From assembly GCA_028690055.1 (NCBI GenBank), contig JAQVBZ010000015.1:1-42275 (forward strand): a DNA stretch of 42,275 bases. The letters run 5' to 3'. This document shows, in pieces, positions 1 through 42,275 of this stretch. Below the pieces are notes generated by a model, which was given only the letters and a program-made list of their open reading frames with translations, was not told the origin of the DNA and made no database searches. How positions within the stretch are numbered: position 1 is the stretch's first letter; each line of letters starts with the position of its first letter. Source of the stretch: Minisyncoccota bacterium (GTDB lineage: Bacteria; Patescibacteriota; Minisyncoccia; JAHIHE01; JAGLIN01). Position numbers and translations under genes: made by a program.

Positions 1-2
1 TT

Positions 3-344
3 CATGAAATATGGAGACGGGTGGATGCGGAAATACCCCGACCCGTCGAACTCCTCGTTGTAAGCATAGTCGCAGGGGCCATGGGAGGGTTAGAATCAGT
101 TGATGATTTCTTTCCCAATGAAGCAGATATTCTTGCCGAATGTCAAGAAAGAGCTCTTCTTTCAAAAGCTGTCCGAAACGGAAGCTGGAAAGAGGGGCTT
201 GAAAGGGCTCCAAAATTTGACAGATACGGAAGTGAGGCCTATAAGGTTCCCGGCACAAAGGAATACAGGGTAGTGTCTGGCAACGATTTATTGCATAGGC
301 ATCCCGAGCAAAATTATTGGCATCCCCTAGATAGGATGCATTAA
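3..344 (+). CDS. Hypothetical protein, cut by the left edge
   Basis: This reading frame is open to the left edge of the window, so the gene is probably incomplete at its 5' end; the first usable start inside is the GTG at 21. The visible part (about 107 residues from that GTG) is soluble, rich in charged and aromatic residues, and ends in a His/Trp/Pro-rich tail. I recognise no domain. It is the last gene of a unit in the RNA-delimited array: a hairpin (355-389) and the first repeated RNA fold (394-469) follow its stop codon, as they do for the other units. Function unknown. Confidence 0.55.
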   Translation, partial: HEIWRRVDAEIPRPVELLVVSIVAGAMGGLESVDDFFPNEADILAECQERALLSKAVRNGSWKEGLERAPKFDRYGSEAYKVPGTKEYRVVSGNDLLHRHPEQNYWHPLDRMH

Positions 345-354
345 AAAGTTTTTT

Positions 355-389
355 GAGGGAACAAGTCCGGTTCAGAACTTGTTCTCTTC
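355..389 (+). terminator. 3' hairpin after first gene
   Basis: Inverted repeat with arms GAGGGAACAAGT and ACTTGTTCTCTTC around a 10-nt loop, 10 nt after the stop codon. There is no clear U-run, so it may stabilise a 3' end rather than terminate. Nearly every gene unit in 1-12.8 kb has such a hairpin just before the repeated RNA fold. Confidence 0.5.
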
Positions 390-393
390 ACAA

Positions 394-469
394 TTTCCAA
401 GCTCACAAAGATATTTGCGGGTTTAGAGAAGCTTTGAAGATTTGGGATAAATTTTGAAGGCTCTGGAAA
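394..469 (+). ncRNA. Repeated three-way-junction RNA, copy 1
   Basis: Closing stem P1 TTTCCA (394-399) with TGGAAA (464-469). P2 is AAGCTCACAAA (399-409) with TTTGCGGGTTT (414-424), giving G-U pairs and one A-C mismatch. The joining sequence AGAGA (425-429) follows. P3 is AGCTTTGAAGATT (430-442) with AATTTTGAAGGCT (450-462) and a central G-G mismatch. The wobble pairs only make sense in plus-strand RNA. It lies between two gene units. I do not recognise the class. Confidence 0.75.
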
Positions 470-491
470 ATGTTCTTTTAAAAATAATTAA

Positions 492-527
492 AACAAAAAA
501 TACGCGCGGACTGAAGTCCGCTACTCC
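492..527 (+). repeat. REP-like palindrome in the leader
   Basis: The short palindrome GCGGACTgaAGTCCGC is followed by TACTCC. The same core (actaaagtctgctactcc and relatives) occurs in the palindromic repeats near 18.86, 34.93 and 36.19 kb, so this leader has captured a chromosome-wide repeat. A second copy of the whole leader lies upstream of 6981. Confidence 0.5.
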
Positions 528-530
528 AGC

Positions 531-588
531 TTTCTTTAGCTTAAAATTTGATCGGAATAATTTATGATCAGGTTTTAAGTTAAAGAAA
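531..588 (+). promoter_or_regulatory. Long 5' hairpin directly upstream of RBS
   Basis: The left arm (531-553, TTTCTTTAGC onward) pairs with the right arm (566-588, ending TTAAAGAAA) over about 23 bp, with G-U wobbles only. The Shine-Dalgarno GGAGG (595-599) and the ATG at 606 follow immediately. A near-identical hairpin at 6903-6960 precedes a different gene, and the tip differs there in a way that keeps pairing (GATC versus GGTC). A role in 5' protection or translational control is inferred. Confidence 0.6.
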
Positions 589-605
589 ATATACGGAGGA
601 AGAAG

Positions 606-803
606 ATGAGATTAAGAAGGAAACTCGGAATAATCTTTCGAGTCTTAAAAGGCGAGGAGTTTGTGCCTCGCGCGGAGGGATCCACCGTAAATGATGACAC
701 GGTGGTCATCGTGAATATACTCGGTCATAAAGAGGCCGAGGCAAAAATAGGGAAACTCTATAATCCTGAAAAAGGAATTATAGAATTAGATTATAAATTA
801 TAA
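606..803 (+). CDS. Small hypothetical protein (65 aa)
   Basis: A 65-residue protein with a basic N-terminus (MRLRRKLG) and a compact beta-rich appearance (segments such as DDTVVIVNILG). The ATG at 606 has GGAGG six nucleotides upstream, directly after the long hairpin. It is the first gene of a two-gene unit; the acetyltransferase at 818 starts 15 nt after its stop. The N-terminal phrase around KGEEFVP vaguely recalls the GKKFVP segment of the paralogues at 1563 and 6344, but the match is too short to claim homology. Function unknown. Confidence 0.65.
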   Translation: MRLRRKLGIIFRVLKGEEFVPRAEGSTVNDDTVVIVNILGHKEAEAKIGKLYNPEKGIIELDYKL

Positions 804-817
804 GGAGAGAGGAAAAC

Positions 818-1267
818 TTGAAAAATTTTGTTTTTAAAACCCTTCCGATTGAGGAAGCAGAAGAGTTGATGGGATCTGAAATCAAATACACTCCCATTAC
901 GATGGTGCTCCTCGGCGGTGACAGGATTGTCTGTTGCGACGAGGCGGTGGTTATGAGGTCTGAATCCGACGATCTTATTGGGATTGCGACTATTTCTTCT
1001 CAGGGAGAAGACTATTCGGGCGATCCTGAAATTGTCGGATTGTATATTCTGCCAGAGTATAGAGGGCAAGGATATGCAAAAGAGCTACTTAAAAAAACGA
1101 TCGAAAGGTGCACTGAGAGAGGATTTAAAAAAATATGTCTCAATGTTCTTTCAAAAAAAATGATGCAGGTGATAAATAAATTGCCTGCAGAAATGAAAGA
1201 AATTTTGGAAGTAAGTGATCAATCAGATAATCCTCTGATTGATATGCTTTCCGAATCGGAAAGATAA
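818..1267 (+). CDS. GNAT-family N-acetyltransferase
   Basis: Likely transfers an acetyl group from acetyl-CoA to an amine; the substrate cannot be told. The family signature is the acetyl-CoA-binding motif A around residues 78-93: a beta-strand ending IVGLYILPEYRGQGYAKELL, with the Q/R-x-x-G-x-G/A pyrophosphate loop as RGQGYA. A typical alpha3-beta5 segment (RGFKKICLNVLS) follows. At 149 residues it is standard length. The start is TTG at 818 with AGGAGAGAGG just upstream; no ATG is available. It is translated with the 606 gene. The stop codon is followed after 18 nt by the hammerhead ribozyme, so the mRNA 3' end would be set by ribozyme cleavage. Confidence 0.8.
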   Translation: MKNFVFKTLPIEEAEELMGSEIKYTPITMVLLGGDRIVCCDEAVVMRSESDDLIGIATISSQGEDYSGDPEIVGLYILPEYRGQGYAKELLKKTIERCTERGFKKICLNVLSKKMMQVINKLPAEMKEILEVSDQSDNPLIDMLSESER

Positions 1268-1285
1268 AAAACTTCCTTCATTTCT

Positions 1286-1344
1286 TTTTCTGTTCCCGGG
1301 ATGCGTATCTCGGCTGATGAGCTCAAAAGAGCGAAAACAGAAAA
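1286..1344 (+). ncRNA. Hammerhead self-cleaving ribozyme (open stem III)
   Basis: All core parts are present in order. Stem III 5' strand TTTTCTGTT (1286-1294). Cleavage-site nucleotide C17 at 1295. Stem I CCGGGAT (1296-1302), loop GCGT, ATCTCGG (1307-1313). Core CTGATGA (1314-1320). Stem II GCTC (1321-1324), loop AAAA, GAGC (1329-1332). Core GAA (1333-1335). Stem III 3' strand AACAGAAAA (1336-1344). All stems pair without mismatch (one G-U), including G10.1-C11.1 and A15.1-U16.1. Cleavage is predicted between 1295 and 1296. Both ends lie in stem III. It sits where the other units carry the repeated fold. Activity is inferred, not shown. Confidence 0.88.
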
Positions 1345-1381
1345 TTCAAAAATGTTCATTGAAAAAGGGAGAAAATATATT

Positions 1382-1471
1382 ATGAAAAACAGTCGTTTTG
1401 TGGCGCTTGATTGCGGTTTTAGTTTATTCAGAATCGCGGTTGAGCGTCGCAAAGCAAAAAGGCTCCTTTGA
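1382..1471 (+). CDS. Possible leader peptide (29 aa)
   Basis: A short frame starting MKNSRFVALDCG and ending KRLL lies inside the structured leader of the 1563 gene, with GGGAG about nine nucleotides upstream. The paralogous leader at 6164 encodes a shorter peptide beginning MKNSCFVALD that stops early because the hairpin tip has diverged. The frame overlaps the left and right arms of the leader hairpin, so translation would disrupt it. Sequence constraint is probably on RNA structure, so coding is only a possibility. Confidence 0.25.
   Translation: MKNSRFVALDCGFSLFRIAVERRKAKRLL
1396..1454 (+). promoter_or_regulatory. Leader hairpin of paralogue 1
   Basis: The left arm (1396-1420, starting TTTTGTGGCGCTTGATT) pairs with the right arm (1431-1454, ending GAGCGTCGCAAAG) over about 24 bp, all Watson-Crick or G-U. 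The copy at 6177-6235 has a different upper stem that is still self-complementary, which is evidence for selection on the fold. A further stem at 1484-1530 and a TCAGAC/GTCTGA hairpin (1524-1545) fill the rest of the leader up to the RBS at 1550. Confidence 0.65.
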
Positions 1472-1562
1472 GTCTTGTGTCGGAATATTTTTTCGGCAAA
1501 CTCCGCGGCTACTCGAAAATATTTCAGACGGAGAGTCCTGTCTGATATCGGAGGAAATAAAG

Positions 1563-1937
1563 ATGGTGGTAAGAAAATACTTTAAGATTATCGGAAAAAA
1601 GTTTGTTCCGATAGAAGAGAACGATGGCAGCAGGAATATATTCGCTGTCATTGAAGTTGACAATGAAGATTCAATGCAGTTTGGTGTCGAATCTCCTGCC
1701 GAGATGGGGGAGTTCGTCATCGGGAAAGGCAGAAGCTTCCCGAAAATAGGGGAGCAGGTTATGGGAGTGGGGAGTAAATACGAACCATTCTATTGGAGAG
1801 AGGAGGTGAAGATTGAGGAAAAAGAAGTGTTTACAGAAGAATTCTGTAAGCGCGATATAGAGGAAATAGCCTCTATAATGGGTATAACCCACGATGTTTA
1901 TCAGGGGGATCGAAGGAGGCGCTGCTGTTGTAAATAA
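1563..1937 (+). CDS. Hypothetical protein, paralogue 1 of leader-controlled pair
   Basis: A 124-residue soluble protein of unknown function. The ATG at 1563 is chosen because GGAGG (1550-1554) sits eight nucleotides upstream and because similarity to the paralogue ending at 6720 begins here; upstream sequence is structured leader. Shared segments include GKKFVP, a DGSRN-x-FAVIE stretch, AEMGEFVIG, GRSFP, the segment GVGSKY-x-PFYWRE, and VFTEEFC. It resembles a small beta-barrel followed by a C-terminal helix. The tail GDRRRRCCCK differs from the paralogue. It is flanked by complementary sequences: GGGAGAAAAT in the leader (1368-1377) and ATTTTCTCCC after the stop (1950-1959). Confidence 0.7.
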   Translation: MVVRKYFKIIGKKFVPIEENDGSRNIFAVIEVDNEDSMQFGVESPAEMGEFVIGKGRSFPKIGEQVMGVGSKYEPFYWREEVKIEEKEVFTEEFCKRDIEEIASIMGITHDVYQGDRRRRCCCK

Positions 1938-1968
1938 AATAATTTAAAAATTTTCTCCCTTTTCTTTT

Positions 1969-1987
1969 TTCCAAGTTCGCAAATATT
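1969..1987 (+). repeat. Truncated copy of the repeated RNA fold
   Basis: TTCCAAGTTCGCAAATATT matches the start of the repeated fold (P1 5' strand, P2 5' strand and loop) but stops before the P2 3' strand. A full copy begins about 25 nt later (2012). It looks like the scar of a deletion or recombination between copies. Confidence 0.5.
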
Positions 1988-2011
1988 CATTTTTTTCTTC
2001 TCTCAACTCAA

Positions 2012-2084
2012 TCCAAGCTCACAAAATTATTTGTGGGTTTAGAGAAGTCTTGAAGATTTGAAATTAATCTTGAAGGCTAGTGAA
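2012..2084 (+). ncRNA. Repeated three-way-junction RNA, copy 2
   Basis: P2 is AAGCTCACAAA (2015-2025) with TTTGTGGGTTT (2030-2040), fully paired with two G-U pairs. AGAGA follows (2041-2045). P3 is AGTCTTGAAGATT (2046-2058) with AATCTTGAAGGCT (2066-2078) and the conserved G-G mismatch. The closing stem is weak in this copy. Confidence 0.72.
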
Positions 2085-2158
2085 AGGTAGACCAAAAACA
2101 AAAAATCGTTCTTTGAGAAAAAATGTTATTATATTGTTTCTTCGGAGATATCTTATAT

Positions 2159-2208
2159 GTAATTAAGAATCTAATCGTCAAGTTTCTTATGGTTAGATTC
2201 TTAATTAC
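2159..2208 (+). promoter_or_regulatory. Long 5' hairpin upstream of RBS
   Basis: An 18-bp stem, GTAATTAAGAATCTAATC (2159-2176) with GGTTAGATTCTTAATTAC (2191-2208), with one G-U and a 14-nt loop. The RBS (CGGAGG, 2228-2233) and the start at 2243 follow. The sequence is unrelated to the other 5' hairpins, but placement and length are the same. Confidence 0.6.
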
Positions 2209-2242
2209 AGGACATAAGAGAATACACGGAGGATTAAATAAA

Positions 2243-2512
2243 ATGGTAGTAATAAGAGGAGAGACAATGCCTCCTGAGGCAATGGACGGAGTTTTTGTCA
2301 ACTGTCAGAGATGTCTAAGGAGGTCTAGAGGCGGATGTTTCCTGGTGGATGCAGTTTGGCTCTATAAAGTGGACCATGTACTGCTTTGTGAAAATTTTAA
2401 GATAGTTCCAAGAGCTTCAAATTTCTTTGGACTCTCAAATAAGGAGATCGATCGTTTTCAGCGAACGCTGGAAAATACCATAAGAGTTGAAGACAGGGAG
2501 GTAGAAAAATGA
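2243..2512 (+). CDS. Small Cys-containing hypothetical protein
   Basis: An 89-residue protein. The ATG at 2243 is preferred over an upstream one because the 5' hairpin (2159-2208) and GGAGG lie just before it. It contains NCQRCLRRSRGGC and a later LCENF, so a metal site with paired cysteines is possible, and it ends in a charged helix. It overlaps the next gene (zinc-ribbon protein, 2509) by ATGA, so the two are translationally coupled and may act together. Function not recognised. Confidence 0.65.
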   Translation: MVVIRGETMPPEAMDGVFVNCQRCLRRSRGGCFLVDAVWLYKVDHVLLCENFKIVPRASNFFGLSNKEIDRFQRTLENTIRVEDREVEK

Positions 2513-2652
2513 AAGAATGTCCATTTTGCGGAGCAGAGATGTCCCATACTCCCTATTCGGATTCAAATGATCCGGAAGGGAAAAAGGGGTATATGCTCCA
2601 TGTCTTCTGTCCTAAATGTGGGATGGAAGATAACAAAAGTATCAAAAATTAA
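2509..2652 (+). CDS. Zinc-ribbon mini-protein (47 aa)
   Basis: A 47-residue protein beginning MKECPFCGAEM, with a second knuckle CPKCGM about 28 residues later: two CxxC pairs, enough for one zinc ribbon. It starts by ATGA overlap with the preceding Cys-containing gene and ends at TAA 2650-2652. Such proteins may bind nucleic acid or another protein; the target cannot be told. A hairpin (GGAAGATG/CATCTTCT, 2669-2699) and the third copy of the RNA fold follow. Confidence 0.7.
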   Translation: MKECPFCGAEMSHTPYSDSNDPEGKKGYMLHVFCPKCGMEDNKSIKN

Positions 2653-2704
2653 AAAGGTTCAAAAAATAGGAAGATGAAAAACGTTTAATTACATCTTCTC
2701 TCAA

Positions 2705-2778
2705 TCCAAGCTCACAAAGATATTTGCGGGTTTAGAGAAGCCCTGAAGATTCAAAATTAATCTTGAAGGCTCTGAAAA
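2705..2778 (+). ncRNA. Repeated three-way-junction RNA, copy 3
   Basis: P2 is AAGCTCACAAA (2708-2718) with TTTGCGGGTTT (2723-2733). AGAGA follows. P3 is AGCCCTGAAGATT (2739-2751) with AATCTTGAAGGCT (2759-2771). The downstream linker contains ACATTGAAA, shared with copies 5 and 9, which could also be read as a -35-like box. Confidence 0.72.
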
Positions 2779-2819
2779 GTAGCACATTGAAATAGACAAC
2801 TTATATCATATCGACCTCC

Positions 2820-3052
2820 TTTTGTATTTTGCCAAGCGTGCTCAGTAAAGATTTATTTTTGCATCACGCAGATTCCGGATCATGTCCGGAATGACAAATG
2901 CTGGCAGAAAGTGATTTTTTCTCATTTTGTAAATATTTAGGATGAGCAAAGTTTACTTTCTGTCAGAAACTCTGGCAAGAAATACCGAAGCATCCAATAG
3001 TGGTGCGGAGTGGTCTTTCTCTTTATTTTGCTTTATGCAAGAGAAAGTTTAG
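2820..3052 (+). promoter_or_regulatory. Structured leader of gene 3086
   Basis: Contains a REP-like palindrome (GATTCCGGAtcatgTCCGGAAT, 2871-2891), a 25-bp imperfect stem (2901-2925 with 2942-2966, arms CTGGCAGAAAG and CTTTCTGTCAG), a CCG/CGG hairpin near 2982-3007, and a CTTTCTCTT/AAGAGAAAG stem (3015-3047). The first three parts recur in the same order upstream of the RNA-ligase remnant (11600-11792), with stem-preserving differences. This is a transferable leader module. Confidence 0.55.
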
Positions 3053-3085
3053 TTAGCTTGAAAAGAGGAAAAGGAGACGAAAATA

Positions 3086-3970
3086 ATGGCATACAATTTT
3101 ATTCAATTTAACGCTAGGTTGTCTGGGATTTACGGGGTAGAAGTTACTGTCCCAAGTATTGCTGCAAAATGTGATCTTGGAAATCTTGATCCTCAGCACA
3201 CAGGTCAAGATGCATTCACGGCTTCAATAGAAGCAGCGCTGACCGTAGCATTACCACCAGACAATGCTCTCATAGGAACAATCAGGAGAGATCCTGATGC
3301 CATAGGCGCTATGGCAGTATTCGAAATGCGTCGTGAGGGTATTGATCTGAATCCAGCGATGGAGAGAATCATGAAGATTGCGGCGAGCGACAAGTTTGCT
3401 CACGGAGGTTGGCCTGGCCCGCAGCCACTTCCGACCAGGGAAAACCCCTGGCCACTGGCATCGGCTTCTACTGAAGCTGATCCGAGGTTAGCTGCGATTG
3501 CGGCTTTTGTCTCGGACTGGAATGTTCCGATGGATATTGCAGTCAAAGGAATGAAAAAGTGGCTCTTGTCTGGTGAGGTACCAGAAGGATATGAAGAGAA
3601 GGTGCAGAAAGAGCGCGAGGACTTAATTCGTGCTCTTGAGTCCAGAGAAATCCAGATGAAGAACCACAATGGGATAGCTGTTGTGGAATCTACCCATCGG
3701 GCGGCAACCACGATTGGATATTCTATGTCTCCCATAGCAGTTTTACTGAATCCGCAATTCGGATTCGGAGCTGGTCCCAAGTTTATTAAATTCACAGTCT
3801 GCCAATTCGAGGCAGGCTATGTAGATCTCAAATCGGTTTTTGCTGAGTTGTCTCAGCTTGAGCCGGGTTGGGGAGGAAGCCCAACGATTGGAGGATCTCC
3901 ACAGGGAGTATCCTCACAGCTAGATCTCGACACTGTAGTCGAGGTCGTAAGAAAACACCTGATTAAATAA
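3086..3970 (+). CDS. Conserved-looking 294-aa protein, possibly DHH/DHHA1-like
   Basis: A soluble 294-residue protein with AAGGAGA just upstream of the ATG. The N-terminal third has a pattern (HTGQDAFTASIEAAL, then TIRRDPDAIGAMAVF) in which conserved D and H residues are spaced as in some phosphoesterase-like folds. The C-terminus has WGGSPTIGGSPQG, a glycine-rich motif that recalls the substrate-binding glycine motif of DHHA1 domains. This reading is from memory of the motif style, not a demonstrated match, and the typical DHH triad is not obvious. It forms a single-gene unit with its own leader (2820-3052), a terminator-like hairpin (4015-4052) and an RNA fold. Confidence 0.7.
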   Translation: MAYNFIQFNARLSGIYGVEVTVPSIAAKCDLGNLDPQHTGQDAFTASIEAALTVALPPDNALIGTIRRDPDAIGAMAVFEMRREGIDLNPAMERIMKIAASDKFAHGGWPGPQPLPTRENPWPLASASTEADPRLAAIAAFVSDWNVPMDIAVKGMKKWLLSGEVPEGYEEKVQKEREDLIRALESREIQMKNHNGIAVVESTHRAATTIGYSMSPIAVLLNPQFGFGAGPKFIKFTVCQFEAGYVDLKSVFAELSQLEPGWGGSPTIGGSPQGVSSQLDLDTVVEVVRKHLIK

Positions 3971-4014
3971 TATTAAATAATCAGGTATAAAAACAAAAAT
4001 AGTTCAAAGGTTCA

Positions 4015-4052
4015 GGAGGGAATATAAATTCATCGTAATTTTTATCCCCTCC
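4015..4052 (+). terminator. 3' hairpin after gene 3086
   Basis: Stem GGAGGGAATATAAATT (4015-4030) with AATTTTTATCCCCTCC (4037-4052), loop CATCGT. An almost identical hairpin follows the unrelated gene ending at 11416 (11425-11462), so 3' modules are shared between units as well. Confidence 0.55.
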
Positions 4053-4059
4053 AAAAATT

Positions 4060-4131
4060 TTTCCAAGTCTATAAAAATGTTTTGTAGATTTAGAAAAGCC
4101 TTCAAGGTTAAAAAGATTTTGAAGACTGGAA
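4060..4131 (+). ncRNA. Repeated three-way-junction RNA, copy 4
   Basis: P1 TTCCA (4061-4065) with TGGAA (4127-4131). P2 is AAGTCTATAAA (4065-4075) with TTTGTAGATTT (4081-4091); relative to copies 1-3, positions 4, 5, 6 and 8 change on both strands and stay paired. AGAAA follows. P3 is AGCCTTCAAGGTT (4097-4109) with GATTTTGAAGACT (4115-4127); the usual G-G mismatch is a C-G pair here. This is the most informative copy for covariation. Confidence 0.78.
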
Positions 4132-4173
4132 TGCACTTTGAAATATATGATTCTTATTACTTTCTTCTTACTC

Positions 4174-4228
4174 ATTTTTGACGTTTTATATATTTATAAA
4201 TTTTGTAGATATATTTAACGTCAAAAAT
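4174..4228 (+). promoter_or_regulatory. Long 5' hairpin upstream of radical SAM gene
   Basis: ATTTTTGACG... (4174-4193) pairs with ...CGTCAAAAAT (4209-4228) over about 18 of 20 positions. The RBS AAGGAG (4232-4237) and the TTG start at 4245 follow. Confidence 0.55.
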
Positions 4229-4244
4229 AAAAAGGAGAATAAAA

Positions 4245-5045
4245 TTGGACAACAAAAAATTGGTTCGGTTCCTGCCTTTCAAGGGGCAGGTTGCTGGAGA
4301 AAGAAGGAAGCTCTATTTCTATAGAGCTTTTGGAATGGAAGTTCTATACACCCGGATTTTTTCTTTCGGGGCTTGCAATTTTGCCTGCCCTTACTGTAAG
4401 AGAGATGGGCAGTTTAGAACTGCTGAAGGGAATATTGTCACCTCCCAAGATTTTGAGATGGGGGTTGTGCTGACAGCCGTAAAGACTGCTATTGAAGCTG
4501 GGGAAGTTGTAAGACTTTCCGGTGGAGATCCTGTGGTTTTTCCGGAAGAAAGTTTGCAAATTGCAGAATTTGCAAGGACTCTAGGGGCAAAAATATCCAT
4601 CGCTCACAATGGATCGTCTCCGGAATTTTGCAGAAAAATGGCCCCATACCTGGAGTCGGCTGCAATCGATTTGAAGGCTCTGCCGCAGAATTTCAATACT
4701 GTGGCTGGGCTTAAAAATGGGACGGGAGCCAAGATGTTTGAAAGGAGTCTGCAATCACAGACAATCCTTTCAAATATCGGAGTATTGGTTGATGTCCGAA
4801 CTCCCATCTTTGGAACTACAACTCTAGATGATTTTCTGGAGTTGGCCGAATGCATAGTGAAGTCCGGGAATATCCAAAATAAGTTCTGGACTCTAAGACT
4901 TTATAACCCGGTAAACGGGTGTGAGTTTACCGCTCCTCGAAAGGATACGGTAATCTGGATGATCGGGGAAATCAAAAAGGTTTACCCCGAGCTGAAAATG
5001 GGTCTTCGCGCGAAATGGGACCCGAAAAGATTTCTGTATTTTTAA
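4245..5045 (+). CDS. Radical SAM protein (activase-like)
   Basis: A 266-residue enzyme of the radical SAM superfamily, which splits S-adenosylmethionine at a [4Fe-4S] cluster to make a 5'-deoxyadenosyl radical. The cluster-binding CxxxCxxC is C44, C48, C51 (GACNFACPYCKRDG), and the SAM-contact motif LSGGDP lies at 91-96. Further matches to glycyl-radical/anaerobic reductase activases are the HNGSSPEF and AIDLKAL stretches near 120-150. The length is near that of activases with an incomplete TIM barrel. I see no glycyl-radical partner in the window, so the substrate is unknown. The start is TTG with AAGGAG eight nucleotides upstream. The SAVED-like membrane protein starts 12 nt after its stop, so they form an operon. 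Confidence 0.82.
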   Translation: MDNKKLVRFLPFKGQVAGERRKLYFYRAFGMEVLYTRIFSFGACNFACPYCKRDGQFRTAEGNIVTSQDFEMGVVLTAVKTAIEAGEVVRLSGGDPVVFPEESLQIAEFARTLGAKISIAHNGSSPEFCRKMAPYLESAAIDLKALPQNFNTVAGLKNGTGAKMFERSLQSQTILSNIGVLVDVRTPIFGTTTLDDFLELAECIVKSGNIQNKFWTLRLYNPVNGCEFTAPRKDTVIWMIGEIKKVYPELKMGLRAKWDPKRFLYF

Positions 5046-5056
5046 GAGGTGAGGAA

Positions 5057-5548
5057 GTGGATTTATCTATCGTTCATTCTATTCCAACGGCCTGGGGTTA
5101 TCTCGAGCCGTTCGTGCAGCTTCTAGCTCTTCTTGTTTATTTAAAATATGTTTATCTAAAGAGAAGAGCTGAGAAACGCAGGTATATAAACAGCAATGGA
5201 CAAGATTTTGTCCTTGCTGTCGAGGTTGGCGGAAGACCTATCTCGGAGGCGGTTAAGTCCCAGTTCGGAGAGCTTGATTGTCTTATAAGCGCTCAGGCGT
5301 TAGTTGGTAAAACTACGCTTGAGGATGATAAGGACTATAAGAAGATTGCAGCAGAGGTCTACAAGGCCATAAGCTGCAATCAGAATTGTAAAGTCCGTTT
5401 AATTTTATCCGGCCCTATTGCCCTTTCGGCAATAATCGGCCGGATGATAGGCTACCACAGTTTCGATGTGACGGTCTATCAGTTCGATCCCTCTCAAGGA
5501 GGGTACTACCCGGTTCCAACACCGGATAGAAGTTGGTTCGGGGTTTGA
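5057..5548 (+). CDS. Membrane-anchored SAVED-like sensor protein
   Basis: A 163-residue protein. The GTG at 5057 is chosen because AAGAGG lies seven nucleotides upstream; a longer frame from 5015 would overlap the radical SAM gene. One membrane segment (about residues 14-34) is followed by basic residues (KRRAEKRR), suggesting a cytoplasmic C-terminal domain. That domain ends with VRLILSGPIALSAIIGRMIG, then VTVYQFDP and GYYPV, which resembles the end of SAVED domains. These domains bind cyclic oligonucleotides in CBASS and related antiphage systems. No nucleotidyltransferase or effector is visible nearby. The fold assignment is my reading; role in defence is inference. A terminator overlaps the stop codon. 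Confidence 0.6.
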   Translation: MDLSIVHSIPTAWGYLEPFVQLLALLVYLKYVYLKRRAEKRRYINSNGQDFVLAVEVGGRPISEAVKSQFGELDCLISAQALVGKTTLEDDKDYKKIAAEVYKAISCNQNCKVRLILSGPIALSAIIGRMIGYHSFDVTVYQFDPSQGGYYPVPTPDRSWFGV

Positions 5549-5575
5549 TGTACAGTTCATATATCAAACCTTTTT
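5542..5575 (+). terminator. Rho-independent terminator overlapping stop codon
   Basis: GGTTTGAT (5542-5549) pairs with ATCAAACC (5563-5570) and is followed at once by TTTTT. The TGA stop lies inside the left arm. The T-run is also the start of RNA-fold copy 5. Confidence 0.65.
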
Positions 5576-5647
5576 CTAAGCTTATAAATATTTTACAGGT
5601 TTAGAAAAGCTTTGAAGATTCAAAATAAATCTTGAAGGCTGGTAAAA
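5571..5647 (+). ncRNA. Repeated three-way-junction RNA, copy 5
   Basis: P2 is AAGCTTATAAA (5578-5588) with TTTACAGGTTT (5592-5602), keeping the A-C mismatch seen in copies 1 and 3. AGAAA follows. P3 is AGCTTTGAAGATT (5608-5620) with AATCTTGAAGGCT (5628-5640). P1 is TTTTT with AAAAA. Confidence 0.72.
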
Positions 5648-5695
5648 ATAGTACATTGAAAAAGATAATTCATATTTATCTCCTTTGCATATTCG

Positions 5696-5759
5696 TTGTA
5701 GCTATAATTAATAATTTGATTATAAAGATTTGTGGTTAGTTTATTGATTATAGTTATAA
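5696..5759 (+). promoter_or_regulatory. Long 5' hairpin upstream of RBS
   Basis: TTGTAGCTATAATTAATAA (5696-5714) pairs with TTATTGATTATAGTTATAA (5741-5759), about 17 of 19 positions including G-U. AGGAGG (5762-5767) and the ATG at 5775 follow. Confidence 0.58.
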
Positions 5760-5774
5760 ATAGGAGGTAAGGAA

Positions 5775-6014
5775 ATGGCAAGACAGCAAAGAAAATATCC
5801 ATTAACAATAAGAGTTAGAGATTACTACTTACTCTTAGGTTTAAGGAGTATTGTAGCGATAATAAGTCTCATCATTTTTTTGATGAGCGATTTATGTTTC
5901 GGGATAAGTTTAATATTTAATCCCGAAATAAATCCCGACACGTTGATTTTAATTACCATCTCTATGGGAGCTAGCGGGCTGGTATTAATATTTATGTATG
6001 CAGACTCGTTATAA
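5775..6014 (+). CDS. Small two-helix membrane protein
   Basis: A 79-residue protein with a basic N-terminus (MARQQRKYPLTIRVRDYY) and two hydrophobic stretches (about 20-46 and 56-75) joined by a short polar loop containing NPEINPD. The start has AGGAGG seven nucleotides upstream. It is the only gene of its unit. No family is recognised. The orientation rule (basic N-terminus inside) suggests both ends are cytoplasmic. Confidence 0.65.
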   Translation: MARQQRKYPLTIRVRDYYLLLGLRSIVAIISLIIFLMSDLCFGISLIFNPEINPDTLILITISMGASGLVLIFMYADSL

Positions 6015-6025
6015 AAAGTTTCATT

Positions 6026-6053
6026 GGGAAGGTTTATAGTTCTTTACCTTTCC
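6026..6053 (+). terminator. 3' hairpin after gene 5775
   Basis: GGGAAGGT (6026-6033) pairs with ACCTTTCC (6046-6053), just upstream of RNA-fold copy 6. There is no long U-run. Confidence 0.45.
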
Positions 6054-6057
6054 TTAA

Positions 6058-6126
6058 ATCTAAGTCTATAAAATTAAATTTGTAGATTTAGAAAAGCTTT
6101 GAAAATCAAAAGATTTTGAAGGCTGG
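6058..6126 (+). ncRNA. Repeated three-way-junction RNA, copy 6
   Basis: P2 is AAGTCTATAAA (6062-6072) with TTTGTAGATTT (6079-6089), the same covariant form as copy 4. AGAAA follows (6090-6094). P3 is AGCTTTGAAAATC (6095-6107) with GATTTTGAAGGCT (6112-6124). The following linker (AAAATGTTCATTGAAAAAGG) is almost identical to the linker after the hammerhead ribozyme at 1347-1369. Confidence 0.74.
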
Positions 6127-6176
6127 TTCGAAAATGTTCATTGAAAAAGGGAGAAAATAAATTATGAAAAATAGTT

Positions 6177-6235
6177 GTTTTGTGGCGCTTGATTATATCT
6201 TTATATTTTTAGAGTTATAATTGAGCGTCGCAAAG
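6177..6235 (+). promoter_or_regulatory. Leader hairpin of paralogue 2
   Basis: TTTTGTGGCGCTTGATTATA pairs with TTATAATTGAGCGTCGCAAA. The lower stem equals that of the leader at 1396-1454; the upper stem has changed from GC-rich to AT-rich on both sides and still pairs. The downstream GAATCTTTTTTCG and TCAGAC/GTCTGA hairpins are also conserved. Confidence 0.65.
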
Positions 6236-6343
6236 CAAAGAGACTTCTTTGAGCCTTGTGCCGGAATCTTTTTTCGACAAACTTTGCGGCTACTCGAAAA
6301 TATTTCAGACGGAGAGTCCTGTCTGATGATGGAGAAATATACT

Positions 6344-6720
6344 TTGACGGTAAGAAAATTTTAAAAATTTTCGGGAAAAAATTTGTCCCGATGGAAAAGA
6401 ACGATGGCAGCAGGAATACATTTGCTGTTATTGAAACAGATAACGAAGATTCCATGCAAGGCGGAGTTCGTCCTCCTGCTGAAATGGGAGAATTTGTAAT
6501 CGGAAGGGGTAGAAGCTTTCCTAGAATAGGAGAGCAAGTCGTTGGAGTGGGGAGTAAATACAGCCCCTTTTACTGGAGAGAGAGTGTGAGGATAGAAGAG
6601 GGCGAAGTGTTTACAGAAGAATTCTGTAGGCACACTATTGAAGAAATCGCCGCTTCGATGGGAATCGTGCATAAGGTATACAATTCCTGTTATGAAAATG
6701 GCGAAGCCCCTGATGATTAA
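6344..6720 (+). CDS. Hypothetical protein, paralogue 2 (frameshift near start)
   Basis: The paralogue of the protein at 1563, about 60-70% identical by eye through the shared segments (GKKFVPMEKNDGSRN, AEMGEFVIGRGRSFP, FYWRE, VFTEEFC). By alignment with paralogue 1, the start should be the TTG at 6344 (GGAG at 6331-6334). That frame hits a stop (TAA, 6362-6364) because the AT-rich stretch 6354-6370 is one nucleotide shorter than in paralogue 1; the conserved frame is open upstream through the leader but has no good start near the RBS. So the gene is frameshifted, uses slippage or an unusual start, or the sequence has an error. The tail NGEAPDD differs from paralogue 1. Confidence 0.6.
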
Positions 6721-6764
6721 GGGCACAAAAAAGTCAAATTTTAAATTTTCTCCCTTTTTCCTTT

Positions 6765-6840
6765 TTTCCAAACTCATAAATATATTTGCGGGTTTAGAGA
6801 AGCCTTGAAGATTCGGGATAAATTTTGAAGGCTCTGGAAA
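6765..6840 (+). ncRNA. Repeated three-way-junction RNA, copy 7
   Basis: P1 TTTCCA (6765-6770) with TGGAAA (6835-6840). P2 is AAACTCATAAA (6770-6780) with TTTGCGGGTTT (6785-6795); position 3 is now an A-U instead of G-U. AGAGA follows. P3 is AGCCTTGAAGATT (6801-6813) with AATTTTGAAGGCT (6821-6833). Confidence 0.75.
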
Positions 6841-6902
6841 ATGTTCTTTCAAAAATAATTAAAACAAAAAATGCGCGCGGACTGAAGTCCGCTACTCCAA
6901 AA

Positions 6903-6960
6903 TTTCTTTAGCTTAAAATTTGATCGGAAATATTTATGGTCAGGTTTTAAGTTAAAGAAA
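6903..6960 (+). promoter_or_regulatory. Long 5' hairpin, duplicate of 531-588
   Basis: Arms 6903-6925 and 6938-6960, with the same sequence family as the hairpin upstream of 606, preceded by the same REP-like palindrome (GCGGACTgaAGTCCGC). The RBS GGAGG (6967-6971) and the ATG at 6981 follow. The same leader thus drives two unrelated genes. Confidence 0.6.
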
Positions 6961-6980
6961 ACATATGGAGGAAAAGAAAA

Positions 6981-7145
6981 ATGAATGCAGATGGTAATAA
7001 TCTAGCTCTAATGTTTTCCGGGCTTTGCGGATTATATGTTCTTGCAAAGCACGAAGACAAGAAAATTGCTTTTGCGAGCAAAATATTATTTTGGGCTGTT
7101 GCCATGTGTTTCTTAATTAAAGCGGCCCATATGATTTGTATCTAA
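6981..7145 (+). CDS. Small membrane protein (54 aa)
   Basis: A 54-residue protein starting MNADGNNLALM with two short hydrophobic segments (about 7-23 and 32-48) separated by KHEDKK. The start is the ATG at 6981 behind GGAGG and the duplicated leader hairpin; the stop is TAA at 7143-7145. The next membrane protein starts 18 nt later (7164), so the two form a unit and may assemble together. No family is recognised. Confidence 0.6.
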   Translation: MNADGNNLALMFSGLCGLYVLAKHEDKKIAFASKILFWAVAMCFLIKAAHMICI

Positions 7146-7163
7146 TGTGAGGAGAAAGGAAAG

Positions 7164-7397
7164 ATGAAAAGTAAAATACTGGTTGCTCTTATTGGAGGAT
7201 TGATTTTTATCGCTTCCTTTATCTTTGATGGAAGCAGGTTCAGTATAATGCTGCCCTTTGTGACTTGGGCAGTAGGGTTCGCCACAAGCGAGCTCATAAA
7301 TAAAAGCGAAGAGGGAAAACAATACCCTCTGGTATATATAATTATTGCTGTTCTTTACCTAATTGAGACAGCAGGGGTGATAATAAGGTTTTTTTAA
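7164..7397 (+). CDS. Small membrane protein (77 aa)
   Basis: A 77-residue protein with three hydrophobic stretches (about 4-21, 26-44 and 54-75): a basic MKSK start, a short loop with NKSEEGKQ, and a C-terminal helix ending IIRFF. GAGGAGAAAGG lies just upstream of the ATG. It is the second gene of the unit after 6981. A hairpin (7404-7437) and RNA-fold copy 8 follow. Function unknown. Confidence 0.65.
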   Translation: MKSKILVALIGGLIFIASFIFDGSRFSIMLPFVTWAVGFATSELINKSEEGKQYPLVYIIIAVLYLIETAGVIIRFF

Positions 7398-7403
7398 TTA
7401 AAT

Positions 7404-7437
7404 GAAAGGCAGGGATGTAGTTTAATTCCAGCCTTTC
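7404..7437 (+). terminator. 3' hairpin after gene 7164
   Basis: GAAAGGC (7404-7410) pairs with GCCTTTC (7431-7437), extended by GG/CC pairs. It is immediately upstream of RNA-fold copy 8, with no U-run. Confidence 0.45.
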
Positions 7438-7442
7438 CCCAA

Positions 7443-7513
7443 TTTCCAAGCTTACAAATTATCATTTGCGAGCTTAGAAAAGCCTTGAATTTTTATGAAT
7501 TAAAGGCTCGGCT
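7443..7513 (+). ncRNA. Repeated three-way-junction RNA, copy 8
   Basis: P2 is AAGCTTACAAA (7448-7458) with TTTGCGAGCTT (7465-7475); position 3 is now G-C and position 5 U-A, both compensated. AGAAA follows. P3 is shortened: AGCCTTGAATT with AATTAAAGGCT, a G-A mismatch replacing G-G. P1 is poor. The next bases include TTGACA (7516-7521), a possible -35 box. Confidence 0.68.
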
Positions 7514-7563
7514 CGTTGACAATTAAAGTTTATGTAAAATTTTATTCTACTTGTATGTTTTCG

Positions 7564-7606
7564 GTATAGGAATATGGCCACAAGATTTGCGGTCGTGTTC
7601 CTATAC
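7564..7606 (+). promoter_or_regulatory. Long 5' hairpin upstream of helicase gene
   Basis: GTATAGGAATATGGCC (7564-7579) pairs with GGTCGTGTTCCTATAC (7591-7606) over 16 positions, all Watson-Crick or G-U. GGAGG (7621-7625) and the start at 7630 follow. Confidence 0.62.
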
Positions 7607-7629
7607 AAGAAAATATATATGGAGGAATA

Positions 7630-9588
7630 GTGAAGATGGTTAATAAAAATTTGCCGGTATTTCAATTTAAGAATGAAATATTGGAAGCGGTCAAAAATAA
7701 TCCTGTAATTATTATCACAGCTAAAACTGGCGCTGGGAAATCTACGCAGGTGCCACAGTATCTGCTGGATGAGGGCTATAATATCGTCGTAACCCAACCT
7801 CGCCGATTGGCGGCAAGGACGGTCGCTCAGAGAGTGGCCGAAGAATATGGGTCGGAACTTGGCGGTATAGTCGGATTCTGTACTGCCTATGAGAGGCAAG
7901 ATTCTCGGATTACCCGTTGTCTTTTTGCTACTGATGGGCTGGCGATGGTTCGCGAGCTCATGGGCGCAGGCCAGCACAATGTTCTTGTGCTGGATGAAGC
8001 GCATGAGGGGAACCTCAATATAGAGGTTCTGATCGCATGGGCTCAGCATAAGATTGAGGCAGGGGCGGATTTCAAAGTCGTTGTTATGTCAGCGACAATG
8101 GAATCTGGGAAGCTTTCCGAATATTTCGGTGGTGCTTCGGTTATCGATGTTCCCGGCAGGCTTTTTCCGGTTGAGGAAAGAGAAGCTGGGAATAGTATGG
8201 AAGAGGATGTTGTAAAACTCTTGAAAGAGGGGCGCAATGTTCTGGTGTTCCAGCCTGGGAAAAAAGAAATAACAGATATGGTTTCCAAGCTCAAATCTAA
8301 AGTGGATTTGGATGTGGAAATCTTGCCGCTTCATGGGGGTCTTACCCCAGAAGAGCAGAATGCCTGTTTCAAGCATTATGTTCGGTCAAAATGTATAGTC
8401 TCAACTAATGTTGCTCAGACCTCAGTCACCATCGACGATATCGACGCAGTTGTTGATAGCGGGATGGAAAGAAGGGTAGAGCTCGTCGACGGTGTCGAAG
8501 GGCTTTACCTGAAACCCATTTCTAAAGCCGACGCGGCACAAAGAAAAGGTCGAGCCGGAAGGACAAAACCGGGCATCTATATAGATTATTGCGATGCTCG
8601 GAATCGTCTGGAATTTCCAAAGGCGGAGATTCTTCGGGTCCGTTTGGACCAGGCGGTTCTTCGTCTTGCGGAAGTCGGGATTGATGTGGAAGAACTCGAA
8701 TTTTTCCATCAGCCCGATAAGAAAGAAATCCATGAAGCCAAGCGTGCTTTAAAGGCGCTGGGCTGCATGGATAATGATGGCGGTGTGACTGAAATCGGTC
8801 ACAAGGTTGCTAAATTACCAATCTCCGTCAAATATGGACGGATGGTTGTTGAGGCTGAAAAAAGAGGAGCGGTCAATGATGTCATTACCATAGCCGCTCT
8901 TCTCGAGCAGGGAGAAATCACTGCTCGAAAGATTGAAGGTGTGCTTGGCAAGCACACATGGAGCAGGTTATGTCCGGGAGAAAATGAATCAGACATAATG
9001 GCTCAGTTGGCAGTTTATCAAGCTGCCGAAAATATGACAAAAGAAGAGATGACCAAAAATGGCGTTTTCGTCAAAGCTTATTATCAGGCTAAGGAAAAGC
9101 GCCGACATCTGGCCGATTCTCTTCGAAGGAAGATCCATTTCGGATCTTCCGGTGACCGGAAGCAGATACTTATGAGCATCTGTGCCGGAATGGTCGATCA
9201 TCTGTATCACTACGATTGTGGCGATTACAGAAACGGTGACGGCCAGGACCGTCAGCTTTCAGAAAATTCTCTTGTAGAAGATGCCGAATGGCTGGTCGGC
9301 CTTCCCTTCGATCTTGAAATTAAGACTCGAAGGGGAGAGGTGACGCTGAATCTGGTCACGATGGCCACGAAAGTGGAACCGAAGTGGCTGGCGGAAGTGG
9401 CGCCGCAACTAGTCCGTACTGAAGAAGGAATTGATCCAGTTTATATTCCGGATCATGATTCTTGTTTCTCGACTGAAAAAACTTTTTTCCAAGATCAAAA
9501 AATCGGGGAAGAAAGAATTGCGACACCGGAGCACCTGAAGGCCAGCGAAGTCTTTATAGACTGGCTGGCTGGAAGGATGATTGTTTAA
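7630..9588 (+). CDS. DEAH-box RNA helicase (HrpA/HrpB-like)
   Basis: A 652-residue ATP-driven RNA helicase. Walker A is AKTGAGKST (31-39), motif Ia QPRRLAA (56-62), motif II DEAH (122-125), motif III SAT (154-156), and motif VI KGRAGR near 305-310. The winged-helix and helical-bundle (HA2) region after about residue 330 reads as in HrpA/HrpB/Prp-type helicases (ALKALGCMDNDGGVTEIGHKVAKLP). It lacks the long C-terminal extension of HrpA; the next gene may supply a counterpart in trans. The start is GTG 7630 (4 nt from GGAGG), or ATG 7636 (10 nt). It overlaps the next frame by a few bases. In an array built of structured RNAs, an RNA-unwinding role is plausible but inferred. Confidence 0.88.
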   Translation: MKMVNKNLPVFQFKNEILEAVKNNPVIIITAKTGAGKSTQVPQYLLDEGYNIVVTQPRRLAARTVAQRVAEEYGSELGGIVGFCTAYERQDSRITRCLFATDGLAMVRELMGAGQHNVLVLDEAHEGNLNIEVLIAWAQHKIEAGADFKVVVMSATMESGKLSEYFGGASVIDVPGRLFPVEEREAGNSMEEDVVKLLKEGRNVLVFQPGKKEITDMVSKLKSKVDLDVEILPLHGGLTPEEQNACFKHYVRSKCIVSTNVAQTSVTIDDIDAVVDSGMERRVELVDGVEGLYLKPISKADAAQRKGRAGRTKPGIYIDYCDARNRLEFPKAEILRVRLDQAVLRLAEVGIDVEELEFFHQPDKKEIHEAKRALKALGCMDNDGGVTEIGHKVAKLPISVKYGRMVVEAEKRGAVNDVITIAALLEQGEITARKIEGVLGKHTWSRLCPGENESDIMAQLAVYQAAENMTKEEMTKNGVFVKAYYQAKEKRRHLADSLRRKIHFGSSGDRKQILMSICAGMVDHLYHYDCGDYRNGDGQDRQLSENSLVEDAEWLVGLPFDLEIKTRRGEVTLNLVTMATKVEPKWLAEVAPQLVRTEEGIDPVYIPDHDSCFSTEKTFFQDQKIGEERIATPEHLKASEVFIDWLAGRMIV

Positions 9589-9601
9589 GGAGGTTGTTGT
9601 T

Positions 9602-11416
9602 TTGAATAAGCTTTTACAGGAGGTTATTGAGACTAACCTCCAAATTCAGAGAAAGGCGCGGGACTTGAATATCCGCGCTGGGAAGAGAATTTTCCTAATA
9701 ATGTCACGCTCCGAATGGAAAGCGTGGCTTATTGGAAGATCACAGGGCGCTCGCTCTGTAGCGGAAATTGAGGATTTCGATTCTTTGTTTCTGCCTCCGC
9801 TTGATTCCACCATAGTCGAAAAGATTATGGTGGAAAACCCCGACACTGTCGAGGTGGAGGGAGAAACTCTAGAAATTAAGTATGAGCAGGATTGGAATAA
9901 CAATTTCATCTGCTCTGTTAAAATTTCCGAAGAGTTTGCTCGCCACACCCGGATGGATAAGATTTATCTTCCAGGTGGGCGCAGTCTCAAAATTCAGTGT
10001 GGAAGCTATTCCGTTGACTCCATTTCGGAGTTGGTGGAAAAGCTGGAAAAAAACCGCATTGAAAAATGCTGGGCAGAGAAACGGAGGGATTTGGAACACA
10101 CTTCTTGGATTTCTAATCCGAGAGAGGTTGTTCCGTATCTATCCAAGGTGGGTAAGGTGGAAATCTCTCAAAAGGAGGATGGAAGCCCGATTTTCGGCTA
10201 TCTTTCCCTCTACTCTGATTCCGATCCTGATTTTCAAATCAGGCTTCGCGAATCCGAAGAAGAGGCCGAGAAGGAAACACGAATTGGTCTCGAGAGGCTT
10301 CTTCGCAAGGATTGCAAGGATTTATTTGCGGTTCCTGAGGAAGAGCCTTGGCAGCACTGCCCATCTTACAGCTGGCGCAAGAGACCGGCTGGAGAAATTC
10401 TGGAACAGAAGCTAAAGGAAATTATGGCTTCCGTTCTGGAAAAACTTTCTTCGGAAAATTATGCCGAGAAAGTGCAGTGGGCAGAAAAAGAGATTGAAAG
10501 TATTAAAATCTCTCTCCGAGAAGAATATGTTTTTCTTGAGGAATCTATAAGTTCTCAAGAGAAACAGATGGAAGAAGGAATTTATTCCATCTCATACGAT
10601 TCCTTTGTGAAGTCTGAAATCGCTCAGGCTCGCGAACAGATGGAGAGGGCAAAAAGGCTTCTTGGGGAAATGAAATACCAAGAAGCAAGAAAAGTCTGTG
10701 ACTTTGCAATCGAAGTCGCAGGGCCTCTAGATTTTCTTTCCCGAAAGAGAAGGGGGGAATATGACCGAGCCAATGAAAAATGGCGCTCGGTCGGAGAATA
10801 TGTCTATAACCTTTCGGAGGGGCAAGGCGCTTTCAGAGAAGCGATCGGGGAAGAGAGAAAAGAAGCTGAAAAAATCCAAGATGAGATTTATGAGGCTCTA
10901 AGGAACAATAATTTCGATGTTGTTCTCCAAAGGGTACCCGAAATCAAATCTTGGATTGAAGGCATCTCCGTAATCTGCGCTAAAAGAGAGCAGGCGCGGA
11001 GAGAAAAATATCCGGAAGGGGTCTGGGAAGCGGCTTCTTACTGCGCTTCAGATGATCCGGATGAAATCGCTGACAAAGGGATCGAGCTGGCAAAAGCCTG
11101 TTCGGATCTGGTCGGCGAGATAAAAGTTCTCTATCTCCTGCGGTCTTTGACCAAAGGAAATAAGAACAAATATGAAAAACAGAGAGCATTTCTCGAGTTC
11201 GTTAGCGGGCTTGAGGAGACTGAGATCGGCAAGTGGTTCGAAGAGCTCCACTATGCCGATGATATTAATTCCGCAATCAAGGTGGCTATCGCCTATCTGG
11301 AAAGCGGAGGTAAGGAGGAGAAAAAAGAAGAAAAGATTGAAAACATAGCTTCCCAGCTGGCAGCAGCTTTCGGGGGGGGCTACTGTAAAAATAAAAACAA
11401 AAAGATAAAAATGTAA
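9602..11416 (+). CDS. Large coiled-coil protein, helicase partner
   Basis: A 604-residue protein; the start is TTG 9602 with AAGGAGG (9587-9593) eight nucleotides upstream, 13 nt after the helicase stop. The N-terminal 100-170 residues (LDSTIVEKIMVENPDTVEVEGETLEIKYEQ and what follows) resemble the segment after the helicase core in HrpA-type proteins, where a VDG/VEG-x-LPL-x-Y phrase recurs. This suggests a split HrpA-like protein. From about residue 250 it is mostly charged helix and probable coiled coil (runs of E, K, R), with a low-complexity end (KEEKKEEK, then GGGYCKNKNKK). The KEDGS at about residue 191 looks like a ligase motif I but lacks the other ligase motifs. Function otherwise unknown. 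Confidence 0.75.
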   Translation: MNKLLQEVIETNLQIQRKARDLNIRAGKRIFLIMSRSEWKAWLIGRSQGARSVAEIEDFDSLFLPPLDSTIVEKIMVENPDTVEVEGETLEIKYEQDWNNNFICSVKISEEFARHTRMDKIYLPGGRSLKIQCGSYSVDSISELVEKLEKNRIEKCWAEKRRDLEHTSWISNPREVVPYLSKVGKVEISQKEDGSPIFGYLSLYSDSDPDFQIRLRESEEEAEKETRIGLERLLRKDCKDLFAVPEEEPWQHCPSYSWRKRPAGEILEQKLKEIMASVLEKLSSENYAEKVQWAEKEIESIKISLREEYVFLEESISSQEKQMEEGIYSISYDSFVKSEIAQAREQMERAKRLLGEMKYQEARKVCDFAIEVAGPLDFLSRKRRGEYDRANEKWRSVGEYVYNLSEGQGAFREAIGEERKEAEKIQDEIYEALRNNNFDVVLQRVPEIKSWIEGISVICAKREQARREKYPEGVWEAASYCASDDPDEIADKGIELAKACSDLVGEIKVLYLLRSLTKGNKNKYEKQRAFLEFVSGLEETEIGKWFEELHYADDINSAIKVAIAYLESGGKEEKKEEKIENIASQLAAAFGGGYCKNKNKKIKM

Positions 11417-11424
11417 AAGGTTCA

Positions 11425-11462
11425 GGAAGGGATAGAAATTCATCGTAATTTTTATCCCCTCC
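11425..11462 (+). terminator. 3' hairpin after gene 9602
   Basis: GGAAGGGATAGAAATT (11425-11440) pairs with AATTTTTATCCCCTCC (11447-11462) around CATCGT. It is nearly the same as the hairpin at 4015-4052, although the upstream genes are unrelated. Confidence 0.55.
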
Positions 11463-11468
11463 ACAAAA

Positions 11469-11549
11469 TTTTCCAAGTCTATAAAAAATGATTTTGTAGA
11501 TTTAGAAAAGTCTTGAAGATCCAAAACAGATTTTGAAGGCTGGTGAAAA
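11469..11549 (+). ncRNA. Repeated three-way-junction RNA, copy 9
   Basis: P2 is AAGTCTATAAA (11475-11485) with TTTGTAGATTT (11493-11503), the form of copies 4 and 6. AGAAA follows. P3 is AGTCTTGAAGATC (11509-11521) with GATTTTGAAGGCT (11529-11541). P1 is TTTTC with GAAAA. It is the last copy seen; none occur after 12 kb. Confidence 0.74.
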
Positions 11550-11599
11550 ACAAAAAACAAAAAATGTACATTGAAAGATAATTAATATCCTTATTCTCT

Positions 11600-11792
11600 A
11601 TTTGCCAGGCGTGCTTTGTAAAGATTTGTCTTTATATTGCGTAGATTCCGGCTCAAGGCCGGAATGACAAATGCTGATATTTTGGCGGTCGATTGGCAGG
11701 AAGCGATTTTTTCCGGTTATCTTTATAAACGGGAGAAGATTGCTTTCTGTCAAAAGACAGACAAGTATCTTCCGACCAGAAGTTGGCGGAGG
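11600..11792 (+). promoter_or_regulatory. Structured leader of the ligase remnant
   Basis: Related to 2820-3007: the palindrome GATTCCGGctcaaggCCGGAAT (11644-11664), a 21-22 bp stem (GGCAGGAAGCGATTTTTTCC, 11695-11714, with 11730-11751) in which differences from the other copy are stem-preserving, then a CCG-CC/GG-CGG hairpin and GGAGG at 11788-11792. No start codon in the ligase frame stands at the expected distance from this RBS. Confidence 0.55.
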
Positions 11793-11802
11793 ATGTGCGC
11801 TT

Positions 11803-12492
11803 AGAGAAAGAATAGCCTTGCTATTCGAACTGACCGCTCCGGACAACTTGGTCGTCCTGCCGTATTCCGAAACGCGCCTGACTTTGATCAAAGCGCGCGA
11901 GGAAGAAACGGGTAGATTTATCTCTTTGTCCGACCTCGAACCCCTCACCACGGAATTTGGAATTGATGTGGTCGAAGAGATCCAGATCGCAAATTTGTCG
12001 GATCTTATAGATTTGGCAAAGGCAAAAGAGATGTTTGAGGGCTGGGTAGTTCAGTTCTCGGACGGACAGCTGATGAAGCTCAAAACCACCTGGTATGCCG
12101 GGATACATAATATGTGAACCTCGGATATTAGGGAAAACGAGATTATTAAGCTGTGTGTCGAGGATAATCTCGATGATGTCTTTTCCGCCTTGCGTATGCT
12201 CGGCAGGCAGGATGTTATTGAGCAGATTATTCCGATTCATCAAGAGGTTTCCAGATTTGTTTGCGGCGAATTTGGAAGGATCACCAAGATTCTTTCCGGA
12301 TTTAATGGAGACAAAAAAGTTTTTGCAGAACAAAACAGAAAAGATCTTGCTTTTGGGATTGTTATGTCTTCCTGCGAAAAACCGGAAAATCTGGAAAAGC
12401 TTATTAAGGAAAAAATTCTGAAAGCCACTAAGACGCAAAAGCAGGCGGTCGAGTGGCTCGAAGAAAGAAATAACAAAGTAGAATGTAGGTAG
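11803..12492 (+). pseudogene. Remnant of T4 Rnl1-type RNA ligase
   Basis: This frame encodes the C-terminal part of a T4 RNA ligase 1-like enzyme: the conserved FELTAPDN-LVVLPYSETRL segment (11824 onward), motif IV EGWVV and motif V KLKTTWY near 12100. One in-frame TGA (12115-12117) then interrupts the frame, which continues (TSDIRENEII...) as the helical C-terminal domain to 12492. The N-terminal half with the nucleotidyl lysine (motif I, KxDG) and motif III is missing: the family match begins directly after the leader RBS at 11788. The remnant therefore cannot be an active ligase as it stands. TGA is a normal stop elsewhere here, so readthrough is not the simplest explanation. Rnl1 enzymes seal broken RNA in phage-host conflicts. 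Confidence 0.75.
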
Positions 12493-12497
12493 GTGAA

Positions 12498-12791
12498 ATG
12501 AGTATGAGTATGAATATGTCAGTTGAAACCCTCCGTGGTTATATAGAAAAGAATCCGGATCTTCCGGATACCGCAGTTGTAGCCCTTTGGTACAATGTGC
12601 CATGGGGTTATATGCGACATCTTTATGAAGTCGCAAAAAAACACAAAAGTAATGATGAAATCAAAGTCTGGGGGAATTTTGATTTCATTATAGGGGCAGA
12701 TAATTTTAAATGCCCTAAGCAATACAAGCCCAGACTTACGGGTGATGGGCCCGAGGAGCTTGTGGCAACACATGCTTCTGTGGAGGATTGA
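12498..12791 (+). CDS. Small hypothetical protein (97 aa)
   Basis: A 97-residue protein starting five nucleotides after the ligase remnant, with AGGTAGG upstream. Its first codons contain repeated Met (MSMSMNMS from ATGAGT-like repeats), so several in-frame ATGs (12498, 12504, 12510, 12516) are possible; I keep the first. The core AVVALWYNVPWGYMRHL and NFDFIIG resembles the core of the protein at 18277 (EVVVWYTLRVGFLRKL, DFDICIFG), which suggests a small unnamed family shared by the array and the rest of the chromosome. It is the last gene of the array. Function unknown. Confidence 0.65.
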   Translation: MSMSMNMSVETLRGYIEKNPDLPDTAVVALWYNVPWGYMRHLYEVAKKHKSNDEIKVWGNFDFIIGADNFKCPKQYKPRLTGDGPEELVATHASVED

Positions 12792-12814
12792 TAAATATGA
12801 AATAAAATCGGTTT

Positions 12815-12863
12815 AAAAAGCAGCCACGAAAGGAAACACTTTCTGTGCGCTGCTTATTTTTTT
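12815..12863 (+). terminator. Strong terminator ending the array
   Basis: AAGCAGC (12818-12824) with GCTGCTT (12849-12855), an inner CGAAAG/CTTTC stem, then A and seven T. It is the most complete terminator of the first 13 kb; no repeated RNA fold occurs downstream. Confidence 0.75.
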
Positions 12864-12957
12864 ACCAAAATATCAAACATCTAATTCGCTCTATCATTCC
12901 AGAGTTAGTGGTATAAGCCGTCTCAGAGCGCAATAGTAGGTAAGCTATCTGTCAGTT

Positions 12958-12986
12958 TTGACTTTATAGTTTTAAAATGGTAAGAT
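12958..12986 (+). promoter_or_regulatory. Promoter of gene 13079
   Basis: TTGACT (12958-12963), 17-nt spacer, TAAGAT (12981-12986). It lies in the otherwise gene-free stretch 12864-13078, where I see nothing else. Confidence 0.55.
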
Positions 12987-13078
12987 ATAGTTGAAGTTAA
13001 TATCTTTTTATTTTGTTTATTTCAAGAAAACAGTTTTTTGTGCAATTAAATAATACTATTTTATAATAATTAAATAAT

Positions 13079-13348
13079 ATGGATATACTAAAATTTCTTG
13101 AAGAGATTAATGCGATAAAAGACAAACTATATCAAGAAGTCGGAGAAAAACATGAAAATCTCAGTTTTCCTTTTTTGGTTAGAGAACTTTTAGAATCTAA
13201 AAGGTTAGACGAACAAATGGCTGTTGATTTGCGAGAATTATGGAAGACTCGTAACGAAGTGGTTTCTTCGCGAAATGCAGTCAAAGAAATATCTTCTAGC
13301 ACTCAGGTTGTTCTAGCTAGAACGATTAATAATCTTAATCAAAACTAA
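13079..13348 (+). CDS. Small helical hypothetical protein (89 aa)
   Basis: An 89-residue, almost wholly helical protein (MDILKFLEEINAIKDKLYQEVG...). The middle part, FLVRELLESKRLDEQMAVDLRELWKTRNEVVSS, has a leucine-rich, Arg/Asn-containing pattern like HEPN-type or DUF4145-like helical bundles (the RNxVV phrase near the end resembles an Rx4-6H-type site but lacks the His). There is no clear Shine-Dalgarno, so it may be read from a short leader after the promoter at 12958. The methyltransferase gene follows 65 nt later. Confidence 0.6.
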   Translation: MDILKFLEEINAIKDKLYQEVGEKHENLSFPFLVRELLESKRLDEQMAVDLRELWKTRNEVVSSRNAVKEISSSTQVVLARTINNLNQN

Positions 13349-13413
13349 TTATGGAAATTTTTAAATAACCTTGCAAGCCGGAGCAGATTGCTGAGAATAA
13401 AGCTGAGGAACCC

Positions 13414-14154
13414 GTGAAAAAGGAAAGCAGAATATTGAGCGGGGCAGAAATAAGGGAGAATCTGGAAGATCCGAATTATTTGCCTTCGCGCAAAGAGATT
13501 ATTACGGCGTTTCCAGGGAGGAATGATTTGTGGGAATATTGCACAAAAGAAGAAGATCAAGTTTTTGAGTTTTTTAACGAAGAACATTTAGAAGCTTTGG
13601 CTGATTATTTTATAGAGAGAATCAAGGAATGTGGTAAGGGGGAAGACGATCCTCTTATAATCCTTGAAATGGGAGCGGGTAATGGCAAATTGTCTCATTT
13701 TTTACAACAAAAATTAGAGAAAAAGGCGCCGGGGCAAATAAAAGTTGTTGCTACAGATTCGGGAAGTTGGAAAATAGAAAATGTCTTTCCTGTTGAAAAG
13801 CTGTCGTGTGATGAGGCATTGGAAACACATAAACCAGATATCGTTGTTTTCTCTTGGATGCCCAATGGAGCTGATTATACCGAAGAGATGAGGGAATGTC
13901 CTACCGTTAAGGAATACGTGCTCATCGGAGAGACTGGAGGTGGCTGTTGTGGTAATGAATGGGAAACTTGGGGGTGTGATTATGACTATGATGAGGATAA
14001 GGGAATTCCTCCTTTTGAAAAAGACGGTTTTGAGATAGAAAGTCTTGAAGATTTACATAAGTTACAGATTTGTCGCACGGATTATAATTTAAGAGATCTT
14101 AGTCACTCCAATACGGTCTCTTTTAAAAGAAAGAAGTCGGAATCGGCAGATTAG
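13414..14154 (+). CDS. Class I SAM-dependent methyltransferase-like protein
   Basis: A 246-residue protein with a Rossmann methyltransferase core. Motif I is ILEMGAGNGKLSHFL (about 84-98), which binds the SAM methionine and ribose; an acidic strand end ATDSG (about 116-120) is motif II; and PDIVVFSWMPNG (about 141-152) sits at the motif IV position. The C-terminal part contains GGGCCGNEWETWGCDYDYDED and a Trp-rich region seen in substrate-binding lids. The substrate is unknown. The start is GTG 13414 behind GAGGAA. It is followed by a clear terminator. It could be an inactive fold, since the motif IV residues are not diagnostic. Confidence 0.72.
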   Translation: MKKESRILSGAEIRENLEDPNYLPSRKEIITAFPGRNDLWEYCTKEEDQVFEFFNEEHLEALADYFIERIKECGKGEDDPLIILEMGAGNGKLSHFLQQKLEKKAPGQIKVVATDSGSWKIENVFPVEKLSCDEALETHKPDIVVFSWMPNGADYTEEMRECPTVKEYVLIGETGGGCCGNEWETWGCDYDYDEDKGIPPFEKDGFEIESLEDLHKLQICRTDYNLRDLSHSNTVSFKRKKSESAD

Positions 14155-14183
14155 TAAAATTATCGTTTTAATCTGTTTATCTA

Positions 14184-14212
14184 AAAAAACGACCTTTTGA
14201 AAGGTTGTTTTT
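14184..14212 (+). terminator. Terminator after methyltransferase gene
   Basis: ACGACCTTTtgAAAGGTTGT (14189-14208) flanked by A-run and T-run. It can act in both directions, so it may also serve the convergent minus-strand CCA gene. Confidence 0.7.
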
Positions 14213-14269
14213 TTATCTAAAGGATAGGTGATAACAAATCGATTTTAATCGTAAATCTTCCTAATATAG

Positions 14270-16222
14270 TTATTGTGTTTTTTCCTCGAATAACTCTCTG
14301 AAAAGTTCGTTGGTTTTTTTGTCGAGTTCTTTGCGTGGAATCTTCTGTGCCTTCGGTTTTTCTAAGAGATTGGCTATGTCTGTTTGCAGTGATACTATGT
14401 CTTCATTTTTTACGATTTCTCGCAAAATACTCTGCAGTATGCCATCTTCTTTTATGATTCTCTTTATTTCTTGTTGGGCTTCTTCTCTGGAGTAATTTTC
14501 ATTTTCTGCAAACAGTTTTTTCAGATGGTCGGATAGTGCGGGGACTATGCTGTGGAAACTCAGGCTTTCGAAAAACAGCACGCCACTTTTCGTATTCATC
14601 GTCCAATTGGAGCTATTTTCAGATTGTTTGAGATAGCTTAGGATTTCATTCGAGTCGATAAAATCTCCTCTCTCTTTCGAACTTTGTACATTAGTCCGGT
14701 TTTTGGCATCTTCTATCTTGAAATCTTCGTAAATTTTCGCTATGTCCGTAAGCCTCTGCTCTTTTTGCGGGATGCGGCTTTCGTCTTGTGGAATTCCGCC
14801 TCGGCTGTCTATCTTCCATAGTTCTAATAACAGAGGGAAATCGGGATTTTCCATAAGCTCTTTCTTTTTGCTGTCTTTCATTATCAGAAAATCACTTTTC
14901 TTCATATGGTTGGCGACTAGCCATACGACCTTATCGACAAATTCATTATCGAACCCCAGTCCCTCTTTCGAAATTCTTTTTTCTCGGGCAAAATCTTCCA
15001 TGTCTATTCTTTCCCTACTATCCGGATCTTTTTGCATTTTTTCATACTTTTCCAGGCGCGTGGATTTTGAGGGAGCTTTTAGGATTGACTCAGCCAATTG
15101 CGCTGAAAGTTTTTCGTGTGAGTAGAAAGTTATTTTTTCTTGATCTTGCTTCTCCTGTTCTTCACCTTTGTTCTCTTTTCCGATGTCGTGCAGCAGTGTC
15201 GCCCAGATAAGTTCTTCCGGTGCACCTTCCGGCAAGTTTTGCAGGCAGAGTTTCGTATGTTCCCAGACATTACCCTCGCTATGATGTTTACGCGGCTGCT
15301 CGATTTTTTGCATATTATAGATTTCCGGGATGATCAGTTCCATCAGCCCGGTTTCCATCAGGTCTTCCAAGATAGCTATGCGGTTTTTGCTCTTGAGAAT
15401 TTTTGTCATTTCGCTGCGAATCCTCTGGTTGAGGTGGAACATCTCTTTGAATTCGTTTCTGTTGTTTTCGTCGGCGAGCCACGCTCTCACCGCTTGGGCG
15501 GATGCCTCGTCTTCTTCGAATTCCAAAGTACCTTTGAATCGGAAATAGCGGATGAGGCGTATCCGGTCCTGCATTATGTTTTCGGTCGGATCGCCCGCAA
15601 AGCGTATAGTCTTATTTCGCAAATCTTCCAATCCTCCCACATAATCGACGACTTCTCCCGTTGTCGGATCGTAGAAAAGCGCGTTTATGGTTAAATCCCT
15701 CCGTGTGGCATCTTCGGCCGCAGTCACGCCTTCGGTCTGCACTTTGTCCGCGTGCCTGCCTCTGACGTGCTTTTGTCCGTTTGGGTCCATGTCTTCTGTC
15801 TCGCCGTTTTCCTCGTCAAGATTCTCTTCATAGATATCTTTTCTAAAGACTGCGATTTCGATACCGCCACCACAGGCCTCTTCTGTGTTTTCCTCATCTG
15901 TTTTTATAACTATTATTCCGTGTTTTTCCTGTTGTCCCAGATAATAGGCTCTGTCTCCGAATATTTGTTTTATTTCTTCTATACTGGCGGAAGTCGCAAT
16001 GTCGATATCCTTCGGATCTCTTCCGAGAAGATAGTCTCTGACAGCTCCACCGACGAAATAGGCTTCGGCATGATTTCCTTTCAGTAGCTTGATTATTTCT
16101 ATGGCCTCATTTTCTTCTTTATTCCATTCTCTCTCCGGAAAAAATTCAGTGATAGTTGCTTTAGATTCAGTCGGTTCAGTTTCGTTTTCTTGATTGTTTG
16201 TATTTGGCATATGCTCAAACAT
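14270..16222 (-). CDS. cca: CCA-adding enzyme / poly(A) polymerase family with HD domain
   Basis: A 650-residue tRNA nucleotidyltransferase-family protein, which adds or repairs the 3' CCA of tRNA. The class II nucleotidyltransferase signature is AYFVGGAVRDYLLGRDPKDIDIAT near residues 54-77 (the DxD carboxylates are in KDIDIA). The motif RRDLTINAL and the YVGGLEDL loop follow, then RLIRYFRF and the KMxDL-like region. An HD phosphohydrolase domain follows (LLHDIGKE, about 343-350). It is longer than the usual 400-480 residues because of an acidic N-terminal tail, an insertion after the catalytic core (around NGETEDMDPNGQ) and a charged C-terminal third. The start is MFEHMPN at 16222, or the Met at 16210; neither has a strong RBS. 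It is read with the regulator gene 18 nt upstream. Confidence 0.88.
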   Translation of the reverse strand: MFEHMPNTNNQENETEPTESKATITEFFPEREWNKEENEAIEIIKLLKGNHAEAYFVGGAVRDYLLGRDPKDIDIATSASIEEIKQIFGDRAYYLGQQEKHGIIVIKTDEENTEEACGGGIEIAVFRKDIYEENLDEENGETEDMDPNGQKHVRGRHADKVQTEGVTAAEDATRRDLTINALFYDPTTGEVVDYVGGLEDLRNKTIRFAGDPTENIMQDRIRLIRYFRFKGTLEFEEDEASAQAVRAWLADENNRNEFKEMFHLNQRIRSEMTKILKSKNRIAILEDLMETGLMELIIPEIYNMQKIEQPRKHHSEGNVWEHTKLCLQNLPEGAPEELIWATLLHDIGKENKGEEQEKQDQEKITFYSHEKLSAQLAESILKAPSKSTRLEKYEKMQKDPDSRERIDMEDFAREKRISKEGLGFDNEFVDKVVWLVANHMKKSDFLIMKDSKKKELMENPDFPLLLELWKIDSRGGIPQDESRIPQKEQRLTDIAKIYEDFKIEDAKNRTNVQSSKERGDFIDSNEILSYLKQSENSSNWTMNTKSGVLFFESLSFHSIVPALSDHLKKLFAENENYSREEAQQEIKRIIKEDGILQSILREIVKNEDIVSLQTDIANLLEKPKAQKIPRKELDKKTNELFRELFEEKTQ

Positions 16223-16240
16223 ATTTATAGAATTTATAAA

Positions 16241-16996
16241 TTAATTTTTCTCCCCCGATATATCCCAAAAATAATCATAGATGCTTTTGATACCAGTGTA
16301 GATCGCTTCGTGTTTGATGGCTGTGATGAAGGGGGGATTGCCGGAGAAGAATATCACTTTATCGTTCATCAGCCAGAGCGAGGAGCGGAATTTTATTTCT
16401 TGGGGCATCTCGCGGATCTCGATGTTTTGAATCTGGAGTTTCTCCGGTTTGATGTCTCGGAAAGCGCCGAAGGGGATCAGCGTTCTGGTCAGGATCTGTT
16501 TTTTGGTTTTTTGCACGGAGAAGAATTTGCCGATTTCGTCATCGAATATCTTCGAGTAGTTACCTTCGCCCGGAGTGTCTATAGTGTAGATGATGGATTT
16601 CTTGTCGCTTTCGGAAATGATTTTGTGGATGAAATTCTTGATATTGGTTTTGGTGTCGAAAGTTTCCGCGAAAGGGAAATGGGAATCGGTGCGGTAGAGT
16701 CCGGTGAGCAGCGTACCTAATTCTTGGGCGATGCTGATTTTGTTTTCCAGCGTTTCGATCAGGGCGTGCGGTGATTCTACCCAATAATAGGTCGTGCCTT
16801 TATATCTGTGGGTGGTCAGATAGTTGCCGGCGCTGAGCTTTTCCAAGATGCTGATGGCGGTCGTGCGGGGGAGGTCCGCTTTTTTGGCGATGTGCGCTGC
16901 CGGCGCTTCGCCTAACTGTGTGAGCGCGAGATAAATCCGGATTTCATTTTCAGAAAAGCCGAGTTCGGCCAGGCTTTTTTTGATGCGATTTTTCAT
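16241..16996 (-). CDS. TrmB-family transcriptional regulator
   Basis: A 251-residue regulator. The N-terminal winged helix-turn-helix has the TrmB layout: LAELGFSENEIRIYLALTQLG, then APAAHIAKKADLPRTTAISILEKLSAGNYL, and a YKGTTYYWVE wing. The C-terminal 150 residues form a ligand-sensing region of the PLD-like type often fused to these domains (MNDKVIFFSG near the end). Such proteins often control sugar or redox genes; the ligand cannot be told. The palindrome TTGTCGA-N6-TCGACAA just upstream (17012-17031) is a likely self-operator. The CCA gene is co-transcribed. Confidence 0.8.
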   Translation of the reverse strand: MKNRIKKSLAELGFSENEIRIYLALTQLGEAPAAHIAKKADLPRTTAISILEKLSAGNYLTTHRYKGTTYYWVESPHALIETLENKISIAQELGTLLTGLYRTDSHFPFAETFDTKTNIKNFIHKIISESDKKSIIYTIDTPGEGNYSKIFDDEIGKFFSVQKTKKQILTRTLIPFGAFRDIKPEKLQIQNIEIREMPQEIKFRSSLWLMNDKVIFFSGNPPFITAIKHEAIYTGIKSIYDYFWDISGEKN

Positions 16997-17011
16997 ATAT
17001 TTTACGGTTGT

Positions 17012-17031
17012 TGTCGAAAAATATCGACAAT
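17012..17031 (-). promoter_or_regulatory. Palindromic operator before TrmB-like gene
   Basis: TTGTCGA and TCGACAA arms around an AT-rich centre, about 16 nt upstream of the regulator start codon. The position suits autoregulation by a dimeric winged-helix protein. No other copy was noticed in the window. Confidence 0.5.
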
Positions 17032-17129
17032 ATATTATTAAATAATGGCTTATTTTAAACGAACGAGTAATAGCTTTTGTAAAATTGATACAAAAATGCT
17101 TGTTTATATAATAATACGCTTATAGAACA

Positions 17130-17159
17130 TTGACAATAAATACCGGATTAACTTAATCT
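17130..17159 (+). promoter_or_regulatory. Promoter of coaD operon
   Basis: TTGACA (17130-17135), 18-nt spacer, TAATCT (17154-17159). The -10 box lies inside the left end of the inverted repeat 17142-17275. Confidence 0.5.
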
Positions 17160-17275
17160 GTAGCATAATGATTTCATTCTTATTCCCCCTCACCCCGACC
17201 CTCTTCCGGTAGGAGAGGGGGAAATGCCAGATGTCTGTAATAAAAGTATGGAATAGATTAAGTTGATTCGGTATA
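17142..17275. repeat. Large inverted repeat upstream of coaD
   Basis: The ends ACCGGATTAACTTAATCT and AGATTAAGTTGATTCGGT are complementary (two G-U in RNA). Inside lies a second stem, TTCCCCCTC with GAGGGGGAA (17184-17224). The segment with TAGCATAATGATTTCATTC is echoed near 37279-37310, so this is a dispersed palindromic element that landed between promoter and gene. Confidence 0.55.
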
Positions 17276-17322
17276 TAGAGATAAAACAAAAACAAAAGCG
17301 GAGGAAAAGAAATGCAAAATGT

Positions 17323-17796
17323 GTGTGTGTTTATCCCGGGACCTTTTGCCCGCCCACTTTCGGACATCTGGAAATCGTGAAGAAGGCAGCGGAAATGTTC
17401 GGTGAAGTATATATCATCTGTTCCGCCAATCCCGATAAGGAAGGCAGTGTGCTTTTCTCTCCTGAAGAGTGCCGGGAGATGTGGTGGTCTTACGATCTGC
17501 CGGTGGGGGTTAAGATTGCTACACTTGCGGAATTTATGGAAAAAGAAATCGACTTCTCGCGCGTGGTGATGGTGCGAGGCGTTCGGGATGACGGGGATTT
17601 CGAATACGAGAAGAAAGTGATGATGGGAAACAACCGGGAGCTCGGCATCGATAAATTTCTGGTGATAGTGAGTGAGGAAAAATATAAGAATGTCTCGTCG
17701 ACGCTGGCAAGGAAGCTGGCAACAGCGGGAGACGGAGTAGGTCTTGCTGAAATAGTTTCTAATGAAGTGGCAAAAAAGTTGATGGAGAGAATATAA
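17323..17796 (+). CDS. coaD: Phosphopantetheine adenylyltransferase
   Basis: Transfers AMP to 4'-phosphopantetheine, the penultimate step of coenzyme A synthesis. Family motifs: YPGTFCPPTFGHLEI (nucleotidyltransferase TxGH site), ANPDK, RGVRDDGDFEYEKKV, and a C-terminal VSSTLARKL in place of the usual ISSS. The frame has only weak starts: GTG 17323 (18 nt from the RBS) or TTG 17263. The ATG at 17312, ideally spaced from GGAGG (17300-17304), is out of frame; removing one GT from the (GT)5 run at 17321-17330 would give MQNVCVYPGTF, a normal CoaD start. So the gene may be phase-variable or carry a sequence error. Length (157-161 aa) is normal. It is followed by 17816 in the same direction. Confidence 0.85.
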   Translation: MCVYPGTFCPPTFGHLEIVKKAAEMFGEVYIICSANPDKEGSVLFSPEECREMWWSYDLPVGVKIATLAEFMEKEIDFSRVVMVRGVRDDGDFEYEKKVMMGNNRELGIDKFLVIVSEEKYKNVSSTLARKLATAGDGVGLAEIVSNEVAKKLMERI

Positions 17797-17815
17797 GATA
17801 AACGGAGAAGAATCT

Positions 17816-18211
17816 ATGGAATTTGATTTTGCCCTGATACTTATGGGGCATCTGGTAGGAGACTATCTTCTGCAAAGCAAGGAGATGGCGCTTCGAAAAA
17901 CGGAGCTGGGACTAAAAGGGTTCGCATGGTGTTTTCTACATTCAATGGTCTACGCTTTGACGGTGTGCGTTTTTCTTTGGAGCTTTGATGGGTGGGTATT
18001 GGCGTTGGTCTTCATGACGCACTTTCCGTTGGACCGCTGGTCTTTGGCTTCTAAGTGGCTCAGGCTCATCCGCGGACGGGATTTCGTTAAGGCCGTCGAG
18101 TCGAAAGATAAATTTCGTGAAGTCGATATCGCATTTTCTTGTTTGGTTTATGCGGTGGCGGACAATACGATGCATCTGGTGCTTATGTATTATTTGCTAA
18201 GGATAATATAA
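17816..18211 (+). CDS. DUF3307-like membrane protein
   Basis: A 131-residue integral membrane protein. The start MEFDFALILMGHLVGDYLLQSKEMALRK carries the H-x-x-x-D-Y/F-x-L-Q signature of DUF3307 proteins, whose function is unknown. A second His (LHSMVYALTV) and a third (MTHFPLDRW) follow in membrane segments, as in that family; about three or four helices are predicted. AGAAG lies upstream of the ATG, 20 nt after coaD. The family is known from many bacteria, sometimes beside restriction or regulatory genes; nothing here narrows it. Confidence 0.7.
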   Translation: MEFDFALILMGHLVGDYLLQSKEMALRKTELGLKGFAWCFLHSMVYALTVCVFLWSFDGWVLALVFMTHFPLDRWSLASKWLRLIRGRDFVKAVESKDKFREVDIAFSCLVYAVADNTMHLVLMYYLLRII

Positions 18212-18276
18212 ATACAAAATAGGTATGTAATCTTGAAAGAATATATCGTATAAAAATAAAAAGCGAGGAAACAAAA

Positions 18277-18552
18277 ATGAGCTTGAACATAACAGTCGGA
18301 AGAATAAGGGAAATAGTACAGGAGCACGAAGGAGAGAAGGAAGAAACTGAAGTAGTCGTTTGGTACACACTGAGAGTCGGTTTTCTGAGAAAACTAGCGT
18401 GGTTTTTGAAAAATCAAGATGACGATTTCGATTTGAAGCTGACACTGACACTAAAGGAAGATTTCGATATCTGTATCTTTGGGGAAAGGGGCTTTGTAAA
18501 TTTCGAAGCGGAAGTGTGGATGAATGAAGAAAAACCTTGCAAGAGAGTATAG
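18277..18552 (+). CDS. Small hypothetical protein (91 aa)
   Basis: A 91-residue acidic protein with AGCGAGG upstream of its ATG. The centre, EVVVWYTLRVGFLRKLAWFLKNQ, and the later DFDICIFGERGF resemble the protein at 12498 in order and spacing. It looks like a small alpha-beta domain. It is the last gene after coaD and the DUF3307-like gene and is closed by a very strong terminator. Function unknown. Confidence 0.6.
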   Translation: MSLNITVGRIREIVQEHEGEKEETEVVVWYTLRVGFLRKLAWFLKNQDDDFDLKLTLTLKEDFDICIFGERGFVNFEAEVWMNEEKPCKRV

Positions 18553-18607
18553 AAAAACGATTAATTCCTTGCGAGATTAACTGGTGATTGAAATAATAGA
18601 ATTTAAA

Positions 18608-18663
18608 AGCAGTTGCGGAATCGTTATAATTAATTAAACGATTCCGCAACTGCTAATTTTTTT
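18608..18663 (+). terminator. Very strong terminator
   Basis: An 18-bp perfect stem, AGCAGTTGCGGAATCGTT with AACGATTCCGCAACTGCT, followed by AATTTTTTT. Confidence 0.85.
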
Positions 18664-19146
18664 GTTCGCATTATATTTTTGCTAGGAACGTGAAGTAGGT
18701 CGGGAGTATATACTATGAAGTGTAGATGGTTAAAAGTTGGAATTGTTGTGAAGAGTTTAAGATAATGTTTTTATACTTGATGAATCGTAGCTACTGGATT
18801 CCGGATATTTCGTAGCAACGAAATTCTGGAATGACAGATAGGAGAGGATGCGCGCTAATCGTGGAGTAGCAGGTTTTAACCTGCGCTGCTATCCCATACA
18901 GGATAAACAAATGCACTTATCTCATTTATCGGCTATCCCACACGGGCTAAACAAACGTATGCGCCGCATTTATCGACTTGGGACAACCGCGCGGGATGAA
19001 TCCCGCTGCTCCATAAGAGCGATCGATTATTTTGAATATTAGATTTATCTCATATCGTACGGGGATTCCGGATATTTCGTAGTAACGAAATTCTGGAATG
19101 ACAATAATAAACAATAATGAATAGTAATAAACCTTAATAAACAATA
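18664..19146. repeat. Gene-free stretch with palindromic repeats
   Basis: Contains two copies of a REP-like palindrome with ATTCCGGATATTTCGTAG and CGAAATTCTGGAATGACA ends (18796-18837, 19066-19103). Between them is a block (18858-19015) of stems such as GTAGCAGGTTTTAACCTGC and GCGGGATGAATCCCGC, the same family as the repeats near 34.93 and 36.19 kb. I see no gene here; the short frames that cross it are repeat sequence. Confidence 0.6.
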
Positions 19147-19183
19147 AAAAACAGAGACGTATTAAGTTTGTCTCTGTTTTTTG
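19147..19183 (-). terminator. Terminator of the DsbA-like gene
   Basis: AAAAACAGAGAC (19147-19158) pairs with GTCTCTGTTTTT (19170-19181). It is about 50 nt beyond the stop of the minus-strand gene 19234-20340, with A- and T-runs on both sides. Confidence 0.65.
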
Positions 19184-19233
19184 TTATGCTGCAAAATAAT
19201 TCTTATGGGTTATGAAACAACTGTAATACCGAA

Positions 19234-20340
19234 TTATCCGCAGCTGGCGTCAGTGTCAGTTCCTTCGGCGTAACCGAATCCTGCGGAAGGGGCGGTTGAG
19301 CTGAGGGTTTGGCTACATTCTTCCGGGGTGGTTGTGAATCCGGCGCAGATGGTTTCGAGGTAGCTGGCGGCGTTGCGAGAGCTGGCGATTTGCATGCCGT
19401 TGACAACCAGGGTAGGCGAGCCTGTGACCTGATATTTGGTGACGGCTTCTTGGAAAACCGGGAAAACAGGATAGGTGCCGTTTCTCCAAGTAGTTTGGTC
19501 GGCGTAGTTGGCCATAATCTTGTACTGGCTGTCGGTGGCTGCTACACAAGTGTCGAGGCTGGCAGTGTCGATGCCGGTTTGGGCCAGACATTTAGCACCA
19601 TCTCCGTCAGCCAAGAAGCATTCGAGATAAGACATAAATTTATCACCTTGGTTCTGCATGATGCAGTACTGGTTCATCTCTTCTCTGAGTTCTTTTTCGT
19701 CATGCATTGCATAGTCACAGAACTCCAGTTTGAAATCGATTTTGTCTCCCAGGGCTTTAACTGCAGGGATCATTCCTTTTTCCGCCTGGGTTCCGTAAGG
19801 GCAGTGACTCATCACGAAGAGTTCAACTACCGGCTTGTCGGCCTTGGTTAGGCTGGCCAGGGATTGCTCTTTTTCAGCTGCGGCCTGTGCTTCTGCTTCG
19901 GCTTTCTGCTGCTGGATTTCGGCGATGGAGATAGCTTGCGGGAAGAATACGGTCTTATCCTTGGTCAGGTAAGTCGTGTATTCTTGGTCATTGATGTTCA
20001 GTTTCAACTTTATGAGCCCGTTTTCTTCGGTTACCTCCAAGACTTCAGCAACAGCTCCCTCCGCAACGAGATTCTCATTAACAAACTTGGTAGCTTCCTC
20101 GATGGTCATCTTCGATTCAACTCCCAATACCTTGTCGAACTTTCCGTTCGTATAACCGGAGTAGGCCACGATTGCAACCACGACGATGGTTAGTATAGCG
20201 AGGAATTTTTTGTTGATAGGTTTGGATTTCTTCGCATCATCGGTCTCGGTCTCAGTTTCGGTTGTTTCTACTACTTCCGCTTCGCTGGTTGTGAAAGCTT
20301 CTTGTTCTACAGCCGTCTCCTCTGTTTTTTCTTCTTCCAT
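19234..20340 (-). CDS. Membrane-anchored DsbA-like thiol oxidoreductase
   Basis: A 368-residue protein. An acidic, Thr/Glu-rich cytoplasmic tail (1-45) precedes one membrane helix (about 47-65, FLAILTIVVVAIVAYSG). An extracytoplasmic region follows, with a charged Gln/Ala-rich linker (about 140-165) and a thioredoxin-fold domain from about 170. The active site is CPYG in VMSHCPYGTQAEKG. The cis-proline loop is TGSPTLVVNG, near 325. Extra cysteines (CDYAM, QYCIM, LECF, KCL, TCV, ICAGF, ECS) suggest structural disulfides. It probably forms or rearranges disulfides in exported proteins, of which this window encodes several Cys-containing ones. Own promoter at 20376-20403. Confidence 0.82.
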   Translation of the reverse strand: MEEEKTEETAVEQEAFTTSEAEVVETTETETETDDAKKSKPINKKFLAILTIVVVAIVAYSGYTNGKFDKVLGVESKMTIEEATKFVNENLVAEGAVAEVLEVTEENGLIKLKLNINDQEYTTYLTKDKTVFFPQAISIAEIQQQKAEAEAQAAAEKEQSLASLTKADKPVVELFVMSHCPYGTQAEKGMIPAVKALGDKIDFKLEFCDYAMHDEKELREEMNQYCIMQNQGDKFMSYLECFLADGDGAKCLAQTGIDTASLDTCVAATDSQYKIMANYADQTTWRNGTYPVFPVFQEAVTKYQVTGSPTLVVNGMQIASSRNAASYLETICAGFTTTPEECSQTLSSTAPSAGFGYAEGTDTDASCG

Positions 20341-20375
20341 ATTTTATAATTAAGTTAATGGTAAATTATTCCCTA

Positions 20376-20403
20376 ATTCTAGCATATAAAGGGATTTAGT
20401 CAA
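20376..20403 (-). promoter_or_regulatory. Promoter of the DsbA-like gene
   Basis: On the minus strand TTGACT, 16-nt spacer, TAGAAT, about 35 nt upstream of the start codon. It overlaps no gene; the yraN stop is at 20412. Confidence 0.6.
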
Positions 20404-20411
20404 AAATTGAG

Positions 20412-20795
20412 TCAGCTTTCGCCGAAAGCATTTTGGATGAAATTTATACTCGCTTTGTGCTCATTCTTATAGTACACAATAGATACTACGTCTATCCTCC
20501 AATCTTTATTTTCCTCGTAATTCTTTTCGGCTAGGAAGGTGATTGCCGTCTGGATGATTTTCTGCTGTTTTGTTTTGGTTACTGCCTCTTCGGGAGGTCC
20601 GAACACCTGCGTACTAGCCTCGGTTCTGGTTTTTACTTCGATGAAATGCAGGATATCGTCTTTCTGACAGATGATATCGATTTCCCCGCATCTTTTCTGG
20701 AAATTCTTATCCATCACCTCGTAGCCGTGTCGGCGCAAAAAATCTTCTGCCAACCTTTCTCCCCAATCGCCAAATTTTCGATTACGTTTTTGCAT
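20412..20795 (-). CDS. yraN: UPF0102 / YraN family nuclease-like protein
   Basis: A 127-residue protein of the YraN (UPF0102) family, which has a restriction-endonuclease-like fold related to archaeal Holliday junction resolvases. The signature is visible: GDWGERLAEDFLRRHGYEVMDKNF (N-terminal G-x-x-G/A-E), RCGEIDIICQKDDILHFIEVKTR (the D/E-x-K active site as EVK), and TKTKQQKIIQTA. Biological role is not settled. It starts nine nucleotides after the preceding small membrane gene, so they are co-transcribed. It ends in TGA. Confidence 0.88.
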   Translation of the reverse strand: MQKRNRKFGDWGERLAEDFLRRHGYEVMDKNFQKRCGEIDIICQKDDILHFIEVKTRTEASTQVFGPPEEAVTKTKQQKIIQTAITFLAEKNYEENKDWRIDVVSIVYYKNEHKASINFIQNAFGES

Positions 20796-20804
20796 TATGC
20801 AAAA

Positions 20805-21062
20805 TTAAAAGAGGCTAAAGAGTTTCTCGGTGACTTGGCGTAGGATATGGTTCTCTGCGTCGTAATAGTAGAGCGCGACCAGAAGTACAAGGATAAAGAG
20901 AATGGACAGAGTCAGTCGTTTGAATTCTTGTTTCAGGTCGTCATCCTTATCATCTTCCGGTTTTTTGGCGGTAATTTCCTTTTTATTGCCGGTCACAGCC
21001 TCTTCGACGGTCGCGCTGCTTGATGGGAATTTATTCCTGTTCTTATTTTTCCTTTTACTCAT
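20805..21062 (-). CDS. Small single-pass membrane protein
   Basis: An 85-residue protein: a very basic start (MSKRKNKNRNK), a low-complexity polar region with KKPEDDKDDD, one strongly hydrophobic helix (about 49-67, LTLSILFILVLLVALYYY), and a short tail outside. It is typical of small CPR membrane proteins and has no named family I can recall. It is the first gene of the yraN operon. Confidence 0.7.
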   Translation of the reverse strand: MSKRKNKNRNKFPSSSATVEEAVTGNKKEITAKKPEDDKDDDLKQEFKRLTLSILFILVLLVALYYYDAENHILRQVTEKLFSLF

Positions 21063-21316
21063 TTTTCTAAGATTATGATTAATTGCTAAGACAATACCAT
21101 TCTATAACGGAAAATGGCTTATTGCAAATATATTTTGTTTGCAGCAAGAAAGAAGTGTAAGATGATAAAAAATACTAAAATAGAAGACGGAAGGGGCATA
21201 GACTGCCTCGAAGAAATAGAAACAGACACGGAAAAGCTGATTTGTGGGGAGTTGATTATCCTATGAGGTCATGGTAAGCTGTTGGTGCTAAAGAAAATAA
21301 TAGGAGTGGGTAAAAA

Positions 21317-21676
21317 GTGATAGCACTAAATGTCCATAACCAAGATATAGAAGTTGCAAAAGAGGGCACTGAAGCGCTTGTGAAAGCGATTGAATCCAGA
21401 CTGCATAACCATAAAGGGATAGAATTGTGGATGGCTCTAAAAGGATTGCTGATCACAAAAAAACAGGCGGAAGCTGTTTGGGAAAAATTGAGCACCGCAA
21501 ATAAAATTGCCTTACTCTGTTATATCGGTGAGAATTCGGTCTTTTTGAAAGTGGATCGATGGTGGATAATACAGAAACAAAAGGAACTAAAAAAAGACGT
21601 AAAAGATAAAAGAATAAAAATAAAATTGTCGGAAAGAATGATTCTGACAGGTATAGAAAATAAAATGTGGCGGTAA
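21317..21676 (+). CDS. Hypothetical helical protein (119 aa)
   Basis: A 119-residue, mostly helical, basic protein, starting with GTG behind GGAG (21303). The C-terminal third (KQKELKKDVKDKRIKIKLSERM) is strongly charged. No domain is recognised. The 21181-21300 stretch upstream contains another short frame (starting near 21162) without convincing coding features. The gene is convergent with lepA. Confidence 0.5.
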   Translation: MIALNVHNQDIEVAKEGTEALVKAIESRLHNHKGIELWMALKGLLITKKQAEAVWEKLSTANKIALLCYIGENSVFLKVDRWWIIQKQKELKKDVKDKRIKIKLSERMILTGIENKMWR

Positions 21677-22050
21677 AGAGACTGCTAATCTTTTAAAAAA
21701 GTTATTTATTAAGAGACTTTTTGAAATTTACCGCCATGCCTGGCTATATGGATGCCGGGCTTTTTATTACAAGCAAAAACCATTGGCGTCAGATGCGTGT
21801 GTTTTTAGAGCAATAGCTCTTACTGTCAGAGTCAGTCCAGGCCTGTCATCTCCCAATCAGGTCGAGGGCAGGTACTGAACTTGTTTCAGAACCTTCGTTA
21901 TATTCCATTATAACAGTATCGTAGTATATGGATGTTAAGTAACGAAGATTCCGGGTCAAGCCCGGAATGACAAACAACAAGTCATTAAGTGTTTGAGCTG
22001 GCGGTATAATCATTACAAGTAAAAAAACATCGGGGTGTGATAATTTTGCA
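21677..22050. repeat. Gene-free stretch with REP-like palindromes
   Basis: Contains a palindromic GATTCCGGgtcaagCCCGGAAT element ending ATGACAAAC (21949-21975), of the same kind as those at 2871 and 11644. It also has a CAGGTCGAGGGCAGG phrase (21857-21872) that recurs at 37323. No gene seen. Confidence 0.5.
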
Positions 22051-22076
22051 AAAAACCGGCGCGGGCCGGTTTTTTG
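22051..22076 (-). terminator. Terminator of lepA
   Basis: AAAAAACCGGCgcgGGCCGG-type stem flanked by A6 and T6, immediately beyond the lepA stop codon. Confidence 0.75.
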
Positions 22077-22081
22077 TGTTT

Positions 22082-23896
22082 CTAGTTTTTTTTGAGAACA
22101 GAAAGAAAAGCTTCTTGTGGAATATCGACCTTGCCGATTGATTTCATTTTTTTCTTGCCTTTCTTCTGTTTGTCGAGAAGTTTGTTCTTACGCGAGACGT
22201 CTCCTCCGTAGAGTTTGGCGGTTACGTCTTTGCGGTAAGGCTGGATGGTTTCGCGTGCGACTATCTTGCCTGAGATAGCGGCTTGGATGGCGATGGAGAA
22301 ATTCTGGCGCGGTATTACCTCCTTTAGTTTTTCCACGATCTTTTTCCCTTCAGTGTGCGCCTCGTTTCTGGGGACGATGCGGCTGAAAGCTTCCACTCTC
22401 TCATCTGCAATCAGGATATCGAGCTTGATGAGGTCGCCGATGCGGAATCCGATGGGTTCGTAGCTCATCGAGGCGTAACCGCTGGAAATACTTTTCAGAT
22501 TATCGTAAAAATCTACGATGATATTGAGGAGCGGTGCTTCGTAAGTGAGGATGACGCGGTCCTTGGAAAGATAGCTGGTGCTTTTGTAAGTGGCGCGGGA
22601 ATTTTCGGCAAGCTGCATCACGTTGCCGATCCTGTCTTCGGGGAGCACGATTTCCAGCTTGGCCCAAGGTTCATGGATTTCCGCGATGTAGTTCGGGTCG
22701 GGAAGGCCGGCCGGAGAAAATATCATTTCCTCTTCGCCGGTTTTTCGGAATATTTTGTAAGATACGCTGGGAGTGGTGACTACCAGATTCATATCGTATT
22801 CGCGTGTCAGTCTTTCGCTGACGATTTCCAGATGTAACATTCCGAGGAAGCCGCAGCGGAATCCGCGTCCGAGAGCCGTGGAACTTTCCGGTTCGAAAGA
22901 GAGAGAAGAGTCGCTTAGTTTCAATTTGTCCAGTGCGTCGCGAAGATTGGGATAGTCGGCGCCATCAATCGGATAGACGCTGGCAAAGACTACAGGCCTG
23001 ACTTCTTTGTATCCCGGCAGAGGTTTGACCTTGTCGCGATTCTCTTCTTCGAATGCATTATGCAGATTGGTGATGGTGTCACCCACGCGGCATTTGCCGA
23101 CTTCTTTGAGGCCGGTCGCGATGTAGCCGATTTCGCCGGTTTTGAGAGAATTTGTCTTTTTTAATTCCGGAGTTATGATACCTATTTCCAGGATTTCTGA
23201 CTCCGCTTTGCTCCCGAGGAAAGAGATTTCTTCTCCCATCTTGATTTCGCCGTCTACGATGCGGACTTGTGCGACCACGCCCTTGTAGCTGTCGAAATAG
23301 GAATCGAAGATGAGCGCGCGCGCCGGAATATCGATATCGCCGTGCGGGCAATGGACTTCTTCGATAACGCGGGCAAGAACTTTGTCCACGTTCTCCCCGG
23401 TCTTGGCGCTGATTTTCAAAATCTCGTCGCGCTCGCAACCGATGAGGTCCATAATTTCCTGTTCGACTTCAGGTACCATCGCGCTGGGCATATCAATCTT
23501 ATTGATGGCGGGAATGATGACCAAATTCTGATCCATCGCCAGATACAGGTTGGCAATTGTTTGCGCTTGGATTCCTTGCGTCGCGTCCACCAAGAGAACG
23601 GCGCCTTCGACGGCGGCGAGGGATCTTGAAACTTCATAGGTGAAGTCGACGTGCCCGGGGGTGTCGATGAGATTCAAGATGTAGCTCTTGTCTTCGTAGA
23701 CATATTCCATTTTGACAGGCTGGAGCTTGATGGTGATGCCGCGCTCTCTTTCCAGGTCCATCTGGTCGAGCATCTGAGCTTTCATCTTGCGGTCTTCTAC
23801 TGTATGCGTCATTTCGATCATACGATCCGCGAGCGTGGATTTCCCGTGGTCAATATGGGCGATGATGCAGAAATTTCTGATATTCTCTTGATTCAT
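22082..23896 (-). CDS. lepA: Translation elongation factor 4 (LepA)
   Basis: A 604-residue ribosome-bound GTPase that back-translocates or remodels stalled elongating ribosomes. The G domain shows AHIDHGKST (G1), GITI (G2), DTPGHVDF (G3), NKIDM (G4) and the SAK-type SAKTGENV (G5). Domain II, the EF-G-like domains III and V, and the LepA-specific C-terminal domain ending in lysine-rich KKGKKKMK follow (AISGKIVARETI, YGGDVSRKNKLLDKQKKGKK). Full length for the family (about 600). It is a single gene between a terminator and a gene-free stretch. Confidence 0.96.
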   Translation of the reverse strand: MNQENIRNFCIIAHIDHGKSTLADRMIEMTHTVEDRKMKAQMLDQMDLERERGITIKLQPVKMEYVYEDKSYILNLIDTPGHVDFTYEVSRSLAAVEGAVLLVDATQGIQAQTIANLYLAMDQNLVIIPAINKIDMPSAMVPEVEQEIMDLIGCERDEILKISAKTGENVDKVLARVIEEVHCPHGDIDIPARALIFDSYFDSYKGVVAQVRIVDGEIKMGEEISFLGSKAESEILEIGIITPELKKTNSLKTGEIGYIATGLKEVGKCRVGDTITNLHNAFEEENRDKVKPLPGYKEVRPVVFASVYPIDGADYPNLRDALDKLKLSDSSLSFEPESSTALGRGFRCGFLGMLHLEIVSERLTREYDMNLVVTTPSVSYKIFRKTGEEEMIFSPAGLPDPNYIAEIHEPWAKLEIVLPEDRIGNVMQLAENSRATYKSTSYLSKDRVILTYEAPLLNIIVDFYDNLKSISSGYASMSYEPIGFRIGDLIKLDILIADERVEAFSRIVPRNEAHTEGKKIVEKLKEVIPRQNFSIAIQAAISGKIVARETIQPYRKDVTAKLYGGDVSRKNKLLDKQKKGKKKMKSIGKVDIPQEAFLSVLKKN

Positions 23897-24449
23897 TGAT
23901 TTAACTGAGATATTTATTCGAATAAAAAACTGCTTAGATTAAAGCGATATAGATATAATCTATTATAAATCGAGGTTTTTGGCAAATAATTGCGGGATGT
24001 GAAACTGACCCATCTGCACTTTATAACCTTTATTCCAGCCAAAAGTTTCCATATAATGTATTTCGATTCCCCTCTTTAAGAGGGGTGGCACCAACATAAG
24101 CGTAGCGTTGTTGTCGTGCGGGGTGCGTAGGGACGATCTCTAGCTTATAACTTAAATATCACGTAGCAATTGCATTTATAAAATGTAATTCATCGGTAAT
24201 TAGCCGTTTCAACACACCCCTCGCAACGTTATAGCTAAAGCCATAACGGCTCTTCCCCCTCTCGAGAAGGGAATCTAGCTCCAGCTTTATCTGGATAAAA
24301 CTATACTTCGGGAAGTGCAGGTGGGTCAGGGATGTTAAATAGTTGGCAAAAAGTGCGAAAGTGATATTTTAGTTGAAAGCAACAAAAAATGTCAAAAAAA
24401 TTGATTAAAAGTATTTATTTTTAAAAGATAGGTTTTAGGGAGGTTTGGC
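23897..24449. repeat. Gene-free stretch with palindromic repeats
   Basis: A CCCCTCTTTAAGAGGGG hairpin (24069-24085) and a related TTCCCCCTCTCGAGAAGGG element (24253-24272) in opposite half-site order bound a 200-bp block. This block carries ACAACGCTACGCTTATG-like and CAACGTTATAGC segments. It looks like a composite palindromic repeat. No gene is supported. Confidence 0.4.
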
Positions 24450-24452
24450 TTG

Positions 24453-24641
24453 ATGAATATATTCAGAGCTCAAAAGATGAGAGTTGATATGTATCTAAAT
24501 AAAATATGGAAAGGTTATAATAACTTGGTGAATATAATTGAAAGCCATTTTAATCAGATATATGTACTGTTTAAAATCGCGGTATCCGTGATATGCGTAT
24601 TTATGATGGCGTGTACATGGATTTGTGTGTATAGAATTTAA
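24453..24641 (+). CDS. Small single-pass membrane protein
   Basis: A 62-residue protein with GGGAGG nine nucleotides before the ATG (a TTG one codon earlier is also possible). The N-terminal half is basic and amphipathic (FRAQKMRVDMYLNKIWKGYNN); the C-terminal half is a membrane helix (VLFKIAVSVICVFMMACTWICVY) containing cysteines. A terminator follows (24657-24682). Unknown function; it could be a small toxin-like or regulatory membrane peptide, but nothing confirms this. Confidence 0.5.
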   Translation: MNIFRAQKMRVDMYLNKIWKGYNNLVNIIESHFNQIYVLFKIAVSVICVFMMACTWICVYRI

Positions 24642-24656
24642 AATGAATATAATATT

Positions 24657-24682
24657 AAAAAACGGAAAACCTTTCGTTTTTT
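24657..24682 (+). terminator. Terminator after gene 24453
   Basis: AAAAAACG, 10-nt loop, CGTTTTTTTT. Confidence 0.6.
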
Positions 24683-24787
24683 TTCTTATTAATTTCAGTC
24701 AAAAGCTCAGATATTCTGCGTTTTATTTTTTTAATCTGTTGCCTGCTGCGAATATGCAGTTTTTTCGAATTCGGGTACTGGGGGGGC

Positions 24788-24816
24788 TTGACTAATTAAA
24801 ATATTTGTGCTATACA
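24788..24816 (+). promoter_or_regulatory. Promoter of gene 24881
   Basis: TTGACT (24788-24793), 17-nt spacer, TATACA (24811-24816). The leader also has a short CATCTAGTTGGATG stem (24834-24847). Confidence 0.65.
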
Positions 24817-24880
24817 TTGAATATAATCTTCTCCATCTAGTTGGATGTAAGAGGATTTAAAATCCAAGGAGAAGTCGTAA

Positions 24881-25417
24881 ATGGTAAAGAATCCAGTAGC
24901 CGTATTGATGGCTATGTTGGTCTGTGGCCTTTTGGTGACAGGTGTGGCGCCTATTGCAGGCGCGTCTGGTTATGGTAATAACGATGATAATCCCAAAAGT
25001 ACATTGTACCTTTGGGACGAAGCAGGTCGTTTTTGGGAAGATACCCCGGGGCCATATCACGTGCAGCCTAGGGGAGAAATCGGAATAAAAGCAGAGGCGG
25101 ATACGGGGAAAAGCCTACATAGAGTGGAGCTGGTAAGTTGTGAAGGATTGATAGTAATAGAAGAGCATATAAAAGAGGGAAGTCGTTCCAATCGTTTCCA
25201 GGTCGGGAATATACCTGGAAAGTACGAGGCCAGGTATAAAATTACAAATCTGGAAACCCATAAATGCACTTACAAGGTTGCAACTATCATAGTTGATGAA
25301 CCCTGCAATCAGAAGTATGGGGAAGAAAAGAGCAAAAAAGATGTAGAGGACAAGAAGTCCGGAAAGGAGGACGGCCATCGGCATTACCGAAACTCATACC
25401 GTAAGTATCATAGGTAA
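24881..25417 (+). CDS. Secreted protein with Ig-like look
   Basis: A 178-residue exported protein. The signal peptide covers about residues 1-28 (VLMAMLVCGLLVTGVAPIAGA, cleavage likely at AGA-SG). The mature part is beta-rich (LYLWDEAGRFWED, GEIGIKAEADTG, HRVELVSCEGLIVIEE, GKYEARYKITN, TYKVATIIV), consistent with one immunoglobulin-like domain. A pair of Cys (in VSCEG and HKCTY) could form a disulfide with the help of the DsbA-like protein. The tail is rich in Lys, His and Arg (KKDVEDKKSGKEDGHRHYR), perhaps for binding the cell wall. RBS AAGGAG. No terminator is obvious. Confidence 0.7.
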   Translation: MVKNPVAVLMAMLVCGLLVTGVAPIAGASGYGNNDDNPKSTLYLWDEAGRFWEDTPGPYHVQPRGEIGIKAEADTGKSLHRVELVSCEGLIVIEEHIKEGSRSNRFQVGNIPGKYEARYKITNLETHKCTYKVATIIVDEPCNQKYGEEKSKKDVEDKKSGKEDGHRHYRNSYRKYHR

Positions 25418-25508
25418 AATAGTGAAAAATTATTTTGTGCTATCTTTCTATTAGATAGTGTGCAACGGAGAAGAATATCATTTCTTCTCTTATTTATTTT
25501 TATCAAAT

Positions 25509-25539
25509 TTGACAACTTATCCGGCTGGGTTCTTATTCT
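25509..25539 (+). promoter_or_regulatory. Possible promoter
   Basis: TTGACA (25509-25514) and TATTCT (25534-25539) with a 19-nt spacer, or TTATTC at 18 nt. It would drive the frames at 25568 and 25839. Confidence 0.4.
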
Positions 25540-25567
25540 AAAAGATTCGGTCTTGTAAGCGGAGGTA

Positions 25568-25801
25568 ATGAATACAATATCCCCTGTTTTTATTATTGGA
25601 AAAAATGTCGCCTTGCTATTGCTAGAGTTAACCTTGGTGAAAATGGGAGGGAGGGGAACTTCCCGATGCGAAGTATTGCGTTACTACTCAGGATATAGCG
25701 GGATTTTTCGATACCGATCGCTTTTAAATCATGTCATTCCAACGAATAAAATTGGTGATATCGAAAAAATATTGTATTATAAAAGGAAAGTGAGGTGGTA
25801 G
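25568..25801 (+). CDS. Doubtful small frame (77 aa)
   Basis: A 77-residue frame behind GGAGG, but the spacing to the ATG is only two nucleotides and the sequence has no domain character beyond one hydrophobic patch (FIIGKNVALLLLELTLV). It lies between a promoter-like site and the 25839 frame. It may be the leader of that gene rather than a protein. Confidence 0.25.
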   Translation: MNTISPVFIIGKNVALLLLELTLVKMGGRGTSRCEVLRYYSGYSGIFRYRSLLNHVIPTNKIGDIEKILYYKRKVRW

Positions 25802-25838
25802 CATAAATCCAAATCATGGTGGCAGAGTAAATTTTTCT

Positions 25839-26144
25839 GTGGTAGCGAAAGTGCCCTTGGGGGCAGGGATGTCTTCATCAGAAGATCCTTCTGTCGGGAA
25901 ATTACATTTATTTTTCGAGGACATGGATCCGGGGAAGTTTGGCGACTACGATGGGTCGGTTATTTTTCCCGAGTGGTTCACCTTCTGTGTTCTGAGAAAA
26001 AGAACTTTACTCGAAATTACGAGAGTAGTTGAAAATACCGGCGGTGTCGTTTTGCCCATGTTCTGGAATAGATTCAATCAAGTGGATAAAAACACCAGGG
26101 GCATTGAGGTCAAAAAGATCGGTCCGATCATTCATATAAATTAA
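25839..26144 (+). CDS. Hypothetical protein (101 aa or longer)
   Basis: A 101-residue frame starting with GTG 25839. The frame is open further upstream to about 25800 without a standard start codon, and AGGTGG (25792-25797) stands there, so the true start may be unusual. The sequence is plausible for a folded domain (KLHLFFEDMDPGKFGDYDGSVIFPEWFTF, then LLEITRVVENTGGVVLPMFWNRF). A terminator follows directly, which supports a real gene. No family recognised. Confidence 0.45.
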   Translation: MVAKVPLGAGMSSSEDPSVGKLHLFFEDMDPGKFGDYDGSVIFPEWFTFCVLRKRTLLEITRVVENTGGVVLPMFWNRFNQVDKNTRGIEVKKIGPIIHIN

Positions 26145-26148
26145 AAAA

Positions 26149-26177
26149 GCAATCGAAGATTCGATTGTTCTTTTTTT
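26149..26177. terminator. Bidirectional terminator
   Basis: AAGCAATCGAAgaTTCGATTG followed by TTCTTTTTTT, between the plus-strand gene ending at 26144 and the minus-strand murJ ending at 26204. It can serve both. Confidence 0.7.
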
Positions 26178-26203
26178 GGTCCGTATTTTGTCCTTGTGGT
26201 TTA

Positions 26204-27811
26204 TTATTCTTCCGCGATGAGCTCGGTGGTTTTGAGTTTGGTTTTGAATATTTTTTTGCGGAAGGCGTTTTTGAATTTGATGAATTCTTCAATTTGGAAT
26301 ATCCAGCCCCAGGCACAATAGACGACAAGCATCGCGGTGCCGGATAGTGCGCCTTGGATACCGATACCGAGAAAAGTGTGGGTATCGAGATATGGTTCTA
26401 CGGCATAGAGTGTCTTGTATCCGATGAGTCCTGCGATGATGGCGGAAAAAGAAATCTGTCCTATAGCGATGTAGAAATTACTCGGTACCGTGCTGAGATA
26501 TTTTTTATTGAGAAGGATGAAGAGTATAGCGGCATTGAGAATGCTGGAAAGGGTGAAGGCTCCGACTAAGCCATTCAGTCCGAATTTGGGGGACAGCCAT
26601 AGAGCAAGAATTATGTTTATGATAGCGCTGAAGAGAGCCGCATAAAAAGGCGTTTTGGAATCGTGAAGAGCCCAGAAGGCCCGGGAAAAAAGAGGGATGA
26701 GCGATTGCGCAAAAAGGCTGATACAAAAAATATAAAGCGCGTCGATGGTCGCCACGGTCGATGTCCAGTCGAAATAGCCATGGCCGTAAATGACACGTAC
26801 GGCTTGCGCCCGGAAGACAATCAGGAAAATGCTGAGAGGAATTATGAAATACAAAATCTGTTTGGTGGTCGAGAGCAGGACCTCGGTAAATTTTCCACGA
26901 TGATATTTACCGCTGAGCTCTGAGAGGGTGGGGAAGCAGGCGACCGCGAAAGAGATGGCGAAAATTCCGAGTGGAAAACTTTGCAAATCGTTTGCATAGG
27001 TGAAAGCGGTTATGCTGCCTGCGGCTAGAGTGGAAGCTATGATAGTGACTACGAAGGGGTTAACCTGGGAAATAATCATCGTGAAGATGCGGGGAACCAT
27101 TATCTTGATTATTGTCCGTACTTCCGCGCTCTTGGTGTTTACAAACATCTTATATCTGAAGCCGAGCATTTTGACGCTGGGGAATTGGATGATAAATTGG
27201 AGAAACGCTCCGAGTGGTACTCCCCAAGCGAGCCCCGCAAGTCCGTATTCTTTCGCCAAAACCATTGCGCCGAAAATGATGCCGAGATTATAGACAATCG
27301 GTGAAAGCGAATAGATCAGAAATCTTTTGTAGGATTGCAGGATACCTCCGGTTATACTGGAAAGAAGCATAAAGATCGGACTCAGGAACATAATCCGGGT
27401 GAGTTCGACAGTCTTTTGTTTCTTTTCTGCATCAAAACCTGGAACGATGAGGTCTATAATCCATGGGGCAAGGACCATGGATATCATAGTAATGCCTAGC
27501 AGGACTATGAAAAGAATGTTTAATATGTTGTTTGCCGCCTTGAAAGCCTCTTCTTTCTTATTTTGAGAGACGAGTTTTGAAAAGACGGGGATGAAGCCGG
27601 CAGAGAGAGCTCCGAGGACTATGATATTGAAAATAAAGTCGGGGATGCGGAAAGCGGCAAGGTAGATGTCTATATCGTTTGCGGGAAAGTTATGGGCAAG
27701 GATGCTGTTTTTTAACACTCCCAGGAACTTGGCGGCGAGCGTCATGATGCCGATAATAAAAGCCGCTGAAGTGATGGATGCCGATTCTCGGTTGATGAAT
27801 TTCTTTATCAT
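26204..27811 (-). CDS. murJ: Lipid II flippase MurJ
   Basis: A 535-residue integral membrane protein of the MOP exporter superfamily that moves lipid II across the membrane for peptidoglycan synthesis. The N-terminus has the MurJ/MviN pattern (SAAFIIGIMTLAAKFLGVLKNSILAHNFPANDIDIYLAAFRIPDF), and LGALSAGFIPVFSKL follows. About 14 helices are spread over the length. The charged C-terminal tail (KFKNAFRKKIFKTKLKTTELIAEE) is cytoplasmic. Length is normal. It is divergent from the PHP gene, with overlapping promoters (27846-27896). Confidence 0.93.
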   Translation of the reverse strand: MIKKFINRESASITSAAFIIGIMTLAAKFLGVLKNSILAHNFPANDIDIYLAAFRIPDFIFNIIVLGALSAGFIPVFSKLVSQNKKEEAFKAANNILNILFIVLLGITMISMVLAPWIIDLIVPGFDAEKKQKTVELTRIMFLSPIFMLLSSITGGILQSYKRFLIYSLSPIVYNLGIIFGAMVLAKEYGLAGLAWGVPLGAFLQFIIQFPSVKMLGFRYKMFVNTKSAEVRTIIKIMVPRIFTMIISQVNPFVVTIIASTLAAGSITAFTYANDLQSFPLGIFAISFAVACFPTLSELSGKYHRGKFTEVLLSTTKQILYFIIPLSIFLIVFRAQAVRVIYGHGYFDWTSTVATIDALYIFCISLFAQSLIPLFSRAFWALHDSKTPFYAALFSAIINIILALWLSPKFGLNGLVGAFTLSSILNAAILFILLNKKYLSTVPSNFYIAIGQISFSAIIAGLIGYKTLYAVEPYLDTHTFLGIGIQGALSGTAMLVVYCAWGWIFQIEEFIKFKNAFRKKIFKTKLKTTELIAEE

Positions 27812-27845
27812 TCTTGGGAAAATTTAATCATGGTTTAACATTTCT

Positions 27846-27874
27846 ATTTTATAGCATATTGAGGGGTTTGACAA
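27846..27874 (-). promoter_or_regulatory. murJ promoter
   Basis: On the minus strand TTGTCA, 17-nt spacer, TAAAAT. Its -35 box shares five of six bases with the -35 box of the divergent promoter at 27868-27896. Confidence 0.5.
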
Positions 27875-27896
27875 AGATGCGAAAACTTGTTAGTTT
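27868..27896 (+). promoter_or_regulatory. PHP gene promoter
   Basis: TTGACA (27868-27873), 17-nt spacer, TAGTTT (27891-27896). Divergent from and overlapping the murJ promoter, so polymerase binding at one should exclude the other. Confidence 0.5.
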
Positions 27897-28032
27897 TTGG
27901 TTAGATTGCTTGTTCTAAGCAAATAGAAAAAATAAAAGAGGTGCAAAAATTATCGGATACCAATCTTCGTGAGATGAGCTTGCGGATATAGAGCTTTTTA
28001 AGGGGCTACTACGAGATTATCCTGAACTGGGA

Positions 28033-28932
28033 TTGGACTTTAATTGCCATAATCATACGGAAGCATCAGACGGCGAGATGTCTTTGTCGGAGTTGACGAG
28101 GCGGCTTGCCGATTTTGGATTCACCGGGGCGGCCATTACCGATCATAACGCATTCGGTTATGACACGAGGAATCCGCTGCATCTGCAGTGTGCGAAGAAA
28201 TGCCGGAAAGATTATGGGGTGGAGCTTTATTCCGGGATGGAAATAAGTTGTGAAGATAGCTTTGAAGAGTGGGGAGGACCGAAGGAAAAAGAAGTTCATG
28301 TCGGGGCCATATTTTTGGATTCGAGAAATAGAAAGATCCAAAGAATGGTGAAAGAGCAACAGCAAAGTCGTGCAGTAAGGGCGGAGTTGATGATTGGAAA
28401 GATAAAGGGCAGGGGTTGGAACATCATCTCCTTCGATGAGATGACGGATATGTATCCGAATATAACTCTGATGCACATCGCTCGTCACGTTACGGATCAA
28501 AAAGGGAACAGTGTCGACGCAAAGGAATTCTTGGAGAATCATTTTCTTCAAGGTGGCGATTGTTATGCACCCAAGAATTTGGTTCCTGTGCAAGAAGCGA
28601 TTGAACTCATAGTTGAGGCTGGAGCTATCCCGGTTTTTAATCATCCGCTTACGACTTTGGGGTTTGACTTGTTCGAAAGTAGCTTTGAGCTCGCCGCGGA
28701 CCGATATGTGGCGATGGGTCTTCAAGCAATAGAAGGATATACCAAAAAAATTCCGCCGGCCTGGAGCAGGTGGATTATGAAATATGATTTGGATCATGGT
28801 TTGCGAACTTTCGGGGGGTCTGATACTCACAAATCGAAGGATCCTACGATCTACGTCAGGAATGTGCTGGATATAATATACGGCACCAGCAAAAATGCAT
28901 CCTTCCGCCAACGGTTGGAACGACAGGGTTGA
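28033..28932 (+). CDS. PHP-domain phosphoesterase
   Basis: A 299-residue metal-dependent phosphoesterase of the PHP family. Metal-ligand motifs: CHNHTEASDG (HxH, near residue 5), TDHNAF (D-H, near 36), a Glu in YSGMEIS (near 69), HIARHV (about 156), FNHP (about 213), and the terminal GGSDTHK (DxH, about 273). Relatives cut 3',5'-bisnucleotides or RNA ends; the substrate here is open. The only standard start in frame is TTG 28033, without an RBS. The frame is open upstream to 27972 and encodes plausible protein (LADIELFKGLLRDYPELG), and a one-base change near 27972 would join it to a GTG at 27941; the gene may therefore be frameshifted at its start. It ends in TGA. Confidence 0.8.
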   Translation: MDFNCHNHTEASDGEMSLSELTRRLADFGFTGAAITDHNAFGYDTRNPLHLQCAKKCRKDYGVELYSGMEISCEDSFEEWGGPKEKEVHVGAIFLDSRNRKIQRMVKEQQQSRAVRAELMIGKIKGRGWNIISFDEMTDMYPNITLMHIARHVTDQKGNSVDAKEFLENHFLQGGDCYAPKNLVPVQEAIELIVEAGAIPVFNHPLTTLGFDLFESSFELAADRYVAMGLQAIEGYTKKIPPAWSRWIMKYDLDHGLRTFGGSDTHKSKDPTIYVRNVLDIIYGTSKNASFRQRLERQG

Positions 28933-29242
28933 AAAATATCCTGTCTTATTTTATTATAATAATTCGGTAATAAATAATTAGCTGAAATTTCCAACAGGAT
29001 GGATACCTCTGTGCTTTAAAAACTAAATATATTTTGTCATTCCGAATTGTAGGGGGCACAATATCTTGTGCCCTCTGTGGCCCCGGAATCCGGGAAAGGT
29101 ACCATATTCAATAGTAAAGTTATCTTTATGAATAACGTCCATGATCATTTATATATTTCCCAGATTCCTCAGGCGAGTACGCCTTTCGGGATGACAAATT
29201 ACGGGGAGTATTTGTTTCAATTAAAATTCTGCCAGTGAATTA

Positions 29243-29406
29243 GGGTCATACGCAATATATGTTTTTAACTGACACCTTTGATCGAAGCTCTGTGTGATTT
29301 TAATAAACAGTTCAAACATTGAAAAGAATATCTTATTCAAAAACGATATCTTAATTATGCGAAGTGCCTTGGAGGATTAGTTGAAACCATATATTGCGTA
29401 TGACCC
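29243..29406. mobile_element. MITE-like element with 19-bp perfect inverted repeats
   Basis: GGGTCATACGCAATATATG (29243-29261) and its exact reverse complement (29388-29406) enclose 126 bp with no credible gene. Weaker complementarity (GAATT/AATT) continues outside. The size and shape fit a non-autonomous transposable element; no second copy or transposase with these ends is in the window. Confidence 0.45.
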
Positions 29407-29443
29407 GTGAATTATTAAACTTATATAGGAATGACAGGCAAAA

Positions 29444-29472
29444 AAATAACGGAAAGGATCCGCTATTTTTTA
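29444..29472 (-). terminator. Terminator of the HtrA-like gene
   Basis: AAAAATAACGGA, short loop, TCCGCTATTTTTT, just beyond the minus-strand stop at 29483. Confidence 0.65.
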
Positions 29473-29482
29473 TCAATGTTGT

Positions 29483-30391
29483 TTATTGTTTTGTAATTCC
29501 TTTTTCGATGTAACCTTTGATTTCTCCTATCGGGATTATGAGATTTGCCTCTTGCCCTACACCGACTAATTTGCCTTCGATATTGATGACGGCCGCGCCG
29601 GATGATATCTGTCCGAGGTTTTGGACGATTTGGATACGTTTCTGGAAGCTGGAATCGGTTGAGCCGGGCATTATATAATTATCGATGGTTTTGGAAACGA
29701 TGTCTGTAATGATGACGTCGTCTATGATGATCAGCTTCTCTCCCAATCTGATATTATTGGTGTCAGCGTAGGGGATTACGGAAAGGTTACTTTGGTCAAT
29801 CTTGAGAATCGCCAAGTTGTAGTCGGTATCTTGAGAAATTACCGTCGCCTCATAGGTATTGCCATCTTTCAGTTTGACCTGGATTTCCGGATTGACGGTC
29901 TCGCTGATATAGATATTTTTAAGCGGTGTGATGAGATAGCCGTCGCTCGTGAGGATGACACCGGTGCCGATCTTGGCGAACTGTCCTTTCACGTTTTTGG
30001 CGAGTACTTCCGTGACTGACGGGCGTACCCGCGCAATCGCTTCCGCGGCCCCTTCTTCTTGGGAAATCTTCACTTCTTCTGTTTCTCGAATAATGGTCGT
30101 GCGCTCGTTCATCCTTTTGAGAAGTTCATACTGATTGAGGTCGGGATATTTGACCAGTAAATTGGGAAGGAAAATGCGGTCAAGCCATACACCGCCCAGC
30201 CCTCCGATCAGAAAGACAGATAGAAGGAATATAGCCATTTTTGATAGTTTCTTGGCGAGACGTTTTTTCTTGGGTTGCATGAGAATTTTTTTATCATCGA
30301 CTGTGTTTTGTGTTCTAATTGCCGGATTTTCGGACAGATGCAGATTTGCTTTTTGTTTGTCGCGCAAGGAACGAATTTCGATGTCTTCCAT
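29483..30391 (-). CDS. HtrA-like trypsin-fold protein, catalytic residues lost
   Basis: A 302-residue membrane-anchored protein: a cytoplasmic basic N-terminus (QPKKKRLAKKLSK), one helix (about 52-72, AIFLLSVFLIGGLGGVWL), a linker, and a chymotrypsin-like domain outside the membrane. The DegP/HtrA landmarks are recognisable but altered. GTGVILTSDGYLITPLKNI stands where active enzymes have the TNxHV histidine. NLAILKID has Asn in place of the catalytic Asp. GQISSGAAVINIEGKLVG replaces GNSGGP, though a Ser is near. There is no PDZ domain. It is probably a binding or regulatory pseudoprotease. It is encoded eight nucleotides after the membrane protein 30400-31224, in one operon. Confidence 0.75.
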   Translation of the reverse strand: MEDIEIRSLRDKQKANLHLSENPAIRTQNTVDDKKILMQPKKKRLAKKLSKMAIFLLSVFLIGGLGGVWLDRIFLPNLLVKYPDLNQYELLKRMNERTTIIRETEEVKISQEEGAAEAIARVRPSVTEVLAKNVKGQFAKIGTGVILTSDGYLITPLKNIYISETVNPEIQVKLKDGNTYEATVISQDTDYNLAILKIDQSNLSVIPYADTNNIRLGEKLIIIDDVIITDIVSKTIDNYIMPGSTDSSFQKRIQIVQNLGQISSGAAVINIEGKLVGVGQEANLIIPIGEIKGYIEKGITKQ

Positions 30392-30399
30392 TTTTTTAT

Positions 30400-31224
30400 T
30401 TAATTGATATAAAGTTTGCTTGATAAAAGCATTACTGAAGTTGCTATAGCTGCAAAAAGTATGGCAACGAGGAATTTCCTACGGGAGAGCTCGTTGCGGA
30501 GATAGCTCCGGACTATGCTCCAATAGGAAAAAAATATAGCCAGAATGATTGCTCCAAAGGTCAGGGGGTTGATGGGCAGGAAAATCATTACCCATACTAA
30601 TTCTACCATAATCAGCGCCAACAAAAAAGAATAGAAATTGAAAGAGCGGTTCTTGTAGTAATCGAGATGGAGTTCCAGCTCCTGGCTTTTGAGGAAATTG
30701 ATGCGAATGAGATAGTAGCTGGAGAGGTAAATACCTGTGAACATGATTAGTGTCATTTGCCAGGGGCGGATGTTGGTGATGGTATAAATGCCGTAGATGC
30801 CGCTGGAGAGGAAGAAGAGTGAGAAGAGCACGATGCTCTGGTTTAGATTGAAACCCGTGTCCAAAAAGCGGGCCTTTTCTTCTTTCGGGCGTTCTTCTTT
30901 CGGAGTGAAGAAACGGTAGAGTCCGATCATTGCGACTACGAAGAGGGCGGAGGCGAATATGATAAAATATCCTTGGAGTACACCTTGCCCGATAGTAAGG
31001 AGGAAACAAACGCTGCCCATTGCCAGCAGTACGCCGAGAATGACAGGAAGGTATTGGTAGCCGGTAATCCAGAAAGTGCTGGCAGCCGCGACGAGAAAGA
31101 GCAATATGACGGCACTGGCGCTGAAGCCGAAACTTTTGAAAAACATATCGAGCACCAGATAGAAGAGGATGCCGGGGGTGGTGAATTTGAACGCTTGCAA
31201 CAGGTCTATTTGTTTTATTCGCAT
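30400..31224 (-). CDS. Polytopic membrane protein, unknown
   Basis: A 274-residue protein with about eight predicted membrane helices in two groups of four, separated by a charged cytoplasmic loop (FFTPKEERPKEEKARFLD, about residues 107-124). No transporter or enzyme signature is visible. It is the first gene of an operon with the HtrA-like pseudoprotease, which suggests a shared envelope role; that is inference from position only. Confidence 0.75.
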   Translation of the reverse strand: MRIKQIDLLQAFKFTTPGILFYLVLDMFFKSFGFSASAVILLFLVAAASTFWITGYQYLPVILGVLLAMGSVCFLLTIGQGVLQGYFIIFASALFVVAMIGLYRFFTPKEERPKEEKARFLDTGFNLNQSIVLFSLFFLSSGIYGIYTITNIRPWQMTLIMFTGIYLSSYYLIRINFLKSQELELHLDYYKNRSFNFYSFLLALIMVELVWVMIFLPINPLTFGAIILAIFFSYWSIVRSYLRNELSRRKFLVAILFAAIATSVMLLSSKLYIN

Positions 31225-31469
31225 AGGATTATCTAAGATTTATCTGCATTAATAATAGAGCATTTTGAGGAAAAGCGGAAATAATTTTTTGGTTTGGGAT
31301 TTTTGCTTCTTGCGCGATATGTAAGACGTTGTCATTGCGATGGTGCGGCAATTCCGATACCATAGTCCACAAAGTATCATATAACCTTTTCTTTGTATAG
31401 TATCAGAATTGCCGTGTCGAAAAGGGCACAAGATATTGTGCCCCTACGGCTCGCATATATTACGCAAAT
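31225..31469. repeat. Gene-free stretch with palindromic repeat
   Basis: Contains a composite palindrome: TGTCATTGCGATGGTGCGGC (31332 on) facing ATTGCCGTGTCGAAAAGG, then GGGCACAAGATATTGTGCCC (31426-31445). The last part also occurs at 38778-38797 and, in related form, at 29054-29074. Confidence 0.5.
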
Positions 31470-31498
31470 AAAAACCGACTTTAGCGAGCCGGTTTTTA
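31470..31498 (-). terminator. Terminator of clpB
   Basis: AAAAACCG with CGGTTTTTA around an inner CT..AG stem, immediately beyond the clpB stop. Confidence 0.65.
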
Positions 31499-31507
31499 TT
31501 TTGTTTT

Positions 31508-34129
31508 CTATTTCCCGAAGACGATTTTTTCTTTTTCGGCATCGATGACAATCACTTTGCCGGGTTTCATCTTACCTTCGATGATCCGCATTGCAAGTTC
31601 GTCAAGGATCTCACTTTGGATGATACGTTTGAGCGGGCGTGCTCCGAAGCTGGGGTCATAGCCTTTTTGGGCGAGTAGCGTTTCGGCTTTTGGCGTAACT
31701 TCTATATTGATATCCTGCTTTTTCAGACGCTTCTTTACGATGTCGAGCTGGAGCTCGACAATCCGTCCTATTTCTTCTTTGGTGAGCGGGTGGAAAGTGA
31801 TTATTTCGTCGAGGCGGTTGATGAATTCCGGTTTGAAGTGGCGACGGAGTTCATTCTGGATTTTTTCCTCGAAGATATCTTCTTCTTTTTCCCTCGTCGA
31901 ATTATTATCGACGAATCCCAGTGTGGAATATTCACGGATAACATCGTTGCCGATATTACTCGTCATAATGATTATGGTGTTTTTGAAATTGACGACACGT
32001 CCTTTGGAATCCGTGAGACGTCCGTTGTCGAGAATCTGCAAGAAAATATTGAAGACTTCGGGGTGCGCCTTCTCTATCTCGTCGAAGAGGATGACAGAGT
32101 AGGGGCGCTTGCGTACGATTTCGGTAAGCTGTCCTCCTTCCTCGAAGCCGATGTATCCCGGCGGCGAGCCGATCATACGGGAGACCGAGTGTTTCTCCGC
32201 GTACTCGCTCATATCAATGCGAACCATCGCTTTTTCGTCGCCGAACATAAATTCCGCGAGCGCTTTGGCCAGCTCGGTCTTGCCGACTCCAGTCGGACCC
32301 ATAAAGATGAAAGATCCGATAGGTTTGTTTTCTTCCGCGATGCCGGCGCGACTTCTTCGCACCGCGTTGGATACCGCCTTGATCGCTTGCTCTTGTCCGA
32401 TGACGCGCTTACTTAGTTCCCCTTCCATTGTGGCGAGCTTCTGTGCTTCTTCTTGGATCATTTTTTTGACTGGGATGCCCGTCCAGCGCGCGACCACTTT
32501 GGCGATATCCTCTTCGTCCACTTCCTCTTTGAGGATGGGGCGGTTGCCTTGGATCTTCTTGAGTTTTTCCTGCTGTTTTTTGATTTCCGTCTCAAGCTCG
32601 GGAATCTTGCCGTAGCGGATTTCAGCGACCTTCTCGAGCTCGGCACGGCGGTCGGCGATTTCCGCTTCTTGTTTGAGCTCGTCGATCAATTTCTTTGACT
32701 GCCGTATTTTGGAAATGATCTCTTTTTCGTTTTTCCATTGCACTTCCAGATCACGGCTCTTCTCGTTGAGATTGGCGATATTTTTTTCCAACTCTTCCAG
32801 ACGTTTTTTGGAGGCGGCATCTTTTTCTTTCTTCAGGGCGTTCTTTTCTATTTCCGATCGCTTGAGTTCTCGTTTGGTGATGTCGAGCTCGGTTGGCATA
32901 CTGTCGATCTCCATCCTCAGCGCTGAGGCGGCTTCGTCGATGAGGTCCACTGCCTTGTCCGGAAGGAAGCGGTCGCTGACATAACGGCTGGAAAGATTGG
33001 TGGCACTCACCAGTGCCGCATCTTTGATGCGGACTCCGTGATGTACTTCGTATTTCTCTTTGATGCCGCGCAGTATCGAAATCGTATCTTCGATAGAAGG
33101 CTCTTGTACGTATACCGGTTGGAATCTCCGTTCCAGTGCCGCGTCTTTTTCGATATATTTCTGATATTCTTTGAGCGTGGTCGCACCGATGGCGTGTAAT
33201 CTTCCGCGAGCGAGAGCGGGCTTGAGCATATTGGAAGCGTCCATCGAACCTTCGGTTGCGCCTGCGCCCACGAGGGTGTGCAATTCATCGATGAAAAGGA
33301 TTATTTTCCCCTGTGAATTTTCAACTTCTTTTATTATGGCCTTCAGCCGTTCCTCGAATTCTCCGCGGAATTTTGTTCCCGCAACCAGCATTCCGAGGTC
33401 GAGCGAGATTATCTGTTTGTCTTTCAAACTTTCCGGCACGTCTTGCGCGACGATTCTTTGCGCGAGACCTTCGACGATGGCAGTCTTGCCCGTACCCGCT
33501 TCACCGATCAATACCGGATTATTTTTGGTACGGCGTGATAGCACTTGCATCACTCTGCGGATTTCTTCGTCGCGTCCGATGACCGGGTCGATTTTTTCTT
33601 CGCGCGCCAGCTTGGTGAGATTTTGCGCATACTTTTCTAGAGCCTGGAATTTCGTCTCCGGTTCTTGGTCGGTGACGCGCTGTGAGCCACGTACGTCTAC
33701 CAGTACTTTCAAAATGTTTTCATAAGTCACACCGAATTTTTCCAGCAGAATTTTGATGTTGCCATTCATCGCGCTCATCGCCAGTAGGATATGCTCGGTC
33801 GAGATGAAATCGTCCTTGAGTTTGCTCGCCTCCTTGTCGGCGTTTTCCAAAATCTGTCCCAGATAGACGGTGAGATAAACGGCGTTCGGTTGCGCCGCAT
33901 CTTCTCCGCGCGGGAGCTTCTTGACCATTTCAACGATTTCCGCTTCGAGAAAACTGATTTGCACATTTAATTTATTCATAACCGGCAGGACGATTCCACC
34001 TTCTTGCTTGATGAGCGAGAGCAGCAGATGGGAGACGTCGACTTGCTTCTGACCGAAGTCCGCTGCAATCTTCTGGGCGACAGCGATCGCTTGCTGCGAC
34101 TTGGTAGTGAAACGATTGGGGTTGATCAT
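31508..34129 (-). CDS. clpB: ATP-dependent disaggregase ClpB
   Basis: An 873-residue AAA+ chaperone that pulls proteins out of aggregates, usually with DnaK. Domains in order: Clp N-terminal repeats (about 1-145, starting [20 protein letters not shown]); first AAA module with Walker [10 protein letters not shown] (about 205) and Walker B ILFIDE (about 277); the coiled-coil middle domain (about 410-540, long E/K-rich stretches); second AAA module with Walker [10 protein letters not shown] (about 605), Walker [15 protein letters not shown] (about 675); and the C-terminal D2-small domain ([12 protein letters not shown]). Length matches the family. I see no CIRCE element upstream; a sigma70-like promoter lies at 34161-34189. 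Confidence 0.96.
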
Positions 34130-34160
34130 ATATTTTCAAGTTACTGATTATTGTATTCTA

Positions 34161-34189
34161 ATTTTATAATTCTATGAGCTTCTCGTCAA
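34161..34189 (-). promoter_or_regulatory. clpB promoter
   Basis: On the minus strand TTGACG, 17-nt spacer, TAAAAT, about 32 nt before the start codon. Confidence 0.5.
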
Positions 34190-34237
34190 AGATTTTTATT
34201 TTCGAAAAACTATAAAAATCTGAATATAATATTACGT

Positions 34238-34323
34238 GTCATTCTGAGGTACTCCGAAGAATCCAGTAAGGAAGTGCGAGGAACCTGATAACGGGATCCT
34301 TCGAAGTACCTCAGGATGACAGA
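34238..34323. repeat. Palindromic repeat
   Basis: The ends TGTCATTCTGAGGTACT and AGTACCTCAGGATGACA are complementary, with inner CCGAAGAATCC/GGATCCTTCG. Length about 85 bp. This type of chromosomal palindrome is scattered through the window in several variants. Confidence 0.55.
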
Positions 34324-34344
34324 AAATCAAGATAATGCGAAACA

Positions 34345-34372
34345 TTGACAAAAATAGAAAAAAGAGTAAGAT
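34345..34372 (+). promoter_or_regulatory. Promoter of gene 34424
   Basis: TTGACA (34345-34350), 16-nt spacer, TAAGAT (34367-34372). Confidence 0.5.
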
Positions 34373-34423
34373 ATAAAGTCACGTAAAATATAATTAAAAT
34401 ACAGTGACAAGGAGATGATTTTT

Positions 34424-34795
34424 TTGGAAAATAAAAAAACTTCAGAAAGAATGCCAAAGGATTGGTCTGCGGCCTTTTATAATAGGAAACAGGCCGAAGA
34501 AATATTTAATAAATCAGCGGAAACATTTATAGAAGAACTGCCCGTTGGAATTAAGGGGTTTCTAATTGCCGGCGCTGCAATTGATTTTGCGATTAATGAG
34601 ATGCCGGTAAAATCTGCAGAAATTTTAGAAGCGGCAGAGAGGATGATACCGGGCATTGATTTCGAACCTGCAAGGCTTCTTATTCTTGCAACAAACGTAG
34701 CTGTCATTCAAGGGGTCGACAAAACCAGCCTTCTTGGCAGGCTTTCTGATTGTGTTAATGCAGCCTATGGGGGGATAAAAGTAACAATTCGTTGA
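34424..34795 (+). CDS. Hypothetical helical protein (123 aa)
   Basis: A protein of about 123 residues. The TTG at 34424 is preferred over the ATG at 34415, because AAGGAG ends right at that ATG (spacing 0) and nine nucleotides before the TTG. It is mostly helical, with repeated A/I/L-rich segments (GIKGFLIAGAAIDFAINEMPVKSAEILEAAERM), possibly a small helical-repeat fold. It has its own promoter and terminator, so it is a single-gene transcript. No family recognised. Confidence 0.6.
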   Translation: MENKKTSERMPKDWSAAFYNRKQAEEIFNKSAETFIEELPVGIKGFLIAGAAIDFAINEMPVKSAEILEAAERMIPGIDFEPARLLILATNVAVIQGVDKTSLLGRLSDCVNAAYGGIKVTIR

Positions 34796-34800
34796 ATCAA

Positions 34801-34837
34801 GATAATGTCTGAAGAATCAGACCTCTTATCTTTTTTT
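34801..34837 (+). terminator. Terminator after gene 34424
   Basis: GTCTGA/TCAGAC around AAGAA, enclosed by GAT/ATC, then TTTTTTT. Confidence 0.65.
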
Positions 34838-34931
34838 GTTTTTATCGTTGTGATTCGCTCTAAAATATTTCTGTAAGGTAATAGATCGATATATTTTGTA
34901 ATTTTTCTACTATCTTAAAAAATTTCTCAAG

Positions 34932-35043
34932 TCGTGGAGTAGCAGGTTTTAACCTGCGCGGCTGTCCTAAGCCGCTAAACCTTCGCAATCGCATATTCTA
35001 TTTGCATAGGATAGCAGTGCAGACTAAAGTCTGCTACTCCGTG
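34932..35043. repeat. REP pair (BIME-like), copy A
   Basis: Inverted arrangement: GGAGTAGCAGGTTTTAACC at one end and CTAAAGTCTGCTACTCC at the other, with CCTTCGCAATCGCA in the centre. The repeat at 36194-36303 has the same ends and centre. Confidence 0.65.
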
Positions 35044-35088
35044 CGTAAGGTCACATTAGGATAGTGACGATTGAAATAATGCAAGGTC

Positions 35089-35117
35089 TTGACAAATTCG
35101 TCAAAGTATGCTATCAT
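35089..35117 (+). promoter_or_regulatory. Promoter of gene 35252
   Basis: TTGACA (35089-35094), 17-nt spacer, TATCAT (35112-35117). A leader of about 130 nt follows, containing a TGCTCTGTTCTTGCAATAAT stretch with no clear fold. Confidence 0.65.
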
Positions 35118-35251
35118 TGCCAGTTAAGTTGAGATGCTCTGTTCTTGCAATAATTACTTGCGAGGCGTAGCAGAAAGCCATTTTTAACGAGGTTTTCTAT
35201 TTAAATATAGGGAGTTACTAAATTAAGCAATTAAATCAATAATCAAAAAAT

Positions 35252-36076
35252 ATGAAAAATTTAAAAAACGTGATTCTTTCATTGGTCTTGTTTGCTTCAC
35301 TGCTTACGACTAATGCACAAGTATTAGCTTGTCATGATTGTGGATCCGATGACGATTCCTCTTACGACAGCAACTGGTACTTTGACGAAGATGCGGAGTG
35401 GTTTGATCACTCGTTCTACGATGATGGATGGTACAATGATGGGAAATATGTTCACGGTAACGATTGGTTCTTCGAAGAAGAGCTTCCGTGTGAAAAAGAT
35501 GATGACAAGTGGGATGTAGAAGAAGTTATTATCTCTAATAGCTATGACTGTGGATGTGAAAAAGCCGATTATGAATGTGGCTGTGAAGATGCGAATCTTC
35601 CCGTTGCAACAACTGACACTCAATACGGAGACTACTACGCTTATCAGCAAGGTGCCGGCAGCAGTCAAGTTGAACTCCAGAAATGGACTTCAAGCAAATA
35701 TATGCAACGGTACATCCCCGAAGGTGCGACTATCAGAGTCGAAGGCGGAGTGGATGTTTATATCGTTAAATATATCAACGGTAAAATGTTCAAAAGATTG
35801 GTGCTTAACCCGTCAGTGTTCGAAAATTACGGACACCTTCGTTGGGAAGATGTGATGAATGTGAGTCGGGACGCGTTAGACGCTTACACGACATCAGAAA
35901 TGGTACGTTCAGAAGAGACCAGATTCGTATACAGACTTTTCCCGAATGGTGATCGTGGGACAAAGCGTATGGTAAAGTTCGGCGGTTGTTTCTGGAACCA
36001 GGTTGACCAAGACTCAATCTATCTCATCAACGGATTCGATGAGAGATCTTACACCACTGCTTCGGTATTGGAGTAA
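35252..36076 (+). CDS. Secreted acidic protein with C-terminal surface domain
   Basis: A 274-residue exported protein. The signal peptide is MKNLKNVILSLVLFASLLTTNA (cleavage near NAQ or VLA). Residues about 30-110 are extremely acidic and rich in Asp, Tyr, Trp and Gly (DDDSSYDSNWYFDEDAEW), perhaps binding calcium or staying unfolded, and contain paired Cys (CGCEKADYECGCED). The C-terminal 130 residues form a compact domain (VDVYIVKYINGKMFKRLVLNPSVFENYGHLRWEDVM, then YRLFPNGDRGTKRMVK, DSIYLINGFDERSY). I recall this type as common in CPR surface proteins. There is no strong RBS. A strong promoter (35089) and terminator (36097) flank it. Confidence 0.75.
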   Translation: MKNLKNVILSLVLFASLLTTNAQVLACHDCGSDDDSSYDSNWYFDEDAEWFDHSFYDDGWYNDGKYVHGNDWFFEEELPCEKDDDKWDVEEVIISNSYDCGCEKADYECGCEDANLPVATTDTQYGDYYAYQQGAGSSQVELQKWTSSKYMQRYIPEGATIRVEGGVDVYIVKYINGKMFKRLVLNPSVFENYGHLRWEDVMNVSRDALDAYTTSEMVRSEETRFVYRLFPNGDRGTKRMVKFGGCFWNQVDQDSIYLINGFDERSYTTASVLE

Positions 36077-36096
36077 GAGATGAAATCATCCGAAAG

Positions 36097-36124
36097 AAAA
36101 GACAGCAGCGATGCTGTCTTTTTG
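36097..36124 (+). terminator. Terminator after gene 35252
   Basis: AAAAGACAGC, loop AGCGAT, GCTGTCTTTTT. Confidence 0.75.
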
Positions 36125-36193
36125 TATCGGACTATCAGGTAATAGGTTAATACATTTTGTGATTTTTTCTATCTTAAGGAATGTCTAAAATCA

Positions 36194-36303
36194 TGGAGTA
36201 GCGGGGTTCATCCCGCGCGGCTATCCCAAGCCACTAAACCTTCGCAATCGCACATTCTATTCACATGGGATAGCAGCGCAGGTTAAAACCTGCTACTCCG
36301 TGC
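36194..36303. repeat. REP pair (BIME-like), copy B
   Basis: Ends GGAGTAGCGGGGTTCATCCC and TTAAAACCTGCTACTCC with the shared centre CCTTCGCAATCGCA. Copies A and B flank the secreted-protein gene 35252-36076, each just upstream of a promoter. Confidence 0.65.
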
Positions 36304-36353
36304 ATAAAATCACATTATGTATTATATCCGTGACGGTATCAGACTATCAGACA

Positions 36354-36382
36354 TTGACAATTTGTAAATATTGATGTACACT
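36354..36382 (+). promoter_or_regulatory. Promoter of gene 36422
   Basis: TTGACA (36354-36359), 17-nt spacer, TACACT (36377-36382). Confidence 0.6.
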
Positions 36383-36421
36383 CGAGATACTTTTGATATT
36401 TAAAATATAGGAGGAAACGAA

Positions 36422-37057
36422 TTGAAAAAAACCGGATTTGTAGCAATAGGTCTTTTTCTGGTCGTATTTTTATCGATCAGCGGATGTGTAGAGGAAAAGA
36501 CAATTTATGTCGATAGAGTCACGGGACAGGAAATCTCTGCTCCGAACATATGTGAAAATATTGAGACCCCTTGTGCTGATGATAGACGTGAATTTTATGA
36601 TCAGTCCGCTGTGTCAGAAAGCACAGTTTATAGCTCTGAATATCTGAGTGTTGAGAAGGGACATTATAATTTTCAGAAAGGAGATTATAATGTGATTGGA
36701 GACGAATACAAAGGATTTTGTCTTCCCGATGCTCGGGTAGATTTCAAGAAGAAGCAGGTCGTAACTAAATTGCGCTTTAACCAAAAGACTGCGCTCGACA
36801 GCTTTAAATGGCAAATTAACAAAAACGATGGTTCGTCGGTGTCAGAGCATTATGAGAAGTTTGATAATGACATAATCTTTCAGAAAGGGGAGACTGTCAG
36901 AGTAATAGTATCTCCGAGTCTGGATGCAGCACCAGATAGGACTTTCCTTCTTTCCGGATACAACGATGATAATGAAATTTTTGTCGTTGAATGCGGGATC
37001 GATAATAGTGGAATTCATATTGAGGAGGTCTTTAATCCAGAAGTAAAGTGGTCTTAA
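36422..37057 (+). CDS. Lipoprotein, unknown function
   Basis: A 211-residue lipoprotein: a basic start (MKKTG), a hydrophobic segment, and a lipobox SISGC with the lipidated Cys near residue 22. The mature part begins VEEKTIYVDR and is polar and beta-rich, with two further Cys early on (PNICENIETPC). The start is TTG 36422 behind AGGAGG. It has its own promoter; a hairpin GCTCCG/CGGAGC (37067-37084) lies just beyond the stop. No family recognised. Confidence 0.72.
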   Translation: MKKTGFVAIGLFLVVFLSISGCVEEKTIYVDRVTGQEISAPNICENIETPCADDRREFYDQSAVSESTVYSSEYLSVEKGHYNFQKGDYNVIGDEYKGFCLPDARVDFKKKQVVTKLRFNQKTALDSFKWQINKNDGSSVSEHYEKFDNDIIFQKGETVRVIVSPSLDAAPDRTFLLSGYNDDNEIFVVECGIDNSGIHIEEVFNPEVKWS

Positions 37058-37066
37058 TTTTTTAAA

Positions 37067-37084
37067 GCTCCGTTATTTCGGAGC
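37067..37084 (+). terminator. 3' hairpin after lipoprotein gene
   Basis: GCTCCG, loop TTATTT, CGGAGC, with T-rich sequence a few bases later (37092-37097). Confidence 0.5.
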
Positions 37085-37099
37085 AAACCAATTTTTTAA

Positions 37100-37773
37100 A
37101 ACGGCAAAAAGCTGTTTTTTTTAATTTGTGCAGTCGATATGTTTTAGTCGAGTTAAAAGATAAAAGACATTATTTTATTTGTCATTCCGGAATTTTTGTT
37201 ACTGCGAAATATCCGGAATCCAGCGACTATTCGAGACAAAATACTATGCCTCAGCTGCATAATGCCAATTTAATTTAATATGTGACATAATGATTTTACT
37301 TTTATTCCCTTTTATCTACCGATCAGGTCGAGGGCAGGCTCCGTAGGGATCCTCTAACCCATTTACTGCTAAAAGAGTAGATATCATGATATTGATAAGG
37401 GGACAAGGGGTTCTTACCAGAATGACAAAAACGATGGTTTTATAGTAGGAGATATCATTTGGCAGGTTTGATAAAGTAGTTCTGAGAGTTTACGCTTTGC
37501 TCTTAAAGAGAGTATCTTATTCAAATTTGGTATAATCACGTATTATCTTTTTAGTAATAGGACCCCGGATATTTGCTTTGCAGATTCTGGGATTACAGAT
37601 TGCAAAAGAATGAAAGTTTAATTAAATTTTTGTCGGGTTTAATTCCTCGCTCCTTGGGACGATCCGAGTAAATTCCGATTGGATACCTCGTCCTCTTGCG
37701 GCGGGGTGATTCATTTAAATTTAAAACAAAGATAAACCGCGGGAGGTGCAGGTATGTCGGTAGGATTATCCGG
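37100..37773. repeat. Gene-free stretch with palindromic repeats
   Basis: Includes a palindrome TGTCATTCCGGAATTTTTG / CGAAATATCCGGAATCC (37182-37223), the reverse orientation of those at 18796 and 19066. It also has the TGACATAATGATTTTACTT segment (37284-37302) shared with the coaD inverted repeat and the GATCAGGTCGAGGGCAGG phrase (37320-37337) shared with 21855. No gene is supported. Confidence 0.5.
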
Positions 37774-37802
37774 TTGCCATAGGGACTTTTTTATGCTATA
37801 AT
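37774..37802 (+). promoter_or_regulatory. Promoter of the first HAD gene
   Basis: TTGCCA (37774-37779), 17-nt spacer, TATAAT (37797-37802), preceded by ATGC as in an extended -10 box. Confidence 0.65.
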
Positions 37803-37848
37803 GGGTTGTACAAGTGGAACAGAAGGGTGTTTAAAAAAATAAACACGG

Positions 37849-38511
37849 ATGACTATGTCATATAATAAATTTGGAGTTTTTGATTTCGACGGGACGATTG
37901 TCGATACCATGCCGACGTATTTCAGCCTTTCCTCGGAGATTATGGAGAATGAATACGGGTTGCCGGGCGAGGAATTCCAGACATATTCGAAACATTATAC
38001 GGGGATGCCGATGGAGGAGCTTTTTACACGCTTTTTGAAAGGCCACAATAAACCTACGAACAAGGTTCGAGATAATCTGCAAGATTTTTTTGATATAGTG
38101 AATGCTCGCGACTTCCCGCTTATAGAGGGTGCGCGCGAGGCGATAGAGGATGTCTATCGGAAAGGTTTCAAGCTTTTTGTTTCCACAGGCTCGGAGACGA
38201 AGAAAACGAAAGAGAGGCTGGAGAAACTGAACTTGCTCAAATATTTTTCTGTGGTGTACGGTTCTTCCGAGATCGAGAAGGGGCCGGAGCATATCGAGGA
38301 TTTTGCCAAAGCTTCTCAGGTGAGCTTGGAAGATTTTGCCAAGAATTCATTCATGCTCGGAGACGGGCCGGGTGATATAAAGCTCGCCAAGACTTGTAAG
38401 ATGAAAGCGTTGGGAGTAGCGCATACTTTCTCAAGCGATTACCTGATGCAGGCTGGTGCTGACCGGGTGTTCGAGAAGATCAGGGAGGTAGAAAATGCGG
38501 AATTGATTTAG
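37849..38511 (+). CDS. HAD-superfamily hydrolase
   Basis: A 220-residue haloacid-dehalogenase-type phosphatase. Motif I is DFDGTIVDTMPTY (about 11-23; nucleophile Asp and general acid/base Asp both present). Motif II is the Ser/Thr in VSTGSETKK (about 105). Motif III is a Lys in the IEKGPEHIE region. Motif IV is GDGPGD (about 178-183). The helical cap between motifs I and II is of the small type used by phosphoglycolate/beta-phosphoglucomutase-like enzymes. The substrate is unknown. Start ATG 37849 or 37855. Its paralogue lies at 38846. Confidence 0.85.
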   Translation: MTMSYNKFGVFDFDGTIVDTMPTYFSLSSEIMENEYGLPGEEFQTYSKHYTGMPMEELFTRFLKGHNKPTNKVRDNLQDFFDIVNARDFPLIEGAREAIEDVYRKGFKLFVSTGSETKKTKERLEKLNLLKYFSVVYGSSEIEKGPEHIEDFAKASQVSLEDFAKNSFMLGDGPGDIKLAKTCKMKALGVAHTFSSDYLMQAGADRVFEKIREVENAELI

Positions 38512-38544
38512 TGTCGGGATTATTATCAAGAGTTGCTTGATCCG

Positions 38545-38572
38545 AAGACGCCGATTCAGTGCGTCTTTTTTG
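38545..38572 (+). terminator. Terminator after the first HAD gene
   Basis: AAGACGC, 9-nt loop, GCGTCTTTTTT. Confidence 0.7.
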
Positions 38573-38599
38573 TGCGGAGAATTTTTGCGGGGAGGATAT

Positions 38600-38815
38600 A
38601 GTGTTGTCACTAAGGTGTCATTGCGAGGAGGAGGCCTTTGCGACGACGCGGCAATCCCGTGGCTATGCGGAAGAAGCGTAATATATTGTCAGACGTATTG
38701 TAGTAACGGGATTGCCGCGTCGGAGTACCTCCTCGCAATGACACGCTGTATAGTAACGGGATTGCCGCGTCGAAAAGGGCACAAGATATTGTGCCCCTAC
38801 AATTTGCAATGACAC
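38600..38815. repeat. Composite palindromic repeat block
   Basis: TGTCATTGCGAGGAGGAGGC (38617 on) faces CGTCGGAGTACCTCCTCGCAATGACA. Two copies of TAGTAACGGGATTGCCGCGTCG (38700s and 38750s) follow, then GGGCACAAGATATTGTGCCC (38778-38797). It separates the two HAD genes. Confidence 0.6.
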
Positions 38816-38845
38816 ATTTGAAAATTATCAATAATTTATAAAAAT

Positions 38846-39517
38846 ATGGTAAAAAAAATTAAATACATAGTTACTGATCTGAACGGTACGTTGGTGGATG
38901 CAATGCCTACCTATACGCGGGTTTTTTGCGACGTTCTGAAACGGCGTGCGGGGTTGGAGTCGCCGGAGATCGCCAAATATTCCATCGCCGCGACCGGTAA
39001 GGCTTGGGACGAGCAGTTCGCCGCTGTTTTGGAAATGCACGAGCAGCCCAAAGGAGTGGTGCCGGAGTTGATGGGAGAGTTTTGTGAGCTCGTCAATCAA
39101 GAAAAATATTCTCTCTATCCGCAGGTGGAGGAGCTTTTACAATTTTTCAAGGCGAAGAACTATAAAGTTTTCGTTACCTCAGGCAGCGGCACGGGGGCGA
39201 TGATCAAACGTATCTATGAATTGGGGATTTTCCCTTACGTTGATTTCATCCTCGGTTTCGATGTTTATAAGAAAAGCCCGAAGCACATCGAGATGTTGGC
39301 GGAGAAAGAAGGGATGAATGTGAAAGACTTTGCCGAGCAGGCGGTCTATTTCGGTGATGGACCGGGTGATATGCAAATTGCGGACATTTGTAATATCTAT
39401 ACCATCGGAGTAGCCCAGTCGGTCAGTCCTGAGATACTCAAAGAAGCCGGAGCGGATCTGGTGATTGAGAAGATCGGCGAGGCGATGGATTTGAAACTGG
39501 ACAAGCTGAAGAAGTGA
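38846..39517 (+). CDS. HAD-like protein, paralogue with altered motif I
   Basis: A 223-residue paralogue of the protein at 37849, with shared order of motifs and shared phrases (VDAMPTY versus VDTMPTY, GDGPGD, KSPKHIE versus KGPEHIE). Motif I reads TDLNGTLVD: the nucleophile Asp is kept but the second Asp, the general acid/base of phosphatases, is Asn. This usually lowers or removes phosphatase turnover, so it may be a phosphate-binding or phosphotransfer protein. It ends in TGA. No RBS is evident. Confidence 0.82.
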   Translation: MVKKIKYIVTDLNGTLVDAMPTYTRVFCDVLKRRAGLESPEIAKYSIAATGKAWDEQFAAVLEMHEQPKGVVPELMGEFCELVNQEKYSLYPQVEELLQFFKAKNYKVFVTSGSGTGAMIKRIYELGIFPYVDFILGFDVYKKSPKHIEMLAEKEGMNVKDFAEQAVYFGDGPGDMQIADICNIYTIGVAQSVSPEILKEAGADLVIEKIGEAMDLKLDKLKK

Positions 39518-39617
39518 TACGATATGTTTCTCTGAGAAACGGCTATAATTTTCTTCTTGGGGAATATCTTTTGTTTAAAGGGAATTGCACTTCAGAATAG
39601 AGTCTAAGCTCTTGTCG

Positions 39618-39646
39618 TTGACAGCCGGTTATAATAATGATATGCT
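39618..39646 (+). promoter_or_regulatory. Promoter of gene 39725
   Basis: TTGACA (39618-39623), 17-nt spacer, TATGCT (39641-39646). Confidence 0.65.
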
Positions 39647-39724
39647 GGACAGTTACCGATTTGTCCAAAAGAGATATAATCGGGGCGAAAAACAGAATCA
39701 ATCGCTATAAGAGGGTGATAGATA

Positions 39725-40222
39725 ATGAAAAAAAATATACGATTGATATTTCTCGGTACGATATCATTGCTCGTTGGATTCCTCGTCTGCTGGCATTGTT
39801 TTACGGTCTATCCGGCGGATACTTTGGGCGATAAAAGTCTCCCGGAAGAAGAGGGTGTACCTGAGAGACGTATAGCGGAATTTGCAGAGATAAACCGACT
39901 TGATTCAGGTGAAATAAGTTGTGCCATAAATATTATTGGTAATGTTTCTCATTCCGAATATCATGCAGACGGTTTGGATTATGTCCAGATTGAAATCAAA
40001 CAGCAGGACCAAAATAGTAATGCTACTCTTTTGTTAGCAGTGTGTCCCGAGGATATGGTAAACATTCGAATTCCGGTAAATAAACCGGAATCGATGTATA
40101 TAAGAATCGGTCGAACAGGGAACTATAGGATGAGATTGTTGTCTCTGCAACCTACTCTGCCCAGTGCAGATTCTATGAGTTGGAACGAATCATTTAAGGA
40201 GGTCGGTATTGTCCGTCAGTAA
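39725..40222 (+). CDS. Membrane-anchored or secreted protein, unknown
   Basis: A 165-residue protein with an N-terminal hydrophobic segment (MKKNIRLIFLGTISLLVGFLVCWHCF) that may act as an anchor or signal; the mature part is polar and beta-rich (GEISCAINIIGNVSHSEYHADGLDYVQIEIKQQDQ). GAGGGTG lies upstream of the ATG. It has a good promoter at 39618. A small gene at 40332 follows. No family recognised. Confidence 0.65.
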   Translation: MKKNIRLIFLGTISLLVGFLVCWHCFTVYPADTLGDKSLPEEEGVPERRIAEFAEINRLDSGEISCAINIIGNVSHSEYHADGLDYVQIEIKQQDQNSNATLLLAVCPEDMVNIRIPVNKPESMYIRIGRTGNYRMRLLSLQPTLPSADSMSWNESFKEVGIVRQ

Positions 40223-40331
40223 AAGAATAAATATTTATACCTTTTTTTCGAAGAAGGTTTTTTCTTGCCTAATTTTCAAAATGGTCTATATTGTAAATAA
40301 CAAAAACGGCATATCTGATAGGGAGGATATC

Positions 40332-40499
40332 ATGCCAAGCAATGTAGGTGCAGAGCCAGGCTATCCTAGTGCCGATGTAGGCATAGAGGGTTTTGGTAGA
40401 AAAATAGGAGGATCTTTCGAGCCAAAGAAATATATCGTCAGGGTGCCCGATCTTTCGCCAGTGGCGATAGTTAGAGCGAGTGAGGTTCTACCTATCTGA
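40332..40499 (+). CDS. Small hypothetical protein (55 aa)
   Basis: A 55-residue Gly/Pro-rich protein starting MPSNVGAEPGYPSADVG. The ATG at 40332 is preferred over an upstream start at 40209 because GGGAGG (40321-40326) precedes it by five nucleotides, whereas 40209 overlaps the previous gene. A terminator follows at 40524. Function unknown. Confidence 0.45.
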   Translation: MPSNVGAEPGYPSADVGIEGFGRKIGGSFEPKKYIVRVPDLSPVAIVRASEVLPI

Positions 40500-40523
40500 A
40501 TAAAAAACAATTTCAATTTTTTT

Positions 40524-40554
40524 AAAGTCCGAAGAAATGCGGGCTTTTTATTAT
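40524..40554. terminator. Bidirectional terminator
   Basis: AAAGTCCG, loop AAGAAAT, GCGGGCTTTTTATT, between the plus-strand small gene and the convergent flavoprotein gene. Confidence 0.6.
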
Positions 40555-40649
40555 GTAGTCCGGGTAAAATAAAAAGCGGTCTGATAAGGGTTCAGGCCGA
40601 TGTTTGATGATTAAATTCTCGGGACCGGTTTTTGAAGTTTGTCCAATTT

Positions 40650-41692
40650 TTATAGAACGGATCTGACTATACGGCTCGCCACTCTTTTATCTTTTAGAGC
40701 TTGTATTAAGAGGACAAAAAAGACGTTTCGCAGCGGTCCCATTTTTATGATGACGTCCATCGCTTTATTTTGTATTTTTTTAGTCTGTAACAGCGCTGTA
40801 ATCTCCTTCGCTTCATAATTTGCGTTCATTATGGTTTTTGCTACCGCTGTGCCTGAGACAAGAGCCGGATAGATTCCTTCGCCTGTCGGTCCGGAAGCAA
40901 AACCGGCCGCATCACCTGCGAGAAAGATGTTGTCGAATCTATATCCCCGATAGTCGTAGTTGATCGCATAGCCTTGGCATGTTCCATCTGAAACATCTAC
41001 GTCGTTTTTTGGAGCCATTCGAGGAAGTTTGTTCTCAGTTTTTTTGCGGATAGATGGCGAGGGTCGCACATACACCCGATAGACGCATAGCCTTTGTGCG
41101 GGAATATCCATGCATACCACGCGGCGAAAAGTCTTGAGTCGAAGAAGATTTCCAGCTTCTCATATTTTTCGGTCGGGATGATATATTGGATGGCGATGGC
41201 GATCTGTTCGGTTTTGATATCGAGATATTTCCTGACACTGGAAAAAGATCCGTCCGCACCAACCAGATATTTATATCCGAAGCGAGAAAAACCGTTGACC
41301 GTCACACTTTTTTTGTCGATTTTGGTTACCTTGCACCCCGTCCTTATTGTCACACTCTTTGCGTTCTTCAGTTTGTCCAGTTGCCAGTCTGCCAACATCT
41401 TCCGGTCGATGGTGGCTATCATAACAGCATCATCTTCTTTCTCTATACCGAATAGCGGAGTATGCAGACTTATCTTTTTGAAGCTGCAATCCAGGATCTT
41501 TTCGGGAATCTCGAATTGTGTCAGTCCTTTGCGAGTCAGCCCGCCGGCACAGACCTTGGGTCCGATGATATTGTTCCGTTCAAGGACCAGAACTCTTAAT
41601 CTACTTTTTTTTGAAAGTTCGAGAGCGCAGCTCAATCCTGCTGGCCCCGCACCGATGATTATAACGTCATAATCGTCGCCTGGCGTTTTCAT
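40650..41692 (-). CDS. Geranylgeranyl-reductase-family flavoprotein (frameshifted)
   Basis: An FAD-dependent oxidoreductase of the geranylgeranyl reductase type, which saturates isoprenoid chains; the substrate here is unknown. Start ATG 41692 (MKTPGDDYDVIIIGAGPAGLSCALEL, Rossmann GxGxxG); then VCAGGLTRKGL and YLVGADGSFSSVR. The frame stops at about 40997 after FLEWLQKTT. The next frame continues with NDVDVSDGTCQGYAINYDYRG and the second FAD motif IFLAGDAAGFASGPTGEGIYPAL. One more A in the A6 tract (minus strand, near 41008) would restore a single protein of about 347 residues. Its RBS region is a G9 run (41699-41707). Sequence error, decay or slippage are all possible. Confidence 0.8.
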
Positions 41693-42157
41693 CTGATTCC
41701 CCCCCCCTTGTTTTCTTAAAATATAATCGTTTTTATATTTTATTAAAATGCAGTCGGAATAGTTTTTGTTTTGCAGTCCTACTTTTTCATAGGATACCAA
41801 GGATAGAGATTTTCGGCAACGCGGGGCAATCGGTACTCAATTTGTATTTTAAACTTTATCGGGGTATAAAATATTGCACCCTTGCATTGCGCAATGGCAG
41901 GTTTGATCGAGTGCGTAACTTTTATCACGATACAACATCTGATGTAGCATACATGCGTAAGATTGATAAGAGGTGGTCTTGCTTCTTCGGAAATCCGGAG
42001 GTTGCGGAAGCTATCGTTATTTTGCCATTAGTAGACTGGGGCAATCCGACAAGTCGTCTCTAGATAAAAAGCAGTTTTACTCTTTCACAAAGTCCGGAAG
42101 CAATAAGGGCTTTTCCTGTCGGCAAAAAATTTCCATTTTTGGCGTTCTGCGTAGATT
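41693..42157. other. Gene-free stretch
   Basis: The upstream region of the flavoprotein gene and the space before the IS30-type fragment. Short plus-strand frames cross it (for example 41842-42063), but they have no RBS or recognisable domain. The phrase ATTGCACCCTTGCATTGCGC (41872-41891) is repeat-like. I see no supported gene. Confidence 0.4.
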
Positions 42158-42275
42158 CTACCTTGAACTGCAATTTTTCCCTTCAACAAAAACCTCGTAA
42201 GGGGTTAAATAGCCAAGTCTTTTTCTGGGACGATTGTTGATAAGCAGAACGGCTTTATCAACGTCCATTTGTGTC
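42158..42275 (-). mobile_element. C-terminus of IS30-type transposase, cut by right edge
   Basis: The minus strand from the right edge encodes TQMDVDKAVLLINNRPRKRL followed by GYLTPYEVFVEG and a short tail to TAG (42158-42160). The phrase NNRPRK-x-L-G-x-x-TPxEVF is the hallmark of the end of IS30-family DDE transposases. The rest of the element lies outside the window, and the right-end inverted repeat is not identified. Confidence 0.75.

Follow-up and report, generated by a model that had tools for sequence, protein, structure and literature searches.

A predicted type III hammerhead ribozyme precedes a boxA-like site and shares its leader slot with a two-hairpin element in a Patescibacteria gene array

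The window analysed here, a whole stretch of 42,275 nucleotides from a Minisyncoccota bacterium (contig JAQVBZ010000015.1), begins inside a gene array, so that the promoter of the array is out of view. Near its left end, an acetyltransferase gene is followed after an 18-nt gap by a predicted hammerhead ribozyme, as an earlier note made from the sequence alone had described. The next real gene, which that note missed, probably starts at 1563 and not near 1381, where a candidate short protein was rejected on account of a frame broken in the copy at 6164. Equally missed was a boxA-like motif 9 nt after stem III of the ribozyme. The region contains the following features:

818 to 1267, + strand: upstream gene, GNAT acetyltransferase, 149 aa (PF00583, E=3.9e-12)
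1286 to 1344, + strand: predicted type III hammerhead ribozyme, from its sequence, its MFE fold, covariance model R1 and the covariation of 54 relatives
1345 to 1412, + strand: leader segment, 94% identical to 6127-6194, the identity falling to 23% directly left of 1345
1354 to 1364, + strand: boxA-like motif, GTTCATTGAAA, of a kind enriched beside relatives of the hammerhead
1400 to 1452, + strand: long imperfect 5′-leader hairpin, GGCGCTTGATTGCG / CGCGGTTGAGCGTC, whose copy at 6182-6234 differs by paired changes
1563 to 1937, + strand: downstream gene, 124 aa, family unknown, with a paralogue near 6334-6720

Reading the hammerhead base by base placed the 9 bp of stem III, including U16.1-A15.1, between 1286-1294 (TTTTCTGTT) and 1336-1344 (AACAGAAAA), with C17 at position 1295, followed by a 7-bp stem I (1296-1313, CCGGGAT-GCGT-ATCTCGG), the core CTGATGA (1314-1320), a 4-bp stem II (1321-1332, GCTC-AAAA-GAGC) and the core GAA (1333-1335). 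Every required core position listed in the earlier note is present, the type III core (CUGAUGA...GAA, A15.1-U16.1, H17 not G) being found at 1314-1320, 1333-1336, U1294 and C1295. The three stems of 7, 4 and 9 bp also pair as it claimed, with stem III as the open one, both in the MFE structure and in the covariation of relatives, and the hammerhead structure is exactly the MFE and the centroid fold. Fold energy alone proves little, as its z against shuffles is only −1.65. A Markov sequence of 60 Mb with the dinucleotide composition of the window contained a single, much weaker chance match at loose stems (II 7, I 4, III 4 bp) and no match once stems of at least 4/6/6 were required; with G-U pairs allowed, the window hammerhead counts as 4/8/9 in this test.

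A search for relatives with a pattern of the core plus stem II returned 80 genome-contig stretches, mostly from Patescibacteria, and most of the copies found fold as type III hammerheads that share the stem I loop GUGU and the stem II loop RAAA. Across 54 aligned copies, standard pairs fill 97.1% of the pair cells, a figure biased for stem II, which was part of the pattern, while stems I and III lay outside it but had to show some pairing in the scan that selected the rows; none of 500 shuffles was as good. Changes on both sides occurred in 14 of the 16 pairs, and sliding the strands destroyed the pairing. The covariance model R1 was built from these 54 copies, and in the window it scored the hammerhead, itself one of the 54, at 71.3 bits against 12.7 for the next hit, with no other strong match. 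The whole host assembly (1.46 Mb, encoding both NusB and RNase III) likewise gave one strong match, the window copy. At the level of sequence, the analysis confirms that a complete type III hammerhead lies between two bacterial genes and would cut at 1295/1296. The earlier note had proposed a hammerhead with this cut, and its sequence, its fold, the chance test, the covariation and the conserved intergenic placement on the sense strand all speak for it. The note's further claim, that the ribozyme core would stay folded at the 5′ end of the downstream mRNA, is a prediction from the type III topology.

The earlier note had also named a search with Rfam models as a check, with a low score to count against a hammerhead. 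At the gathering score, Rfam gave no match for the window hammerhead: the best score was 20.7 bits for HH9 (RF02275) against a cut-off of 52, and the type III family RF00008 reached 14 bits against 48.5, so that neither family claims it, even though core and topology are the same in both and HH9 shares the CUGAUGA-GCUC...GAGC-GAAA half. Scores as low as the note envisaged were indeed obtained, but read in its way they would wrongly reject the hammerhead. Eight loci with more than 20 intact copies between them yielded 0 hammerheads with Rfam at the gathering score; because Rfam misses all clear relatives too, a low score is not evidence against a hammerhead, and the sub-threshold scores reflect the reach of the models and not the biochemical definition of the ribozyme.

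R1 matched about 30 of the 384 genomes sampled from the window's class at E<1e-6 and 32 of the 380 sampled from the phylum at E<=1e-4, a frequency of about 8% in both samples, usually with one or a few hammerheads per genome. Since a related locus (L072, the same as L252) is Candidatus Nomurabacteria by protein identity, this class is probably the one to which Nomurabacteria belong, the Paceibacteria of the Patescibacteria/CPR. The sampled genomes of the host's own family gave only weak matches or none, which marks the hammerhead as an accessory element, and a DNA search of its region in 54 related genomes returned only weak matches outside the window. The literature searched, with incomplete coverage, mentioned neither hammerheads in Patescibacteria nor a connection between hammerheads and boxA, and the set is widespread and apparently unreported. 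On viral contigs (L132, L133, L143, L145 and others), several type I hammerheads each were seen, with recurring stems GGCTAA...TTAGTC; those of L132, the one viral contig tested, were missed by Rfam at the gathering score. A hammerhead whose core reads CCGATGA (U4 to C) was observed at L312:1552 (− strand), immediately 5′ of GATCTTTGAAAA.

The hammerheads are mostly intergenic and on the coding strand, commonly 7-124 nt 5′ of the next start codon, the nearest gene having the same strand in 69 of 99 cases downstream and 70 of 98 upstream. Neighbouring genes vary across contigs and include a DinG-like helicase (L056, L073), receiver-like proteins and many small unknown proteins; an order of AAA/guanylate-kinase-like gene, hammerhead and Nudix gene is kept in four contigs (L083 and L098 by Pfam, L089 and L093 by reading). 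Arrays also occur: L127 holds three hammerheads with single genes between them, and L056 about ten, most of them in non-coding stretches and without a boxA-like motif, alternating with another hairpin element. The latter, CTTAAGT... GCAGTGCTTTCGAAAGAGAGTGCTG, was noted at L056:2400-6740 with odd linkers around one DinG-like helicase gene.

The slot occupied by the hammerhead at 1286 is filled by a different element in the paralogous leader at 6057-6194, a third point missed by the earlier note. This element, here termed E, is about 71 nt long and consists of two hairpins, with nine copies in the island of the window, all on the + strand:

394 to 464, + strand: E copy, boxA-like motif at 472
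2010 to 2080, + strand: E copy, boxA-like motif at 2108
2703 to 2773, + strand: E copy, boxA-like motif at 2782
4060 to 4129, + strand: E copy, boxA-like motif at 4133
5573 to 5642, + strand: E copy, boxA-like motif at 5651
6057 to 6126, + strand: E in the slot of the hammerhead at 1286, then GTTCATTGAAA at 6136
6765 to 6835, + strand: E copy, boxA-like motif at 6843
7443 to 7510, + strand: E copy, boxA-like motif at 7511
11470 to 11543, + strand: E copy, boxA-like motif at 11566

Alignment of the leader copies at 1345 and 6127 revealed that the hammerhead is exchanged for E to the base, the left flanks being unrelated (23%). A boxA-like motif lies 0-27 nt after each of the nine E copies, so that all ten slots, hammerhead and E together, carry it, and the four strict GWWCWTTGAAA sites of the window all follow the hammerhead or E. 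As the G-U wobbles of E lie on the + strand, its folded strand is the sense strand; an assignment as an integron attC was rejected, given the two hairpins with G-U on the sense strand in place of a single attC-like hairpin. E with boxA-like motifs also occurs in relatives of the same family and order, and is tied to order-level relatives only. No named Rfam family was found for the hammerhead or E at gathering and E-value thresholds. Besides E and the motif, several array genes have a further hairpin, long, imperfect and A/T-rich, immediately 5′ of the RBS (531-601, 2140-2215, 4170-4235, 5694-5762 and 7556-7612). Within the same E/hammerhead array lie two defence-like genes at 4245-5548: the first is a radical-SAM gene matching viperin-like proteins (pVip, E=9e-11), and it runs into the start of the second, which encodes a SAVED domain (SAVED4, E=4e-17).

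Beyond the window, reading of the flanks found the class motif G(T/A)TCTTTGA directly 3′ of many hammerhead copies. Among 30 hammerheads of the class found with R1, 16 have a looser motif within 40 nt downstream (1.2 in shuffled sequence, 0 upstream and 0 far away), as do only 3 of 25 in the rest of the phylum outside the class. Of the 120 copies in the larger, pattern-selected set, 21 have the strict motif within 60 nt downstream; it was seen 0 times upstream and once further downstream, and shuffling gave 0.14. A clear boxA-like motif is missing from about half of the hammerheads in the class and from almost all those outside it, and among hammerheads on phage contigs, which served as the control set for the partnership, it stands beside 0 of 177. 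Six contigs (L072, L103, L106, L111, L123 and L265) have the order promoter, boxA, gene, hammerhead, gene, in which the boxA-like motif that opens the gene row lies 7-22 nt downstream of a sigma-70-like promoter, the gene before the hammerhead not being called in L111. A second, clear boxA match follows the hammerhead in L072, L106, L111 and L265, and degenerate forms only in L103 and L123. Where the motif occurs without a hammerhead, a strong hairpin (z<−2) precedes it in 59% of cases versus 21% at random (p=3e-4), and hammerheads and hairpin-boxA leaders share a contig in L076, L130, L081, L055 and L100. A recurring hairpin, CTTTATC-stem-GTAGAGA, was seen immediately 5′ of the motif in several different Patescibacteria, at L076:4600-4680, L130:919 (− strand) and L321:588 (− strand).

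The published boxA consensus is GYTCTTTAANA (PMC5725501), a gamma-proteobacterial one, from which the window motif GTTCATTGAAA departs twice (A for T, G for A) and to which the class motif is closer. Best matches to the boxA-like motif reach p<=0.03 in only 3 of 11 rRNA leaders of relatives, a suggestive but partial agreement; a 16S gene was not found in the host genome. The motif also resembles the rRNA boxA of Bacillus. A −35 promoter box was rejected by eye, with no −10 at the right distance. With NusB and RNase III also encoded in the genome, the identification as boxA is well motivated, not proven.

In the part of the work of Perreault et al. (2011, PMC3088659) drawn on here, tandem gene-flanking bacterial hammerheads cut in vitro, and one array also in E. 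coli, and bacterial and prophage hammerheads are suggested to divide long transcripts into mRNAs the length of one gene or one operon. Those clusters, as that part describes them, share with ours the intergenic position on the sense strand, sometimes several copies per locus, and inconstant neighbours. It names prophages and does not mention boxA, whereas the present hammerheads lie on Patescibacteria chromosomes, are often followed by a boxA-like motif and can be replaced by another hairpin element. Like rRNA-type boxA leaders and the boxA of suhB mRNA (PMC5725501), the present leaders have a GYTCTTTAANA-like site near the 5′ end of the transcript; their putative boxA differs in standing ahead of genes for accessory proteins and behind a ribozyme predicted to cut itself. 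Gene-flanking bacterial hammerheads were already known (Perreault 2011), and the boxA partnership and the swap with E appear to be new.

In plain intercistronic processing, an idea already put forward for prophage gene clusters, the hammerhead splits a polycistronic mRNA into separate mRNAs, and TTCTTTGA has nothing to do with it, being some other leader signal, for instance part of a site for ribosomes or a protein. This reading agrees with the same gene-flanking placement in many bacteria and phages and with the roughly half of class copies that lack the motif. It fits poorly with a motif that stands a short way behind hammerheads, promoters, E and other hairpins alike and is similar to the boxA consensus, and we consider it unlikely. 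That the sequence is an inactive look-alike or a chance match is hardly credible: the low Rfam scores and the modest fold z would allow it, against a near-zero chance expectation, a complete core and relatives with compensatory changes.

That the hammerhead merely travels with a mobile element or the remains of a phage and has no role in the host could explain the patchy occurrence, with one copy in the host genome and no strong match in the sampled genomes of its family, as well as the abundance of hammerheads in phage contigs. We judge this improbable, since none of the ten neighbours tested is a phage hallmark gene, covariation and an intact core persist across the phylum, the kinase-hammerhead-Nudix order is kept in four contigs, and phage-contig copies are without the boxA partner. 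Still less probable is the production of circular RNA: each unit freed between tandem hammerheads with the same stem III (CTGT/ACAG) would be closed by religation between the 5′ core and the 3′ tail it carries, yielding circular mRNAs or circles of non-coding RNA. Stem III does match within the arrays of L056, L127 and L076, those of L056 being non-coding, which speaks for it, while the host genome has one hammerhead only and, in the part of the published work drawn on here, one test detected no circle (PMC3088659).

Taking these observations together, we favour, as a reading more likely right than wrong though far from certain, a functional type III hammerhead that cleaves a polycistronic transcript inside an antitermination-type leader, with hammerhead or E plus boxA punctuating long transcripts. 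The ribozyme would cut after C1295, leaving a 2′,3′-cyclic phosphate on the released upstream acetyltransferase RNA and a downstream RNA that begins with a 5′-OH and the folded stems I and II. The boxA-like site is predicted to load NusB/S10 on the polymerase for read-through of the next stretch. E, as a pair of long hairpins in the same slot elsewhere in the island, could be cut by RNase III, which is a guess, and the two elements would act as interchangeable punctuation before each boxA. The outcome would be separate single-gene mRNAs from one long antiterminated transcript; we infer cleavage in the cell, NusB binding, RNase III cutting of E and an effect on expression. In rRNA operons, RNase III stalks and boxA combine processing with antitermination, and here, as there, a boxA-like site comes again after the presumed processing site.

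More tentatively, and with some doubt, Patescibacteria may run rRNA-like antiterminated operons of accessory genes, with a cutting element, the hammerhead or interchangeably E, before each internal boxA; E would then perhaps be a protein-cut or itself self-cutting hairpin element. If true, a self-cleaving ribozyme would be a regular part of a processive antitermination leader, the first such system known to us, and E a candidate new ribozyme or RNase site. The role of bacterial hammerheads has been an open question since their discovery (PMC6155905). The recurrent boxA-like partnership offers a concrete, testable reason for their position and ties them to the control of transcription elongation, within a large hammerhead set missed by current RNA libraries in one of the least understood groups of bacteria.
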